Notes under the pieces: generated by a model
The model's database searches: none
The model's input: the letters and a program-made list of their open reading frames with translations, nothing else
What the model was told of the DNA's origin: nothing
DNA from: Planctopirus ephydatiae
GTDB taxonomy: Bacteria; Planctomycetota; Planctomycetia; Planctomycetales; Planctomycetaceae
Reading direction: 5' to 3'
DNA: 64,000 nt
NCBI RefSeq assembly: GCF_007752345.1
Contig: NZ_CP036299.1
Coordinates: forward strand, 3,869,501 to 3,933,500
Made by a program: the position numbers and the translations under genes
In this document: piece after piece, positions 1 through 64,000 of the stretch
How the letters are laid out: each line of letters begins with the position of its first letter
Numbering within the stretch: the first letter of the stretch is position 1

Positions 1-523
1 GTCGAGAGCGATTGATGCCGAACTCAATCATGATCCGTCCCAGAATAGGAATGGCTGTCACTGAGCAGGCGGTCGCCATGAAGAGCGAAAAGCCCAGCAG
101 CGGTACATCCGCCGCGACGTACGGATGCATCCAGAGACCTAAAGCCAGTCCTCCAGCAAATGGAAGCACAATCCCGGCCACACTAATCATGCCGGCTGTT
201 CGGCCCATTTTTTTCAGGTGGCTGAAGTCGAACTCCATACCGATCAGGAACATCAGGAAAATGAGGCCCAACTGCCCCAACGTCTGAAAGATAGGAGTGA
301 CGCTGGGCGGGAAGAATGTCGGGATGAAGTCGGGAAAGAGTCTGCCCACCACAGAAGGCCCCAGAATCAGCCCGGCACCAATTTCACCCACGACTGTAGG
401 TTGCCCCACTTTTCGAAAAAACCAGCCACCTAACCTGGCAGCTGCAATCATGACGATCAACTGGAGAAGCACGATCAACATGAGTGCTTCAACCTGATTG
501 ACGTGATCCACAGCCAGAATCAT
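1..523 (-). CDS. Kef-type cation:proton antiporter, N-terminal part (gene runs off the window)
   Basis: Reading the minus strand from the ATG at 523 gives 174 open codons up to the window edge, so the C-terminal part is missing. The product is very hydrophobic, with about five membrane segments visible. It carries signatures of the CPA2/Kef antiporter family: a segment reading GQPTVVGEIGAGLILGPSV near residues 40-58, the loop 'LIFLMFLIGMEFD' and the 'ATACSVTAIPILGRI' helix that holds the ion-path residues. Family members exchange K+ or Na+ for H+ across the inner membrane. A C-terminal TrkA-N or RCK domain would lie outside the window, so the exact subtype cannot be told. No strong ribosome-binding site precedes the start. 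Confidence 0.85.
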   Translation of the reverse strand, partial: MILAVDHVNQVEALMLIVLLQLIVMIAAARLGGWFFRKVGQPTVVGEIGAGLILGPSVVGRLFPDFIPTFFPPSVTPIFQTLGQLGLIFLMFLIGMEFDFSHLKKMGRTAGMISVAGIVLPFAGGLALGLWMHPYVAADVPLLGFSLFMATACSVTAIPILGRIMIEFGINRSR

Positions 524-673
524 GAAGTTTATTCCAGAAAGACGATGGCAGAACAGAACAACACTTGTTCGAACAAGTTTACGAGCGTCCTGAGAGATTT
601 CCACTCTCTTCAAAGCGAAATCATCACTTTCAAATAGGAAAATCCACTCGTATCGATCAAGTCCAGAATGACC

Positions 674-720
674 TGCCGCACGACCACCTGGAGCCTGATA
701 CTCGTGGTGGTTGTGCGGCA
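674..720. terminator. 15-bp inverted repeat downstream of the SNF2 gene
   Basis: The arms at 674-688 and 706-720 match at 14 of 15 positions (TGCCGCACGACCACC against its near-complement) around a 17-nt loop. The element lies 44 nt past the stop of the SNF2 gene, in the minus-strand sense, and upstream of the Kef gene. No T-run follows on either strand, so it is not a classic intrinsic terminator. It could end or stabilise the SNF2 transcript, or act as an operator for the antiporter. Confidence 0.45.
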
Positions 721-763
721 ATGATCAACAGACAGGACGTGAGATCGAAGGAATACCCAACGA

Positions 764-3700
764 TCAGGAAAGCAGCATCCGCAGATCATCAGCCGTCAGA
801 TTGGTCATGACGGAGTTGTCCTGTTCAAGGATTGCATCCGCCAGTTCGCGTTTCTGCTTCTGCAGTTCAGCAATCTTTTCTTCAACGGTATTTTTGCAGA
901 TGAGCCGATAGGCAAAGACCTGCCGGGTTTGACCGACACGATGAGCACGGTCAATCGCCTGAGTTTCCACCGCAGGGTTCCACCACGGATCGAGAATAAA
1001 GACATAGTCGGCTGCGGTGAGATTCAGACCCAGCCCACCTGCCTTCAAGCTGATGAGGAAGACGCCACAATCTTTGTCGTTCTGGAATCTCTCGACACAT
1101 TCCTTGCGGTCACGCGTCTGACCATCGAGGTATTCGTAAGTGATACCGGCCCGATCCAGATGCTTGCGAACAATCGCCAGCATGCTGGTAAACTGCGAGA
1201 AGACAAGTGTCTTATGCCCTTCCCCAACCAGTTCTTCGAGATGAGGGATCAGCACATCGAGCTTGGCACTCCCTTCTTCGTCAGAAGATTTATGCAACAA
1301 TGCGGGGTGGCACGAGGCCTGTCGCAATCGAAGCAAAGCTTCGAGAACGTGCATTTTGGTCTTTGCCAAACCCTGAGATTCAATCAAACCGAGGAGAGAA
1401 TCACGGAAGTGATCTCGCAGTTCGTCATAGAGACGCTGCTGTTCTTCGCCCATTTCACAATAGATCGTCTGTTCGATTTTATCGGGCAGTTCATTAGCGA
1501 CCGCCTGTTTTGTGCGGCGCAGAATAAAGGGCCTCAAACCATGGGCCAGCACCTTACGGGTTTCTCGATCATTCGGGTCTGCAGCATGCAGTTTGAAAAG
1601 ACTGCTTCTTCCAAGCATACCGGGATTGAGAAAATCGAAGATCGAACACAAATCACCGAGATGATTCTCGATCGGTGTACCGCTCAACGCGACTCGGCGG
1701 ACAGACTTCAACAGTCGTGTCGCCTTAGCCACTTGAGACGTGTTGTTTTTGATCGCTTGGGCTTCATCGAGAATCACATAATCGAAATCAACATCCTTCA
1801 GGATGTGAATATCCCGGCGTAACGTTCCGTAAGTTGCCAGCACCAGATCTGACTTGGTGAACGCCTCTCGTTGTTTAGCCCGGTCAAGACCTGAGTATTC
1901 AAGAACTTTAAGTTGAGGAGTAAATCGCTCGGCTTCCTGCTTCCAGTTAAACATCAGCGATTTAGGAACCACCACCAGTGAGGGGAGGCGATTCTTCGCT
2001 GGAATGCCCTGCCGGCGCTCTTCCAGAAATGCGAGCATCTGGATGGTTTTCCCGAGACCCATGTCGTCGGCCAGACAGCCACCGAACTGGAATTCATCGA
2101 GAAACTGTAACCAGCCGACACCCTCTAACTGATAACCACGCAACTCACCTTGAAAACCTTGAGGCTTACGAGCGGCTTGAACACCGTTAAAGTTGGCCAG
2201 CCTCTCGCGAACCTGGGCGAATTTGGCGTCGTAATCGACACTTCCCTGATCCAGCAGCAACGCATCGAGCAAACCAACCTGCGCTGCACCAAACTTCAGG
2301 TGATCGCCTTCCAGAACACCCAGACCACCCATGAGTCCGTAGCGATGCACCCACTCTTCCGGAAGAATCCCGAGTGAACCATCGTCGAGATAGACAGTGC
2401 TGTCGCCTCGCGCCAGCGCCGAGAGCAACTCAGGGAATGAGACGCGACTGCCACCAAAATCAATATCGGCATGCAGTTCAAACCAGTCGATACCCGATTT
2501 GACCTGGAATTTCAGTTCACCAGGCTGACGGACCTGTTTGCCGTCAGCGCGAACTTCCCAGCCTTGACCGATTAGCTTACGAACAGCCGGGCCCAGATCG
2601 CGGGCCGTAATTTCAACATCGTGCGGTCCGCGACGGGCATCGATCAAACGGCGCACACCAACATCCTGAAGTGCCGACCAGTAGGTATCTTCCAGATCGC
2701 GGTCTCGAACGACGTATCGTCTGGCAGATCTTTGAACGATCGCCCACTGAACACTCGACCCACGAACAGTGGCATCTTCGTATTCAAAAATCACATCAGC
2801 CTTCAACCGTTCATGATGCCATTTACTCTTGCCTGGTGAGTGAACCAACAGCAATGGCTGAGGCGAGAGGCGCACTTCCTCGAGTTTCAATTCGTCGGGA
2901 AGTTCCAGTCGTGGTAGAGCCGGCATATCGTGAAGGCGATCGACGAGATCGTGCTCTTCACCAGCGGGAACCTCCAGAGGCTGGCCAGATTTCAGGAGCT
3001 TCACCCACGCGTAAGCACCAAAATCGTTGAACAGAGAGATGTGATGATCGAGGATCACCAGCCCACCGGGTGTGAGCATCTGTGCGGTTTCCAGCCCACG
3101 AGATTCTTCCCCGCGGCGTAAAAATCCTCTCAGCTTCCAGAGATCCTGCCCCTGATCAAATTCCAGAGCCAGACATAACTCCCAAGGTTCCCCGCCATCC
3201 CAGACCAAAGGCTCAGTCATCCGCTCTTCAGGATCTGTAAACCGAATTCGTCCTGTGGCACAAATCTGCGGCAAGAGGAGTTCGGTCAGATCGTGAGGAA
3301 CACGATAGCGCCATGCGGCAGCCTGCATTTCACCAATCATCCCGGTGGTGCTGGAACGATCAGGAGTGCCGCCGACCAGGTGAGCCAGAATCCTGCGATC
3401 TTCTTCTTCCTCAATTTCTTCAAGACGACCTGGGCGGAGCTTGAGTGGTTTCAGTTTTCCCCACTGACCACTCGCCCGTCGTTGCCGCTGGGAAGTTTGC
3501 AGAATGAGACATTCGGCTTCCTCACTGGCGGCGGGGTCAACTTCGTAAACGACTTCGCGCTCTTTGCCGGGGGCAGAAACAGCATAGCTGCCGGCGCCAT
3601 CCTGCATGGCGGTTCTTAATTCTTTAAGACGCGTTTCCCATTCACGAGCCGGAGCTGAAACAGGTGTCGGGCGTTCAGCGACAGCCGTTGATTTGGAAAG

Positions 3701-4102
3701 CGAGAGTTTTCTTGAAGGTGTGGCTTCGAGTTCGTCATCAAGCCAGTCTTCATCCGGCAGATCGAGTGGATCGTCTTCGGTAATGAATGCCGGGATGAAA
3801 CCGGGTTTAACTCCTGAGGAGATCACTCCCTGCTTTTCGGCAAGGAGAATCGTGGCCCAGACGTGCTTGCAAGACGCCTGTCCGGTGGGATTGGGCTTAC
3901 CAGCCATGCAGGTACAACTCATTTTGAGTTGACCTTCGTCCCGCATCAGTTGCGTCACGAATTCGACGCCATCTCGCACAGCACCAAAGATCTGATCTTC
4001 GGTGATGCGGTTGATGGCAACACGTTCCGCTTGAATGTAGGCCGCTCCGCGAAAACGGATATCTCCTCGAAACTTGCTTTCCAGCAAATCCGACAATGTC
4101 AT
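764..4102 (-). CDS. SNF2/SWI2-family DNA helicase-like ATPase with N-terminal SWIM zinc finger
   Basis: The 1112-residue protein has a SWIM zinc-finger pattern at about 60-85 (CTC, then a CKH pair) and an acidic linker at about 110-230. A middle region of unknown fold follows. The SNF2 ATPase core starts near 650: Walker A 'DDMGLGKT' at 679-686, Walker B box DEAQ at 779-782, motif III 'LSGTPIEN' near 806. The second RecA lobe follows, with 'FSQFTSML' and the closing 'NPAVETQAIDRAHRVGQT'. Bacterial proteins of this family translocate on or remodel DNA-protein complexes (RapA/HepA-like); the target of this one is not known. The start at 4102 follows an AGGGAAG-like ribosome-binding site. It diverges from the LarA-like gene across 225 bp. 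The function beyond ATP-driven translocation is inferred. Confidence 0.93.
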   Translation of the reverse strand: MTLSDLLESKFRGDIRFRGAAYIQAERVAINRITEDQIFGAVRDGVEFVTQLMRDEGQLKMSCTCMAGKPNPTGQASCKHVWATILLAEKQGVISSGVKPGFIPAFITEDDPLDLPDEDWLDDELEATPSRKLSLSKSTAVAERPTPVSAPAREWETRLKELRTAMQDGAGSYAVSAPGKEREVVYEVDPAASEEAECLILQTSQRQRRASGQWGKLKPLKLRPGRLEEIEEEEDRRILAHLVGGTPDRSSTTGMIGEMQAAAWRYRVPHDLTELLLPQICATGRIRFTDPEERMTEPLVWDGGEPWELCLALEFDQGQDLWKLRGFLRRGEESRGLETAQMLTPGGLVILDHHISLFNDFGAYAWVKLLKSGQPLEVPAGEEHDLVDRLHDMPALPRLELPDELKLEEVRLSPQPLLLVHSPGKSKWHHERLKADVIFEYEDATVRGSSVQWAIVQRSARRYVVRDRDLEDTYWSALQDVGVRRLIDARRGPHDVEITARDLGPAVRKLIGQGWEVRADGKQVRQPGELKFQVKSGIDWFELHADIDFGGSRVSFPELLSALARGDSTVYLDDGSLGILPEEWVHRYGLMGGLGVLEGDHLKFGAAQVGLLDALLLDQGSVDYDAKFAQVRERLANFNGVQAARKPQGFQGELRGYQLEGVGWLQFLDEFQFGGCLADDMGLGKTIQMLAFLEERRQGIPAKNRLPSLVVVPKSLMFNWKQEAERFTPQLKVLEYSGLDRAKQREAFTKSDLVLATYGTLRRDIHILKDVDFDYVILDEAQAIKNNTSQVAKATRLLKSVRRVALSGTPIENHLGDLCSIFDFLNPGMLGRSSLFKLHAADPNDRETRKVLAHGLRPFILRRTKQAVANELPDKIEQTIYCEMGEEQQRLYDELRDHFRDSLLGLIESQGLAKTKMHVLEALLRLRQASCHPALLHKSSDEEGSAKLDVLIPHLEELVGEGHKTLVFSQFTSMLAIVRKHLDRAGITYEYLDGQTRDRKECVERFQNDKDCGVFLISLKAGGLGLNLTAADYVFILDPWWNPAVETQAIDRAHRVGQTRQVFAYRLICKNTVEEKIAELQKQKRELADAILEQDNSVMTNLTADDLRMLLS

Positions 4103-4327
4103 AGAGGCTTCCCTGACTCCACTGGATCAATCGGATGGTGACAGTCGCCCAACTGGCAGGCCACAGACCGACTAATCCCAGCCGAATCGTCTCTGCAATT
4201 AAGTGAAAAATGGGTCCATACGCTCGCAAGAGATTCCCACAAGCCTGGCCCCTGACCAAAACTGGCGAAAAAGTTTGCGCAGCGATCCACGGTAATCAAA
4301 AGCAGCGCGATTGACTACTGAAGATCC

Positions 4328-5788
4328 ATGAGTCGCAGGGCTTCAAGGAAAAATGGTCTGTTAGACCTACAGATTCAAGGACGCCCCCTTTCGGAAAGAG
4401 GCTTGCCTCCAACAATCCTCCAGCCTCGATTCGCCAAAATCACTTTCAGGGATTACACTCTGCACACTTATGCTGGTGGCTCGCGAAATCACTGGCATAT
4501 CAATCCAGAATTACACAAGACCATTTCTGAAGTGGATGGCATGGCTGCTGAATCACTTTCCACATTGTCTGCCGATGAAGTGCGCCAGTGGTTTCATACG
4601 CAAGTGCCGCTGGAAGACTTTCGTGATCAGAAAGTCTTGCTGATTGTCCCGGATGCCACTCGGACAGCTCCCCTGCCCCTGCTGTTTGGAGCGTTATTTG
4701 ATCGACTCCGGCCGGTGGTGCAGAATCTGGATGTGCTGATTGCTCTGGGAACTCATCCCCCGATGTCAGAGCAGCAGATCTGCAAGCTGCTGGGCATCGC
4801 CCCCGAAGAACGTGAGAGGCTTTTTTTCCAAACTCGATTTTTTAATCACGAGTGGGATAACCCCGACCGATTAACCACCCTCGGCGTGCTGACATCACAG
4901 CAGACGGCTGAAATTACCGATGGCAGACTCAGCCTCGATGTCCCCGTGCAAATCAATTCGCGAATTGATGATTACGACGTACTGCTGGTGCTGGGCCCTG
5001 TCTTTCCCCACGAAGTTGTGGGATTTTCGGGTGGAAACAAATACTTTTTCCCGGGAATTGGTGGCCCGGATATTCTCAACTTTTTCCACTGGCTGGGAGC
5101 ACTGATCACCAATGTGGGAATCATTGGTGTGAAAGATACTCCGGTTCGACGAGTGGTTGATCTTTCTGCCAGTATGATCCGCCAGAAGAGGCGAGCGATT
5201 AAATTCGTGGTCGCTGCCGATGCCAGCCTCTATGGGCTGTTTTATGGCACACCGGAATCCGCCTGGAGTGAGGCTTGTGCCATTTCCGGGAAAGCTCACA
5301 TTAAACGATTTGATCAGCCTTTCCACACGGTCCTTTCGTGCGCTCCCCCGATGTACGACGAACTCTGGGTCGCGGGTAAATGCATGTATAAAATGGAGCC
5401 CGTCGTGGCGGACGGTGGTGAATTGATCATCTACGCCCCGCACATGCATGAAGTCTCAGTGACACATGGCAAGCTGATTGAAGAAGTTGGCTACCATGTT
5501 CGCGATTATTTTGTGAAGCAGTGGGATCGATTCAAGCATTACCCATGGGGCATCCTGGCTCACTCGACCCATGTGCGTGGTACGGGAACATTTTCTGATG
5601 GTATTGAAAAGCCGCGCGTGAAAGTCACACTGGCATCGGGAATTCCGGAAGAGATCTGTCATCGGATCAATCTTGGATACCGAGATCCTGCTACCATTGA
5701 CATCGAGTCGTTTGCTAACCGCGAAGACGAAGGTGTGCTCCTCGTCCGCAAATCGGGCGAGCACCTGTACCGCCTCAATGAGGCCTGA
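4328..5788 (+). CDS. LarA-like nickel-dependent lactate racemase-family protein
   Basis: The 486-residue protein matches the LarA family (DUF2088). Key positions agree with those established for Lactobacillus LarA: 'DATRTAP' at 109-115, GTHPPM at 141-146, H228 and K238 in 'HEVVGFSGGNK' with the same ten-residue gap as the H174/K184 pair, and H254 sixteen residues later like H200. In LarA the lysine carries the nickel-pincer nucleotide and the histidines bind nickel or act as acid/base. An active epimerase or racemase on a 2-hydroxy acid is therefore likely; the substrate is unknown. The first 35 or so residues do not look like family sequence, so the true start could be further downstream. 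The cofactor genes larB, larC and larE are not in the window. Confidence 0.85.
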   Translation: MSRRASRKNGLLDLQIQGRPLSERGLPPTILQPRFAKITFRDYTLHTYAGGSRNHWHINPELHKTISEVDGMAAESLSTLSADEVRQWFHTQVPLEDFRDQKVLLIVPDATRTAPLPLLFGALFDRLRPVVQNLDVLIALGTHPPMSEQQICKLLGIAPEERERLFFQTRFFNHEWDNPDRLTTLGVLTSQQTAEITDGRLSLDVPVQINSRIDDYDVLLVLGPVFPHEVVGFSGGNKYFFPGIGGPDILNFFHWLGALITNVGIIGVKDTPVRRVVDLSASMIRQKRRAIKFVVAADASLYGLFYGTPESAWSEACAISGKAHIKRFDQPFHTVLSCAPPMYDELWVAGKCMYKMEPVVADGGELIIYAPHMHEVSVTHGKLIEEVGYHVRDYFVKQWDRFKHYPWGILAHSTHVRGTGTFSDGIEKPRVKVTLASGIPEEICHRINLGYRDPATIDIESFANREDEGVLLVRKSGEHLYRLNEA

Positions 5789-5840
5789 GTTTTCCTCAGC
5801 TACCCAGTTCTTTCATCATCTGTTTATTGAAACTGCTTTT

Positions 5841-6653
5841 ATGGCCTACACCAACGCAGATCTGGCTTCACGACTTGATTTTGCCCTCGCGGTTTACGCA
5901 GAAGCTCGCCAGTTGATTATGAGCTTCTACCAGCATTCTTCTCTCGAAGTGGAAGAGAAGACCGACTTTTCTCCCGTAACGGAAGCGGATCGCGGTGCAG
6001 AAAAATTGATCCGCGAACGACTCGATGTCGCGTTCCCTGAAGATGGTGTGCTTGGCGAAGAGTTCCCCGAAAAGCCCGGTCAATCGGCCTTTCGATGGAT
6101 CCTCGACCCGGTCGATGGAACCAAATCCTTTGTGCATGGGGTGCCGCTCTTTGGCACTTTGATTGGTCTCGAAGTCATTGAAGGCGAACATCGCCATTGC
6201 GTCATGGGTGTCTGCGGCTTTCCCGCATTGAATGAAGTGGTCTATGCCTCGGAAGGAAATGGCGCTTATTGGAAAATTGGCGATCAGCCCCCGCGCCGGG
6301 TGCATGTTTCGCAAGTCAGTACCATCGAAGAATGCACGTTCCTGACGACAAACATGCAGCGGTGGCAGAAGATCGGTAAGTGGGAGGCCTACACCGAGAT
6401 CCTCGAACGCTGCAAACTTTCCCGCGGGTGGGGAGATTGCTATGGCCACGTGCTCGTTGCCACCGGTCGAGCCGACCTCATGGTCGATCCAGCTCTGAAT
6501 CCCTGGGATGCCGCCGCTCTCGTGCCAATTCTCCAGGAGGCTGGTGGTCACTTCGTTGACTGGAAAGGCGTGCCCACAATCTACGGCAAGAACGGGATTT
6601 CGGTCACTGGCAAACTGAAAGACGAAGTTCTGCAGATTCTCAACAAATCTTAA
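5841..6653 (+). CDS. hisN: Histidinol-phosphatase / inositol-monophosphatase-family phosphatase
   Basis: Mg-dependent phosphatase of the inositol monophosphatase superfamily, 270 residues from the ATG at 5841. The reading frame stays open upstream to 5673, but that stretch overlaps the LarA-like gene and is not family-like. Metal-site motifs are intact: 'VTEAD' near 46-50, the glutamates of 'GEEF' at 72-75, 'DPVDGTKSF' at 89-97, and 'NPWDAAALVPI' near 218. The spacing and the 'DPVDGTKSFVHGVPLFGT' signature are typical of HisN-type enzymes that dephosphorylate L-histidinol phosphate. hisI and hisG lie 40 kb away in this window, so the his genes are scattered. An inositol- or fructose-bisphosphate activity cannot be excluded. 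The gene starts 52 nt after the LarA-like gene and may share its transcript. Confidence 0.85.
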   Translation: MAYTNADLASRLDFALAVYAEARQLIMSFYQHSSLEVEEKTDFSPVTEADRGAEKLIRERLDVAFPEDGVLGEEFPEKPGQSAFRWILDPVDGTKSFVHGVPLFGTLIGLEVIEGEHRHCVMGVCGFPALNEVVYASEGNGAYWKIGDQPPRRVHVSQVSTIEECTFLTTNMQRWQKIGKWEAYTEILERCKLSRGWGDCYGHVLVATGRADLMVDPALNPWDAAALVPILQEAGGHFVDWKGVPTIYGKNGISVTGKLKDEVLQILNKS

Positions 6654-7074
6654 GAACCTCCGACAACTCACCACGGTTCTGCCGAGCCGGTTTGACATGC
6701 CTTCCATTCAGCACACTGGGCTGGTGTGTCCCACAGGGCAGGCTTGCCCAGAACAACGAGTCTGGCATGACCAACGCCATCACCAGCTTGCCAGCGAGTT
6801 ACTCTGGAGTTGAACCAAACCTCTGTTCGAGTGACGAATCCACTTTACGAATACCACGCCGACTCCAGCTTTTGAGATCATCGGATATTGATGTATCACC
6901 GGGCAAAAGTGAAAGTCGGCCCTCTGTCTGAGAATAAATCTCTGCTGCACAGAAAATGTGATCAGCTCACAGGTTGTATTCAGTCCTCATCGCTGTATAT
7001 TCGCTGAATCCGACGAGAATTCGTTCACGAAAGCTGTGCAAGGCCACGCGCTGCGGTTATTGCCAGCAAAAGCT
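6654..7074. other. Intergenic region with a small GGGCA/TGCCC palindrome
   Basis: No gene is apparent in these 421 bases. A short hairpin (arms GGGCA at 6736-6740 and TGCCC at 6745-6749) sits about 85 nt after the hisN stop. The surrounding 19 nt, at 6732-6750, closely resemble 32199-32217 (17 of 19 identical). The rest presumably holds the promoter of the importer operon, but no clear -35/-10 pair was picked out. Confidence 0.5.
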
Positions 7075-8346
7075 ATGAGACTGACAATGCCAACCTGCTT
7101 TGCCACTTCAGACTCTGAATCGTGCATTTCCCTCGCTAGAGACAAGGCGCCAAACTGCTTGACGAAAAGCACAATCTCTCTTCGTCAGTTTTTGCGCCTC
7201 TCGAAGGTCGTGGGGATTTTGCTGCTGGCCGTGACGAGCCTGATGTCACTGGGGTGCCAGTCGCGTGTCGCATCGACAGATGAAATCGTGATTGGCCATT
7301 TTGGCTCGATCACAGGTTCCGAAGCGACCTTTGGCATTTCAACGGATCGCGGGATTCAACTGGCGATTGAAGAAGTCAATGCCGCCGGCGGGGTGAACGG
7401 TAAGAAAGTTCGCCTCATTACCTATGATGACAAAGGCGATCCTCGCGAAGCGGGTTCCGCAGTGACCAGACTCGTGACGCGAGATCAGGTCACGGCAGTC
7501 CTGGGTGAAGTGGCTTCGGGACTTTCGCTGGCCGCTGCCCCGATCTGCCAGGAGAACGGCGTGCCCATGATCTCCCCTTCTTCGACGAATCCAAAAGTCA
7601 CACAAGTGGGAGACATGATTTACCGGGTCTGCTTTATTGATCCCTTCCAGGGATCAGTCTGTGCCAAGTTCGCCAGAGAAAACGAAAAGATCAAAGCCAC
7701 AAAGGCTGCCATTCTTTGCGATCAGACAGCGCCCTACTCGGTCGGTTTGCAAGAAGAGTTCGAAAAAGCCTTTATTGCCGGTGGAGGGACAATTGTTTCC
7801 AAGCAGGCGTATCAGGCGGGTGATCAGGATTTTTCCGCACAACTGACATCCATTCGAGCCAGTGAACCTGAGGTGATTTTTATCCCAGGTTACTACACCG
7901 ATGTCGGGAATATCGCCCTGCAGGCCAAAAAGCTGGGACTTAAAGTCCCGATGCTGGGTGGAGATGGCTGGGACTCCGCCAAACTGGGGCAGATTGCCGG
8001 GGATGCATTAAATGGTTGTTACTATTCCAACCATTATTCACATGAAGACCCCAGTCCCCGCGTGCAGAACTTCATCAAGCTTTATCAGGGGAAGTATCAG
8101 GAGACACCGGATGGTCTGGCAGCCCTGGGTTATGATGCGGCCCGCATTCTTTTCAGTGCGATGAAAACTGCCCCCTCTTTGGGTGGCAAGGATATTGCCG
8201 CTGAGTTGGCCAAGACGACTGGCTTTGAGGGTGTGACGGGTGTGATTTCGATGGATGCCAATCGTAACCCGGTCAAGCCGGCCGTCATCCTCGAAATGAA
8301 GGATGGAACTCCCCGTTATGTTGCCACGATTGCTCCCGGCGAGTAA
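7075..8346 (+). CDS. Branched-chain amino-acid-type ABC transporter substrate-binding lipoprotein
   Basis: Periplasmic type I binding protein of the LivJ/LivK family. A hydrophobic signal segment 'VVGILLLAVTSLMSLGC' ends in a loose lipobox cysteine and is followed by the mature start 'IVIGHFGSITGSEATFG'. The typical 'GIQLAIEEVNAAGGVNGKK' helix comes next, then 'PMISPSSTNPKVT', 'DQDFSAQLTSI' and 'LAALGYDAARIL'. The frame is open from a GTG at 6958. The ATG at 7075 was chosen, but a TTG at 7192 would place the signal peptide exactly at the N-terminus and is a serious alternative. It is the first gene of a five-gene importer; 168 nt separate it from the first permease, enough for a weak terminator or processing site that lets the binding protein be made in excess. 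The ligand could be leucine/isoleucine/valine, another amino acid, or an amide. Confidence 0.92.
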   Translation: MRLTMPTCFATSDSESCISLARDKAPNCLTKSTISLRQFLRLSKVVGILLLAVTSLMSLGCQSRVASTDEIVIGHFGSITGSEATFGISTDRGIQLAIEEVNAAGGVNGKKVRLITYDDKGDPREAGSAVTRLVTRDQVTAVLGEVASGLSLAAAPICQENGVPMISPSSTNPKVTQVGDMIYRVCFIDPFQGSVCAKFARENEKIKATKAAILCDQTAPYSVGLQEEFEKAFIAGGGTIVSKQAYQAGDQDFSAQLTSIRASEPEVIFIPGYYTDVGNIALQAKKLGLKVPMLGGDGWDSAKLGQIAGDALNGCYYSNHYSHEDPSPRVQNFIKLYQGKYQETPDGLAALGYDAARILFSAMKTAPSLGGKDIAAELAKTTGFEGVTGVISMDANRNPVKPAVILEMKDGTPRYVATIAPGE

Positions 8347-8514
8347 CTCAAAAGCGACAGTTCACCCTGTGGATTCCGCTGTGATACTTCAGTTCGATCA
8401 ATGCCTTGGGTTCACAGATTCTTGAAAAGGCTGAGTGGTGAAGGCATGGGGATGCTCACCATGAGGGATGATCAATACTCTCGAATTCTTCTGACTTCCT
8501 CGTAACAGAGTTCC

Positions 8515-9483
8515 ATGGCAGACTTTCTACAGACATTAATGACAGCCCTCGCGATTGGCAGCTTGTATGCCCTGATCGCACTGGGCTACACCATGGTTTA
8601 TGGTGTGCTTAAATTCATCAATTTTGCCCACAGCGATATTGTGGTGCTGGGTGCCTGGCTGAGCTATTCGTTTGCCATCCGGGCTCTCCCTCTGGTGGGG
8701 TTAGATGCACATAATCCCGCGACACCTCCGCCCATCTGGATGACCGCTGGAATTTTTGTGGCAGTTCTAGCGCTATGCAGCCTGGCTGGTTTTCTCATTG
8801 AGCGACTGGCCTATCGGCCCTTGCGTCGTGCCCCCCGGTTGAATGTGCTGATCACAGCGATTGGTGTATCGCTCCTGCTGCAGAATGTCGGGCAACTCGA
8901 CTTTGTGTTTGGAGCCAGCCCTCAGAAAATGCCAGCTCTGCTGCCGAATTGGGAACTTCTGCGGATCCCTTTCGGGCAAGGTGAATCGATTCGATATGTG
9001 GTCTTGCCGCTGATTGACTGCATCATCTTTGCCGTCTCTGGCCTTTTGATGCTGGCTTTGGAACTACTGATCTTTCGGTCGAAGTTTGGTACGGCACTGC
9101 GGGCGGTCTCATTTAACACCGATTTTGCCGCGCTGATGGGGATTCCTGTGGATCGTGCCATCTCGCTGACTTTCATGCTGGGTTCGGCTCTGGCGGGTGC
9201 GGCAGGATTTCTCTACGTGCTGAAGTTCCCCAGTATGAACCAGCCGGCACATAGCGTATGGGTGCTGCTGGGGCTGAAGGCGTTTGTGGCGGCTGTAGTG
9301 GGCGGAATTGGAAATGTTCGAGGAGCCGTTCTGGGTGGTTTTATCATTGCCTTTGTCGAACAGTTCGGGGCGTATTACATCTCGTCAAACTATCGCGATG
9401 TCTATGTCTTCTCTTTGTTGATTTTGATTCTGCTCATCAAGCCCACGGGGCTCTTGGGATCACCCGTGCGGGAAAAAGTTTAA
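8515..9483 (+). CDS. livH: Branched-chain amino-acid-type ABC transporter permease, LivH-like
   Basis: A 322-residue inner-membrane permease with about eight hydrophobic segments. The N-terminus 'GSLYALIALGYTMVYGVL' followed by 'INFAHSDIVVLGAW' is the hallmark of LivH, and 'GGIGNVRGAVLGGFIIAFVE' near residue 272 is the conserved cytoplasmic coupling loop that contacts the ATPase. It pairs with the LivM-like gene, which starts one base after its stop codon, so the two are almost certainly co-translated. No strong Shine-Dalgarno site precedes the ATG. Confidence 0.93.
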   Translation: MADFLQTLMTALAIGSLYALIALGYTMVYGVLKFINFAHSDIVVLGAWLSYSFAIRALPLVGLDAHNPATPPPIWMTAGIFVAVLALCSLAGFLIERLAYRPLRRAPRLNVLITAIGVSLLLQNVGQLDFVFGASPQKMPALLPNWELLRIPFGQGESIRYVVLPLIDCIIFAVSGLLMLALELLIFRSKFGTALRAVSFNTDFAALMGIPVDRAISLTFMLGSALAGAAGFLYVLKFPSMNQPAHSVWVLLGLKAFVAAVVGGIGNVRGAVLGGFIIAFVEQFGAYYISSNYRDVYVFSLLILILLIKPTGLLGSPVREKV

Positions 9484-9484
9484 C

Positions 9485-10603
9485 ATGTCTGCATCCGATG
9501 TCTTAATCGAACCCACTTCGCATGGTGTGAATATCCTCAAGAGTGCCGCTCCCATTCTTGTTGGTATCGCCCTTGCGGTTGGGATTCAGTTTTTGCTTCC
9601 CTCGACAGTCGGCCCCTACTATTCCCGGCTCGTGATCGATGCAGGGATTGCTATGATTCTGGCAGTCTCACTGAATATCGTGAACGGCATGACAGGACAG
9701 TTTTCGATTGGTCATGCAGGCTTCATGACCATCGGAGCTTACACCGCAGGATCCATCACCTTCTACAGTTCACTCCTGATCTGGGGGACAGCCGCCAAAC
9801 ACGGTTCTTTTTTAGGAAGTGGCGAATGGATGTTCGTCATTGCCTGCTTGTGTGGTGGAATCACAGCTTCGATCGCCGGGTTTGTGGTTGGGCTTCCTTC
9901 ACTGCGACTACGGGGAGATTACCTCGCGATTGTGACGCTTGGTTTCGGTGAAATTCTGCGAGTTGTGCTACAACAGACTGGCAAAGTGGTGGATAACGCA
10001 GAAACGATCCGAAATGCCCCTCTGACAACATTTGCCACAGTTCCTGTGGGTGGCGCGATCGGGTTCGATGGCATTCCCAAATACACTTCGCTTTTCTGGG
10101 TTTATGCATTTCTGGCAATCACCGTGATCTTTGCCTATCGCCTGAAGCGATCCAGCTTTGGTCGGGCCATGCTTTCTGTCCGTGAAGATGAAATCGCCGC
10201 ACAGGCCATGGGGATCAACACGTCGAGGCAGAAGTTACTGGCGTTCATTACAGCTGCTTTTTTCGCGGGTGTTGGAGGCGGGCTGCTGGCTCATGAAAGT
10301 GGCGTGATCATTTCGCCCAAGGATGCCGGTTTTCAGCGATCCTTTGATTATGTGATTATGACCGTGCTGGGTGGGCGAGGATCGATCACGGGTGTCATGC
10401 TCGCTGCCATTCTGCTTTCAGCCTTACCCGAGGTTCTGCGAGATTTCGAGCGATATCGGATCATCATCTATGCCGCCCTCCTGATTTTCATGATGCTGAG
10501 CCGCCCGCAGGGATTGTTTGGAATTCACGAGATCTGGGATTTCTTTCCAAAATCCTGGAAGACCTTGCCGTGGAAGAAAAGTCCGCGTGAGGAGGCCCGA
10601 TGA
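9485..10603 (+). CDS. livM: Branched-chain amino-acid-type ABC transporter permease, LivM-like
   Basis: A 372-residue membrane protein. It has the LivM signature 'VSLNIVNGMTGQFSIGHAGF' region, 'GLPSLRLRGDYLAIVTLGFG', 'SFGRAMLSVREDEIAAQAMG' and the coupling loop 'VLGGRGSITGVMLAAILLS'. Together with the LivH-like subunit it forms the heterodimeric channel of the importer. The start follows the LivH stop by one nucleotide and the stop overlaps the LivG-like start by four (ATGA), which fits one polycistronic message. The tail 'FPKSWKTLPWKKSPREEAR' is basic and cytoplasmic. Confidence 0.93.
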   Translation: MSASDVLIEPTSHGVNILKSAAPILVGIALAVGIQFLLPSTVGPYYSRLVIDAGIAMILAVSLNIVNGMTGQFSIGHAGFMTIGAYTAGSITFYSSLLIWGTAAKHGSFLGSGEWMFVIACLCGGITASIAGFVVGLPSLRLRGDYLAIVTLGFGEILRVVLQQTGKVVDNAETIRNAPLTTFATVPVGGAIGFDGIPKYTSLFWVYAFLAITVIFAYRLKRSSFGRAMLSVREDEIAAQAMGINTSRQKLLAFITAAFFAGVGGGLLAHESGVIISPKDAGFQRSFDYVIMTVLGGRGSITGVMLAAILLSALPEVLRDFERYRIIIYAALLIFMMLSRPQGLFGIHEIWDFFPKSWKTLPWKKSPREEAR

Positions 10604-11415
10604 ACCAGGTTCTCGAACATCGATCAGCCGGCGCTGCTCAACAGACTTTGCTGGAAGTCAAAGATCTGGGGATTTCCTTTGGTGGTCTGAAGGCTGTTCA
10701 GAATTTCAATCTGACATTACCCAGCGCAGGGCTCTATGGCCTGATTGGCCCTAATGGCGCAGGGAAAACGACCGTGTTCAATCTGCTCACGGGGATCTAT
10801 CAGCCCCAGACAGGATCGTTATCGCTGAACGGGAAACATCTGCTCGGTTGCAAACCCCATGAAGTCACTGCCGCCGGGATTGCTCGAACATTCCAGAATA
10901 TTCGCCTCTTCCCGAACCTGAGCATCCTCGACAACGTGCGGCTGGCCGGCCAGATTCGCATTCGCCCCAAGCTGTTATCAACGTTTCTGCGTACAAACGG
11001 CTATCGAGAGCAGGAAGCGGCTTTGAAAGCCCAGGCCATGGATCTGCTGGAGATCTTCGATCTTCAGGATCGCGCGGAAGATCTGGCACAGAACCTCAGC
11101 TATGGCCATCAGCGTCGTCTGGAAATCATTCGCGCATTAGCAACGAAACCTTCAGTACTCTTACTGGATGAGCCAGCCGCTGGGCTGAATCCTCAGGAAA
11201 AACTGGCCCTGGCGCAGTCCATCCGGCAGATCCGCGATCGATTCGAAGTGGCGATTTTATTGATCGAACATGACATGCAACTCGTGATGGATATCTGCGA
11301 GAGAATCGTAGTGCTCGATCATGGTGTCACGATCTGCGAAGGGACACCACAAACTGTGCAAAACGATGAAAAGGTGATTGCAGCCTATCTGGGGGCGATT
11401 GCCGACGACGCTTAA
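10600..11415 (+). CDS. livG: Branched-chain amino-acid-type ABC transporter ATP-binding protein, LivG-like
   Basis: A 271-residue ABC ATPase: Walker A 'GPNGAGKTTVFNLLTG' near 50-65, the LivG-type 'GIARTFQNIRLFPNLSILDNV' stretch around the Q-loop, signature motif 'LSYGHQRRLEI', Walker B 'VLLLDEPAAGLNP', and the switch histidine in 'LIEHDM'. The signature carries Y instead of the usual G at its second position (SYGHQ); this is common in LivG proteins. The ATG overlaps the LivM stop and has a strong GAGGAGG ribosome-binding site at 10589-10595. It couples ATP hydrolysis to uptake as a heterodimer with the LivF-like protein. Confidence 0.94.
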   Translation: MNQVLEHRSAGAAQQTLLEVKDLGISFGGLKAVQNFNLTLPSAGLYGLIGPNGAGKTTVFNLLTGIYQPQTGSLSLNGKHLLGCKPHEVTAAGIARTFQNIRLFPNLSILDNVRLAGQIRIRPKLLSTFLRTNGYREQEAALKAQAMDLLEIFDLQDRAEDLAQNLSYGHQRRLEIIRALATKPSVLLLDEPAAGLNPQEKLALAQSIRQIRDRFEVAILLIEHDMQLVMDICERIVVLDHGVTICEGTPQTVQNDEKVIAAYLGAIADDA

Positions 11416-11464
11416 GCTCGCTCCTGCCGGGAATTCGAATTCGATCTATCGCGGAAATGACCTT

Positions 11465-12178
11465 ATGGCTTTGCTGGAAATCGAAAATCTGTCGGTCTCG
11501 TATGGTTCGATACGGGCACTTCGCGGAATTTCACTCAAAGTCGAGCCCGGCGAGATAGTCACTTTGATTGGCGGGAATGGTGCCGGCAAATCGACCACGC
11601 TGCGGACAATCTCCGGGCTATTGTCCCCGCAGGAAGGCCAGATCCTGTTTGAAGGAAAGCCCATCGCCTGCAAGTCGCCTCATTCGATTGCCGCCAATCG
11701 ATTGATTCATGTCCCGGAAGGTCGCGGGATCTTTGCCAACTTGACAGTCGAAGAAAATCTGCGGCTGGGTGCGTATTGCCGAAGTGATACAAATGAGATT
11801 CGCCAGGATTACGAACATGCCCTCGAATTGTTCCCGCGCGTCAAAGAGCGTTTGTGGCAACTGGCAGGAACATTATCTGGTGGCGAGCAGCAGATGGTAG
11901 CAATTGCCAGAGCCCTCTTGGCTCGGCCCAAACTGCTGATGCTCGATGAACCATCACTGGGCTTGGCACCGCAGATTGTGCAACTGATTTTCCAGGTGAT
12001 TCGTAAAATCAATGCGGGAGGGACGACCATCCTGCTGGTCGAGCAGAATGCCAACCTGGCACTGCAGGTGGCTCATCGAGCCTATGTGCTCGAGGTGGGC
12101 AAAATTGAAATGTCTGGGCCTGCTGCAGAGCTGGCCAATAGCGACGATATTCGCAAAGCCTACCTCGGTGGACATTAG
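11465..12178 (+). CDS. livF: Branched-chain amino-acid-type ABC transporter ATP-binding protein, LivF-like
   Basis: A 237-residue ABC ATPase from the ATG at 11465. The frame is open to 11378, but that extension overlaps the LivG-like gene and is not family-like. It shows Walker A 'GGNGAGKSTTLRTISGL', 'HVPEGRGIFANLTVEENL', signature '[16 protein letters not shown]', Walker B 'LLMLDEPSLGLAP' and the switch 'LLVEQN'. The 'PEGRGIF' stretch is diagnostic for LivF. It is the last gene of the importer operon, 49 nt after the LivG-like gene, and is followed by 146 nt before the amidase gene. Confidence 0.94.
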   Translation: MALLEIENLSVSYGSIRALRGISLKVEPGEIVTLIGGNGAGKSTTLRTISGLLSPQEGQILFEGKPIACKSPHSIAANRLIHVPEGRGIFANLTVEENLRLGAYCRSDTNEIRQDYEHALELFPRVKERLWQLAGTLSGGEQQMVAIARALLARPKLLMLDEPSLGLAPQIVQLIFQVIRKINAGGTTILLVEQNANLALQVAHRAYVLEVGKIEMSGPAAELANSDDIRKAYLGGH

Positions 12179-12324
12179 TTTGTCGTTTCCCGCCGAATTC
12201 GATTGATGCACAAGCCTGGGGGATATCGTTTTTGCACCCATCTGAGGGCATACATTGGCTGCCGCATGGCATAGAATTTCTACGAGAATGCTGACTGCGA
12301 AGAAGCCCCCTCAGGAGTTCAACC

Positions 12325-13275
12325 ATGCCTGCCAGTTCAGTTGTTTCAGACTCATCCGCAGAGGGAAAAGTATTTCCTCGAATCGAACTGGCCATTGTGC
12401 AGATGGATGTGTCCATCGCCGAACCGGCTGACAACTGCGAGCGAATGCTGGGCTTTCTCCGGGAAGCAGCGAGTCATGGAGCCAGGCTGATTGTCTTTCC
12501 GGAGTGTGCACTTTCGGGGTACTGCACGAGTTCACTCGAAGAAACGCGAAAACTGGCTGAACCTATCGTCAATCCCTGGTATCAGAAGCTCCAGTCGGCT
12601 TGTGCAGAACTTCACGTCTACGCAGTTTACGGTCAACTGGAAGTCGAGTCGCAGACTGCCGGGATTGATGAACTCCCTGTCTACAACACTGCCGTCGCCA
12701 TTGGCCCACATGGAGTCATTCACACGTATCGCAAGACTCATCTGCCTTTTATTGGAGCAGATCGTTTCACCTCGTATGGTGCCGGGCCACTGAGCGTTTT
12801 TGAGATCGAAGGAGTGCACATCGGGCTATTGATCTGCTACGACGGCGGCTTCCCTGAACCATCCCGTGTGTTGGCCATCGAGGGAGCTGATCTGATTCTG
12901 CTACCCACCAACTGGCCAACAACGGCTCAGGTTTTTGCAGCCCACGCCTGTCAGATACGTTCTATGGAAAGCACCGTCTTCTTTGCTTCGAGCAGTCGCG
13001 TCGGTATCGAGCGGGATGTCCGCTTTATTGGACAAAGTCGCATCTGTTCGCCTTTGGGGCATGAGATGACAGCGGCCGACGATCAATCGGAAGCCATTCT
13101 GTACGCTACCATCGATACGAAGCTCTCTCGAACCAAACATCTCATTCGGACTGCGGGCGAAAGCGAAGTGAATCGAGTGGCAGACCGTCGCCCGGAACTT
13201 TATGCCGCTTTGGCTATGCCGCACAATCTGCCCCGAGCCGGCGGTCGACCAGCCCCGGAAGTTGAGACGCACTGA
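12325..13275 (+). CDS. Carbon-nitrogen hydrolase (nitrilase-superfamily amidase)
   Basis: A 316-residue protein with the full nitrilase-superfamily triad: E60 in 'FPECALSGY', K137 in 'YRKTHLPF' and C171 in 'LLICYDGGFPEP'. Such enzymes cleave C-N bonds of amides or carbamoyl groups (aliphatic amidase, omega-amidase, N-carbamoylputrescine amidase). The substrate cannot be read from sequence. Its position just behind the amino-acid-type importer suggests the two may handle the same amide or amino-acid derivative, but co-transcription is not shown. The ATG has a clear AGGAG site at 12313-12317. The last codons lie in a 20-nt direct repeat. Confidence 0.9.
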   Translation: MPASSVVSDSSAEGKVFPRIELAIVQMDVSIAEPADNCERMLGFLREAASHGARLIVFPECALSGYCTSSLEETRKLAEPIVNPWYQKLQSACAELHVYAVYGQLEVESQTAGIDELPVYNTAVAIGPHGVIHTYRKTHLPFIGADRFTSYGAGPLSVFEIEGVHIGLLICYDGGFPEPSRVLAIEGADLILLPTNWPTTAQVFAAHACQIRSMESTVFFASSSRVGIERDVRFIGQSRICSPLGHEMTAADDQSEAILYATIDTKLSRTKHLIRTAGESEVNRVADRRPELYAALAMPHNLPRAGGRPAPEVETH

Positions 13276-13297
13276 GCGAAGTTGAGACACACTGAGC
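13258..13297. repeat. 20-bp tandem duplication across the amidase stop codon
   Basis: Two head-to-tail copies at 13258-13277 and 13278-13297 differ at one base (GAAGTTGAGACGCACTGAGC). The functional TGA is in the first copy; the second copy is non-coding. This looks like a recent slippage or microhomology duplication. Confidence 0.85.
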
Positions 13298-13751
13298 TAT
13301 GCAGGCGAATTGCCATTCACTTTCGAAAGGCAATTGAAGATCTCAACTCGTATCCTGCAATCAGGTGACGTAAACTGATGAGGACGAGCTCAGGCATGGG
13401 AGTTGAGTAAAGAACAGCACTTTTCCGAAAACCTGGTTGCAATGAGAATCCATGGTCGCGTGAGAGTGACTGCTCGAAAGCCACAGCCAAGGAGACCTGA
13501 CGTGAACAACCTGCTTTCACGAAACTGTGGGAGAAATTGGAGAAGATGGTGCAATCCGTCGGAACTTCTTGCACCCTGCTGTTGAAAACGGGATGCTGGG
13601 GCAGAACTGCAGGTATGGGACACAAAACCCTCATCGGAAGTGGTCATTTTGTGAGTTATGATCTGGTGATTGAACGCCATCGTGATGTTGTCATAGATCG
13701 TGGCCTCTGGCTTGTGAAGAACTGGATCTTCGCTGGAAGGACAGCCGCCTG
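13298..13751. other. Intergenic region upstream of the VWA gene cluster
   Basis: No gene is supported in these 454 bases; the open frames here overlap each other and are not protein-like. An 8-bp inverted repeat, CTCAACTC at 13342-13349 and GAGTTGAG at 13400-13407, brackets 50 nt. The region should contain the promoter of the VWA cluster. No MoxR ATPase or DUF58 gene, the usual partners of such clusters, is found here. Confidence 0.5.
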
Positions 13752-16370
13752 ATGACATTTCTGCATCCATTGATTCTGGCAGGGTTGGCGCTGGTCGTGT
13801 TACCAGTCGTAATTCATCTGCTGATGCGGCAGAAGCCCAAGCGAACCCCCTTCCCGGCTTTACGACTGCTCCAGCAATCTCAGGCCAAGGTTTCACGGCG
13901 ATTGAATCTGCAGCATTGGCTGTTGATGTTGCTGCGCATGCTCGTCATCGGTGCCATCATCATCGCCATTGCCCGCCCGACTTTACCAGCAGCCAATTAT
14001 CAATTGACCAGCGGTGAATGGCTCCGGCTACTGACGATTCTTTTGGTCGGCGGTGGCATCTATACGGCCTTCGAAATCTATCTGTACCGCCGACGCCAGC
14101 AACTTCCGAAGATTGATCGTTTCTCGAACAACTTCACCTCAGGAGGGCCAGCTGTTGCAATTCAACAGCAGACCTCAAAATTGCGGTCGCGGCTGATTCC
14201 ACTGGTCTCCATCGCTGCAGGTTTCGCGTTGGTGCTGTTTCTCATCTGGCCTTATCAAACACGAATCATGGCCGACTGGTCGAAGCCATCGTCTCGGGCG
14301 AATCTCGAACTTCCGGTTGCTGCGGTCTTCATCTTCGACACATCACCCAGCATGCAATACAGAAATCAGGGCAAAACCCGGCTGGAAGTCGCACAAAGCA
14401 TGGCAACAACCCAATGGGGCAAGCTTCCAGCCGGAAGTCGTCTCGCGCTGATCGATGGGATGCAACCTGCCAAACCCACGTTTCTTGCGGATCGAAATAC
14501 GGCTCACCAGCGAATTCAGCAATTCACCACCCGCTACGAAGAACGTCCACTCGAAGACTCCATTCGACTGGCACTTTCGTTGCAGGAGAATGATCGTACG
14601 AAACTGCTCGAAGCTGAAGGTGGAGCAACCGATCGATTTGTGCGTGAAGTCTATCTGTTTACAGACCTTGCCAGACATCAATGGCATGGGGCAGCCGACG
14701 CAGGATTACTGAGCGAACTGGAAAAGCTCAAGGACGTCAGCATCTACATAATTGATGTGGGCGAATTGAAGCCTTCAAACAACAGGATCTACGGCCTCAA
14801 GCTCAGCCAGGAAACGATTGCAGAAAATGGCGAGGTCGTCATTGAAGCGACCGTTGAATCGGATCTGGCCCAGGCACCCAAACCTTTAGAAAGTTCTGCC
14901 CCACGGGCTCAGAACACGGCAGAACCAGGAAATGCAGCACCACTCAACACGAATGATGACGTTTCAATCGAACTGGTGCTGGGTGATCCCCGTGTGGGCA
15001 ATACCAAACGGGTCGGTTTGGAAACGGTGCCCAGAGGTGGACGACAAACAGTACAGTTCACAGCCAGTAACTTACCCTCCGGCCCTTCGAGCGGTTATTT
15101 ACGGCTGATTGGTGACGATCCCCTGGCATTCGATAACAGTCTTCCCATCGCACTGACATCTGCAAAGCCGCCTAAAGTGCTCGTGGTCTCAGCGAATCGG
15201 GCCGATAGCCGACTCCTCATGGAAGCGTTGGCTCCCGCCGAACTGACTCGTGTGGGAAAAGCGACGACAGTCCCCACCTGGATACCGGCATCAAGCCTTG
15301 CTGCCACAGATCTGAAGTCTTATGACGTGGTGTTTCTGATGAACCTGCCAAGACCAACAGCAGAAGACTGGAAGTTGCTTCGCGGGTTCGTCGAAGCAGG
15401 TGGCGGCCTGGTACTGACCAATGGCCACCCATCGAAGGGAGTGGTGAATTCACCAACGTCCATCGATCCGCTGACCTACGAGAATCCTGATGCTCTGGCC
15501 ATACTTCCAGCCAGACTCAAAGCTTCACTCTCCTTTCGACCAGGCCAGGTGTGGGAGTTTCCCAATCGATCCCATGGCTTCATGGCTCCATTGGCTGAAT
15601 TCGGAGTGCTCGAAGAGTGGGAGTCACAGGTCGTGAACCGATACTGGATAGTCAACCCGGTCGACGATGCCATTGTGCTGGCACGCTTTCTTGACGAACG
15701 AAAATCTCCTGCACTTTTGGAACGACGAGTGGGAAAAGGGATTGTCCAGCAGTGGATGACATCCTGGAGCCTTCCCGACTGGAACGACCTGCCCAGAAGC
15801 TGGGCGTTTGTGGCTCTGGCAGATGCTTCTGTCGATTACCTGTCACAGCGACAGGCACGCCGATTCAACTTTGTGCTGGGTGATCCCATTCAACTGATTT
15901 TTCCCTCAGATCAGGTTTTACCGCCCCAGTGGCTGGTGCGTACTCCGGATGAACGTCAGCAAGCCCTCGATGCCGAATCTTCGACCCGGCTGAGCATTCC
16001 CGCGACCATTGCCAATCAACCGGGAATCTATCTTGTTCAGCCCAAAGCCGACCCTGCAGCGATGATTCCTCTCGGGATTCGTGTTCGCGATGCTGAATCA
16101 AATCTTGAGCGAATGAGCAAAGAGAATATCGAACAGGTTTTTGGAACAGATCGTGTTCTTGTTCATCGCGAGCTGGAGACATTAGAGCGAGCTGTGCTTT
16201 CGGGCAGGATCGGACAGGAAGTTTACGCTCTTGTTCTATTGCTGCTTGTGGTCTGCTTTGTGACAGAACATCTTCTGGCCAACTGGTTCTATGCTCCACC
16301 GGCTGCGGCCCTCACCAGGAACACGATCCACACTGCTCCCCGTCCGGAAGGAGCAGTTCATGCCAACTGA
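13752..16370 (+). CDS. BatA-like membrane protein with von Willebrand factor A domain
   Basis: An 872-residue protein. Residues 1-75 match the BatA N-terminal domain: 'FLHPLILAGLALVVLPVVIH' membrane helix, a basic 'RQKPKRTPFPALRLL' loop and a second helix. Further helices lie at about 92-110 and 149-166. A VWA domain follows with the metal-site motif DTSPS at 196-200. A glutamine-amidotransferase-like fold is suggested near 500-560 ('GGGLVLTNGH'), but it lacks a nucleophilic cysteine. The last helix is at about 832-852. VWA domains of this kind bind proteins through a divalent metal; in other bacteria Bat proteins act with MoxR ATPases in envelope stress or assembly. It is the first of three large envelope genes in one direction, with 78 nt to the next. 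The function is inferred. Confidence 0.85.
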   Translation: MTFLHPLILAGLALVVLPVVIHLLMRQKPKRTPFPALRLLQQSQAKVSRRLNLQHWLLMLLRMLVIGAIIIAIARPTLPAANYQLTSGEWLRLLTILLVGGGIYTAFEIYLYRRRQQLPKIDRFSNNFTSGGPAVAIQQQTSKLRSRLIPLVSIAAGFALVLFLIWPYQTRIMADWSKPSSRANLELPVAAVFIFDTSPSMQYRNQGKTRLEVAQSMATTQWGKLPAGSRLALIDGMQPAKPTFLADRNTAHQRIQQFTTRYEERPLEDSIRLALSLQENDRTKLLEAEGGATDRFVREVYLFTDLARHQWHGAADAGLLSELEKLKDVSIYIIDVGELKPSNNRIYGLKLSQETIAENGEVVIEATVESDLAQAPKPLESSAPRAQNTAEPGNAAPLNTNDDVSIELVLGDPRVGNTKRVGLETVPRGGRQTVQFTASNLPSGPSSGYLRLIGDDPLAFDNSLPIALTSAKPPKVLVVSANRADSRLLMEALAPAELTRVGKATTVPTWIPASSLAATDLKSYDVVFLMNLPRPTAEDWKLLRGFVEAGGGLVLTNGHPSKGVVNSPTSIDPLTYENPDALAILPARLKASLSFRPGQVWEFPNRSHGFMAPLAEFGVLEEWESQVVNRYWIVNPVDDAIVLARFLDERKSPALLERRVGKGIVQQWMTSWSLPDWNDLPRSWAFVALADASVDYLSQRQARRFNFVLGDPIQLIFPSDQVLPPQWLVRTPDERQQALDAESSTRLSIPATIANQPGIYLVQPKADPAAMIPLGIRVRDAESNLERMSKENIEQVFGTDRVLVHRELETLERAVLSGRIGQEVYALVLLLLVVCFVTEHLLANWFYAPPAAALTRNTIHTAPRPEGAVHAN

Positions 16371-16448
16371 CTTTTGCGCAATAACCTTTGCTTCAAATTT
16401 GCATGCCAACGCCCTGTTGCCCCTGTGCGCCTTTGACGGGGAGAATCC

Positions 16449-18761
16449 ATGACGTTTGAAGAGATGAAATTTCAGGAGATCACCTTCCAGCCAGTGGGTG
16501 GATATCTCTTTGCGATTACTTTATCGCTGGCGTTACTGTGGATGGTCTGGAAGGCTTATCCGCATCATTTCTTTCAGCAACTCCCCTCTCGAATCCGCAC
16601 GACAAGAGGATTGCGACTTTTAGCGGCCCTGGTGTTGATTGCAGGTCTGTTTCGTCCCGAACTGGTCTGGGAATCGTCTGCAGCTCCCGATGAGCAGGTG
16701 CTGATTCTGCGTGATGTGAGCCGCAGTATGACGACACAGGACCTGCCTGCCGCACGCAGCCGACTCGAAGGGGCGCTGTCAGACTCGCTGGCCATTCAGA
16801 AGGCATTTGAAAAAACAAAATCAAAACCGTCTCAGGTTCGAGTCTTCGATTTCTCGGACAAGCTGAGTCCTCCAACCACTGAAAATCCTGTGGCGGATGG
16901 TCAGCAGACACTCTTTGGCGAGGCCCTTCAGGGAGCCCTTCGAGAAGCGCGTAATCGTTCGACCTCGGCTGTCTTTCTCCTTTCCGATGGTGCCCAGCGC
17001 AGCTTGTCTCCCAAACCTGTCGACCCCTTATCGATCGCACAGGCATTTGGTGAAGAAGGGATTCCGATCTACGGGATTGCCTATGGGGCGAGCAGTATTT
17101 CCGGCCAGGGATTGGACTGGACACTGGCCGATCTGCGAGTGGACCCGATTGTCTTTGAGAAGAATCGTGTTCCGGTCACTGTCCGTGTGCGGGCAATTGG
17201 AGCGCGGGGTCGCACCACGACCGTTCGCCTATTGCTCGAGAATCGAAGTGATGTGCCACTGGGAAAATCCGGGCCATTAGAGCCTGTGCTGGCCACAGGT
17301 GGTGTCGTTCCTCAAGTCACCATCACGCCCACGGAAGATGATCAGATCATTCCTGTGGAATTGTCCTTTCTGCCCAGTCAGGCCGGAGAATTCAAATTGG
17401 CTGCTGAAGTTCAAACCTCCGAAGGAGAACTGCTGACCAGAAACAATCGCCTCGAAACGATCATCACTGTCAAAGCAGGTGGCCTGCGAGTGGCAGTGAT
17501 TGATCGCTTGCGCTGGGAACCGAAGTTTCTCAAAATGGCCAGCGGGGCATCGCAACTGCAGATGGACTTTGCTGAAATTCGTCAAAGTCGCGGCCAATCG
17601 CCGGTGGTGCTCGATGCCTCATGGTTCGAGCCCGACCGCTACAACGTTTACATCCTCGGCGATGTCACCATCGATGAACTGGGCGAATCGAACATCAAGG
17701 CTCTCGCGGCACGAGTTCAGGCGGGAGCCGGTCTCATGACCATTGGCGGCAGCCGAAATTACTCCGCGGGCCGATGGGAAGAATCGGATCTGACAGATCT
17801 CGTGCCTGTCATGTCAGCCTCTGCCAATCCGAGTGGCAATTCGAAAGAATCATCCAGTCTGGAGGGGCCGACACCTTTCATTCCGACAGAGACGGGCCTG
17901 CGTCGCTATGTGCTGCAACTGGATGGCACGGGGCCGCTCATCGATCGCTGGAAAGCACTGGCCCCATTAGAAGGGGCCAATCGGCTGGTTCCTCGGAATC
18001 CTCTGGTCGAAGTCTGGGCTTCTGCACCTAATGGCGAAGGTCTGTTGTTTGCCAGCGAGATTGGCAAAGCCCGTGTGCTTTCGTTTGCAGGAGATTCATC
18101 CTACTTGTGGGTACTGGGTGGTGCTGCCAAAGCCCATCAGCAATTCTGGCGACAGGCGATTCTATGGCTGGCTCGTCGAGAAGACGATACCGAAGCTCCG
18201 TTGTGGGTGAAGGTGGAACCTCGGAACGCACCTCTCGGGACAGCTGTCGGCATTGAATATGGTGCACGAGCCCCTGGGGGACAACCACGAAACGACGTTA
18301 GCTTTGAGATCGAGATTATCGATCCGGTAGGCACAAAAGTACCTGCTTTAGGTACGCCTGCTTCTGCAAGTGGATCAAATAGCCTGGGGAGCGGTGGCAG
18401 GCTGGACTGGACAAAAACGGAAGCCCCTGGCGATTACTGGGTGCGAGTTTCAGGCAAAGCCAATGGTGAGAGTATCGGGTTGGATGCCGTGACCCGATTT
18501 CTGGTTTCGCCGCGTGATATTGAACTCGACCGTCCGGGTGCCGATCCCGATTATCTCAAGCAAATCGCAGAAGCTGGAAGTGGTCAACTGCTTTCGACTG
18601 AAAAGCTGGCTGGGTTTCTGGATCAGTTGATTTCCAGAGAAAATCCACTGGCCAAAGAGACCGTTCAAGTCAGGCTGTGGGATCACTGGCTGATGATTGC
18701 CCTCTTTGTGATCGCCATGGGGATCGAATGGGTGATCCGTAAGGCCAACGGCTGGGCCTGA
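16449..18761 (+). CDS. VWA-domain membrane protein with glutamine-amidotransferase-like domain
   Basis: A 770-residue protein preceded by a GGGGAG ribosome-binding site. Two N-terminal helices lie at about 18-36 and 53-68. A VWA domain begins near 82 with the metal motif DVSRS at 89-93. Beta-rich domains follow, then a region near 390-440 ('YNVYILGDV', 'GAGLMTIGG') that resembles a class I glutamine amidotransferase fold but has no catalytic cysteine. A C-terminal helix closes the protein at about 745-762. The layout of VWA plus dead amidotransferase fold between membrane anchors is widespread in planctomycetes, and its role is unknown. With the upstream VWA protein it could form a periplasmic VWA pair comparable to BatA/BatB. 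Confidence 0.82.
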   Translation: MTFEEMKFQEITFQPVGGYLFAITLSLALLWMVWKAYPHHFFQQLPSRIRTTRGLRLLAALVLIAGLFRPELVWESSAAPDEQVLILRDVSRSMTTQDLPAARSRLEGALSDSLAIQKAFEKTKSKPSQVRVFDFSDKLSPPTTENPVADGQQTLFGEALQGALREARNRSTSAVFLLSDGAQRSLSPKPVDPLSIAQAFGEEGIPIYGIAYGASSISGQGLDWTLADLRVDPIVFEKNRVPVTVRVRAIGARGRTTTVRLLLENRSDVPLGKSGPLEPVLATGGVVPQVTITPTEDDQIIPVELSFLPSQAGEFKLAAEVQTSEGELLTRNNRLETIITVKAGGLRVAVIDRLRWEPKFLKMASGASQLQMDFAEIRQSRGQSPVVLDASWFEPDRYNVYILGDVTIDELGESNIKALAARVQAGAGLMTIGGSRNYSAGRWEESDLTDLVPVMSASANPSGNSKESSSLEGPTPFIPTETGLRRYVLQLDGTGPLIDRWKALAPLEGANRLVPRNPLVEVWASAPNGEGLLFASEIGKARVLSFAGDSSYLWVLGGAAKAHQQFWRQAILWLARREDDTEAPLWVKVEPRNAPLGTAVGIEYGARAPGGQPRNDVSFEIEIIDPVGTKVPALGTPASASGSNSLGSGGRLDWTKTEAPGDYWVRVSGKANGESIGLDAVTRFLVSPRDIELDRPGADPDYLKQIAEAGSGQLLSTEKLAGFLDQLISRENPLAKETVQVRLWDHWLMIALFVIAMGIEWVIRKANGWA

Positions 18762-18781
18762 GAAAATGGGCCTGAGAAAAA
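18754..18781. repeat. 14-bp tandem duplication across the stop codon of the second VWA gene
   Basis: The unit GGGCCTGAGAAAA(T) occurs at 18754-18767 and again at 18768-18780. The first copy contains the TGA stop (18759-18761). It is the same arrangement as at 13258-13297. Confidence 0.8.
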
Positions 18782-18993
18782 GAGGTCAGATTGAGAATTT
18801 CCCGAGGTCTGAGGGAACTTTTCGGGCCAGCACTTCGTCACCACAAGAGTTGATTTGGGGAAAGGTCCGTAATTCCAGCCGTTTCCGGTCGATAGTTCTC
18901 GTTGAGAAACCACGAATTCAGAATGCAAACTGCCATTCTGTCGCACTTTATGTCAAAATAAAGGCGTAGAATTCTGCAGAGAGGTCGCTCAGT

Positions 18994-21900
18994 ATGGCAA
19001 CTATTCAACCATCCGATGAATCGCCCGCCTTCGTCGACTTTGACGAATTTGTCGCCTATCAGCTGGGCGAGGTGAAATCGGCTGTGCGGTCGACGGACCT
19101 CACCACGGCTATTGTGGGGAGCTTTGCATGGGTCAGTGCCCTGTGTGCCCTATTCGTGATTTCTGACCAGTGGTTGTTTGCCGATGGCTGGAGCATGGTG
19201 GCCCGGTGGATCTGGCTGGCAGTTCTCGTGAGTGGCCTGGGCTGGTGGTTAACTCGCACGTTGCTGCATCCCCTTCTGCGTAAGGTGAGTCCACTTTATG
19301 CTGCCAAAGAGCTGGAGACAGCCGTCCCGGCTCTCAGGCGGAATCTGGTCAATCTGGTGGATCTGCAGTCTGCGGGCCGACCTGTCGCACCGGCTGTCTT
19401 GAAGGCCTTGCAAAAGCGAGCGGCAGTTTCTCTAGAAGAAGTGCAGCCCAGGCAAGCGATCGACCACACTCACCTGCTCTGGGTCTCTTGTGCACTGCTG
19501 GCGACGGTCGTTCTGCTGGCGGTCTATGCCGTCATGTCGCCCAAGCCGATCTGGCCGTCTTTATGGCGCATGATTCCTTTCACGTCGATTGACGCTCCCA
19601 CGGAAACATTGATTCGAGAAGTGACACCGGGCTCGACAGTCCGCCTGGCGGGGTCAATGCTCGATGTCGAAGCCCAACTGGCAGGACGTATCCCTGAGCT
19701 CGTCGAGCTGAAGTTCACGACCGTTGATCAGCAGTTTGTGGACGAAACCGTCCGTATGGCTCCCGTGGGCCAGGGAGGTGCGCGGTTTGAAGCCAGACTG
19801 CTGGGTGAACGAGGAGAAGGATTCACTCAGTCATTCTCGTATTACATTCAAGCCGGTGATGCCCGCTCGGCAATTTACCAGGTGAGCATTGTCACCCCTC
19901 CCCATGCAAACGTGGAAGAAGTCGAGATCCAGGCACCGGCTTATACAGGTATCGAGAAGCAGGTCAGCCGAGGTGGTGCCATTCATGCGTGGGTCGGTTC
20001 GGAGGTGAAAATCCGGGCAATGGCGAATCAACCCGTCACTTCAGCCACCATGATCTTCTTTGACGACGACGGCATGACGCCAACGGGTGAGGAACTTCCT
20101 GTGCGGTTGTCTCAAAACCGCGAACTGACTGCCGACTATCGTCCACAACTTCGAGAAGACGGTACATACGCGAGGTACTACTCGATCATCGTTCGCACAG
20201 CAGGTGGAGAAACTGACCCTGCGCCAACCATCTATCCGATTGCCCTGCAGATTGATCAGCCCCCAGAGATCCGGATGGTGCTTCCGGAAAATGATGTAGC
20301 TGCCGCTGCCAATTCGACGGTGGGATTTGTTTTCACGGCCCGCGATGTTGATTTTCTTCTGGGCCCGATGACACTCATTGCCGAAAAACAGGGGCAGATC
20401 ATTGCCCGGGAGGAACTGGCCGCCGGTGGTGTTTCACAACAGACAGCGAAGACCACACTACGCCTGGATCGTTTTGCACTGCAGGAGAATGATGAACTCA
20501 AGGTCTATGCCACCGTCCAGGATAATCGCCAGCCGACACCGAATACGGCTCGCTCCGACACACGGCTGATTCGAATTCAAGGAGTCTTGCCTCCGCAGAA
20601 ACAGCAGGAACAGCGTCAGCAGGCCGAAAAGCAGGCCCAACAGGTCGAAGAACAGGCCCGGCAAAATGCGGCCCAGAACCAGGCAGGAAATGAACCGCCA
20701 GCAGATCCTGCACAGCAGGATCCGGGTCAAGCTCCCGAGGCGATGTCCGATCGCCCACAGGAAGGCGAAGGAAATCCTGGGCAAAATGCCAATGATCCCT
20801 CGCAGGCCAATGATCCAACACGAGCCAAAGACAAGCGTGCGGGCGAAGGGATGAATCAGAATGATTCACAATCTCGTGACGACATTCCCACCTCTGATCG
20901 TTCCGACAATGCGAATGGGAAACCCGGTGAGGAACGTGGTGATCCTTCAGAAAACAACCGGACTGAAGGAAAATCAGCTTCCGAACGGAAGGGCGAAAAT
21001 CAGGATTCGTCTCGCCAACAGAACAATGACTCAGGCTCGAAGACTTCTCCTGAAAATACTCCCGCAGACCCGAAAAACCAGTCTGGTTCCTCAGGCCAGC
21101 CGAAATCCAACCAGCAGGACCCCAACCAGCAGGACAGTGGCCCGCAGAATATGGGCCAACAGAACAAGGGCCAGCAGGGCTCCAACAAATCTGACCAGGG
21201 ATTATCACCCAACGGAGAAGATGATTCGGAAGCCTTGAAACGGTTGTTGGAAAAAGCCCGTCAGGAATCCCGTCAGCCCAATTCCAAAGGTCAGGAATCG
21301 GGGAACGAATCCCGTCAAGAAGATAAGGTTCAACCCGAACACGAGGCCGACAAGTCCTCATCAGGTGGTCAATCCGATGATCGCAAGCGAGGAGATGAAG
21401 GCTCCAGCAAGGAGTCAATGACGGAAGACTCCACGAACTCTTCGAAGGAAAATTCTGCTGAAAAACAGCCGCCCGGGAATGATCCTCGACAAGGAGCGTC
21501 GTCCCAGAATTCTCCTGGCGAAATGAATGCTCCTCAAGCATCAAAAGAACCAGCAAACCCCAAGGAGAGAATGGCTGACGGCCAAACTAAACCCCCAGGT
21601 GACTCTCAACCTGAAAGTGCGGAGACAGGAGATACTGGCAAACCTTCATCTCCTCAGAGCAAAAACTCTTCACAGCCAATGTCTGGAAATGAAAAAGAAT
21701 CACAGTCCAGGGCCAATGGAGAGAAATCGGACTCTGCTGGTGATGAAAATTCATCGGCAAAGAATCCCGGCGCATCAGGAAATGAATCTGCCAAAAATGG
21801 CAAAGGATCTCGTCCCAATGATCAATCTTTGAAACCCAATTCTGACAATCCTGCCATTGCGAGTGACCCCGATGGCAATCCCTCGGGAACAGATCCATCC

Positions 21901-23652
21901 CAACCTGGTGGGCAGAAAAACAAAGCCTCAGATCCATCGATGGGCCAGCCCAGCGAGAAACTCCAGGGCAAGTCTCAAGAGGGGGGCAAGGATGACGAGA
22001 TGCCGGCTCAAAGGCGCCCCGGTGAAGATGGATCGACGGGAGACCTGAAGGCCGATAACGAACGTCCTCAGAATTCACCCGCTGGCAAGGCAGATCCTGG
22101 TGCCTCCAGCCCGAAGAATGCACCCAAGAGCCCTGCTGCACCATCTTCTGATGAAATGCCTCCGTCCGATCAACGGCCTCAAGATGCGTCGGCAGGTGAA
22201 CGAGGTATGGATCGACAGGCACAAAAGACAAACACTCCCGGGGAACCTTTGGAGCAATCTCCCAATCAACAACCGGCTGCACGGCCGAATTCCGATCCTC
22301 AGGATGTTCCTGCCGGAAGTGGTGAGAAGATGCGCGGCGAATCAGGGAAACCGCCCAAGGCCAATCAGAAATCGCAGCAGGCCGAAAGTGGTGAGGCTGG
22401 TCAATCATCCTCCAATCCGGATGGCGCGGATGGCATGGCGGAAGGGAGCGGTAACGATACGTCTTCCGAGCGAGCAAAACCCGGAGAGGCGGGAAGACCG
22501 GGCACAAGCACCGCAAAAGAGAAGGGAGCACCAGGCGCTGGAAGCCAGCAGAAACCTTCCGGAGAAGGACCTGCTGGTTCGAAAAAAGGATCACAGCAGA
22601 AATCGGGAGGCAATGACCAGCCAGAAGGTGGTGAGCCAGCGGGGATGAACTCACCGGCAGATGGCAAAAATGGGAGTCAACCACCTGCTAACCCGGCAGA
22701 TGCAAAAGGGGGGGCTTCGAAAACAGGTAGCACTCCTGAGAATTCACCACCAGGTAATAGCAACGAAAAATCAGCCGGAGAAGGCAATTCGTCTTCCAAT
22801 CCCTCTGGCAACAAAACTCCGGACAATAAGCCTCCAGGCAAGGAAGCTGCTGGTGGTCAGGGCGATAAAGGCAACCAGAGCGGTGAGAAAGGTGGCCAGG
22901 GTGATAAGGGTCAGGGCGGCGAGAAGGGTCAGGGAGGCGAGAAGAGTCAGGGCGGTGAAGGTAGCGAGGCTGGCCAGAGTAGTGGAAAAGGTGGTGGGAA
23001 AGGTGGATCTTCGCCAGCTTCTGGCACGCCTTCCAGTTCCGGAGCATCATCTGGCGAGCCTGCTGGTCAGTCATCGTCAGCCACTGGTGGTGGGGCCGGG
23101 GGGGAGATGACACCAAGGGGTTCCGCTGACAATTCCTCCAATCCCAACGGGGCATCGGGTGGTAAAGAAGGCAACGAGAATCAGGCGGCGAGTGGCCCTG
23201 CTGCGAATGCACCGGCCGATCAAAATCAGGCCAACCCTGAGTTTGAAAAAGAGGCCGCAGAGTTAGTGCTCGATCAATTGGAGCGGCAACTGGAACGTGG
23301 TCAGGTCGATCAAAAACTACTGGATGATCTCGGCTGGAATGAGCAGCAGATGCGATCGTTTGCGAAGCGGATGCGAGAGCAGATTAACGCCGCTAAATCG
23401 ACGGATCCCACACCAGAAGATCTGTTGAGGAAACGTCAGTTTGAAGAAATGCTCGAATCGGCCAGGATATCCCGACAAAGAGTAGAAGCGCAAGGGAAAG
23501 CTGTGCCACAGCGTGATATTGACCAGGCCGGAAGTCGTCGTTCACAAGTTCCGGAACAATATCGCCAGCGATTCGAGGCCTACACGCGTGGCGTTCAGAA
23601 AAAATCTGCAACACCCGCACCTCCATCGCCAACCCCTGCCCCGAAGCCATGA
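18994..23652 (+). CDS. Giant membrane-anchored protein with an 880-residue low-complexity region
   Basis: A 1552-residue protein. Residues 1-180 hold about three membrane helices. Residues 200-520 look folded and beta-rich, with 'PPHANVEEVEIQAPAYTG' near 300 and 'LQIDQPPEIRMVLPENDVAA' near 420, resembling domains seen in DUF4175-type proteins. From about 530 to 1410 the sequence consists almost only of Q, N, S, G, P, E, D, K, A and R with no cysteine, so it is very probably disordered. It becomes a G-E-K-G-Q repeat near 1290-1330. A compact charged helical domain ends the protein ('AAELVLDQLERQLERGQVDQ', near 1420-1545). With an odd number of helices after a cytoplasmic N-terminus, the long region would be extracytoplasmic. 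It follows the two VWA genes by 232 nt. The function is not known; a tether or filler across the periplasm is an inference. Confidence 0.85.
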   Translation: MATIQPSDESPAFVDFDEFVAYQLGEVKSAVRSTDLTTAIVGSFAWVSALCALFVISDQWLFADGWSMVARWIWLAVLVSGLGWWLTRTLLHPLLRKVSPLYAAKELETAVPALRRNLVNLVDLQSAGRPVAPAVLKALQKRAAVSLEEVQPRQAIDHTHLLWVSCALLATVVLLAVYAVMSPKPIWPSLWRMIPFTSIDAPTETLIREVTPGSTVRLAGSMLDVEAQLAGRIPELVELKFTTVDQQFVDETVRMAPVGQGGARFEARLLGERGEGFTQSFSYYIQAGDARSAIYQVSIVTPPHANVEEVEIQAPAYTGIEKQVSRGGAIHAWVGSEVKIRAMANQPVTSATMIFFDDDGMTPTGEELPVRLSQNRELTADYRPQLREDGTYARYYSIIVRTAGGETDPAPTIYPIALQIDQPPEIRMVLPENDVAAAANSTVGFVFTARDVDFLLGPMTLIAEKQGQIIAREELAAGGVSQQTAKTTLRLDRFALQENDELKVYATVQDNRQPTPNTARSDTRLIRIQGVLPPQKQQEQRQQAEKQAQQVEEQARQNAAQNQAGNEPPADPAQQDPGQAPEAMSDRPQEGEGNPGQNANDPSQANDPTRAKDKRAGEGMNQNDSQSRDDIPTSDRSDNANGKPGEERGDPSENNRTEGKSASERKGENQDSSRQQNNDSGSKTSPENTPADPKNQSGSSGQPKSNQQDPNQQDSGPQNMGQQNKGQQGSNKSDQGLSPNGEDDSEALKRLLEKARQESRQPNSKGQESGNESRQEDKVQPEHEADKSSSGGQSDDRKRGDEGSSKESMTEDSTNSSKENSAEKQPPGNDPRQGASSQNSPGEMNAPQASKEPANPKERMADGQTKPPGDSQPESAETGDTGKPSSPQSKNSSQPMSGNEKESQSRANGEKSDSAGDENSSAKNPGASGNESAKNGKGSRPNDQSLKPNSDNPAIASDPDGNPSGTDPSQPGGQKNKASDPSMGQPSEKLQGKSQEGGKDDEMPAQRRPGEDGSTGDLKADNERPQNSPAGKADPGASSPKNAPKSPAAPSSDEMPPSDQRPQDASAGERGMDRQAQKTNTPGEPLEQSPNQQPAARPNSDPQDVPAGSGEKMRGESGKPPKANQKSQQAESGEAGQSSSNPDGADGMAEGSGNDTSSERAKPGEAGRPGTSTAKEKGAPGAGSQQKPSGEGPAGSKKGSQQKSGGNDQPEGGEPAGMNSPADGKNGSQPPANPADAKGGASKTGSTPENSPPGNSNEKSAGEGNSSSNPSGNKTPDNKPPGKEAAGGQGDKGNQSGEKGGQGDKGQGGEKGQGGEKSQGGEGSEAGQSSGKGGGKGGSSPASGTPSSSGASSGEPAGQSSSATGGGAGGEMTPRGSADNSSNPNGASGGKEGNENQAASGPAANAPADQNQANPEFEKEAAELVLDQLERQLERGQVDQKLLDDLGWNEQQMRSFAKRMREQINAAKSTDPTPEDLLRKRQFEEMLESARISRQRVEAQGKAVPQRDIDQAGSRRSQVPEQYRQRFEAYTRGVQKKSATPAPPSPTPAPKP
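22855..22983 (+). repeat. Imperfect Gly-Glu/Asp-Lys-Gly-Gln coding repeat
   Basis: Inside the giant gene, about seven short in-frame units of the type GEKGGQGDKGQGGEKGQ follow one another, at residues of about 1288-1330. The DNA units are degenerate at third codon positions, so the repeat is maintained at protein level rather than being a fresh DNA expansion. Confidence 0.75.
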
Positions 23653-23693
23653 TCACATCCACGTATCTTTTAGATATCCCACGAAATCAGAGC

Positions 23694-23749
23694 GGGCTGT
23701 TGATTGCGGAACATGCTTGCCCTGAGCTGCAAGCATGGCAAACAGCCCT
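23694..23749. terminator. Nested stem-loop between two convergent genes
   Basis: An inner hairpin has perfect 9-bp arms (CATGCTTGC at 23713-23721, GCAAGCATG at 23730-23738) around an 8-nt loop. Outside it, 8-bp arms GGGCTGTT at 23694-23701 and AACAGCCC at 23742-23749 also pair. It lies between the stops of the giant gene (23652) and the AsmA-like gene (23793), the right place for a bidirectional terminator. No T-run follows on either strand, so a factor-dependent or processing role is possible. Confidence 0.5.
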
Positions 23750-23792
23750 GTGAAGCATCACGCTTTCCAGTAAAAGCTCACATCCCCGTATG

Positions 23793-26700
23793 TCAGGGGA
23801 TCGGCTGGAAGGTTTGTAATGGTGGTGGCCGAACGTTGTTTGCAGGATTGAAAGCACTCAGGAACTGTTTCAAAGCATCATCCAGTTCTGGCACTGGTTT
23901 CATGCGGGAAACGGGGCTGCCAACATTTCCTCGAACTTCGACCCCGACCCAGCCACGACTGAGTGCACCGACCACTTCATGAATCACAGGAATGCGTACC
24001 TGATTTCTCGCCAGCATCGAATAAAAATCGAGGACAATTCCACCATCGAAACGGATCGAGCCACGACCTCTGAGACTGATCGCAGTCCCCACCAGGTCGA
24101 TACTGCTGAAATTGAATCGTTCATCGGCAACGCGGAAGTTCAAATCGACATAATCAAAGGCCGCTTTCGACGCATTACCATCCAGTTGCAGAGAACGGAA
24201 AATCTGCACAAAGATTGGTAACTCATAGATCGCTGCGGGGCTGATCTGTAGTTGACCGGCACCAATAATCGTCTGCGTATCGCCCGCCCTGCCCTTCAAA
24301 TCCATCCAGCCATTCATCGTTCCCCGCAGATTCGACTGGCCGTTCAAATACATCTGCGAGTAACGCTCCAGACTGGCCCGCGAGATCGTCGATTTGAGTT
24401 GCCATGCAGGAACTGCCTGATCCAGCCAGACAATCGCATCGAGCGTGACAATCCCGTCGCATGTTTTCCCACTGAGTCTTTCTTCCAGCGGGATTCGTCT
24501 GGGTGGCAACTCACCTTGATTCCCCGTGATCATTTCCCGGGCACCAATCGAGAGTTCACCATTCGACAACCGGAAGGGGCCGCGAACCACGCCAACCTGG
24601 TAACCCATCATGCGGACCAGATCAAAATCTATCGAGCCTTTGAGTTCAGTACCTTTCGCAGAAGTTGAACCATCGCACTGCACTTTCCCGGAAACTTTTT
24701 CCAGCTTCATTCCGGCAGTCAATTCGTTCCCTGGCAATACGAATTCCAACCGCCAGGCCACATCCAGAGCCGCCTGATCCTGCCGTTCCTGCAAAAATTC
24801 GATTTGTCCATTGACCGAAAAAGCCCCCGTGGGATTCAGCGCATCTAAGGTGGGTTTCAATGAAGCGGGGACGGCACGACGAAATGCCGTCGTGACCAGC
24901 ACATCGTCTGCAAAAAACTCCTCGAAAACGACCCGCGATCTCCCTGCATGAAACTCACCAAAGCCTTTCAACCGGATGGTCGTGTCATCATGCCGACCAC
25001 TCAAGCGGAGAATACTGAGATCCCCCTTCTGATAGTTCAGCTCTCCCTGCACATCAGTAATTGCATAAGGGAACTGCTTCAATGCGAGATCACAACCTGT
25101 CAGGCGGAGACTGGGGATCACGACATCGACTTCCATTCCCGGTGACCACGTCAGTTCGACGGTCGAATCGAAACCTCCTCGCGGATTGATCTCTTGCCAA
25201 GTCTTTTGCAGATGGGCTGGCAAGGCGTCGAATAGTGATTGATCAAAACTTCCCTGATGGACATCAACAACCAGATCGAGACGGTCCTGCTCGGGTTGCC
25301 GCTGAAAAACGCCTCGTCCTTCAAGTGCGGTCTGCCCATGAGTCGCCCGCACATCTTTCATTTCGAGCCGATTGTTCAGCCAGGTCACGACACCGCTGAC
25401 ATGCTGCATTTCATAAGGGAATGGCTTACATTTCAGGCGTCCGTCAAACACCTTCGCCGCCAGTTGAGTCTCCCATTTACTACCCAGGCCTGGTGGCCGG
25501 ATGATCCGTGCGACAATGTCTGACTTTCCTTCCATCTGCAGCAATCGCAGCGTGTCGGCAATTGCCGGAGGGCAACTGCTTTTGAGTGTTTCATCGATGA
25601 TCACGCCTCGAGTACGAATTTCGATGGCGGCATCGGCCATGGGGCCCGGATTGATCGCAATCCCTCGGAAAATCACAGGAACTCCACCCGCCATGCCACG
25701 AGCATCGACTTCCAGTTGCCGCCCTTGAACCTGGATCTGCCCACTCACTTCAGCCACAGGGTAAGGAAACTTCGCGTATCGAAAGGCACATTCCCGGCCA
25801 TGAATAATCATCCGCGGCAGCCACGGGCTCCCCACCTCATGCTCGATATGGCATTCCGCCCGGAACAATCCTGTCAGTCGCAATTCTTCCGCCCATTTGC
25901 GGACAGCTGGAGGCAATCTCTGGCGTAAACCATCGGAGAGTTCGAGTTCTTCTACTGCTGAATAAATGCTCGTACGGCCACTTTTCCACTGATGGTCACC
26001 TCGCGCCATCCATTGGGTAAAGCCTGTCGCGGCCGTTAAGTTTTCGAGTCTGGCCTCTTCGTGGGTAACGACACAGTTGCCCTTGAGACCGGTCAACGCC
26101 ATGGGGAACGCCGCATGAGCAACTCCACCATTCACAATCTGAGCCTGGACTTCATACTCAGGAAGAACATCTGCAGATTTTTGCATGGCCTTGAATGCTA
26201 AATTGGCATGCAGTTGGACTGGGGGGATCTCTGGTAACTCAGAAAATGCCTCAGGAGCATCCAGCCCCTGAATGAGCTGACTCCAGATTCGCTTCCATTG
26301 CTGATCGAGCGCTGGATCAAAACGTGAAGCGAAACTCCAGATCGAATTCGTGAATCTCAGTCCCTGCCAGGTGCCATGCACTGACCAGAAACGTTCCTCT
26401 GTCGAGATGGTGGCATTATCGACATTCAACCGCCCGATGTCGCCAACCCTGGCTTCACCTCGAATTGAAACCTGCTTGGCCGATACCGGGAAGCATGACC
26501 ACGCCATGTCATCGATCGTGAGAGATATCGTCTTCGAACTCGCCTCCCCCACCACCGAATGAAGTTCATGGGCGACTTGCGCAGAAGCTGGCTGTATCTG
26601 GGACTCAAGTTCAATCTGGCAACGTCCGCTTTCAATAAAGATTTCAGGCATCGCCATGGCCGATTGCCGGGCCAAGGCCAGGCTTTCGACATTCCAGTGA

Positions 26701-27062
26701 CCATCTGCACCACGTTTAAGGTGGATATGGGGCTGGATGAGCCGCAACTGCTCAATGACAATCAGTTGGTGTTGAGAAAGCTGCTCACGATCTAAAGAAA
26801 CGATCAATTCCGGAATCACGACGAGCGGTAATTCCTGACCTTCAGGCGTAATCTGCAGATTAAACAGACGAATTCGTCCGCTGAAATCAAATCGGGCGCC
26901 ATCCAGAGTAATGATCGAATCAGGGCAAGCCCTGGCAAATTGCCGCAAGGCTTCTTCTCGCAGCATGGCATCACTGCGAAAATAAAGAGCCCCCGCCCCA
27001 CCAGCTCCGGCGATTCCCAGAAGAACGACAATCCCGAATATCCAGCGAAACGTTCTCAGCAT
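23793..27062 (-). CDS. AsmA-like / DUF3971-type large membrane-anchored protein
   Basis: A 1089-residue protein with a single N-terminal helix ('WIFGIVVLLGIAGAGGAGAL') and a long beta-rich periplasmic body. The AsmA-type C-terminal pattern is visible from about 900 on: 'LRGTMNGWMDLKG', 'GAGQLQISPAAIYELPIF', 'FNFSSIDLVGTAISLRGRGS' and 'VGVEVRGNVGSP'. Members of this repeating-beta-groove group are thought to carry or regulate phospholipid movement between membranes. The start at 27062 is fixed by a strong AGGAGG site at 27070-27075, although the frame stays open to 27101. The ATG overlaps the stop of the upstream glycosyltransferase by seven bases, so the two are translationally coupled. The stop lies in a small ATCCCC/GGGGAT hairpin (23782-23801). 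Confidence 0.82.
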   Translation of the reverse strand: MLRTFRWIFGIVVLLGIAGAGGAGALYFRSDAMLREEALRQFARACPDSIITLDGARFDFSGRIRLFNLQITPEGQELPLVVIPELIVSLDREQLSQHQLIVIEQLRLIQPHIHLKRGADGHWNVESLALARQSAMAMPEIFIESGRCQIELESQIQPASAQVAHELHSVVGEASSKTISLTIDDMAWSCFPVSAKQVSIRGEARVGDIGRLNVDNATISTEERFWSVHGTWQGLRFTNSIWSFASRFDPALDQQWKRIWSQLIQGLDAPEAFSELPEIPPVQLHANLAFKAMQKSADVLPEYEVQAQIVNGGVAHAAFPMALTGLKGNCVVTHEEARLENLTAATGFTQWMARGDHQWKSGRTSIYSAVEELELSDGLRQRLPPAVRKWAEELRLTGLFRAECHIEHEVGSPWLPRMIIHGRECAFRYAKFPYPVAEVSGQIQVQGRQLEVDARGMAGGVPVIFRGIAINPGPMADAAIEIRTRGVIIDETLKSSCPPAIADTLRLLQMEGKSDIVARIIRPPGLGSKWETQLAAKVFDGRLKCKPFPYEMQHVSGVVTWLNNRLEMKDVRATHGQTALEGRGVFQRQPEQDRLDLVVDVHQGSFDQSLFDALPAHLQKTWQEINPRGGFDSTVELTWSPGMEVDVVIPSLRLTGCDLALKQFPYAITDVQGELNYQKGDLSILRLSGRHDDTTIRLKGFGEFHAGRSRVVFEEFFADDVLVTTAFRRAVPASLKPTLDALNPTGAFSVNGQIEFLQERQDQAALDVAWRLEFVLPGNELTAGMKLEKVSGKVQCDGSTSAKGTELKGSIDFDLVRMMGYQVGVVRGPFRLSNGELSIGAREMITGNQGELPPRRIPLEERLSGKTCDGIVTLDAIVWLDQAVPAWQLKSTISRASLERYSQMYLNGQSNLRGTMNGWMDLKGRAGDTQTIIGAGQLQISPAAIYELPIFVQIFRSLQLDGNASKAAFDYVDLNFRVADERFNFSSIDLVGTAISLRGRGSIRFDGGIVLDFYSMLARNQVRIPVIHEVVGALSRGWVGVEVRGNVGSPVSRMKPVPELDDALKQFLSAFNPANNVRPPPLQTFQPIP

Positions 27063-28375
27063 GGAGTTTCCTCCTGCCGGTTCTTCGCTAATCGAGCACA
27101 ATCGGTTTGAGCGGCTGGTTTGTTACCAAAGTATTGATTCCAGACTGCGATCCACCCGCTGGCTGCGAGAACTGCCATGGGAAGTTCGGCAGGCAGGCGG
27201 TAACGCATCGAGCCCACAAACAGGAGATGAATCCCGGCAAAGACAAGCACTGGCATGCCACAAAACAAGAGCGCCCGCCAATGCCTGGGAGTTCGTATCA
27301 ACTCAAAACAGATCCCGACATAAAGCCAGGCAGTCGAGAGACCCACAGGAATCAGGATCCACCAACGCCGAAATTCCGGGTAATTCGGCACGAGATTCCA
27401 GTAGCGAATCTGCTTGATGATCGCGAGTTCAACCGCTCGCCAGGGATGCTGAGCAACAAACGCCCATGCCCGACGACGATACTCTTCGTCAACTTCGCGT
27501 TCTCGAAGTCGATTGGCCACTCCATCAGTCTCGAAGAACGTCATGTCGCTGTCACCCGTAGCCCCCGCGTGCAAGCCATCGTAAAGACTGGCACCCACCC
27601 AGAGTGTGGTGAAAGTGAACTTTCCCGAAACTGACTGATTTCGCAGGGCCCAGGGCAAGAGCAGGAGCAGAATCGTCCCCCCCATCACGACTGCTGATAG
27701 TCCACTTTTCAGTAGCAATTGCAGGCGGTGTTCACGAGCCGAAATGATCGCACAGACCACAAGAGTGGCTGGGATCAAGCCGGCACAGGCCAACCATGTC
27801 GGTCGCATCAGAATTGCTGCTGTCGAGAAAAGCCCCGAGATCATGGCCCCGATGATGATTGCCCCACTCCAGCCGGGAAGCTCCAGGGCTTTCAACCAAC
27901 AGGCCATCGCGACCAGCGCCCACACTAAAGCCGTGGCAAAGGCCCCTTCACTGAGAATCAATACGCCAAATCCCGCCAGAATGGGCGATATCGCCACAAA
28001 CGTGGCTGCCAAAATTCCCACAGCGTGGCTGTAGAGCACGCGTCCCAGTTGATAAACGCCGCCAATACCAGCCATTGACACGGCAATCAACACCAGCCTC
28101 ACCACCAGGCGCTGATCATGCCCCAGCCATCTGGCCACAGCCAGAATCGCGGGAAAACCCGGCATCCGCAGCACATACCGCCCATAAACTTCGTAGTCGG
28201 CTCCAGTCAGCAGATCACCGCCCAGATCCCAATATCCCTCGGCATCCCCAGGCACCAGAAAAAAGCGATCCGGCTGGCCGCTTAAAACCCATTCGACACC
28301 CAGAGCCAGACCAAGACGGATCACTCCGCCGACCAGCAGCACCAGCAGCAGTTGCTTCCATTCCGCCCGATTCAA
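27056..28375 (-). CDS. GT-C family membrane glycosyltransferase (GT39/PMT-like)
   Basis: A 439-residue multi-pass membrane protein, about ten helices. The first periplasmic loop contains 'VPGDAEGYWDLGGDLLTG', with the acidic residues expected for the catalytic loop of GT-C enzymes, followed by 'YGRYVLRMPGFPAILAVARW' (the usual 'R-x-PG-P' feature). Such enzymes move sugars from polyprenyl-phosphate carriers onto lipids, proteins or glycans on the outer face of the inner membrane. The acceptor is unknown. Coupling to the AsmA-like gene suggests a shared envelope role. It starts 156 nt downstream of the porin gene's stop. Confidence 0.82.
   Translation of the reverse strand: MNRAEWKQLLLVLLVGGVIRLGLALGVEWVLSGQPDRFFLVPGDAEGYWDLGGDLLTGADYEVYGRYVLRMPGFPAILAVARWLGHDQRLVVRLVLIAVSMAGIGGVYQLGRVLYSHAVGILAATFVAISPILAGFGVLILSEGAFATALVWALVAMACWLKALELPGWSGAIIIGAMISGLFSTAAILMRPTWLACAGLIPATLVVCAIISAREHRLQLLLKSGLSAVVMGGTILLLLLPWALRNQSVSGKFTFTTLWVGASLYDGLHAGATGDSDMTFFETDGVANRLREREVDEEYRRRAWAFVAQHPWRAVELAIIKQIRYWNLVPNYPEFRRWWILIPVGLSTAWLYVGICFELIRTPRHWRALLFCGMPVLVFAGIHLLFVGSMRYRLPAELPMAVLAASGWIAVWNQYFGNKPAAQTDCARLAKNRQEETPC
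27070..27075 (-). promoter_or_regulatory. Ribosome-binding site of the AsmA-like gene
   Basis: AGGAGG on the minus strand, seven bases before the ATG at 27062, located inside the last codons of the upstream glycosyltransferase gene. It decides the start of the AsmA-like gene. Confidence 0.75.
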
Positions 28376-28531
28376 GTCATTCGTCCTTGAAATGCATTCT
28401 CAAGGGACGCTATCTCAAATTGTCACTTTCGGTCAATTCACAACAGGCAATCCAGGGGCACTGCGAGATCTGGAAAAACAGGCTTTTGGCATTTTCTGCG
28501 CGTTGATCAACAGCTGCGCCAACTTACGACA

Positions 28532-30250
28532 TCAATATCGCAGCGAAGTCTGAATATAAAACTGGGTGCAGTCACCTCGGGGAATCGTCCGCTCGACATA
28601 TTTGCCGAACCAATACCACGAGTAGCCCGCCTGCAGATCCCACCATGGCTGGAAGTTGTACACACCGTAGATATCAAGAGCCGATCCGAGTCCCGTACCA
28701 TTCCCTGCGGTGCCGAAGGGGACTTGATTGACCTGATAGCCGGTATCCTGCCCGCTGGCCAGTTGCATCCAGTGAACTGCCGTGGCAGCCGTCATTTTGG
28801 TCGTGGGTTTCACATCCAGTTGGAGAGAATAGTCAATCAGGTTCTGCCCAGAGACGTTGTCCGAGAGTGCCCAGTAAGCATGTCCTAAAGGAAAGTAAGT
28901 GTAGAACGTATTGTCGATGCCGTCATTGGGATCAATATCGCCTGAACTCCAGTAAAACAATCCCGACAATCGCGGCTGCCACGGCCGACGTTTCCAGGTA
29001 TGACCGATCACAGTGGTGGCAAATCCTGCAGAAACCCGATCCCCGATATCTATCCCAAACTGATAACCCCCTTCGATTTCGAGATCCCAGATTCGATCAT
29101 CGTCAGCGATCCCATCCGAGACCGGGATGAGATGGGCTGCCCGTGTTCCCACCAGATGACGACTGCCATCGGCATAACCCACACGAGGCTCACTGTTATG
29201 CATCCACATCCAGTAAGCTTCAAAAACTGTGTTTTCGATCCCTGTGTAGGTTGCGTAAGCCCCACTGAAATAGACGTTGTAGTTCGGCTGATCAAAGTTC
29301 GTCCCGGCAATATCAGGATCATTGAAGCCTGAGGACGCACTGACTGGATTCACTGTGAACACATCGAGTTTCCAGTCACCTTCCTTGTGGAGATATCGAA
29401 ATCCTTGAAATGTCCTTCGAGAGTTCGACCAATCGAGGGGCGAAACGAGCCGCTGCCTACCGAACAACATCTCCTGTCGGCCATACCTGAAGACCGAGGA
29501 CGTTTCGTCATCAGCAAAAAGCACGAAATCGACAAAAGCGTTCGTGAGATCCCAGCGATTTTCATCAATTCCCTGGCGGGCAGCCTGATCGCCATATACC
29601 GAACCGTCCAGGATTTCTGCATAAACTCGAACCCAATCGCTGTAATGGACATCAACATAGTTTCGCCAGCGGATCAATGTGTAATCCTCGGCTGTGGCAG
29701 GCCCACGCCGGATGCGGTTTTTTTCCTGCAGATAACGAAAGCGAATTTCACCACCCGCTGACACTCGCCAATCTTCCCCAAGAAAACTTCCCTCCCGATT
29801 CTTCAAATGCTCACCTGGCAGCCATGCGTGTTCTGGCTGCTGGAGGATGGAAAAGTCATTCTCGTAGAACAATGTCTTCCAGGGCCCTGGTTCGTTCACA
29901 ACCTGAGGTGGAGGAAAAGCCAATGGCTTTTTCTGGGCGGGGATGATGGCAGTGACTGGAGGTGCCACTGGAGTTGTTATTTGCGTTGTACGGGATTCCG
30001 GGAAGATCTCTGAACTCAGAGCTGAGAACTCACCGTTTGATGACTGTTCAAAAACTTCCGTCACGAAACGAGATTCTTGATCCTGCGGAGCGTCATCGAC
30101 ATCTGATGAGGCTGTTCGTTTCGCAACATTCTGACAAGGCGCAGCGTCACAAGATCCCGACCCACAGCACGGCACGACAGTTATCAAAACTGTCGCTACG
30201 AAGTCTGCCGCAGACGAGAACCGGAATGCCCAGAAGAACCTTGATGGCAT
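28532..30250 (-). CDS. Alginate-export-type outer-membrane beta-barrel protein
   Basis: A 572-residue protein from the ATG at 30250 (a GTG lies two codons earlier). A signal-like segment ('VATVLITVVPCCGSGSC') is followed by a 100-residue linker and then a barrel matching the alginate-export family: 'WRVSAGGEIRFRYLQEKNR', 'YTLIRWRNYVDVHYSDWVRV', 'FRYGRQEMLFGRQRLVSP', 'SRRTFQGFRY', and a C-terminal aromatic end 'FYIQTSLRY' typical of outer-membrane insertion. Family members are 18-strand porins; alginate is the known cargo of AlgE only, so here the substrate is open. The neighbours give no polysaccharide export machinery. Confidence 0.83.
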   Translation of the reverse strand: MPSRFFWAFRFSSAADFVATVLITVVPCCGSGSCDAAPCQNVAKRTASSDVDDAPQDQESRFVTEVFEQSSNGEFSALSSEIFPESRTTQITTPVAPPVTAIIPAQKKPLAFPPPQVVNEPGPWKTLFYENDFSILQQPEHAWLPGEHLKNREGSFLGEDWRVSAGGEIRFRYLQEKNRIRRGPATAEDYTLIRWRNYVDVHYSDWVRVYAEILDGSVYGDQAARQGIDENRWDLTNAFVDFVLFADDETSSVFRYGRQEMLFGRQRLVSPLDWSNSRRTFQGFRYLHKEGDWKLDVFTVNPVSASSGFNDPDIAGTNFDQPNYNVYFSGAYATYTGIENTVFEAYWMWMHNSEPRVGYADGSRHLVGTRAAHLIPVSDGIADDDRIWDLEIEGGYQFGIDIGDRVSAGFATTVIGHTWKRRPWQPRLSGLFYWSSGDIDPNDGIDNTFYTYFPLGHAYWALSDNVSGQNLIDYSLQLDVKPTTKMTAATAVHWMQLASGQDTGYQVNQVPFGTAGNGTGLGSALDIYGVYNFQPWWDLQAGYSWYWFGKYVERTIPRGDCTQFYIQTSLRY

Positions 30251-30398
30251 CGACACGACGACTCACATTCGCTGGGGAAATCAAAAGATTCCACTCAATG
30301 AATGTTTCGACGGGCTCATTTCCCGGGCAAGAGTCGTTTATATCTCTCAATGCCAGATTCGGCACGCGACATTGAATGGCCTCAGAGTTCTCGCTGGA

Positions 30399-31166
30399 TC
30401 AACCGGCAGTTTTGACCGATTCTTCGCGAATGACCTTCTGATACGCAGCGACTGTCGTGGCATAACCCAATTCGAGAGCATCAGCTATCAAGGCATGTCC
30501 GATCGAGACTTCCAGCACGGCAGGAACCTCTCTTAGAAACTTTCCAAGATTCTCCAGATTCAAATCGTGCCCCGCATTCACCCCTAATCCATGTTCCAGG
30601 GCCATTTTCGCTGTCGCCACATACTGCTCAAGGATCAGGGCAGCGTTTTCTTTTCCGTAACTGGAAGCGTAAGGCTCTGTGTATAACTCGATGCGATCAG
30701 CCCCGACCTCTTTGGCTGCAGCAACTTGAGTCACATCCGGATCCAGAAACAGACTCGAACGAATCCCTGCTGCTCTGAGTTTTTCCAGCACAGGAACCAG
30801 CTTTTCACGGTCAGCGAGCACATTCCAACCATGATCACTCGTCGATTGTTCGGGCGAATCCGGAACCATCGTGCATTGATCCGGCACCACTTCGAACACC
30901 AGATCGAGAAATCCGTCCGCCAGAGGATTCCCCTCGATATTCAATTCAATTTGCGGGTGGTGCTGTCGAATTAAAGCCGAAAGCTCACGAACATCGCTGC
31001 GGCGAATATGCCTCTCATCTGGCCTGGGATGCACAGTAATCCCTTCGGCCCCAGCAGCGATACAGAGCGAAGCTGCCCTTAACACAGAGGGAATGCCCAG
31101 ATGTCGAGAGTTTCTGAGCAAAGCCACCTTGTTGACATTCACGCTCAGTTTTGTCTTTTCAACCAT
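30399..31166 (-). CDS. pdxJ: Pyridoxine 5'-phosphate synthase
   Basis: A 255-residue TIM-barrel protein of normal PdxJ length. It shows 'LSVNVNKVALLRNSRH' at the N-terminus, 'AGAEGITVHPRPDERHIRRS' (the catalytic histidine region), 'QIELNIEGNP', 'VLEKLRAAGIRSSLFLDP', 'GVNAGHDLNLENL' and 'VSIGHALIADALELG'. It condenses 1-deoxy-D-xylulose 5-phosphate with 3-amino-2-oxopropyl phosphate to make pyridoxine 5'-phosphate, the DXP-dependent route to vitamin B6. It lies 85 nt after the aminopropyltransferase gene on the same strand; no other B6 gene is in the window. Confidence 0.96.
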   Translation of the reverse strand: MVEKTKLSVNVNKVALLRNSRHLGIPSVLRAASLCIAAGAEGITVHPRPDERHIRRSDVRELSALIRQHHPQIELNIEGNPLADGFLDLVFEVVPDQCTMVPDSPEQSTSDHGWNVLADREKLVPVLEKLRAAGIRSSLFLDPDVTQVAAAKEVGADRIELYTEPYASSYGKENAALILEQYVATAKMALEHGLGVNAGHDLNLENLGKFLREVPAVLEVSIGHALIADALELGYATTVAAYQKVIREESVKTAG

Positions 31167-31251
31167 CGAAATTCCTCAGACTTGATTTAAGTCTCAGTGG
31201 TAAAAATCTGGCAGCAGGATATCTGCCGCAGTGACGGGCAGTCTGCTGGAA

Positions 31252-32181
31252 TTATTCTCGACGATCACCCTCGGCACTCAATGCGGGAGGATTTTCCAGA
31301 GTATAGATCGTCTGTTCCTGTTCGATGGCCTGGCGGACATACCGCGGTGTCTGCAAAGCCGCCACAAAAGCCGATCCATCGAACATCCGCAACGAACCTT
31401 GCACATATTCCTGCACGAGTTCATCAATTTTTGCAGGTGACAAGTCTGTTTCAATCGGCTTTGTTCGGGCAATGGTCAATCCCCACAAAGATCCATAAGT
31501 TGGCACTGGAGCAGCGGCAGCCACCGCATAGCCAAAGGCTGATTCCATAGTTTTCGTGACTCTGGCCAGCAATGTGACCCACGGAGGAGCCATTGAACCC
31601 GCCTGATTGATCAAGACCCCATCTGGTGTGAGTGCTGCCCGGCATGCCTCAAAAAACTCGCGGGTAAACAGTGGATAAGCCGGGCCTTCTTCGATGGGAT
31701 CGGTCAAGTCCGCAACAATGACATCATACTCACTCGAACTCGCTTCGATCAGGTCGAAGGCATCAGCGACCTGAATCTTCACCCGGGCATCATTCAGCGA
31801 CCCCTGATGAATCTCTGGCAACATCTCCCGGCAAGCATCAACGACCTCGCCATCCAGGTCGGCAATCACCACCTCTTCGACTGTCTTCCACTTGAGAACT
31901 TCCCGCGCAGCTCCCCCATCAGCTCCACCGGCAATCAGCACTCGTTTGGGTGCTCCATGCAGGACACACGGAAGATGCGCAATCAGTTCATGATAAATGA
32001 ACTCATCTCCCGTGCAGGTCTGCCACTTCCCATCCAGCACCAGAGCTTTGCCGTAGCTCTCACTGATGACGATCGACATTTCCTGGAAGGCCGTCTGCTT
32101 ATGCATCAGCATCTGTGAGACTCCATGCTGATAAATGTCAACCGGAGACAAACGTTCGGCAATCCAGACACTCGCATCCAT
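31252..32181 (-). CDS. speE: Spermidine-synthase-family aminopropyltransferase (ACL5-like motifs)
   Basis: A 309-residue protein from the ATG at 32181; the frame is open to 32253 but that part is not family-like. The N-terminal beta domain carries 'KALVLDGKWQTCTGDEFIYH'. The decarboxylated-SAM site is 'IAGGADGGAAREVLKW' followed by 'IADLDGEVVDACREMLP' and 'VADAFDL'. The catalytic loop reads 'DLTDPIEEGPAYPLFTREFF'. Classic spermidine synthases have DSSDP there, whereas the plant thermospermine synthase ACL5 has DLADP-x-EGGP, so the product could be a tetraamine rather than spermidine. It starts 78 nt downstream of the FAH-family gene's stop. Confidence 0.88.
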   Translation of the reverse strand: MDASVWIAERLSPVDIYQHGVSQMLMHKQTAFQEMSIVISESYGKALVLDGKWQTCTGDEFIYHELIAHLPCVLHGAPKRVLIAGGADGGAAREVLKWKTVEEVVIADLDGEVVDACREMLPEIHQGSLNDARVKIQVADAFDLIEASSSEYDVIVADLTDPIEEGPAYPLFTREFFEACRAALTPDGVLINQAGSMAPPWVTLLARVTKTMESAFGYAVAAAAPVPTYGSLWGLTIARTKPIETDLSPAKIDELVQEYVQGSLRMFDGSAFVAALQTPRYVRQAIEQEQTIYTLENPPALSAEGDRRE

Positions 32182-32259
32182 AAACCAATCCCAACTCACA
32201 CAGGGCCGGCATGCCCACCCATAGGCCTCAGATCTGTCACAACAGGCAGACATCTCGCA

Positions 32260-33135
32260 TCAGGCTTGAGCAGCAGCTTTCACGATGGGGTTGGTTAATG
32301 TCCCGATGCCTTCAATCTCAATCGAGACTTCATCTCCCTGTTCGAGAGAGAAATTGTTATCGGGAACAATCCCGGTCCCTGTCAGCAGAAAGGCCCCCTG
32401 GGGAACGTCGTTCTCAAATGTCAGCCAGTGAATCAGTTCGCTGAAAGATCGCTTGAGCATCCCCAGATGAGTTTCATCCTGACTGACAACCTGCCCACCG
32501 CGGCGAATCTTGAGTCGAACTGCGTTCCCTTCCAGTGTTAAAGGGCTGCTCGCCAGTCGTACCCACGGGCCCAGGCCGCAGCATTGGTTGTAGACTTTAG
32601 CCTGTGGCAAATAGAGAGGATTCTCACCTTCGATATCCCGTGCCGACATATCATTACCGACGGTATAGCCCACCAGTTTGCCTTCGGGCGAAATCACCAG
32701 AGCCAGTTCTGGTTCAGGGACTGACCATTGGCTATCTGAACGAACTCTTAACGCCTGGCCAGGCCCCGAAACTCGAGCTGGTGTGGCTTTGAAGAAAATC
32801 TCAGGTCGGGGGGCTGTATAGACTTTGTCGTAATGCGAAGCACCCGCTTCGGACTCTTCCATACGAGCGACCTGACTACGCCGGTAGGTCACACCAGCTG
32901 CCCAGACTTCCTGCCTGTCAACGGGGGCCAGGAATTTGAGTTCCTCCACTGGTACAGGGCTCAATGACCCATCCACCAGATATCGCGCCAACCCCAACGG
33001 ATCGGGAGCATGCAGGATATCTGCCAGACTGCGGACATGATCGACCTGCAACAAATCCAGCAGCTTCCAGGTTCCCTCTTCCCCCAGAGCGACACGGACT
33101 TCCCCATCGACCAGTTGGACTTTGCCGAGATACAT
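32260..33135 (-). CDS. Fumarylacetoacetate hydrolase-family protein
   Basis: A 291-residue protein from the ATG at 33135 (a GTG three codons earlier is possible). It has the FAH C-terminal catalytic fold: 'EIFFKATPARVSGPGQALRV', then the metal ligands in 'SVPEPELALV', 'GYTVGNDMSARDIEGENPLY' and 'QAKVYNQCCGLGPWV', ending with 'LLTGTGIVPDNNFSLEQGDE'. Family reactions include hydrolysis, hydration, decarboxylation or dehydration of 2-oxo acids. The N-terminal 90 residues resemble the sugar-acid dehydratase branch (AraD1-like), but this is only an impression. The substrate is not known. It could share a transcript with the downstream aminopropyltransferase. Confidence 0.86.
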   Translation of the reverse strand: MYLGKVQLVDGEVRVALGEEGTWKLLDLLQVDHVRSLADILHAPDPLGLARYLVDGSLSPVPVEELKFLAPVDRQEVWAAGVTYRRSQVARMEESEAGASHYDKVYTAPRPEIFFKATPARVSGPGQALRVRSDSQWSVPEPELALVISPEGKLVGYTVGNDMSARDIEGENPLYLPQAKVYNQCCGLGPWVRLASSPLTLEGNAVRLKIRRGGQVVSQDETHLGMLKRSFSELIHWLTFENDVPQGAFLLTGTGIVPDNNFSLEQGDEVSIEIEGIGTLTNPIVKAAAQA

Positions 33136-33362
33136 AGCGAGCACTTTCTATTGAATTGAACTGACTGCCCGATTGGGCTCATTCATTTTTTTCAGTCAAG
33201 GACTATCGCGGGAAATCCATGCTGGCCTGACACAAATCAGTTTCAAGAGATTCCGTTGCTTCAGGAATTTCTCACACTTCGCTACACCTGGGCAGAGAAT
33301 CAAAGTGAGGGGGATTTCGTTTTGATCATGATCAGAAGTCTGCATCCGGGTGAGCTGTCCAT

Positions 33363-35132
33363 TTAATGAAACTCCAGACTTCGATGGGCATCACTCTCAG
33401 TCAAAACAGGAGCTTGCTCCGACACGCTTTCAACCTTGCGAAAGGCAAAGAACAGAAACACGATCGCCATCAATCCATAACCGATGGCCACATCCGTAGC
33501 ATGATAAAGCATGGATCCTTCCGGTGCGCGGCTTCCTGCAAACAAAAAATCGACCAGATTCCCCGAAAGCTGGTAGCTGTGCGTTAAGCCTGCTCCCGCA
33601 AAAATCGCTCCAATTGATGACCAGCAGGCCGCCCGCAGAAACCTTCGCTCAATCAGTTCCACCGCAATGGTCGCGAGAATGACGCAGGTAAAAATGTACC
33701 CCCGCTCCATTGAGATCAGACCATGCAGCAGAAAACCATTGACCTGTTGCGAGAAATCTTTACTGAGCAGCGACTGCATTGTGACGCCGCCAGCCACGAG
33801 AAATGCCCCCTGAACGACTGTCATTCCCCACGCTGCAATTGCAGGAAACAGCCCGATGGCCACGGCTGGTGCATGTGCTGGCGGACAAGCCACAAATGCC
33901 TGCGCCGTAATGACCACGCCAATCCATAGCACTATCGGCACACCCGCTTCAATGGGTACTAACGATTGAATGAGAGCTACAGTCCCTGTCACACAGAGGA
34001 TGGTGATCACGACACCATTGATGATCGAGTATCCGGCCCTGGCGCCTAAGCCTTTCCAGCCGGGATGACCAATGTAAATGGTCGTCGGAAAACAACTGCC
34101 AAATGCTGCCGCAGCTAAAGTCCCCAGCCCATTCATCGCCAGAGATGATTTTGTGTCGTATGCATCGCCCGCAGCCTCTGCTGATTCAATGTTCTGCAAG
34201 CTTCCTAACAGATTAAATAACCCCATCGGGATAATCACAGAGAGCAGTCCCAGCCACTGCCCAGGATCAGCCACCACCTGCCACAAATCACCAAGCCACA
34301 ACTGCGGTGGCGCAAATCCTATCACTTGCCACGATTCACGAACGGCACTCGAATTCAAGGCATGACGCGCTATCCAGACTGGTCCATCAGCCCACACCTG
34401 ATGCAAAAACGTCAACCCCCACGCCAGCAACACCCCGGCCAGCAAAGAAACAAAACCGCCTGGAAGTCGCCACGGAAACGAGACTCGCGAAAAGTAGGTC
34501 ACCAGCACGATGGCCAGTGGCACCATCGCGATCAGTGGTTTCTGAATGAGTTGCAGCGTGAAGCTCATGGAGATAAAGCCAATCGCGATCCCCGCAAGCG
34601 TGGATAACAATGCTGCCCGGGGCGTTCTTCTCCGAACAGATTCCGCCACAAATGCCCCGCAGAACTCAATCAAGCCAGAGCCCAGGCAAGCCACCAATCC
34701 CACTCGCCAGGCCTGTTCTGCCGCAGTGACAGAGCTGGCTCCTTTGGCTGTCGCTGCCACATACGCTGGCACCATCACAAAGAAGACATAGACCAGTAAT
34801 GAAGGGGTGTTGATCCCATAGGGTAAAGCCGTCACGTCATTGCGGCCGGTTCGTCTGGCCAGTTGTCGGGCTTGCCACGCATAAAACAGATTTCCGACCA
34901 GCAAACTGACTGCCACCCCGGGCAGAATTCTCTGGTAGAGCAGAAAAGCCGCTTCACCGCTCATGCCGCACATGGCACCGCATAACGTCACGATCAGAAT
35001 CAACTGGACGAGATTATCGACGAACAATCCGAAAAAACCGTCCAGATCGCGTGGTACAAACCAGCGAAATGGTTCTGCTGAAAGGGCCGAGCCACCACTT
35101 GGGGAAGGTGCCAGATCACGCTGTTGTTGCAT
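33363..35132 (-). CDS. NCS2-type (AzgA/xanthine-uracil-like) permease
   Basis: A 589-residue integral membrane protein with about 12-14 helices. The N-terminal part '[20 protein letters not shown]' is followed by '[20 protein letters not shown]', which matches the first half-helix region of the AzgA branch of purine/sulfate-type transporters, and '[20 protein letters not shown]' resembles the conserved transmembrane 8 region. Solute is probably a nucleobase or related compound taken up with protons, but the acidic and polar recognition residues cannot be assigned with confidence. It is longer than most NCS2 carriers (about 430-480). It diverges from rdgB across 209 bp, so a shared link to purine metabolism is possible but unproven. 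Confidence 0.78.
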
Positions 35133-35341
35133 GGATCACCTGATGATTGCACGACGGATGGACATTCATGGCTGGTCAGAGCCTGTCACCGATCTCCGCG
35201 TGATGAACGAAGAGTGGCAACAGATTTTCCATCGTTCTATAACGGAATGCTTCGCAGTTCCATCGTGAAGTCACCCGGCCAAAACAAACAACCATCAACT
35301 CTCGATAGCTTCAACCGGACCCTCACTCCTTTTTACTCCCC

Positions 35342-35977
35342 ATGAATAAAGAATTCTTTCAGATGCACCTTGCTGAACCTGTCGTTCTTAGCAGCCGAAA
35401 TCGCAAGAAAATCGGCGAAGTCATGGAACTGCTCGCCCCTTGGGGGATTCAGGTTCAGGGTGTTTCTGAATTTGAATCGATCCAGGATGTCGCAGAGACG
35501 GGCAGCACTTTTGCCGAGAATGCCGATCTCAAAGCCACGACGGTCGCCAGGCAACTCTATCGTTGGACCATTGCTGAGGACAGCGGGCTCTGTGTACCGG
35601 CCCTGGGCCATGCCCCCGGTGTTTATTCAGCACGCTATGCCGGTGAGCCCTCTAATGATCAGCGAAACAACACCAAGCTCTTGGCTGAAATGTCATCACT
35701 GCAAGGAGATGATCGAGCCGCGTACTACGTCTGCCATGCTGTTCTGAGTGATCCCCAGGGCCAGATTCGTGTCCGAGTGGAAGGACGCTGCTGGGGAAAA
35801 ATTCTGACTCAGCCCAGCGGCAACCACGGTTTTGGCTACGATCCACTCTTTCTTGTCCCCGAGTATCACCTGACATTCGGGCAACTCGCCCCGGCTGTCA
35901 AAAGACACATCAGCCACAGAGCGCGAACCTTTGAACAGTTCATTCCACTGATGATCACTGTGTTACAATCCCACTGA
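35342..35977 (+). CDS. rdgB: dITP/XTP pyrophosphatase (non-canonical purine NTP hydrolase)
   Basis: A 211-residue HAM1/RdgB-family protein. It shows the substrate-binding start 'VVLSSRNRKKIGEVMELLAP' (S/T-x-N-x-x-K pattern), 'TGSTFAENADLKATTVAR', the acidic 'AEDSGLCVPALGHAPGVYSA' block that binds metal and defines the family, 'GFGYDPLFLVPEYHLTFGQL' and the closing 'HISHRARTFEQF' (S-H-R-x-x-A). It removes dITP and XTP from the nucleotide pool. A second ATG at 35363 is possible. It is convergent with glnE: only six bases separate the two stop codons. Confidence 0.95.
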   Translation: MNKEFFQMHLAEPVVLSSRNRKKIGEVMELLAPWGIQVQGVSEFESIQDVAETGSTFAENADLKATTVARQLYRWTIAEDSGLCVPALGHAPGVYSARYAGEPSNDQRNNTKLLAEMSSLQGDDRAAYYVCHAVLSDPQGQIRVRVEGRCWGKILTQPSGNHGFGYDPLFLVPEYHLTFGQLAPAVKRHISHRARTFEQFIPLMITVLQSH

Positions 35978-35993
35978 GCAGTGTTACAACCCA
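35960..35993. repeat. Near-direct repeat spanning both stop codons of rdgB and glnE
   Basis: GTGTTACAATCCCA at 35960-35973 recurs as GTGTTACAACCCA at 35981-35993 (one base deleted). The first copy is followed at once by the rdgB TGA (35975-35977); the second contains the glnE stop (35984-35986, read on minus). It resembles the stop-codon duplications at 13258 and 18754. Confidence 0.7.
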
Positions 35994-38900
35994 ATTGATC
36001 CGTGCGTCCCCTCTTCGAGAACAGCGCCTGGCACACTGGCCATCTCAACATCCGGATGCGAGTCCAGATTCGGATCTGTCCACCGGCGCACCAGTTCCGT
36101 CACAACTTGAATATGCTTTTCCATTTCACTCGCCAGTTCAGCTTCCCGGTCGTGATAACCCAGACGCCTGGCCAGAAACTCGAACTCCTCGCTGCTGGCA
36201 GGAGGGACTGTCAAATCGCGAGCATCGCCTCGCACCATGCGCAGTGCATCGATTAATGCCCGATGAAAGCGATAAGCGGCTTTAAGTTTTTCAGCATCAT
36301 CTAATGGTAAAAGCGCCAGATCCCGCATCATTCTGAGAGCTTCGCGAGTGTTTGTCGTCCGCAATTCGGGATGGGTCGATCCCCACGTCAATTGCAGGGC
36401 TTGAACCAGATACTCACAGTCCACAAGACCACCAGGGCTCAGCTTGGCATTGAAACCATCACTATTGGAAAGCTGTCTCACCTGCCTTTCCCGTAAGGCT
36501 CGCATGGCTGCAAAGTCAAATTTCTGACCCGAGTACAACACCTGATCACGAAATGCTTCCAGCGCTTTCCCGAGTTCCTGGTCTCCCGCCACATGACGCA
36601 GCTTCACTAACGCCTGACGTTCATAAGGCCAGGCTGGGCCACCGAACCCGAAGTAGCTGATGAAAGCCTCTTTCGAGACCGCCAGATTGCCAGCCTTGCC
36701 ATAAGGCCTCAATCGCAAATCAATCCGAAAGATCCCTTCCTGCCGGGCGAAGATCGATTGAGAAAACAGTTCCACGAGGCGATGAAAGAATTCACTCGTG
36801 GCAATCGGGCGAGGCCCATCAGTTTTCCCCTCACCTTCATACACCAGCATGAGCTCAATATCTGAGGCAAAGCCCATCTCTTTGCCCCCACATTTCCCTA
36901 ACGCCAGCACTGTCCAACTGCACGGACTTCCTGCATGCAAAAGTGGCGAGCCATGCCGCCATGTCAGTTCCCGCAATGACATTTCAAACGCACGCGAAAC
37001 GACCACTTCCGCAAGATCTGTCAACTCATTCGAAAAGTGACCAAATGGCCCGATGTATCCCAGAATATGCCGCATATCGATGCGGAACATTTCACGATCC
37101 TTGAAGGAATTCAGCCGCAATTGCCAGCGGGAAAGATCGGCCCCCTGAAAAATCTCCTGCCTCAATTCCTCCGCCAGTTGCTCTTTAGTTGTCGCAATCT
37201 GCAACCCCTCCACATCTGCCAGGACAGGGAACAGATTCGAATGCTGCAAACGGAGAAAGTCCTGCCAGAGAAAATCACTGATCCCGAGGAGTTTGGCCAG
37301 TGCATCGAGCACTTCCGGCCGCTCCAGCGACGAAAGCTGCTCCCACCACGCCTCCTGCAGAAAAAGTTCCTGCAAGAACTGGCGAAAATGCACCAGTGCC
37401 GCCTCCGGATTCGGAGCCTTTGGCAACAGATGCGTGAACTGCTGTATGAGCGCAATGGCTGCTTTCAGCTCTTCAACATGCCGATCATCCTGAATCCGGC
37501 CACCTCGTCGGGCATCAGTAATCAGAAGTGTATCATGAACTCGATGCCCTTCATTGCGGATCGCCATCTGTTCGATGGCCACACCACAGATCGCCAGGGC
37601 GTTCGTAAATTCGTACAAAAAGCCGATCGAGTCATCGGCTTTCAGGCACAGGAGTGTCGCCTGCCGCTCACGGGCATCCTGGACAGAAATCTCGACTGGT
37701 AACAACCGGGAACCTGAGGATTCATTCCCCCGCAGAGCAGCCGCGACTCGCTTCGCCAGTAAACCTTGAGCCTCTGCATGGCCTTTAGTTCTCGCGACAT
37801 GTTTGAGAGTCCGCAGATCATCTTCATAACGCTGCCACAATTCCGGAACGACAGCATCAACTAAAGGCTTGGCGTGAAAGACATCGACAAAATCCCGGAG
37901 ATGTTGTTGATGGACTTCCCTTGTGACACGCTTATTCGTTCGCAGAGACTGGGCATAACGTGTGAGGATTTCGGATGGATGACAATCGGTGAATACGTCA
38001 CCACTGCAGATGTCAAAGCCGTACACAAATAACAGCCCGCAGATCATGGACAGGTCACCGGGCTCATCCACTCCCAGAACTGTCACGCGGTAAGCACCAT
38101 CTGGCATCGAGTTGGCATCGACCCGCACCGATTGCTCGATTGTCAACTCCTGCAACCAATCCCGATGCTTCTGACGCTCTTCTTTCGAGAAAGCCTTTTC
38201 ATAACTGACAAGACCAAATGTCTCGACGCTTGCGGTATGCAAAGGTTGAATTTCAATGGGCTCAACAGTTTCTGTCAGCAGATACTTTTCATAAATACGT
38301 CGAATCTCACGGCTATGATCCTCATAGTGGCGGATAAACGTCGCGGCATCGGGAAAATCGAGTCTTCTCGCCAGATAAGATAGTTCCCGCTCGTTCTCTG
38401 GAAGTGCGTGGTCTTGCTTATTGTGCATTAACTGAATGGCATGCTCGATGGTTCTCAGGAAGACATATCCCACTGTCAACTGCCGATATTCATCTGCCTG
38501 CAGGAACCCCTGATCGGCCAGCCTGACCAGTGAATCGAGTGTATTCCTTGAACGAATATGTGGATGTGTCAATCCACGAGTCATCTGCAGGTACTGCACA
38601 ATGAACTCAATATCTCGAATCGAGCCCATACCCGATTTCACTTCTCCCCATTGCCGACCGCGCCGAACCAGGCCCTGCTCGATCTTCTGTTTTGATTCTC
38701 GAATGCTGGCTCGCACTGCAGATTCGGGAGCACCATGAATGACATTTTCTATCAATCCCAGAAACTCTTCACCCAGGGCAAAGTCACCGGCAATGACTCG
38801 AGCCTTGATCAATGCCTGCTTTTCCCAGATGGCAGCATGGCGGGACAGATACGTCAGATACGCTTCAGGAGTCGAAACCAGATTCCCCGAACGCCCCCAG

Positions 38901-39910
38901 GGTCTTAAACGCGTATCAACTCGATACAAAAAGCCTTCATCGCTCGCATCGTTCAGAAATCGCACCAGGCGCTGTGCCACCAGCAAGTCATCCGTATTTC
39001 CTCGATGCAGAAAGACCAGGTCGATATCCGAACTGTAGTTAAGTTCTTCGCCACCTAGCTTGCCGAGTGCAAGGACAGTAAAGCCGCTGACCGAAGCATA
39101 AAGATTTCCAGCAGCTAAGCGCAAACCACATTCTACGACAGCATCCGCCAGCAGCGAAAGCTGATTGACAACTCCGCGAAAATCCATCAATCCAAACGTA
39201 TCGCAAGCGCCGATGCGCAACATTTCACTATGTCGAAATCGCCGCACCGCATTCGCCGGATCAGCCCCCGGCTGCAAAGCACTCACCGCCTCGACAGCAC
39301 CTTCAAAAAACTCCTGCCGACTTCGCAAATCGGCCAGTCGATGATGATGTGTCAGTTGCTCCAGCAGTGCAGGCCGCCTTAAAAGAATCCCAGTCAGATA
39401 CTGGCTGCCGACGAACAGCTTCAACAGGATCTCGACAGCTCTGGGGTGAGCCGCCAGATAGGAATAGAGATGATCCGGATCCGGGTATTTTTGAATGTAC
39501 CGCTCAAAGTTCAGTATCGACTGATCGGGGTGTGGTAATGAAGAAACAATGGCAATCAACTGCTCCAGCGTCGCCATCCGCACGATCTCGCTGGTCTGGC
39601 GATTCCTCCCCAGATGAATCAACTGCGACCGTTCCAAGACCTGATCTGGAGTCACAGAACCCGGCTGGGAACCAGCCCTGCCCGCATCAGCCCGGGCTTT
39701 ACTCGCTCCAGCCGCAGGATTGGCTCCAGCCCCTGTGGAACGCTCGGCTCCTTGATAAAGAGAACGACTTCCACCCAGCAGCAATTGAGTGAGCCTTTGC
39801 CGGGCTTGAGACGGATTTTCAAACTCCAACCTGGCCAGAAATTCTTCAATTCGTGCGGACTGATCAGGATCTCGCAGAGATTCAATCAGTTCCCGCCATG
39901 TGGGTTGCAT
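35984..39910 (-). CDS. glnE: Glutamine synthetase adenylyltransferase/adenylyl-removase with two inserted ACT-like domains
   Basis: A 1308-residue protein from the ATG at 39910; family members are usually about 950-1000. The N-terminal (deadenylylating) nucleotidyltransferase has 'LGKLGGEELNYSSDIDL' near 281-298, followed by its helical domain 'GSIRDIEFIVQYLQMTRGLT'. The C-terminal (adenylylating) one has 'LGKCGGKEMGFASDIELM' near 1003-1021 and 'LSPGGLVDCEYLVQALQLTW'. Between them lies an extra block of about 250 residues with two ACT-like patterns: 'DEPGDLSMICGLLFVYGFDI' near 615 and 'ADDSIGFLYEFTNALAICGV' near 758. The enzyme switches glutamine synthetase on or off by removing or adding AMP. 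In GlnD, ACT domains bind glutamine, so this GlnE may sense an amino acid itself. The start is set by a GGAAAGAGA site. No PII or GlnD gene is nearby. Confidence 0.93.
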   Translation of the reverse strand: MQPTWRELIESLRDPDQSARIEEFLARLEFENPSQARQRLTQLLLGGSRSLYQGAERSTGAGANPAAGASKARADAGRAGSQPGSVTPDQVLERSQLIHLGRNRQTSEIVRMATLEQLIAIVSSLPHPDQSILNFERYIQKYPDPDHLYSYLAAHPRAVEILLKLFVGSQYLTGILLRRPALLEQLTHHHRLADLRSRQEFFEGAVEAVSALQPGADPANAVRRFRHSEMLRIGACDTFGLMDFRGVVNQLSLLADAVVECGLRLAAGNLYASVSGFTVLALGKLGGEELNYSSDIDLVFLHRGNTDDLLVAQRLVRFLNDASDEGFLYRVDTRLRPWGRSGNLVSTPEAYLTYLSRHAAIWEKQALIKARVIAGDFALGEEFLGLIENVIHGAPESAVRASIRESKQKIEQGLVRRGRQWGEVKSGMGSIRDIEFIVQYLQMTRGLTHPHIRSRNTLDSLVRLADQGFLQADEYRQLTVGYVFLRTIEHAIQLMHNKQDHALPENERELSYLARRLDFPDAATFIRHYEDHSREIRRIYEKYLLTETVEPIEIQPLHTASVETFGLVSYEKAFSKEERQKHRDWLQELTIEQSVRVDANSMPDGAYRVTVLGVDEPGDLSMICGLLFVYGFDICSGDVFTDCHPSEILTRYAQSLRTNKRVTREVHQQHLRDFVDVFHAKPLVDAVVPELWQRYEDDLRTLKHVARTKGHAEAQGLLAKRVAAALRGNESSGSRLLPVEISVQDARERQATLLCLKADDSIGFLYEFTNALAICGVAIEQMAIRNEGHRVHDTLLITDARRGGRIQDDRHVEELKAAIALIQQFTHLLPKAPNPEAALVHFRQFLQELFLQEAWWEQLSSLERPEVLDALAKLLGISDFLWQDFLRLQHSNLFPVLADVEGLQIATTKEQLAEELRQEIFQGADLSRWQLRLNSFKDREMFRIDMRHILGYIGPFGHFSNELTDLAEVVVSRAFEMSLRELTWRHGSPLLHAGSPCSWTVLALGKCGGKEMGFASDIELMLVYEGEGKTDGPRPIATSEFFHRLVELFSQSIFARQEGIFRIDLRLRPYGKAGNLAVSKEAFISYFGFGGPAWPYERQALVKLRHVAGDQELGKALEAFRDQVLYSGQKFDFAAMRALRERQVRQLSNSDGFNAKLSPGGLVDCEYLVQALQLTWGSTHPELRTTNTREALRMMRDLALLPLDDAEKLKAAYRFHRALIDALRMVRGDARDLTVPPASSEEFEFLARRLGYHDREAELASEMEKHIQVVTELVRRWTDPNLDSHPDVEMASVPGAVLEEGTHGSIGL

Positions 39911-39915
39911 GTCGA

Positions 39916-39924
39916 TCTCTTTCC
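39916..39924 (-). promoter_or_regulatory. Ribosome-binding site that fixes the glnE start
   Basis: GGAAAGAGA on the minus strand, five bases before the ATG at 39910. The frame is open to 39949, but the upstream ATG has no such site and encodes non-family residues. Confidence 0.6.
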
Positions 39925-40080
39925 AGAAAGCATCTGCGGATCTCAGCATGCCATCTTGCGGGCAACCTGATGCCCCACAGGAGCTATACTGACATCAACC
40001 TTTTGATGACATCGATCAACCAGTTGACGCATTCCAAACCGATCTTTTCTCATGTATGGAGTTTAACCCTCGAATGGCCA

Positions 40081-41031
40081 TTACAGCTCGACAGGGCTGG
40101 CGAAATCCGTCGGCTTAAGCGCTAAAACTGATGATTTTAACAGCGGCAACAGACTTTGGGCTGTACTGCCCATAATGAATTGTTTGAATCCAGTGCGCCC
40201 ATGTGTCGTGAAGACAGTCAGGTCGATACCGTGCTCTTCAACAAACCTTGGAATCGTGGCCAACGGACTCCCCTCCAACAGTTCCACGCGCACACCATGA
40301 TTCAAAGTTCGCCAATCCGTCTGATGCAAATGAGCATGAATCGTATTATGGGAAGCTGTTCTCACCTGCTGGTGGTAAGCATCCACGGCGGCTTCATCGC
40401 TCCCTGCACTGCGAAGATAAGTTGCCAGCGGAAACTCGATGGAATGCAGGATGAACAACCGCGCATCGAGATGATGGGCAAAAGCGATAGCTGCATGCAA
40501 AGCCCGCAAAGAATCTTCAGAGAGATCAGTACACACGGCAATCTCGCGGATTTCGCGCAGTTCTTCGGGCTTAACGACCCACACCGGGCACGGGCAGATC
40601 TGCAGAAGTTTGGTCGAAGTACTGCCAAACAATGTATGCGACAGGACGGATCGATTGCGGGCACCGACCACCAGCAGATCGGCCTTCACTTCCTGAACCA
40701 GCAGCGTCAACTCGCGTGATGACCCACCCATGCGCAACTGGTATTGAGCCTTCACACCTCGAGCTATGGCTGCCTCAACCAGCCGAGTGAGAGCCTGATT
40801 GGCGAAATCTTCCACCGTTGAATAAACGTTGGTGACATCCGCATGGATCAAATCTTCAGCCTGTGGCGAGAGATCGAGGCAGGCACAATAAATGAGTTCT
40901 GCACCTCGATTGGCTGCAAATTCCAGACTTTGCAAAATCGCGGCCTGGGTGGGTGCAGGAAGTTCATCACCAACCAGACGATCCCCTTCATGCAGATCAA
41001 CACCAACGACAATTCGGGAGATGGTGTGCAT
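40081..41031 (-). CDS. Tandem universal stress protein (two UspA domains)
   Basis: A 316-residue cytoplasmic protein built of two UspA folds. Domain 1 (about 5-160) begins 'ISRIVVGVDLHEGD' and ends 'LLVVGARNRSVLSHTLFGST', with an N where the usual second glycine of the ATP-binding loop G-2x-G-9x-G(S/T) stands. Domain 2 (about 165-305) begins 'IREIAVCTDLSEDSLRALHA' and ends 'HGRTGFKQFIMGSTAQSLL', which keeps that loop. Domain 2 may thus bind ATP while domain 1 is degenerate. Tandem Usp proteins typically respond to energy or oxidative stress. It is divergent from a secreted protein gene across 298 bp. Confidence 0.9.
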   Translation of the reverse strand: MHTISRIVVGVDLHEGDRLVGDELPAPTQAAILQSLEFAANRGAELIYCACLDLSPQAEDLIHADVTNVYSTVEDFANQALTRLVEAAIARGVKAQYQLRMGGSSRELTLLVQEVKADLLVVGARNRSVLSHTLFGSTSTKLLQICPCPVWVVKPEELREIREIAVCTDLSEDSLRALHAAIAFAHHLDARLFILHSIEFPLATYLRSAGSDEAAVDAYHQQVRTASHNTIHAHLHQTDWRTLNHGVRVELLEGSPLATIPRFVEEHGIDLTVFTTHGRTGFKQFIMGSTAQSLLPLLKSSVLALKPTDFASPVEL

Positions 41032-41329
41032 AGTTTGCTACTTTCTGCTGTGGGGTGAAACCAGCCGATCAGCTCAGATGATTTCACCAGGAATGCTGAA
41101 CTTCGCGGATCGGCCCGCTCAATCAATTGGGCAGATCGGAAACGGACTAACTGTCAATCAGTTTAACTTCCTGAGCATGAGTATTACCACGACGGACCGC
41201 AACAGAGTGGCCTTTGTCCACAATCAAGTAGCTGTTACGATTGAACTTAACTCATGGAATAGACGGCTCCTGAAGCTTCAAAGTCCATCGCAACAAAACG
41301 GTCTTGTCCCCGGGAACGGATCTCCCCTG

Positions 41330-42319
41330 ATGAAAACTCGATCATCCCGTTTGAAAATGATCGCCGCACCAAAACAATGGCAGTTCCTCAGGCGATGCAT
41401 GCTCCAGAGCAGTCTGAGTCCTTTTCGCAGTCTGAGTCCTTTTCTCTGGGTGCTCTTCCCGACTTTGCTGCTCGCTCAGGAGGAATCAGCTCTCCTGAAG
41501 TACAAGTTTCAACCGGGACAGTCTTTGAACTACCTGGTGGCATCGCAGATGGTGGCGACCACCAAGGTGCAAAATGCCGAACAGGATTCCACGAATCAGT
41601 CGAGTTCCATCAAAGAACTGAAAATCGTTTCGGTCGATCCACAAGGCCTCTCCACGATCGAGTCCAGCGTCAAGCGAATTCTCATCAAGGCGACACTTCC
41701 AGGCGGTGGCCAACTGGATTACGACAGCAGCCAGACCGATCCGGTGCCTCTCCCCTTCCGATTGGCTGCTGAGAGCATTGGAAAGACGACTTCTCGCATC
41801 ACACTGGCACCTGATGGTCGAATCATTAAAGCCGTCGCCCTGCAGCCCGATGGGACGCCCATTGCCAATCCTGCTGCCGGGCCCACTCCGCGGCATGATG
41901 TCCTTCCCTCATTTCCGGCAGGTCCCGTCCAGAGAGGGAGTACCTGGCAGGAAACATTTCAAGTCGAAGTTCCGGGTGTTGATAACCAGTCGCGAACCGT
42001 TCAACTCGCCCGGAAATTCCAGGTCACATCCATTTCAGTGACTCCTAACAATCAGAAACTGGTGCAGATTGGCTTTGTCGTCGAACCGGCAGTTCCACCC
42101 TCTGAGCCAGAAATCATTTCCAGGCTCACGCCCTTTCTTGTGACTGGAGAACTGACCTTTGACACGTCGGTGGGGGCTGTCGTGGCGTATCAATCGGAAT
42201 TGAATCGAGAAGCGGTGGATGCGTTAGGCCCCGGGACCTTGCTGAGAATGTCAGGAAAGACACTCGAAAAACTGGTTCCACCCCAGACTCCTCCTGCACT
42301 TCTCAAGCTGGAAGAGTAG
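41330..42319 (+). CDS. Secreted protein of unknown function (possibly DUF6263-like)
   Basis: A 329-residue protein from the ATG at 41330 (the frame is open to 40892, but the upstream part overlaps the usp gene). The N-terminus has a basic stretch, then 'LWVLFPTLLLAQEES', a signal peptide with a probable cut after LLLAQ or nearby. The mature part starts 'YKFQPGQSLNYLVASQM' and is a beta-rich single domain with 'ITLAPDGRIIKA' and 'GPVQRGSTWQETFQVEVPG'. This layout resembles the DUF6263 family from memory only. The signal region contains an 18-nt in-frame duplication. No function is assigned. Confidence 0.7.
   Translation: MKTRSSRLKMIAAPKQWQFLRRCMLQSSLSPFRSLSPFLWVLFPTLLLAQEESALLKYKFQPGQSLNYLVASQMVATTKVQNAEQDSTNQSSSIKELKIVSVDPQGLSTIESSVKRILIKATLPGGGQLDYDSSQTDPVPLPFRLAAESIGKTTSRITLAPDGRIIKAVALQPDGTPIANPAAGPTPRHDVLPSFPAGPVQRGSTWQETFQVEVPGVDNQSRTVQLARKFQVTSISVTPNNQKLVQIGFVVEPAVPPSEPEIISRLTPFLVTGELTFDTSVGAVVAYQSELNREAVDALGPGTLLRMSGKTLEKLVPPQTPPALLKLEE
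41410..41445 (+). repeat. In-frame 18-bp tandem duplication in a signal-peptide region
   Basis: CAGTCTGAGTCCTTTTCG at 41410-41427 is repeated at 41428-41445 with one difference. It encodes SLSPFR-SLSPFL in the secreted protein just before its hydrophobic core, so it lengthens the n-region by six residues without breaking the frame. Confidence 0.85.
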
Positions 42320-42367
42320 TGCTCGCGATTCCTCTGTCTTCTGGTTCTCACTAATAAAGACAGACGC

Positions 42368-44644
42368 CTATCGGTCGGCTCGACTCTGGGGATGAAACTT
42401 TTGTGAGAGATTCTGCGACAATCCAGCCGCCACGGCATCTAACTGAGCACATTCTTTGCGAATCGGTTCCAAAGCTTCGTTTCTCGCAATCCGAGTTTCC
42501 AGTACTCCAGCCGCCTGCTGCAATTTTTCGCAGCCAATGTTACTCCCGGTATTTCGCAACGTATGCGCAATTCGCTTAATGGCGCGTAAATCCATAGCTT
42601 CGACAGCCAGACAAAGATCCCGCCGCCATCCTGGAAGATTCTCCAGCGTCAGCACCAGCAACTCATCCAGAAGTTCTTCATCGTAAGCGACTCTTTCAAG
42701 GCCAGCTTCACGATTCAGCCAAAGATCATTCCTCGAATTGGGCACTGGAGTTTCCTGCTGACCAGAATCCCGCCTGGCTCCTGTTGAATGTGATGTTTCC
42801 CGACTTTTCAAATCGACGGGCCGATCAACTTCCGAAGCTGCAACCGACGAACTTTGCGTTGTTTTCAAATTCTGCATCAAAGCCTGTTCGATCTGGCTGA
42901 ATAGTTGCTCGCGATGAATCGGCTTCGTGGCAAAATCAGTGCAACCCGCAGTCAGTGCCTGCTGACGATCACTGGCCATGACATTTGCCGTTAACGCAAT
43001 GATCGGCCCTGACCAACCTCGCTTTCGTAATTCACGCGTCGCCTCCAAGCCATCCATTTCCGGCATCTGCATATCCATCAGAATCAGGTCAAATGGCCGG
43101 TTGACCTGCAAACTTCCCTGCACAGCTTCAATGGCCTCTCGGCCATTGTTCACCATTTGCAAATCCACGCCCAATCGCCCCAGCCAGGAGCTCAGCAACA
43201 ATCGATTATCAGGCCCATCTTCTGCCAGCAGGATCCGGCATCGTGGCAATTGACGTTCTTTTATCGCTGGATATCGACCGGAAAGTTGATGCGTCTTTTC
43301 CAACTGCTCAAGTGGGAGCCAATTTTCTACTTGGGATCCGATCAGCGGGAGTTCCAGCGTAAAGACACTTCCTTTGCCAAACTCACTGCGTACCGTGAGA
43401 TCCCCTTCAAACAATCGGGCCAATTGTCGACTGATCGATAACCCGAGCCCAGTCCCTCCAAACCGTCGAACCGTCGATGTCTCTGCCTGCGTAAATGGCG
43501 TAAACAGTTTTTCCAACTGTGCCTCTGTCATACCGATCCCGCTATCTTGCACCTCCAGTACGAGTCGAGAAGGCAAGCTGTCATGTGCATGCGTCGCGGT
43601 TTTCTCTGAGGGGCTCGTCACAGTAATTGGCGTTGGATTGCGTACTCTGGCCACGATGCGAACAATTCCGGATTCTGTGAATTTCACGGCATTACTCACC
43701 AAATTCATCAGGATCTGCCGCAGCCGTGTGGGATCGCTCACGATCACTTCCGGGAGTAAGCCTTCTCCTTTCAATTCCAGTTGCACACGCTGGGATTTCA
43801 AGCGACTACGAAACAACTGCAGAACGTCCGCTGCAATCTCCAGCGGACGACATTCCAGTTGTTCGATGGTCAGTCGCCCGGCCTCGATTTTTGAAAGATC
43901 GAGCGTGTCGTTGATCAAGCTCAACAAGTGCTCGCCATTACGTAAAATCGTATCGACAGCACTGCGATGTTCAGCCGCTGAAACTTCTTCTTTCTGGATG
44001 GACTCGGCAAATCCCAGAATAGCCGTCAGCGGTGTGCGGATTTCATGACTCATATGAGCCAGAAAATCACTTTTGGCACGATTCGCACGATCGGCTACTT
44101 CCATTTGTCGCCGTACTTCGTTGTTGGCCAGTTCGAGAAGCCGCGATTGAGCGAGCAATAACGTATGAAAATCGAGCAATCGATACTGACTCGGTGAAAT
44201 CTGTATGACCAATGGTTCGTAGCTGTGCGGCCAGGGACGGTTCAATGCGATTTGTGCAGCCTGCGGAATCGGCAGGTTTCCAGGATGCACAGCCTGCACC
44301 ACATCAATGGAATCGATCATATGGCGGACTGGTCGTTTCAAGTACAAATCCAGCCCGAAAGGTCGGCTCAGTAACGTGAGCAATTGACTTCGAGAGATAA
44401 CTCCGACCAGTTCCTGGTCTTCAATTACCATGATGCCGATACACTCAGGTGTCTTCTCGAAGAGTTCGACCACTTCACTGGTCAGCGCCTCTGCAGTGAC
44501 CTGCCAGTCGTCCAGAGGGAGTGAAGAAACCTGGGCACCCGGCTTCAGATTCAATAGACTTTCATGCAGTCGCCCAAAGACCGAAGGATTGCTCTCCAGT
44601 GCCCACAAGGGTAGCCGAACACTGGAAATCGATGTAGAACTCAT
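42368..44644 (-). CDS. Hybrid sensor histidine kinase with CBS sensor, receiver and Hpt domains
   Basis: A 758-residue protein from the ATG at 44644 (the frame is open to 44749). The N-terminal region, about 38-160, looks like a CBS-domain pair ('[20 protein letters not shown]', '[14 protein letters not shown]') instead of a PAS or periplasmic sensor, and no membrane helix is seen, so it should be cytoplasmic. The core has H200 in '[19 protein letters not shown]', the N-box '[13 protein letters not shown]', 'DSGIGM' and '[13 protein letters not shown]'. A receiver domain follows with D524 in '[12 protein letters not shown]'. An Hpt domain has H694 in '[14 protein letters not shown]'. All phosphorelay residues are present. 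CBS pairs often bind adenylates, so an energy signal is possible. The final regulator is unknown; the response regulator at 45.8 kb is a candidate neighbour. Confidence 0.9.
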
Positions 44645-44959
44645 GGCGTACTCCCGGCTATGAATGCAGGCTGATTGCCACGGGTTAAGGAAAATGCCAG
44701 ACCAGTACAGATCAACTTCAATAGCAACATTCTGATCGGTCAGCCTCAATAGTTATTGTGAAATTCGAGTGAAGTTGCCACCTTTCTGGAGTTCTTCCCA
44801 TAGGCTGCCCCGAATAAGTTCCCCGTTTTCATTACGAAACTCGCTGGCGTTTCGCAGATTGGCTGGAACTCTGCTATTCTTCCCGGAGGTGCAAATGAGG
44901 TGCATTGCACCTCAACTCTGAGAATGATGACTTTCGCCAGGTAAGTTGAAAGTGGATTG
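44645..44959. other. Divergent intergenic region between the hybrid kinase and the ABC ATPase
   Basis: 315 bases without a gene. It should hold promoters for both divergent genes. The notable element is a perfect palindrome at 44896-44914 plus a third half-site just upstream at 44886-44893. Confidence 0.55.
44886..44914. promoter_or_regulatory. Operator-like palindrome with an extra half-site
   Basis: TGAGGTGCATTGCACCTCA at 44896-44914 has perfect 9-bp arms around one central base. The half-site GAGGTGCA also occurs directly repeated at 44886-44893, eleven bases (one helical turn) before the palindrome's own half-site at 44897. This is typical of a transcription-factor site that controls one or both divergent genes. 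It ends 46 bp before the ABC gene start. Confidence 0.45.
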
Positions 44960-45640
44960 ATGATCGAAGTCCAGCAGGTCACCAAGATTCATGTTCGAGG
45001 ACAAACGCAGGTTTACGCACTTCGTGAAGTGTCCTGTAAAATCCCAGCCGGTGCATTCAGCTTTATTCTGGGACCTTCTGGCAGCGGAAAGAGTACATTG
45101 CTGTATCTCATCGGTTGCCTGGATGAACCGACGACGGGAGAAATTTTCGTCAATGGTCAGTCGCTGAAAAAGATGACTGCTTCCGAAAAAGACGCCTACA
45201 GACGTAATGACGTCGGATTCATCTTTCAAAGCTTCAATCTGCTGGCCAATCTCAATGCAGTGGATAATGTTCTCGTCCCTTACCTGGCCCGAGGGGCATC
45301 CACCCAGCAGCGTCAGGAAGCCATCGAACTGCTGGAAAGAGTGGGATTAAAGGATCGTCTCGATCATCGCCCCAGTCAACTTTCCGGCGGCGAGCAGCAA
45401 CGTGTCGCCATTGCCCGGGCTTTGCTAAAAAAACCAAGACTGATTCTGGCTGACGAACCCACTGGCGAACTCGATTCGGTGAACAGTCAGCAGATTCTGG
45501 CCTTACTGCGTAACTGCAGCCAGGAATTGAAAACCACAGTGGTCGTCGTCACTCACGAGCAGGAATATGTGCACGAAGATGATTTCGTCGTCCGCATTCG
45601 GGATGGAAAACTGGGGACACCCGCAGGAACTTTGTCATGA
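44960..45640 (+). CDS. ABC transporter ATP-binding protein, LolD/MacB-type
   Basis: A 226-residue ATPase of the LolD/MacB/FtsE class: '[14 protein letters not shown]' start, Walker A '[20 protein letters not shown]', '[20 protein letters not shown]' (Q-loop), signature '[16 protein letters not shown]', Walker B '[13 protein letters not shown]' and '[10 protein letters not shown]' (switch His). Such ATPases drive mechanotransmission permeases for lipoproteins, macrolides or division. The permease is usually the next gene, but here the next gene is a response regulator, so the partner must be elsewhere. A TTG one codon earlier is also open. Confidence 0.92.
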
Positions 45641-45790
45641 TGAATTCTTCATGCAAAGGAACTGACTCTTGAAAGTCGCAGGATACTCTCGCCAGACTGT
45701 GTGCAGAATATCCGGCCTTAACTGACGCAACCGACAATTCATTGTGCGAATTCGACAACTGCCTATTTCACAGACACGCGAGAGACGACT

Positions 45791-46696
45791 ATGACAACGC
45801 TCCTCGTGATCGATGATTCTCCAATTGATCGGCGACTGGCTGGCAAGCTTCTGGCCGGGCGATCGGACTGGACTGTCCTGTATGCTGCCGATGGTGAGGA
45901 AGGTCTCCAGAAGGTGAGACACTTTCATCCGCAACTGGTTTTGACGGATATGCAAATGCCCGACAAAACCGGGCTCGACGTCGTGACCGAGGTTCGCAAA
46001 GAATTCCCGCAGATTCCTGTCATCCTGATGACCGCCCAGGGAAGCGAGGAACTGGCTGTTAAAGCTCTTCAGCAAGGGGCTGCCAGCTACGTTCCCAAAA
46101 GGCTCCTCGCTCAGGAACTGACAGGTGTGGTCACCCGTGTGCTCGCTGCCACTGATGAAGATCGGTCACGAGTCGCGCTGTTCAGCAGACTCACCGAACA
46201 GATCGAGCAGTTCGTGCTCCCCAACGACCTGCCTCTCATCATGTCCCTTTCTCATCATCTCCAGAGATCGCTGGCCAATATCTGGGAATGTGATATCACC
46301 GAGCGGGTACGGATTGGCACAGCCCTTGAAGAAGCCCTGCTCAACGCCTATTACCATGGAAATCTGGAAGTCAGTTCGACTCTTAAAGAGCAGGATCACA
46401 ATGCCTTCCATGAAATGTCCGAGATGCGCCGCAAAGAATCCCCCTGGCGCGATCGAGTCATTCACATTTCATCGCGAATTCAGCCTACCATGGCACAATT
46501 TGTGATTCATGATGAAGGCCCGGGCTTTAACCCTGCGGGACTTCCCGATCCCACAGATCCTGAGTACCTCGAAAGGCCCAGCGGTCGCGGGGTGCTCCTC
46601 ATGCGGGCCTTTATGGATGAAGTGACTTACAGCAAAAAAGGGAACGAAGTCACTCTTACCAAACATCGTTACCCCCGGGAAACGCCCCCGGTTTAG
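45791..46696 (+). CDS. Response regulator fused to a GHKL (anti-sigma/RsbW-like) ATPase domain
   Basis: A 301-residue protein. Residues 1-120 form a complete receiver: acidic pair 'DDS', phospho-acceptor D53 in 'LTDMQMPDKTG', T81 and K103. A linker follows, then a HATPase_c domain: N-box 'LEEALLNAYYHGN' at 179-191, 'HDEGPGFNP' at 240-248, and 'SGRGVLLMRAFMDEVTY'. This resembles RsbW/SpoIIAB serine-kinase anti-sigma domains; no histidine-kinase phospho-acceptor domain is present. Phosphorylation of D53 could switch a partner-binding or serine-kinase activity. An insertion of about 30 residues (195-225) interrupts the ATPase domain. It lies 150 nt after the orphan ABC ATPase. Confidence 0.88.
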   Translation: MTTLLVIDDSPIDRRLAGKLLAGRSDWTVLYAADGEEGLQKVRHFHPQLVLTDMQMPDKTGLDVVTEVRKEFPQIPVILMTAQGSEELAVKALQQGAASYVPKRLLAQELTGVVTRVLAATDEDRSRVALFSRLTEQIEQFVLPNDLPLIMSLSHHLQRSLANIWECDITERVRIGTALEEALLNAYYHGNLEVSSTLKEQDHNAFHEMSEMRRKESPWRDRVIHISSRIQPTMAQFVIHDEGPGFNPAGLPDPTDPEYLERPSGRGVLLMRAFMDEVTYSKKGNEVTLTKHRYPRETPPV

Positions 46697-47080
46697 CTGC
46701 AGAATTCCCTTGAGGCGGGTTGTCAGAAGAGACGGGTTTCCCGAAATTCGGTGACGAACGCAGAACCTCCCCCTGTTGAACGGTGTCGTCTCCACTGTGT
46801 TCTCCCCACTGTGTCGGGACGATCAGGTCAACTTGAGCGGCAGATCAATCTTTGACATGCACAGGCCTCAATTTTGCCTGCATCATTCGCCTCGAACAGC
46901 GCAGATAGTTACGATCTTAGTTCGATTCTGCACGAGTTTCTCTGGCAGAACATGGTCTTTCACATTTTGCCTCTGGTGCGAATGCGTTCGCTAGAATCGC
47001 TTCGCTGACTTTCGCAACGAAATCACCAGAATCACTGAAAATTTGTGGTCAATCGACTGACTGGGAGAAGAGCATTCAGC
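46697..47080. other. Intergenic region upstream of hisI
   Basis: 384 bases without a supported gene. It contains two near-copies of CCACTGTGT around 46788-46812. There is no run of histidine codons behind an ATG, so no his-type leader peptide. The hisI promoter should be in its right half. Confidence 0.5.
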
Positions 47081-47479
47081 ATGGGGAGCACCGGTAATCC
47101 AAATGGCCCGGATTTTGAAAAACATCCGCTCATTCCTGTCATTGCTCAGGATCACGCCACGGGCGATGTCCTGATGCTGGCTTACATGAATGCCGAGGCC
47201 TATCAGGAAACTTTATCCACAAACAGAGTCGTCTACTTCAGCCGGAGTCGCTCCAAGCTCTGGCGCAAAGGCGAAGAGAGCGGCAACGTGCAGCTTCTCA
47301 AAGCGTTGTACTTCGACTGTGACTCCGACACACTGCTGGTAAAAGTCGAACAGATTGGTGGGGCGGCCTGCCATGAAGGTTACCGCAGTTGTTTCTTCCG
47401 CCAGATTCAGCCCGAAACCGGTGCTGTCACAACCATCGGCGAACGTGTTTTTGACCCGAAAGTTGTGTATCACAAGTAA
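47081..47479 (+). CDS. hisI: Phosphoribosyl-AMP cyclohydrolase
   Basis: A 132-residue single-domain HisI. It has '[20 protein letters not shown]', '[20 protein letters not shown]', the metal-binding '[13 protein letters not shown]' and the cysteines in '[15 protein letters not shown]'. It opens the ring of phosphoribosyl-AMP in step three of histidine synthesis. The ATG at 47081 follows a GGGAGAAGAG site; a GTG at 47045 is in frame but lacks such a site. No fused HisE domain is present. hisG follows after 158 nt. Confidence 0.95.
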
Positions 47480-47637
47480 TCGGGCATTCCAGACCTTCAA
47501 ATCGTCACCAGACGCTCCAAAACGTTGCCAGACCGTGATTTTAGGAACATTTGAGCTTCATGGTCTCCCCTTGAAGCCAGTGATCTGTTCCAATACATCA
47601 ACTTTTCAGTGATCAACTTACAGCCGAGTGAATTGCG

Positions 47638-48513
47638 ATGTCACAAGTCATCAAGTTAGGGATTCCCGCAGGCAGCCTTCAGGAAGCGACAGCCGAACTG
47701 TTCCGGAAGGCAGGCTATACCATCAAGTTTTCATCGAGATCGTACTTCCCTGAAATTGATGATCCTGAAATTGAGTGTATGCTAATTCGTGCTCAGGAAA
47801 TGGCGCGCTATGTCGAACAGGGCATTCTCGATGCGGGTATGACCGGTCACGACTGGGTGCTCGAAACTCAGGCCAACGTTCATGAAATCTGCGAACTCGT
47901 TTTCTCGAAGGTCAGTCGCCGACCTGTCCGCTGGGTTCTCTGTGTGCCCAACGATTCTGAAATCAAGACGGTGCAGGATCTTCAAGGGAAACGTATCGCG
48001 ACGGAAGCCGTCGGCTTAACGAAAGCCTACCTGGCTCGACATAATGTCACCGCTGATGTTGAGTTTTCATGGGGAGCGACTGAAGTCAAACCCCCGCGTC
48101 TGGCTGACGCCATTGTCGAAGTGACCGAGACCGGCAGTTCGCTCAGGGCCAATAATCTGCGGATTCTGGATGAAGTCCTCCAGAGTACGACGCGGTTTAT
48201 TGCTAACAAAGTGGCTTTTGCCAACGAGTGGAAGCGTGGCAAGCTAGAAAACATCGCACTCATGCTGCAATCCTGTCTCGCTGCAGAGGGGAAAGTCGGC
48301 CTGATGATGAATGTCCGCCGGGGAGATCTGCCGACAGTCCTCGGACAACTTCCCGCTCTGCAAAAGCCTACCATCTCATCGCTTTCTGATCCTGATTGGG
48401 TCGCCGTGAATACGATTGTCGATGAATCGTATGTCCGGATTGTCATTCCCAGGCTGAAACAGGCCGGGGCTCGCGGGCTCGTTGAGTATCCGATCAACAA
48501 AATCATCGACTAG
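47638..48513 (+). CDS. hisG: ATP phosphoribosyltransferase, long form
   Basis: A 291-residue protein, the length of the long HisG form that carries its own C-terminal regulatory domain and needs no HisZ. Typical stretches are '[20 protein letters not shown]', '[20 protein letters not shown]', 'TGHDWVLE', '[16 protein letters not shown]', '[18 protein letters not shown]', and, in the PII-like C-terminal domain, '[20 protein letters not shown]', which binds histidine for feedback inhibition in this family. It catalyses the first step of histidine synthesis. It is followed after 47 nt by the amino-acid-kinase-family gene. Confidence 0.96.
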
Positions 48514-48560
48514 CGATCCCTCGATCAATTGATTGGATGCTGTTGGAGAATTCTTCCCAA

Positions 48561-49208
48561 ATGCTGGTGGTCATCAAGGTCGGTGGCAGCCTTTATGATT
48601 ATGAAAATCTCCGGGAAGTGCTGGCTTCGATTCGCAGCTGGTTTCAACCGGGAAGACCTTATTCAGATTGCAGCCCGCTGCTGATTCCTGGAGGCGGTGC
48701 AACCGCTGATGTGATCCGTGACTGGCAGAAGCAACATCAAATTGAGGAGGAAGCGGCTCACTGGCTGGCTTGTGAGTCTCTCGAATTGAATGCCCGCCTG
48801 ATCCAATCCCTGCTGCCTGAGTCACGCCTGGTGGATCATCTCGAACAGTCACTGGGCGCCTGGAAAGAGGGGCTTTTCCCTGTACTGCGAACCAGCAGAG
48901 CTCTGCAACTCGCCGAGAGTTCTTCCGAGGATGGCCTTCAACCCGAACCCCTTCCTCATCATTGGGATGTGACCAGCGACTCGATTGCCGCCTGGTTTGC
49001 GTGCCGCTGGCAAGCCCGACATCTTCTCCTCTGCAAATCGATTCCTGTGCCAGACAAAATGCCAGTTCTCGAAGCCTCTCGATCAGGAATTGTCGATCCT
49101 TTTTTTCCAGGGCTGGCGGGACACATCCCGCGAATCGACTGGTGCTATGCCCGCCAACTTCCTTGTAACAGCATACCTTGGCTGCAACAGGGTTACCCGA
49201 TCTCATGA
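48561..49208 (+). CDS. Amino-acid-kinase-superfamily protein (MfnE/aspartokinase-like)
   Basis: A 215-residue protein from the ATG at 48561, which puts the phosphate-binding 'VVIKVGGSLYD' right at the N-terminus and has GGAGAA upstream; an ATG at 48537 is also in frame. It has 'LLIPGGGATADVIRDWQ' and 'WDVTSDSIAAWFACRW' followed by 'LLLCKSI', the pattern of the short amino-acid-kinase group that includes MfnE, a kinase of methanofuran synthesis. Planctomycetes are known to carry tetrahydromethanopterin/methanofuran-type C1 genes, so a role in that cofactor route is a fair inference, but no other C1 gene is in the window. A uridylate- or aspartate-kinase-like role is possible. Confidence 0.75.
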   Translation: MLVVIKVGGSLYDYENLREVLASIRSWFQPGRPYSDCSPLLIPGGGATADVIRDWQKQHQIEEEAAHWLACESLELNARLIQSLLPESRLVDHLEQSLGAWKEGLFPVLRTSRALQLAESSSEDGLQPEPLPHHWDVTSDSIAAWFACRWQARHLLLCKSIPVPDKMPVLEASRSGIVDPFFPGLAGHIPRIDWCYARQLPCNSIPWLQQGYPIS

Positions 49209-49401
49209 ATCGCTGCGTAATTCATCCGGTGAATTCCGGATCTTCTACGGCAGATTCATGACAATTGAGTCGAGGCCGAATCTTCAAACTTGACTCCACG
49301 AACGGCGCCTGATTTTCATCGCTGCAACCTGCCTGATTGCGTATGATGTTGTTCTTGAAGAACCCCTCCGTAGCAGACATCCTTTCATGAAGTGAACATC
49401 C

Positions 49402-51117
49402 ATGGCTGGACACCACGCCGTCGGCATTGACCTGGGAACAACTTATTCGACCATTGCGTATCTCAATGAACATGGTGAACCCGTCACCATTCCCAATGTT
49501 GATGGCGAGATGACCACCCCTTCGGTCGTGCTGTTCGAAAAGAGCAAGGTGGTTGTCGGGACAGAAGCTCTTCGCAATTCGATCCGTGCCCCGCAGCGAG
49601 TGATTTCGGCTGCCAAAAGATACATGGGCGACCCGACCAAAACCTGGGAGATTGATGGTCGACAAATCACCCCCGTCGATGTCTCCGCCTATATTCTGGA
49701 ATCGCTGCTGAAGCAGGCTCGCCAGGTGATTGGCGAAATTGAACACGCCGTAATTACAGTTCCCGCCCAGTTCACAGATCTTTCACGTTCGCGAACCGCT
49801 GAGGCCGGCCTCAAGGCGGGACTGAAACAGGTTGATATCATCAATGAGCCAGTGGCTGCCGCATTATGCTATGTGATTGGCAGCGAAGGGATGTGGTTTA
49901 CCGAGCTTGCTGAAGACCAACGGATTTTAGTCGTCGATCTAGGGGGCGGCACTTACGATCTTTCGCTGGTTTCTTATCGCAAGAACGAAGTCCGCGTCAT
50001 CGCTTCTTCTGGCGATCTCAATCTCGGTGGTCTCGATTTCAACCAGGTACTGCTCAATGGTCTGGCCCGGCAGTTCCAGAAAGAGTTCGGGCTTGATCCG
50101 CGCAATGACCGCGAAAGCCTGCAGGCCTTAGCACTCGAAGTTGAACAGACCAAACGCAGTCTTTCCGTACGCCCCAAGGCTGCCCTGAACGTGGCCCATA
50201 AAGGTTATCGTAAGACTTATCTTGTCGAGCAGGGACAATTCGAAAAACTCTCGGCCAAGCTGCTGGAGCGGATCGAGTCAATCACTCAAGGGCTACTACG
50301 CGACAATAAACTGGGATGGGCTCACGTCGATGTGGTCCTCGCGACTGGCGGTGCCTCGCGTATGCCCATGATCCAGCAACTGCTGAAGAAAATGGCGGGC
50401 TACAAGACTCTGAACTCGACACTTTCCCCCGATCTGTCGATTGCCCACGGTGCGACCTATTTTGCGGGCATGCTGATGTCCGATCAGGATTTTGCCCGCT
50501 CGGTTCTGAATTCTCAGGCCATTTCCAAACTTTCGAAATTCAAACAGATTGATGTCAACTCAAGATCTCTCGGGATCCTGGTGCGTAATGAAACTTCGGG
50601 CCAGCGTGAACCCAACTGGCTCATTCCCGCCAATACCCCACTCCCGGCCAGTTGTACGCAAACTTACGGAACCGTGATCGCCAATCAGAGCAAAGTCACC
50701 CTGCGGCTCGTCGAAAGCGGCAATGCTGTTGATCGCGATTTTGTGCCCGTGGGTGAATGCGAAATCAGTTCCCTCCCACCTGGACTTCCAGAAGGTTCGG
50801 CAATCGATGTAAAGCTCGAATATAGAGCCGATGCCCGCGTAAAGGTCTCTGCAAAAGTCCGCAAGACGGGTCATTCAGCCCATACCGAAGTCATCCGTCA
50901 AGAAAGCATCAAAAAAACAGCACTTCCTGGCGAACGGGCCGCTCAAGAAGAAGAAATTATTCTCTTAGAGGACGCTGATGTTTCCGAGATCCAGGAACCC
51001 AAGGCACGAGCCAGAGTGGTGAATTCCACCTCTCAGCCAGGGACATCAGTAAAAACCCAGAAATCCACCCTTGCCGACGACGACCCCTTCTGGAAACTCA
51101 TCAACGAAGATCAGTAA
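49402..51117 (+). CDS. Short Hsp70-family protein lacking the alpha-helical lid
   Basis: A 571-residue protein. The ATPase domain is intact: phosphate-1 'VGIDLGTTYSTIAYL', connect-1 'INEPVAAALCY', phosphate-2 'LVVDLGGGTYDLSLV', adenosine motif 'VVLATGGASRMPMIQQLL'. The substrate-binding beta domain is visible near 388-495 ('SLGILVRNETSG', 'LIPANTPLPAS', 'LRLVESG'). After about residue 500 there are only 70 residues, acidic and polar, in place of the roughly 110-residue helical lid of DnaK. Such forms can act as chaperones with altered release kinetics. No dnaJ or grpE gene is adjacent. Confidently Hsp70-like; not the main DnaK. Confidence 0.92.
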   Translation: MAGHHAVGIDLGTTYSTIAYLNEHGEPVTIPNVDGEMTTPSVVLFEKSKVVVGTEALRNSIRAPQRVISAAKRYMGDPTKTWEIDGRQITPVDVSAYILESLLKQARQVIGEIEHAVITVPAQFTDLSRSRTAEAGLKAGLKQVDIINEPVAAALCYVIGSEGMWFTELAEDQRILVVDLGGGTYDLSLVSYRKNEVRVIASSGDLNLGGLDFNQVLLNGLARQFQKEFGLDPRNDRESLQALALEVEQTKRSLSVRPKAALNVAHKGYRKTYLVEQGQFEKLSAKLLERIESITQGLLRDNKLGWAHVDVVLATGGASRMPMIQQLLKKMAGYKTLNSTLSPDLSIAHGATYFAGMLMSDQDFARSVLNSQAISKLSKFKQIDVNSRSLGILVRNETSGQREPNWLIPANTPLPASCTQTYGTVIANQSKVTLRLVESGNAVDRDFVPVGECEISSLPPGLPEGSAIDVKLEYRADARVKVSAKVRKTGHSAHTEVIRQESIKKTALPGERAAQEEEIILLEDADVSEIQEPKARARVVNSTSQPGTSVKTQKSTLADDDPFWKLINEDQ

Positions 51118-51203
51118 TCACGTCGATTGTTATTCACATCAAAGCCTCAATAGCTGTGCTCATCACACGGACAAATTTTGAGGCGATCCAGGAATCCCGG
51201 GTT

Positions 51204-52151
51204 ATGTCGGCATCCGAAAGCAGCGTGATCAATCAGGTCGAAATCGTAGGAACCGGCCTCGTTGTGGCCGACCACCGCATGATCGTCCCAGACTATCCTC
51301 AGGAAGATACGAAAATCTCGGGGCAGGCTTTACCTCGTCAGGTGGGCGGGCCTGTCCCCACAGGGCTCACGATGCTCAAACGCCTGGGGCATTCCTGCCG
51401 CATGATTGGTAGTTGGGGTGCAGATGATGCTGGCGCATTTATTACGCAGCAGTTGAAATCCGAAGGAATCGATCTGCAATACTCCCTGTTGGGAGCAGAA
51501 CGTGAAACGGGTTTAGCCCACATCTGGATTAATGAGCAGACTGGCCGACGGACAGTGGTCAGTCACCGACCCCGGCAGTATCTCGAACCAGCAGATTTTC
51601 AGCGTCAAATGTTTGTGGGAGCCAAGTGTCTGTATCTCGACGGCTGGCCTGTGAATACTTCCATCGCGGCTGCCAAACTTGCCAGAGAATGTGGATTACG
51701 AGTCTTTCTGGATGCGGGAAGTTATCGCCCAGGGCTGGAGGATCTGCTGCCCTTTGTCGATGTGCTGAATGCTTCCCGACGAATGATCCAGGAGTTCCTG
51801 AGAACAGATTCGCTGGAAGATGCCGCTGCGCGATTACAGGCTCTGGGACCGCGCTGGGTCATCACCACCTTTGGGGAAGCGGGGGCGGTCTTACACACCC
51901 GCAGCCACGTTGTTGAGCAGGAAGCGTTCCACGTTGTGACGCGGGATACGAATGGCGCGGGGGATGTCTTCTGCGGCAGCTTTGTGCATGGCTGGCTTGA
52001 AAACTGGCCTGCCGACTACACACTTCGTTTTGCTTGTGCTGCTGGAGCGATCAAATGCAGCCACCACGGAAATCGCGATGCCCTCCCCACTCTGGGAGCG
52101 ATCTTTCGCATGGCCGGGCCCATCCCTCTCGATGAAGACGAAGAAAGTTAG
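51204..52151 (+). CDS. PfkB-family carbohydrate kinase
   Basis: A 315-residue ribokinase-fold kinase from the ATG at 51204 (the frame is open to 51156). PfkB signature 1 lies around 'GGPVPTGLTMLKRLGHSCRM', followed by 'IGSWGADDAGAFITQQLKSE' and 'GIDLQYSL'. Signature 2, with the catalytic base, is 'DTNGAGDVFCGSFVHGWLE' near 244. The anion hole and Asp are intact, so it should be active. The sugar or nucleoside cannot be told; the residue pattern is ribokinase/ketohexokinase-like. It follows the Hsp70 gene by 86 nt. Confidence 0.9.
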   Translation: MSASESSVINQVEIVGTGLVVADHRMIVPDYPQEDTKISGQALPRQVGGPVPTGLTMLKRLGHSCRMIGSWGADDAGAFITQQLKSEGIDLQYSLLGAERETGLAHIWINEQTGRRTVVSHRPRQYLEPADFQRQMFVGAKCLYLDGWPVNTSIAAAKLARECGLRVFLDAGSYRPGLEDLLPFVDVLNASRRMIQEFLRTDSLEDAAARLQALGPRWVITTFGEAGAVLHTRSHVVEQEAFHVVTRDTNGAGDVFCGSFVHGWLENWPADYTLRFACAAGAIKCSHHGNRDALPTLGAIFRMAGPIPLDEDEES

Positions 52152-52737
52152 TGAAGTCATCGTCTTATCTCAGCACCTACATTCTGGGCACTGTTGAAAT
52201 CGATGGTGAAAAGCACCCTTAACCCAGTTCACCGACTGCATTGCAAATGGCCTTGGCAGTTCAGGCGAATTCCGTGACCTCTTGTCGTTGTGTCTGCACA
52301 CAACAACCCGGCCACAAATTGGCCAAACCACCCATCTCTCACATCTCACCATCCATCAACTCACCTGAAGCTCTCGACCTCTCCAGCTGCATATGCACCC
52401 ACATTCTGCCCGGAAAACTCGCTCAACGAGCGAGCATGGTGCCCAGCAGTCTGGCAGTCAGCATCGTCAAACGATCTTCATAATCGATCCTCAATAGGCG
52501 CTCACCGGCACGAATCTCTTGATCCGCCATGCCAAGGACTCACAACTGAGGCAAAACGCTGAAAATTTTTCAATTTTCACCACTTCTTCGAATTCGCGGC
52601 ATCAGAATTGTTAATTCAGTCGAAGTGACATTGACGACAGTTCGCCACATTATGAAAATACAATGAACGAATAATAAATTATCGACGAACGGCAAGACGC
52701 CGCCCGCCGAATCTGTCTGTGTGGTAGGAGTGGCAAG
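52152..52737. other. Intergenic region without a recognisable gene
   Basis: 586 bases. Overlapping open frames here have no protein-like composition. The right end, around 52650-52685, is AT-rich (AATAATAAATTATCG) and is the likely promoter of the small gene at 52738. No RNA gene was recognised. Confidence 0.5.
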
Positions 52738-52938
52738 ATGCTCACGAGACCCTGGATGATTTGGAGTGTTCCAGCCCTCGCTTGGGGCTGCTTTATGTGT
52801 TGGGCCGCCGGTTATCAGGCAGGCTTCGATGAGGGCCAGGATGCAGCCTGGGCCACAGCCCGAAAATCTCTCAATGCGGTGGCATCGGCCGATGCACCTC
52901 ATCCCTCATTGATCGAAGAGCGTTTCTCTTTGCGATGA
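52738..52938 (+). CDS. Small putative membrane protein
   Basis: A 66-residue protein. It is supported by an AGGAG ribosome-binding site at 52726-52730, an AT-rich upstream region and a sensible composition: a hydrophobic N-terminal segment 'MIWSVPALAWGCFMCWAAGY' followed by an acidic, soluble tail ending 'IEERFSLR'. It could be a single-helix membrane protein or a signal-anchored peptide. It is not recognised as a known family, and chance coding remains possible. Confidence 0.5.
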   Translation: MLTRPWMIWSVPALAWGCFMCWAAGYQAGFDEGQDAAWATARKSLNAVASADAPHPSLIEERFSLR

Positions 52939-53071
52939 TTGATTCATCAAGCCAGATAAAACCATACCTTCACTCGATCGACTGGCGTAGAGCTTGTTCG
53001 ACCGGAGAAGAAATTGTTGTCTCAGCTGGAAATACCGGTGAGGCCAGAGACTGTCTGGTTTACTACTGACT

Positions 53072-53101
53072 GGTCAAACACTTTCCGGTCAAACACACTC
53101 C
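53072..53101. repeat. 15-bp imperfect tandem repeat upstream of a membrane-protein gene
   Basis: GGTCAAACACTTTCC is followed at once by GGTCAAACACACTCC (13 of 15 identical). It lies 46 bp before the start at 53147 and could be a regulator half-site pair or one more micro-duplication of the kind seen elsewhere in the window. Confidence 0.6.
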
Positions 53102-53146
53102 GCCCGACACCGTGCAGCATGGAGGGGGATGGGCTAAACTTCTGGC

Positions 53147-54904
53147 ATGGTGAACAAGCCGCCCAAACCCAGTGAATTTTCCAGCCAGCGTGAGCGTGCG
53201 AACCCACATACTCAACGAGCGATGAAAGATGATTCGCTTCCACAGAACCTTGCCAAATCATTTCTTCTGCCCGGCTTCGCCATCTGTCTGACATGGATTG
53301 CCCTCTGGTATTTCCGCTGGCCGTTAGGAATTCCCGGTGAATGGATCTGGTGGCGAATCGCCTGGAATGAACCCGATCGGTGGATCAATCTGCTGTTGGG
53401 ATTGATCGCTGGCCTGGCCTATCTGGCCTTTGTGCTGGCCGGCGCACGCCGAATCGATCATCTATCATCCACTACAAAAAAACTCTGGATCGGTGGCCTG
53501 CTGATCGCAGCTCTCGTCTGGAATTTCCTCGTGATTGAGCTGGCCCCCTCTTCTGCCCGGTTCGGCAAAGCCCCTTTCGTGCTCTATTACCCGGCTTCAT
53601 CCGGGTACTTCACCATTGCCAGGCACGAGAGTCCTCAAGTCGATCAGTTTTTGCAAACTTATCCTGAGCGCGTGCAGCAAGGTGATGTCCTGCATGTCGG
53701 CACTCATCCGCCGGGCTTATTTCTGGTCTTTCATGCGATTTCGTCTATGGTGGAAAACTCACCTTTTATGCGGAATCTCTCGCTCGCCACCATGCCCGTC
53801 TCATTCCATGACGCTTGTGGAATCATTGAAGAGAATGGACAGAACACGCCTCACCCCATGACCTCAAATGATGTGGCCATTCTCTGGCTGGCCACCATGC
53901 TTGTGATCATCATGGCTGCGGGGACGACGCTCCCTCTGTATCTGCTTTGTGCACAATTTTCATCACCCCGCAGTGCATGGCTGACGGCGGCTCTCTGGCC
54001 GCTGGTACCGGCCAGTTTGATCTTTATCCCTAAGTCTGATGCCGCATTTCCCTGGCTTTCGACCATGCTCCTCCTGGGGATTGGCTGGCTCTGTCAGGTC
54101 AGATCCACAAGACCCGTCTGGCAATTCATGATTGTCGGATTCCTGTGGGGAATTCTGGCCATGATCGCAATGCTGCAATCGCTGGCCTTCGCTCCGGTTC
54201 TATTAATGTGCTTCCTCTATGGTCTGGCCACGATTGCCACGTGTTACATCCACCGGAGGGATCATGATAGCTCGTCGCATTTGGTGAGGAATCTCGTCGC
54301 CGGTCTGGCAGTGCTCGTTGGATTTTTAGGATCGACCAGTCTCTTTTCAGCCCTCTCAGGTGCCAACCTGGGGTTTATCTGGTGGCAGAATTCGATCAAT
54401 CACAGCCGCTTTTATGAAGTTTCTCCCAGAACAACATGGTTATGGTTCATTGTTTCACCAGTTGAACTGGCTTTTGCCGTGGGCTGGCCTGTCTTTTTGC
54501 GATTTCTTTTTTCTATGCGTTTTCCGGAATCATCTGGTAACGAACAAACTCTCAAACGTGGCTGGCAGCTGCTTGGACAATCCTTCGCCAAACCCACCCG
54601 CCTTGCCGATGGTTGGCGCCTGGCTGCCTGTTGCCTGAGTGTCTGGTTGTGGCTCTGGTGTTCTGGGAAAAACAGTGGCGAAGCCGCTCGGCTGTGGATT
54701 TTTCTCATGCCGATTCTGCTCTGGGTGCCCACACTGACCAGAGCTGATCTGTGGACGGAAATAACGCCTGGTTTGCCAAAACCTGAATCTGCGTGGTGGG
54801 AACCAACCGGCCCCGCCATCTGGCTGACAGCGCAGATCATTGTCTGCCTGTTGACCGTCTGGCGCATCTCGGGGTTCGACTTTGGTGGCGGTTTGTTGAA
54901 TTAA
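53147..54904 (+). CDS. Large multi-pass membrane protein, probably GT-C glycosyltransferase-like
   Basis: A 585-residue protein with about 11-12 membrane helices. The N-terminal 35 residues are polar and could be partly untranslated: an in-frame ATG at 53222 is an alternative start. A long extracytoplasmic loop near 130-220 contains 'HVGTHPPGLFLVFHAI', and the HPPG motif is common in GT39-like enzymes of bacteria. 'FIPKSDAAFPWLSTMLLLG' and 'IWWQNSINHSRFYE' follow. Substrate and acceptor are unknown. No other glycan gene is next to it, but another GT-C gene occurs at 27-28 kb. Confidence 0.7.
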   Translation: MVNKPPKPSEFSSQRERANPHTQRAMKDDSLPQNLAKSFLLPGFAICLTWIALWYFRWPLGIPGEWIWWRIAWNEPDRWINLLLGLIAGLAYLAFVLAGARRIDHLSSTTKKLWIGGLLIAALVWNFLVIELAPSSARFGKAPFVLYYPASSGYFTIARHESPQVDQFLQTYPERVQQGDVLHVGTHPPGLFLVFHAISSMVENSPFMRNLSLATMPVSFHDACGIIEENGQNTPHPMTSNDVAILWLATMLVIIMAAGTTLPLYLLCAQFSSPRSAWLTAALWPLVPASLIFIPKSDAAFPWLSTMLLLGIGWLCQVRSTRPVWQFMIVGFLWGILAMIAMLQSLAFAPVLLMCFLYGLATIATCYIHRRDHDSSSHLVRNLVAGLAVLVGFLGSTSLFSALSGANLGFIWWQNSINHSRFYEVSPRTTWLWFIVSPVELAFAVGWPVFLRFLFSMRFPESSGNEQTLKRGWQLLGQSFAKPTRLADGWRLAACCLSVWLWLWCSGKNSGEAARLWIFLMPILLWVPTLTRADLWTEITPGLPKPESAWWEPTGPAIWLTAQIIVCLLTVWRISGFDFGGGLLN

Positions 54905-55099
54905 AGACTTTGAAGGTTCCTTCCTTCCCATCAACATGTAGACATTTCGCAACAGATGTGGCTTGTCTGCCCGCCCTCGTATTCGAACTTTCCGGCAAAT
55001 CTGGCAGAGTGAAGGGCCATCATCGCTCACTCTTGCCGAAAGAAGCCAGCCCATCGCCGCACATGAGGGCAAGCTGAAGCATACACTGGAGGAGTCTGT

Positions 55100-55951
55100 A
55101 TGTTTCGCTGCACTTGCCCCACGTTATTCATCCCGCTTACCTGGGCAGCCATGAAGTTTCTGGTGCTCTTCCTTTCCATCGGTACGATCACCGCCTTGGG
55201 TTGCGAATCTGCACCACCTGGGCCGGTTGTGATTATTCGCCCGGACGAACCATTGGCCCCGGAAGATTGGTCGACCTTCGAGCGGATTATTAAATCCTTG
55301 CCGGGCGAAAAACTCCCGGCCTTTGGCCCGCTCTTCGCACCGCCACCTCAATGGAAAGATAAGCGGACCATTTCGATCTCTGATCTGCTCAAGGAGGAAA
55401 CGGGCCTCCTCGCCAAAAAATGGAACCCGACAGAATTGGGAGCTCAATGGAATCGTTCCACAGCACTTCAGCGGGCACTACGGCTTGAGCAGGTGACTCC
55501 CGAACAGTTTGCCGCCTGGACACAAGCCCTCGCTTTAGCGGCCATGAGAAATGTCGCCAGCCCTCGCAATCTGTCGGATCATCTTCGCAAAGAAGCACTT
55601 TTGTCACTGCGTAAGCTGGAAACCGACGAACGGATGTTCTCCACGCTGACGCCTGAGGAGAGGTATCGGATTCTCCGCGATGCCCGTGCGCTGGCCAGAG
55701 TTCATCGTCAGGAGTGGCTCATGAAGGCTCCCGAAGAAAATCAGCAACTCGCCAAACAGCATGAAGCCTGGCTCAAAAAAGTGCTGCCAGGACATGTCTG
55801 GGCTGATCCCATTCTCGAAGTCACCGACCACGAATTATCACTCGGCGTTCCTTTTGGTGAACACAAAACCGATGGCGATGCCCTGTTGCGCTTCAACTCG
55901 CTCGAAGGAGATATCTTCTATACTCGCCCCAACGATCCTGCAGCACAGTAA
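55100..55951 (+). CDS. Putative lipoprotein of unknown function
   Basis: A 283-residue protein. The ATG at 55100 has a very good GGAGGAG site (55088-55094), while the in-frame ATG at 55151 would give a cleaner signal peptide, 'MKFLVLFLSIGTITALGC', ending in a lipobox-like LGC. With the first start the signal has a 17-residue extension. The mature part is soluble and helical with many charged residues ('LRKEALLSLRKLETDERMFS'), no repeats, and a beta end 'EVTDHELSLGVPFGEHK'. No family is recognised; it is probably anchored in a membrane facing the periplasm. Confidence 0.72.
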   Translation: MFRCTCPTLFIPLTWAAMKFLVLFLSIGTITALGCESAPPGPVVIIRPDEPLAPEDWSTFERIIKSLPGEKLPAFGPLFAPPPQWKDKRTISISDLLKEETGLLAKKWNPTELGAQWNRSTALQRALRLEQVTPEQFAAWTQALALAAMRNVASPRNLSDHLRKEALLSLRKLETDERMFSTLTPEERYRILRDARALARVHRQEWLMKAPEENQQLAKQHEAWLKKVLPGHVWADPILEVTDHELSLGVPFGEHKTDGDALLRFNSLEGDIFYTRPNDPAAQ

Positions 55952-56002
55952 CTCACGACTCTAAGCCGCCTGAGATGAGCTGAAGAATCATATTTCGGCC
56001 GC

Positions 56003-57451
56003 TCATCCATCCACACGTCCGGCAGCGAAACGCGCGAACCTGATCAGGGCGGTAATTCCTGTGATGCACAGGATGATTTTCCAACTCCATGACCATCCAC
56101 TCACAACGGGACTCGAATTCTCTTCGGAAGTTCGATCATCGTTCGAGGGGTGAGCTTGGAATGGATTTGCTGGCACCAGAGCTGTTTCCCATGGCTCGAA
56201 GATTCCCTTCCCTGCCTTGCTGATGATCAGAGGCTCATCCTCTTCGGCTGAATAGAACAAAGCCGCCAATTGATATTCATCCGCCAGCATCAACCCTTTT
56301 TCTCGACCAGCGACCATGAGTGATGTCGCCCAGCCATCTGCCAGAATCGGGTTCTCATGATAGACACTCACCAGTGAGGCTGTGGCTTTCAGTGGCTGCC
56401 CTGTCTGTGGTTCGATCAGATGAGAAACCTGATCGCGTGACTCGACATCGGGCCATTTTTGTCGATACGTCCCTGAGGTACTCACGCATCCCTTGAGAGA
56501 GCGAACAACGGCCAGGCTTTTTGTCGCATCGATGGGCGATTCGACAAAGATCTTAACTCCTACCTGATTTTGGGTCTGCGAGAATAATCGCTCGCAATCA
56601 ATGAGATACTCTCCACCTAAGGAGAGCAGGCAAGCCAACACGCCTGCTCTCTGACAACAGCCTCTCATCTTCTCCAGCGCGAGACCTTCGACCAGAGCAT
56701 TCAAATCGAGTTGGATCTCCGGATGATTTTTTCGAACTTGGGGTGGTTCAGTCGTCACCTCCACAGCCTGCCAATCGATGATGGGAATGACCTCGGGATC
56801 CTGTTGACGAGGCTGAGGATTCTTCGAACGGGAAGTGGGCCAGATCGAGCGGAACTTTCGGGCTTCCATGACGCCGGCAATCGTTGGGTCAAAGGCTCCC
56901 TCGCTTTGTCTGGCCTGCCGCAACGCTTCCTGCACGAGTCGTGCAAAATCAGGCGAGACAACCTGCCAATCGATCGCCCTATGGTGATTCCACCGACTGA
57001 TTTCTGATTGGCTTCGATACAGCGAAAAGATTGATTCCAGCCTCTCCAGTTCCGCTTGCAACTCCTGTTTCAGAGCCACTCGATCGAAGACGACATCATC
57101 CCGGCACCAGACCTGAACCTTCCACCCCATCCCCATGGCCATTCCCGATAGCTCACAAGAAGCGATAGTCGCCCCTGTCTCTGCAAAACCAGCCACGGGA
57201 ACTTGAGACGAGTTCCTTTCTGATTGAAGGGGCTGTGTGCCAAGCCTGCTGTCTGGGGATGGCTTTGATTCGCGTTTATCAGCAGCCACCCCAACAAGGT
57301 GATTCGCATGATCAGGTTCTGACGAACGACAGATAACAGCCAGCGAACACCAGGCCAGCACCACGAGCAGACTATTCAGAGATGGTCGGCCCATGCGGAT
57401 CTGCATTTGACCATCCATCGCCCTCTCTGTCTGAAATGGCGTCCCTCTCAT
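56003..57451 (-). CDS. apbE: ApbE-type FAD:protein FMN transferase, membrane-anchored
   Basis: A 482-residue protein. It has an N-terminal signal or anchor ('LNSLLVVLAWCSLAVI') and a C-terminal helix ('IILCITGITALIRFARFAAG'). The ApbE domain runs from about 110: 'SIFSLYRSQSEISRWN', 'EGAFDPTIAGVM', 'DLNALVEGLALEK' (most homologues have K where E stands), 'LLSLGGEYLID', 'HLIEPQTGQPL' and the Mg/flavin site 'LADGWATSLMVAG'. ApbE moves FMN from FAD onto a Thr or Ser of (S/T)GAT-type motifs in exported proteins. Its ATG overlaps the stop of the NosR-like gene by four bases (ATGA), and that neighbour carries two such motifs, so it is the obvious target. It is the last gene of the operon. Confidence 0.9.
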   Translation of the reverse strand: MRGTPFQTERAMDGQMQIRMGRPSLNSLLVVLAWCSLAVICRSSEPDHANHLVGVAADKRESKPSPDSRLGTQPLQSERNSSQVPVAGFAETGATIASCELSGMAMGMGWKVQVWCRDDVVFDRVALKQELQAELERLESIFSLYRSQSEISRWNHHRAIDWQVVSPDFARLVQEALRQARQSEGAFDPTIAGVMEARKFRSIWPTSRSKNPQPRQQDPEVIPIIDWQAVEVTTEPPQVRKNHPEIQLDLNALVEGLALEKMRGCCQRAGVLACLLSLGGEYLIDCERLFSQTQNQVGVKIFVESPIDATKSLAVVRSLKGCVSTSGTYRQKWPDVESRDQVSHLIEPQTGQPLKATASLVSVYHENPILADGWATSLMVAGREKGLMLADEYQLAALFYSAEEDEPLIISKAGKGIFEPWETALVPANPFQAHPSNDDRTSEENSSPVVSGWSWSWKIILCITGITALIRFARFAAGRVDG

Positions 57452-59364
57452 GGTCCAACCACATCCCATAGCATCAAGCCACCCGCAATGATCAGGCAGG
57501 CCATCGCCAGAAAATCTCCCGGCTGAATCTGGCCACTCCGGGCATGCCGACGCAAATACTCAAGCAAACTTCCTGTCGGGCAGCCAAACCGGCAATATCC
57601 CATCGGAATGAACCACGAGATCACCAGACTTCCGATTGCCAGCACTGTCGTGATCCAGCCAGCGGCTCTCCACGAATAAGCATCAAATGGTTCCAGATCA
57701 ACCAGACTGATCGAGAGCACTCCCATCGATCCACACAACGCCACCAGTAGTAAAGCCGGTATCACCAGTTTCAGTACCGAGACCACACTGGCTGGCAATT
57801 TCGGACGCCAGTGTCGATGACCCGCCATCCACTGCTGGAGCACACCATGTGGACAGAGATGCGAGCAATAGACATTCGTTCGAGCCACCAGAGGCAATGC
57901 CACAGCAGCAATCGACATGGCAATCAATCCTCCCGCACTATTCCACGGGATCCCACTCTGAGCCCAACCGCTGAACATGGCTAAAGACAGGAGTTCGCCG
58001 TTCATTACTCCCAGATATCCCAGTACCAAAAGCTGCAATCCCCGTCGGACCCATAGGTTTCCCCGCAGATGGGTTAACCCCACCAGACAAGCCAGAATGA
58101 CGACAAGTGCCGTCAGAGTTTGTTGCCAGAGTCGAGGCGATGACCAGTTGATGGTTTTAATCAAGCCAAAGATGCCCGTCGCCTGATTTTTCGAGTCGAT
58201 CGACGGCTGTTTCTGCTGAGCTTCCATCTCTTTTGATAACTCGATCGCAGCAGCCAGCAACCCCCGGGCAATCGTCTGGCTGGTCATTGTGGCACCAGAG
58301 ACTCCTTCGACACCCCACTCTTCAAAAGTCGTCTCGGCAAGTCCCTTCACCGTCTTGCCCTTAATGAGTTCGGCAAACCAGGCGTCGTCGCGAACATATC
58401 CCACATAGGGCTCGTTATCAAAACTGCGACCGACCAGCAGTTGGCCCAGATGTCCATCGGGGAGCAGGCTGACCAGCACTTCCGTCGGCCCCTGATAACC
58501 AATCAATTGATCGGCTGCTGGTACCGTTCGAAAAATCTGGCCTAACCTCCGGCCATCAGCAGCAAAGACATCCAGAAGCAAAGATGTCTCGGCATGAGGT
58601 TCAAAACGTGAAGCTTGTGGAAACAGCTTCTGCACATCCTCAATCGTCACAGCCAAAGGAAAACGCGTCGAATCCGCTGGTCTGGCAGCCACCACCTGTT
58701 GAGAATTCAGTCGAGCTTCCAACCCCTGGAGGATGGCCAGACATGTTAAGGTTGCCCCAGCCACATGCCGCATGGCTGATTGATCAACGATGTCTTCACT
58801 GACTGTTTGAAAGCCCTTCCCATTCCATTGGGCCAGGAATTTTCCATCCCTCACAATCAGTTCCACATGGTCACGAGTATCTCGACTGGCTGCGATCTCT
58901 GCCCAGGCCACCTTGCCTTCGATATCCCAACCCATTAACAAGTTAGTGGGCCCGGAAAATCCCAGGAAGCGATCACTGGCCGGTGTGGTCTGTGTGACGT
59001 ATCCCACTGGAGTTGACTGTGCACCCAGCACGACAAAATCGACAAGCTGGTCGAACTTCTGGGAATTGCTGCGGGGCAATCCACCGTCCGATATCTGTTC
59101 AGCCTGCCCGCGCGGTACCAACCTTCGAGCCTCCGGCCAGAACTTCTGCACCACTGGCAGATATCGTGCGGTAAGATCCTTCGCTTGCGCCCGGGATTTG
59201 ATCTGCTCAGCCTGCGAGCGAATCAAGAAGATCAGCAGCACCAGCAGCAGAACCCGGCCTGTATGGATGACTGTATTCCAAAAGAATCGACCGGGCCCTC
59301 TCAATGGTTTTGAAAGGGCTTCCCGGTCGACAACGGGCAGCAGGTTGTGGCGAACGCCACTCAT
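57448..59364 (-). CDS. NosR-like membrane flavoprotein with two FMN-binding domains and CX3CP clusters
   Basis: A 638-residue protein. One N-terminal helix (about 33-48) leads to a periplasmic part with two FMN-binding domains. The first has 'VAGATLTC' at 201-208, the second 'VSGATMTS' at 355-362, each the expected site for covalent FMN. The C-terminal half has about six helices and two CX3CP motifs, C500-SHL-C504-P and C591-RFG-C595-P, as in NosR/NapH (Fer4_5-type). The classic 8-Fe ferredoxin tail of NosR is missing; the chain ends after a last helix. Family members pass electrons across the inner membrane. Its start overlaps the FAD-oxidoreductase stop and its stop overlaps the apbE start, both by ATGA. 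Electron direction and partner are inferred. Confidence 0.85.
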   Translation of the reverse strand: MSGVRHNLLPVVDREALSKPLRGPGRFFWNTVIHTGRVLLLVLLIFLIRSQAEQIKSRAQAKDLTARYLPVVQKFWPEARRLVPRGQAEQISDGGLPRSNSQKFDQLVDFVVLGAQSTPVGYVTQTTPASDRFLGFSGPTNLLMGWDIEGKVAWAEIAASRDTRDHVELIVRDGKFLAQWNGKGFQTVSEDIVDQSAMRHVAGATLTCLAILQGLEARLNSQQVVAARPADSTRFPLAVTIEDVQKLFPQASRFEPHAETSLLLDVFAADGRRLGQIFRTVPAADQLIGYQGPTEVLVSLLPDGHLGQLLVGRSFDNEPYVGYVRDDAWFAELIKGKTVKGLAETTFEEWGVEGVSGATMTSQTIARGLLAAAIELSKEMEAQQKQPSIDSKNQATGIFGLIKTINWSSPRLWQQTLTALVVILACLVGLTHLRGNLWVRRGLQLLVLGYLGVMNGELLSLAMFSGWAQSGIPWNSAGGLIAMSIAAVALPLVARTNVYCSHLCPHGVLQQWMAGHRHWRPKLPASVVSVLKLVIPALLLVALCGSMGVLSISLVDLEPFDAYSWRAAGWITTVLAIGSLVISWFIPMGYCRFGCPTGSLLEYLRRHARSGQIQPGDFLAMACLIIAGGLMLWDVVGP

Positions 59365-61652
59365 GGGGCAGAAGTCTTCACTGGCGGAACGATCTTCACC
59401 AGTTGAAGTGCATCGGCATGTACAACACCTCCAGCATTCTCGGTTCCAATCTCGACAAAGACCTCTTCACCTTTTTTGACCTCGAAGCGACCAAGCTCAT
59501 GCGAGCCATCTTTCCCGGCAGGGGCTTTGTTCATATCGACCAGTACCTGCCTGGTCGAATTGCCAATCTGGATGGTGACCGGGACGGCCTTCCCCCGATT
59601 TTCATGAGCCCCATAAATCAACCGGAATGAAATCAGCCCTTCTTCAGCCGTCTTCCACGAGTACTTGACCTTAGCGCCCGAGTTGGCAGGTGCGTAAAGG
59701 TATTCATAACCCACATACCCATTGAGACCACTGCCACTCGTCCAGTTGCCAGAAATTTTGGCATCGCGGTTATCAATCACGACGCCTTCCATCCGGGTTG
59801 GATCGAGCCCCGGTGGCCCGGGTAATGACATCGCATCTGCTGGAATAACGACATCGCTCGAAAGTGATTCTCGGCGGGCTTTGCCAGGCAATTGGAGGAG
59901 TGTATCCATCTCCTTCCAGTAGCTTTCATAAACATCACGCGGCTGACAGTCATGTAATGCACATAGATAGGCTGCTTTGCCGACAACTTCGCCCATCATG
60001 CCGCAGGTCTTCATCACGCGGGTTGTCCCTAAGGCTTCATGCGTGACACTGATATTCCGCCCTGCCATAAAGAGGTTGTTGATATCTTTCGAATAGAAGC
60101 AGCGATAAGGAACGGGATAACCGTAAGCCCGATCGATGCGCTGATCATGCACAGCGATCGAAATGAAAGGATTGTCGGCAAATTTGTCGGCAAACTGCTT
60201 CTTGGGATAGTGCAGATCAATGCTCCAGGTACTCGGCACGCAGCCATCCGGGAACTCTCGTTTACTGACAATATCCTCCTGAGTCAGCACCACATCACCC
60301 GTTAATCGGCGTGATTCTCGCGGCCCGCCGATAAATGCCACCCAGGTCAGAATGGCATTTCGATGCTTCTCAGCTCCATCGCCATTCTTCATGGCGTTAA
60401 ACGCACCAAAGACGGCTCGCAGGTTCCAGTCGCGAATCCCTTCAGCATCCTGTAGAGGATCTTTGTCGTAACCACTCTCCCAGAACCACTGGCCGTGATG
60501 ATCCACAGGGTAAGGAAAATCCTTCATGGTCAGTGGTAACGCCCACGGAGTCTCCGGGAATGTCGTGGGAGAACGGACTTCATCCCATGTCCACATATTG
60601 CTCATGCCCATGCGGCCCTTGTCGGTCATCTCCCAGGCGGCCTCCGCTTGAGCACCAATTGTTCCATGACCTGTCGCATCGACAAAGAGCTTACCCCAGA
60701 ACTCGAATTGCTCGCCGGTCTTGACGTTAAACGCCTTGACGGCGTCAATCCGTGCTGGCTGAGATTTTTTGACCCCGTTGGCAAACGTGTGGAGAAACAA
60801 ATCGATCTTGTCTTCAGCACTGACAATTCGTTCCTTCTTTGCGTCTTCGAATTCGTCTGCAGTGCCGGGCGATTTCTTCGCGTGATCGCAGAACTCTTCG
60901 ACGATCTCGCCCACTCGGGGATATTTGCCCCGGCGAATCAGGCCCATCGACCAGACTCGAACTTCACTCGATCCATTTCCGCCCAATACACCCCGATCCT
61001 GGATCAGAGCGACTTTACAACCCATCCGAGCTGCCGAGAGTGCGGCACCGATCCCCGCATAACCGCCACCGACAACAACAAGGTCGTAACCCTTCTTGAT
61101 CGTCGGGGTTTCACTGAGCCCTAAACCTTTGGCGCGATAGGCTGCTAATTCTTTCGCTGCGGCCGGTGGAGCCTGAGTGGATTTCGTCAATACGATTGCA
61201 TCGCAGCGACCGTCAAACCCAGTCAAATCATGTAGCAACAATCGATGCTCGCCGGTTTTGAGTTCGACTTCCCCACCAGGTTGCCAGAACCAGTTTGCCG
61301 ATTCTGTTCCAAACTCAGTGGCCAGAGGTTGGCCATCTATCAGCAATTGAAATCGGCCCGGTTTGCCAGAGGCTTTCCAGCGAGCCACCCAGTCTTTAGT
61401 TCGGACATAGACACGGTACTTCCCACCCTCAGTCACTTTGAAGGTCGTTGTCGCATCCGCGACAGGATTTCCCAACCCATGTGCCAACAGATAGGGTGAT
61501 CCCATCTCTGTAATGAACTGAGTATCGAGCGACCACCCGCCTGGCTCGCGAAAACTTTCTGCTTCGACGAATACGGTCTCTTCCGCAGCCCAGGCCAGGG
61601 AACAGGTCGCACAGAAAGTGGCCATCAACCAGAGTCTTAAGGGGCGAATCAT
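59361..61652 (-). CDS. Secreted FAD-dependent oxidoreductase with flanking sugar-binding-like domains
   Basis: A 763-residue protein from the ATG at 61652 with a good AGAGGG site; the frame is open to 61679. The signal peptide 'MIRPLRLWLMATFCATCSLA' is Sec-type, with no twin-arginine. A beta-sandwich like those of carbohydrate-binding modules spans about 25-165 ('VEAESFREPGGWSLD', 'YRVYVRTKDWVA'). The FAD_oxidored core follows with the Rossmann loop 'VVVGGGYAGIGAALSAARMG' at 192-211, 'GGNGSSEVRVWSMG' and 'LFVDATGHGTIGAQA'. The C-terminal 110 residues resemble the golvesin/xanthan-lyase C-terminal domain ('ENAGGVVHADALQLVKI'). It probably oxidises or reduces a sugar or polysaccharide-linked group outside the cytoplasm. 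It is the first gene of a coupled operon with the NosR-like and ApbE proteins. Confidence 0.88.
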   Translation of the reverse strand: MIRPLRLWLMATFCATCSLAWAAEETVFVEAESFREPGGWSLDTQFITEMGSPYLLAHGLGNPVADATTTFKVTEGGKYRVYVRTKDWVARWKASGKPGRFQLLIDGQPLATEFGTESANWFWQPGGEVELKTGEHRLLLHDLTGFDGRCDAIVLTKSTQAPPAAAKELAAYRAKGLGLSETPTIKKGYDLVVVGGGYAGIGAALSAARMGCKVALIQDRGVLGGNGSSEVRVWSMGLIRRGKYPRVGEIVEEFCDHAKKSPGTADEFEDAKKERIVSAEDKIDLFLHTFANGVKKSQPARIDAVKAFNVKTGEQFEFWGKLFVDATGHGTIGAQAEAAWEMTDKGRMGMSNMWTWDEVRSPTTFPETPWALPLTMKDFPYPVDHHGQWFWESGYDKDPLQDAEGIRDWNLRAVFGAFNAMKNGDGAEKHRNAILTWVAFIGGPRESRRLTGDVVLTQEDIVSKREFPDGCVPSTWSIDLHYPKKQFADKFADNPFISIAVHDQRIDRAYGYPVPYRCFYSKDINNLFMAGRNISVTHEALGTTRVMKTCGMMGEVVGKAAYLCALHDCQPRDVYESYWKEMDTLLQLPGKARRESLSSDVVIPADAMSLPGPPGLDPTRMEGVVIDNRDAKISGNWTSGSGLNGYVGYEYLYAPANSGAKVKYSWKTAEEGLISFRLIYGAHENRGKAVPVTIQIGNSTRQVLVDMNKAPAGKDGSHELGRFEVKKGEEVFVEIGTENAGGVVHADALQLVKIVPPVKTSAP

Positions 61653-62095
61653 GAACAACCCTCTCAAATCAACGAGCAAGAATATCTTGTTGTATCATGC
61701 AGGTTTTTGGCAATTTTGCAATGATTGAATACGAACGATCCTCAGCAACAGGACTCCCTCAAGCATCTCTTCTGGACAGACGGGACGGCCAACTTGTGGA
61801 CTGGTCTTCTTCGGTCGCCATGACAGCCAAAAGCGGCATCTGCGTACGATCTGCTCCTATGCCATCAAAGGTTGAGTGGCAAGCACGGGAAGGCTGAAGA
61901 TCGAAACTCATCAGAAGAGCGTGATATTGTCAGACCGCCTATCGAACTCGATCGTCGCCGATGAGCCACTCGCATTTGCCGGGCTGGCATAGAGTCACTG
62001 GCTCATAAAAACACTGGCACAGTGATAGCACTGGTCAGAAGGTCGATGTCTCATAACATCAAAAACAGCCGCAGAATACGGAATCGACCAAAAGA
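61653..62095. other. Intergenic region between the flavin operon and tRNA-Gly
   Basis: 443 bases without a supported gene. The first 70 bases upstream of the oxidoreductase are AT-rich and presumably hold its promoter; no confident -35/-10 pair was assigned. The rest shows nothing recognisable. Confidence 0.5.
61659..61664 (-). promoter_or_regulatory. Ribosome-binding site of the secreted oxidoreductase
   Basis: AGAGGG on the minus strand, six bases before the ATG at 61652. It decides this start over the in-frame start at 61679. Confidence 0.6.
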
Positions 62096-62166
62096 AGCGG
62101 GTGAAGGGAATCGAACCCTCACCTAAAGCTTGGGAAGCTTTCATTCTACCATTGAACTACACCCGC
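62096..62166 (-). tRNA. tRNA-Gly, anticodon CCC
   Basis: The minus strand folds as a complete cloverleaf of 71 nt including the discriminator. The acceptor stem GCGGGTG/CACCCGC has seven perfect pairs. The D arm is GTTC/GAAT, the anticodon stem AAAGC/GCTTT with loop TTCCCAA (anticodon CCC, reading GGG), and the T arm GAGGG/CCCTT with loop TTCGATT. The discriminator is T, as in bacterial tRNA-Gly. The 3' CCA is not encoded. Confidence 0.95.
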
Positions 62167-62272
62167 ATTTTCATAAGGCTACATCAGCCAATGAGCACAG
62201 GTCAAGCATGTCGAAAGCGACCCGCCCGAGAACATGAGCAACTCGAGGTAAAAGAAAACTCACGAGACCAGA

Positions 62273-64000
62273 TCATCGGCTGGGCAAAAGACTTTCAGAC
62301 CCATTCGCTTTCAACCGCCGGTAGTCAATCTCGATGGTCTTATCGACCCCGTAGAGCGTTAACTTCTGCTGATCGACGTGATGGAATGAGGTAATCAGCC
62401 GATCATTTTCCGAACTTCCGCCGTTTCGATCCGGCAAGAATATCCCGAACTTCAGACGGATATTGTCTTTAATGGCCAGTGTTGCTCCGGTTCTTGCATC
62501 CAGAACTTCCACCAGCAGCCATTCCAGATTTCCATCATCCCGGTCACGAACTCGACTCGCCAGGACGAGCAGATCGTCTGGCATTTCGGGAGGGTTAAGT
62601 ACAGATCGATTGGGAACAGCCCTCACCCAGAGACTCTCCCCCGTCTGTCGATCAATCGCCATGAGATCGTCTCTTAGGCCAATGGCAGGAATATAGCCAT
62701 CGTTCATCTGATTGTTGTGGTGCAGCGAAGTCACCACGATCATGCTGCGGCCAAAATTGACGTAATAACGTTCTCGATCTACAAATCCGCGGATCTGCAC
62801 AATCCCTTCAAACTCGCCTTTGCTTAGAGGAATCGTGCTTTTCAGCACAGGGCCGCGAACGTCGTAGATTTTGAGCTCTTTCTGGGCATTGATCAAAGCA
62901 ATTTCATGTTCGCTTATCCGATTGAACAGCACACGTTCGCCGGCTGGCTCGTTAATCTGAATCTGTTGACCGATCGGATCCCACAATCTCAACCATGTCC
63001 CCTGCTCTCTGGTACTGACCACACAAAACAGTTTGCGTCCAAAGAGAAACGAAGGTTGCCTCAACTCCTGTTCAATACGTCCAGTCTCCAGCTTCTGGCC
63101 TGTTGCCGTCTCCAGTAGGGTATAACTGAGTCGATCCGTCCCGCGTACGACGAGCACTCGATCATCGCCAAAAATCCCGCTGCTCAAATCGGCTTGCAGG
63201 CCACTCAAAGGCTCCAGATCGTCTCGACGCCAAGTTACTAGACCTGTTGCCGGATCGATCATATACAGGCGCTGCTGGCTTTGAATTGTCAAAAAAGAAG
63301 CACCCGCCGGTCCATAAGCCGGGGTGACACTCTGCCCTTTTCGATCAGGCAGGCGGCATTTCCACACCAGCCCGTCATCACCCTGCTGCAGCAAAGACAA
63401 GAGCGAAATTCCCCCCGCCCAGGCCATCGTCGCCGTGTGACCATAAAACGCCTGACTTCCAGCCGAAGGAGCGCTATAACGCCCTTCGATCGTTGTCCAG
63501 CGGGAGTTTCCACCAGTCGATTTATCAAACAGCATCAGCCGCGATGCCTGTTCATCACCGGTCACCAATGAATCCACAGGAAAGCCGGCGGGAGGAAATG
63601 AGCGCCGGCGATTTTCCAGATACGGGCTCTTCAGCACCTCATATTGAGGCGAGTTCACACTGGCAGGGAGCCCGTTCCATTCCAGTTGAGCACTCCCCAG
63701 CCCCTGTCCGTTTCGTACGGAGATTCGTACTTCCTGAACGTCCTGATGACTCGCGTCTTTGATCGATTTCTTTCCTGACAAAGTGACATTTTTCAGCGGC
63801 ATGCGCAATGAATCGCCAGTCTGCGAGAACTGCCTTTCAATTTGCCTGGCACTCGCGGGATACCCCGCTAATTCGTACAGACTTGATAAGTGACGAGCAT
63901 TGACTGCTGTCGCGTTGTGAGTGAACTCGGCTTTCAAAAGACATTCCGCAGCATGCAGATCTCCCTGAATCATCAGTCGATCTGCCAATTGAGCGACCAC
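62273..64000 (-). CDS. PQQ-type beta-propeller protein, C-terminal part (gene runs off the window)
   Basis: The minus-strand frame is open from the window edge to the stop at 62273, giving 575 residues; the N-terminus lies outside. The first 60 residues visible look like TPR-type helices ('HLSSLYELAGYPASARQIER'). The rest is made of beta-propeller blades of the PQQ-like/quinoprotein type: 'LYMIDPATGLVTWRRDD', 'YTLLETATGQKLETGR', 'LMAIDRQTGESLWVRAV', 'EVLDARTGATLAIKDN'. These repeats usually serve as protein-binding scaffolds and are abundant in planctomycetes; true PQQ binding is not implied. The function is unknown. Confidence 0.82.
   Translation of the reverse strand: MVAQLADRLMIQGDLHAAECLLKAEFTHNATAVNARHLSSLYELAGYPASARQIERQFSQTGDSLRMPLKNVTLSGKKSIKDASHQDVQEVRISVRNGQGLGSAQLEWNGLPASVNSPQYEVLKSPYLENRRRSFPPAGFPVDSLVTGDEQASRLMLFDKSTGGNSRWTTIEGRYSAPSAGSQAFYGHTATMAWAGGISLLSLLQQGDDGLVWKCRLPDRKGQSVTPAYGPAGASFLTIQSQQRLYMIDPATGLVTWRRDDLEPLSGLQADLSSGIFGDDRVLVVRGTDRLSYTLLETATGQKLETGRIEQELRQPSFLFGRKLFCVVSTREQGTWLRLWDPIGQQIQINEPAGERVLFNRISEHEIALINAQKELKIYDVRGPVLKSTIPLSKGEFEGIVQIRGFVDRERYYVNFGRSMIVVTSLHHNNQMNDGYIPAIGLRDDLMAIDRQTGESLWVRAVPNRSVLNPPEMPDDLLVLASRVRDRDDGNLEWLLVEVLDARTGATLAIKDNIRLKFGIFLPDRNGGSSENDRLITSFHHVDQQKLTLYGVDKTIEIDYRRLKANGSESLLPSR

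Follow-up and report, generated by a model that had tools for sequence, protein, structure and literature searches.

How does a glutamine synthetase adenylyltransferase (GlnE) that carries an extra block between its two catalytic halves read nitrogen status? The window analysed here, a stretch of 64,000 nucleotides of DNA from Planctopirus ephydatiae, encodes such a protein. In the bicyclic cascade of E. coli, the textbook form of nitrogen control, the signal passes from glutamine through GlnD, PII and GlnE to glutamine synthetase (GS). The first-pass annotation proposed that the block holds two ACT-like domains, with which this GlnE could sense glutamine or another amino acid directly, merging two steps of the cascade.

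By its domain content, the window protein is a GlnE of a distinct clade, predicted to be a bifunctional GS adenylyltransferase/deadenylylase. Its open reading frame (1321 amino acids) occupies window positions 35984-39949 on the (-) strand, as do all its features given below. The second ATG, at 39910 (Met14), is probably the start rather than 39949, since the RBS-like GGAAAGAG stands upstream of it. Two stretches match Pfam GlnE (PF03710, E 1e-95) and mark the two catalytic halves, with a GlnD_UR_UTase stretch (PF08335) following each of these nucleotidyltransferase (NTase) domains. The N-terminal NTase, the adenylyl-removing half, has its best PF03710 stretch at residues 175-397 (38759..39427), and its helical PF08335 domain spans residues 419-555 (38285..38695). 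This half matches the crystal structure of the E. coli ATase (PDB 1v4a) at E 6e-45. In the C-terminal, adenylyl-transferring half, the helical domain lies at 36086..36502 (genome 3905586-3906002). Both halves carry the acidic metal-binding motif: SDIDL at residues 307-311 (39017..39031; SD[IV]DL in 70/70 homologues) and SDIEL at residues 1029-1033 (36851..36865), the latter being D-x-E and not D-x-D. Pfam finds no HD domain in the protein, and it does not belong to GlnD.

The window GlnE is nevertheless a variant that falls outside the canonical NCBIfam GlnE equivalogs, since it scores 468 bits with PRK11072 against a curated cut-off of 487, and far under the cut-offs of PRK14108 and PRK14109. 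Residues 833-1139 align to 507-812 of the PRK11072 model; together with the helices of the full-length structure model, this places an R-like helical region at residues ~846-960 (37070..37414), between the extra block and the transferase half. The extra block itself lies at ~570-845. The first-pass annotation rightly recognised an insertion, which adds ~260 residues.

Elsewhere in the window, a 1552-aa open reading frame at 18994-23652 (+) has no Pfam match. Positions 56003-61679 (-) encode ApbE, an FMN_bind and Fer4_5 protein (NosR/RnfG-like) and an FAD oxidoreductase with a Golvesin_C domain, a cluster that looks like a flavin-based redox module.

The extra block comprises two ACT domains of GlnD type, as the fold model and profile comparisons confirm. 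An AlphaFold2 model of residues 560-850, built with an alignment of 69 homologous inserts, gives two ACT folds (mean pLDDT 88.7, pTM 0.87), with the GlnD-type strand order of an extra leading strand followed by beta-alpha-beta-beta-alpha. Thus, the central claim of the first-pass annotation is borne out by the model, by GlnD-type profile matches and by the homologous inserts. ACT domain 1, with linker helices, covers residues ~605-725 (37775..38137) and is placed by AlphaFold2, the NCBIfam GlnD match and the profile comparison with GlnD. ACT domain 2 covers residues ~750-845 (37415..37702) and is placed by AlphaFold2, Pfam matches in homologues and alignment to the organism's own GlnD. The two positions singled out at first reading, residues 615 and 758 counted from Met14, are the beta1-alpha1 ligand loops D628-x-x-G631 (38057..38068) and D773-x-x-G776 (37622..37633), the second followed by F-L-Y. 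Across the 69 inserts, the glycine is present in 69/69 and the aspartate in 68/69 for each loop, and the F and L of the second loop are likewise found in 69/69.

Kinship with GlnD is seen at several levels. NCBIfam GlnD models match residues 595-827 by their C-terminal ACT end, and hhalign of the insert against the GlnD of the same genome gives 97.9%. The insert profile matches the C-terminal ACT pair of GlnD at E values down to 5e-30, with both ACTs in register in many cases. The insert of the window sequence alone stays under detection by Pfam ACT, while among the 69 homologous inserts Pfam ACT_ACR9_3rd is found in 66 and Pfam ACT in 55. Searched directly against PDB sequences, the insert profile finds only weak ACT matches (acetolactate synthase small subunits). 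In the PDB, Foldseek ranks mostly ACT-containing structures highest: L-GDH180, 2nyi, SerB2 and plant ACT-like domains. The top match, the mycobacterial large glutamate dehydrogenase L-GDH180 (7jsr), also a nitrogen enzyme with ACT-like domains, is a different enzyme that superposes poorly overall, the match being confined to its ACT-like part. The ACR (ACT repeat) proteins of plants share the GlnD-like repeats, as the ACR9 matches illustrate, but have no nucleotidyltransferase. GlnD itself has tandem ACTs of like sub-type and order, with an [IV]DN..S strand before ACT2. However, its pair is C-terminal, behind an HD hydrolase, in a protein that acts on PII, whereas here the pair lies between two NTase halves that act on GS. 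The ligand loops also differ: ACT1 of GlnE has Y/F-D-Y/Q-L/P-G, departing from the GlnD loop, and ACT2 has D-T/S-x-G-F-L-Y-E, compared with the D-R-P-G-L-L-Y common in GlnD.

ACT-bearing GlnE (ACT-GlnE) is widespread and phylogenetically distinct from canonical GlnE. Our genome scan recovered 78 related loci in Planctomycetota, Chloroflexota (mostly Anaerolineae), Calditrichota, KSB1, Fraserbacteria and a Nitrospinota-labelled MAG, some MAG labels in this set, such as 'Kuenenia', looking unreliable. These loci include planctomycete copies 98% and 82% identical to the window protein, so the insert is neither unique to one genome nor produced by assembly. When planctomycetes are sampled evenly, the ACT form occurs in all 13 sampled members of the window's own family, Planctomycetaceae, and in one member each of two further families, and the remaining GlnE read there are canonical; the form was called by a spacing of ~2.2 kb between PF08335 matches (vs ~1.6 kb) or by sequence, which was checked for 8 ACT-type and 20 canonical GlnE. 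The 151 Chloroflexota genomes sampled yielded three full-length GlnE, each of the ACT type. The insert is common inside its own clade, and it is not a general feature of GlnE: its profile leaves all 21 canonical GlnE unmatched (one from E. coli, 20 from planctomycetes).

The clade points to a single origin of ACT-GlnE followed by transfer between phyla. In a tree built on the columns common to canonical GlnE, with the insert excluded, the split between ACT-GlnE and canonical GlnE has a support of 1.0 and a branch length of 0.67. The window GlnE shares 43-54% identity with most ACT-GlnE, including those of other phyla, and 35-40% with the two deepest (L223 and L224), compared with 26-32% for canonical planctomycete GlnE and 26% for E. 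coli GlnE. One origin and interphylum transfer are suggested because the protein is closer to ACT-GlnE of other phyla than to the canonical planctomycete enzymes. The transferase-half motif also divides the two groups, being SD-x-E in 70/70 aligned ACT-GlnE homologues and SD-x-D in 21/21 canonical GlnE; D-x-E is permitted by the NTase superfamily pattern. The deep-branching L224 has the insert yet retains SD-x-D, so D-x-E does not mark every ACT-type enzyme. The ACT insertion may therefore have preceded the D-to-E change, with L224 as a possible intermediate. In its other features, the window GlnE resembles the canonical enzyme (E. coli b3053; PDB 1v4a, 3k7d): two homologous NTase halves with PF08335, an R-like region, D-x-D in the N-half and a cognate GS that carries the target tyrosine. 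It differs in the ACT pair before the R region and in the D-x-E of the C-half.

The window's own organism has a complete classical cascade. Its genome, a single complete contig of 5.21 Mb, carries amtB-glnK-glnB-glnD in one cluster ~31 kb before the window. Both PII genes have the RGAEY uridylylation motif, GlnD is full-length with the ACT pair at its C-terminal end, and GlnA has the adenylylation site DKDIYDLAPEE. An organism without PII and GlnD is thus ruled out, and the search for glnB and glnD suggested by the first-pass annotation finds both, along with glnK and amtB. Since all the classical cascade genes are present, the ACT pair is, on gene content, an addition to the cascade and replaces nothing. 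The proposed merging of two cascade steps is therefore not supported for this organism, which has GlnD, two PII proteins and AmtB. The same genome also encodes a second, distant glutamine synthetase (L086, C1:3455557-3456111; a 791-aa frame), probably of GSIII type and not an expected target of GlnE.

Outside Planctomycetota, the cascade around ACT-GlnE is largely missing. GlnD is absent in 38/39 of these genomes, and PII has no match in 20/39 and no strong or clear match in 27/39, counts that are descriptive, as they come from few lineages that are not phylogenetically independent and include many MAGs. For the same reason, a Fisher test of PII presence was set aside as a test. The carriers without strong PII include one complete single chromosome (CP059258.1). 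Where a clear PII occurs without GlnD, its T-loop mostly lacks the RGAEY motif. For comparison, Planctomycetota genomes with canonical GlnE have PII in 42/44 and GlnD in 22/44. In the PII-poor genomes, GS keeps its adenylylation tyrosine (KD[LI]Y; most relatives read KD[LI]Y[DE]L). Of all 78 loci, 29 have glnA within the flanking sequence (up to 8 kb) analysed around glnE. The intact target tyrosine and the frequent proximity of the two genes suggest that the GS modification system has been retained without PII. Thus, a merged sensor-effector, not supported for the window organism, is plausible for most non-planctomycete carriers, where GlnD is absent and PII often is as well.

The absence of GlnD is insufficient as proof of direct sensing, as it is also missing beside canonical-length GlnE, in 22/44 planctomycete genomes and in many more of the Calditrichota/KSB1-related set. 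Two planctomycete genomes of ~2.8-2.9 Mb (G012 and G032, family f15) have canonical-length GlnE with neither GlnD nor a PII match. About 30 genomes of the Calditrichota/KSB1-related set, in which GlnD is not found, contain many ~1000-aa frames that PF08335 matches very weakly, once or twice each; these are possibly a divergent GlnE-like family.

A reduced form of the enzyme occurs in two Chloroflexota genomes. These half-size GlnE (865-882 aa; L228 984-3629 (+) in G208 and L229 1180-3774 (+) in G285) consist of ACT-ACT-R-transferase only, and neither genome has another PF08335 match that could represent the deadenylylating half. Neither GlnD nor PII is found in G208, and G285 has a marginal PII match only; GS of both keeps KDLYEL. 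If the ACTs control adenylylation, one would expect to find the pair joined to a lone transferase half, as here. The sequences themselves show the domain content, the fold, the relationship to GlnD, the clade, the genome contexts and the intact target tyrosine of GS.

What, then, does the ACT pair do? The reading we favour, and hold to be fairly probable, is that it provides GlnE with a direct amino-acid input that biases the enzyme toward adenylylation, glutamine being the first choice of ligand. A GlnD-type tandem ACT module would have entered the protein behind the deadenylylating half and ahead of the R region with the adenylylating half. The amino acid would bind at the two beta1-alpha1 loops, and the bound pair would bias GlnE to adenylylate, and hence inactivate, GS when that amino acid is abundant. 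In Planctomycetaceae, this input would act on top of the PII/GlnD cascade. For Anaerolineae, KSB1 and Calditrichota, where GlnD is missing and PII often is too, the ACT pair would be the strongest candidate for the chief nitrogen signal. Here, we infer the ligand, the direction of the effect, and any replacement of or independence from PII. The full-length model (pLDDT 85.6, pTM 0.57) does not fix the domain arrangement or the contacts between ACT and catalytic domains.

Glutamine is suggested by the GlnD ACT pair, which is regarded as a glutamine sensor (PMC3173338). The first-pass premise that GlnE reads nitrogen through PII holds in part, but is incomplete: glutamine acts on the canonical E. 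coli ATase at a third allosteric site, besides two PII sites (PMC5448240). Direct glutamine sensing by GlnE is therefore not new in itself; the new part is the sensor module, which may strengthen or replace the canonical glutamine input.

A bolder form of the favoured reading falls a little short of an even chance. Here, ACT-GlnE of Anaerolineae, KSB1 and Calditrichota would be a one-protein switch that senses glutamine and modifies GS without PII or GlnD, reduced to ACT-ACT-transferase in some Chloroflexota and serving as a second direct input beside PII in Planctomycetaceae. Two points count against the favoured reading: many ACT domains have a structural role or bind amino acids other than glutamine, and with the PII cascade intact in the window genome, no replacement for it is required there.

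There are two alternatives. The pair might sense an amino acid other than glutamine and so exert cross-pathway feedback on GS, as ACT domains bind many amino acids and both GlnE loops depart from those of GlnD. We regard this as unlikely, because the closest relatives detected for the pair are GlnD's ACTs, which are regarded as sensing glutamine, and the target enzyme produces glutamine. Equally improbable is a structural or protein-docking module (for dimerisation, or for docking GS or PII) that binds no amino acid and leaves control to PII or the canonical glutamine site, an idea consistent with that separate site (PMC5448240), the retained R region and full PII control in the window genome, but at odds with the near-invariant loop Asp and Gly of both ACTs across distant phyla and with their resemblance to the sensing pair of GlnD.

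ACT-GlnE is a known enzyme in a new form, assembled from known modules, widespread and apparently unstudied. Our search, confined to the open-access literature, found no description joining GlnE and ACT domains, and no treatment of GlnE in Chloroflexi or Planctomycetes beyond a gene list. If the proposed input is real in genomes without PII and GlnD, GS adenylylation can run without the PII cycle. ACT-GlnE would then provide a simple setting in which to study what PII contributes and how nucleotidyltransferases come under ACT control, as well as a hypothesis of nitrogen control for Anaerolineae and related bacteria.
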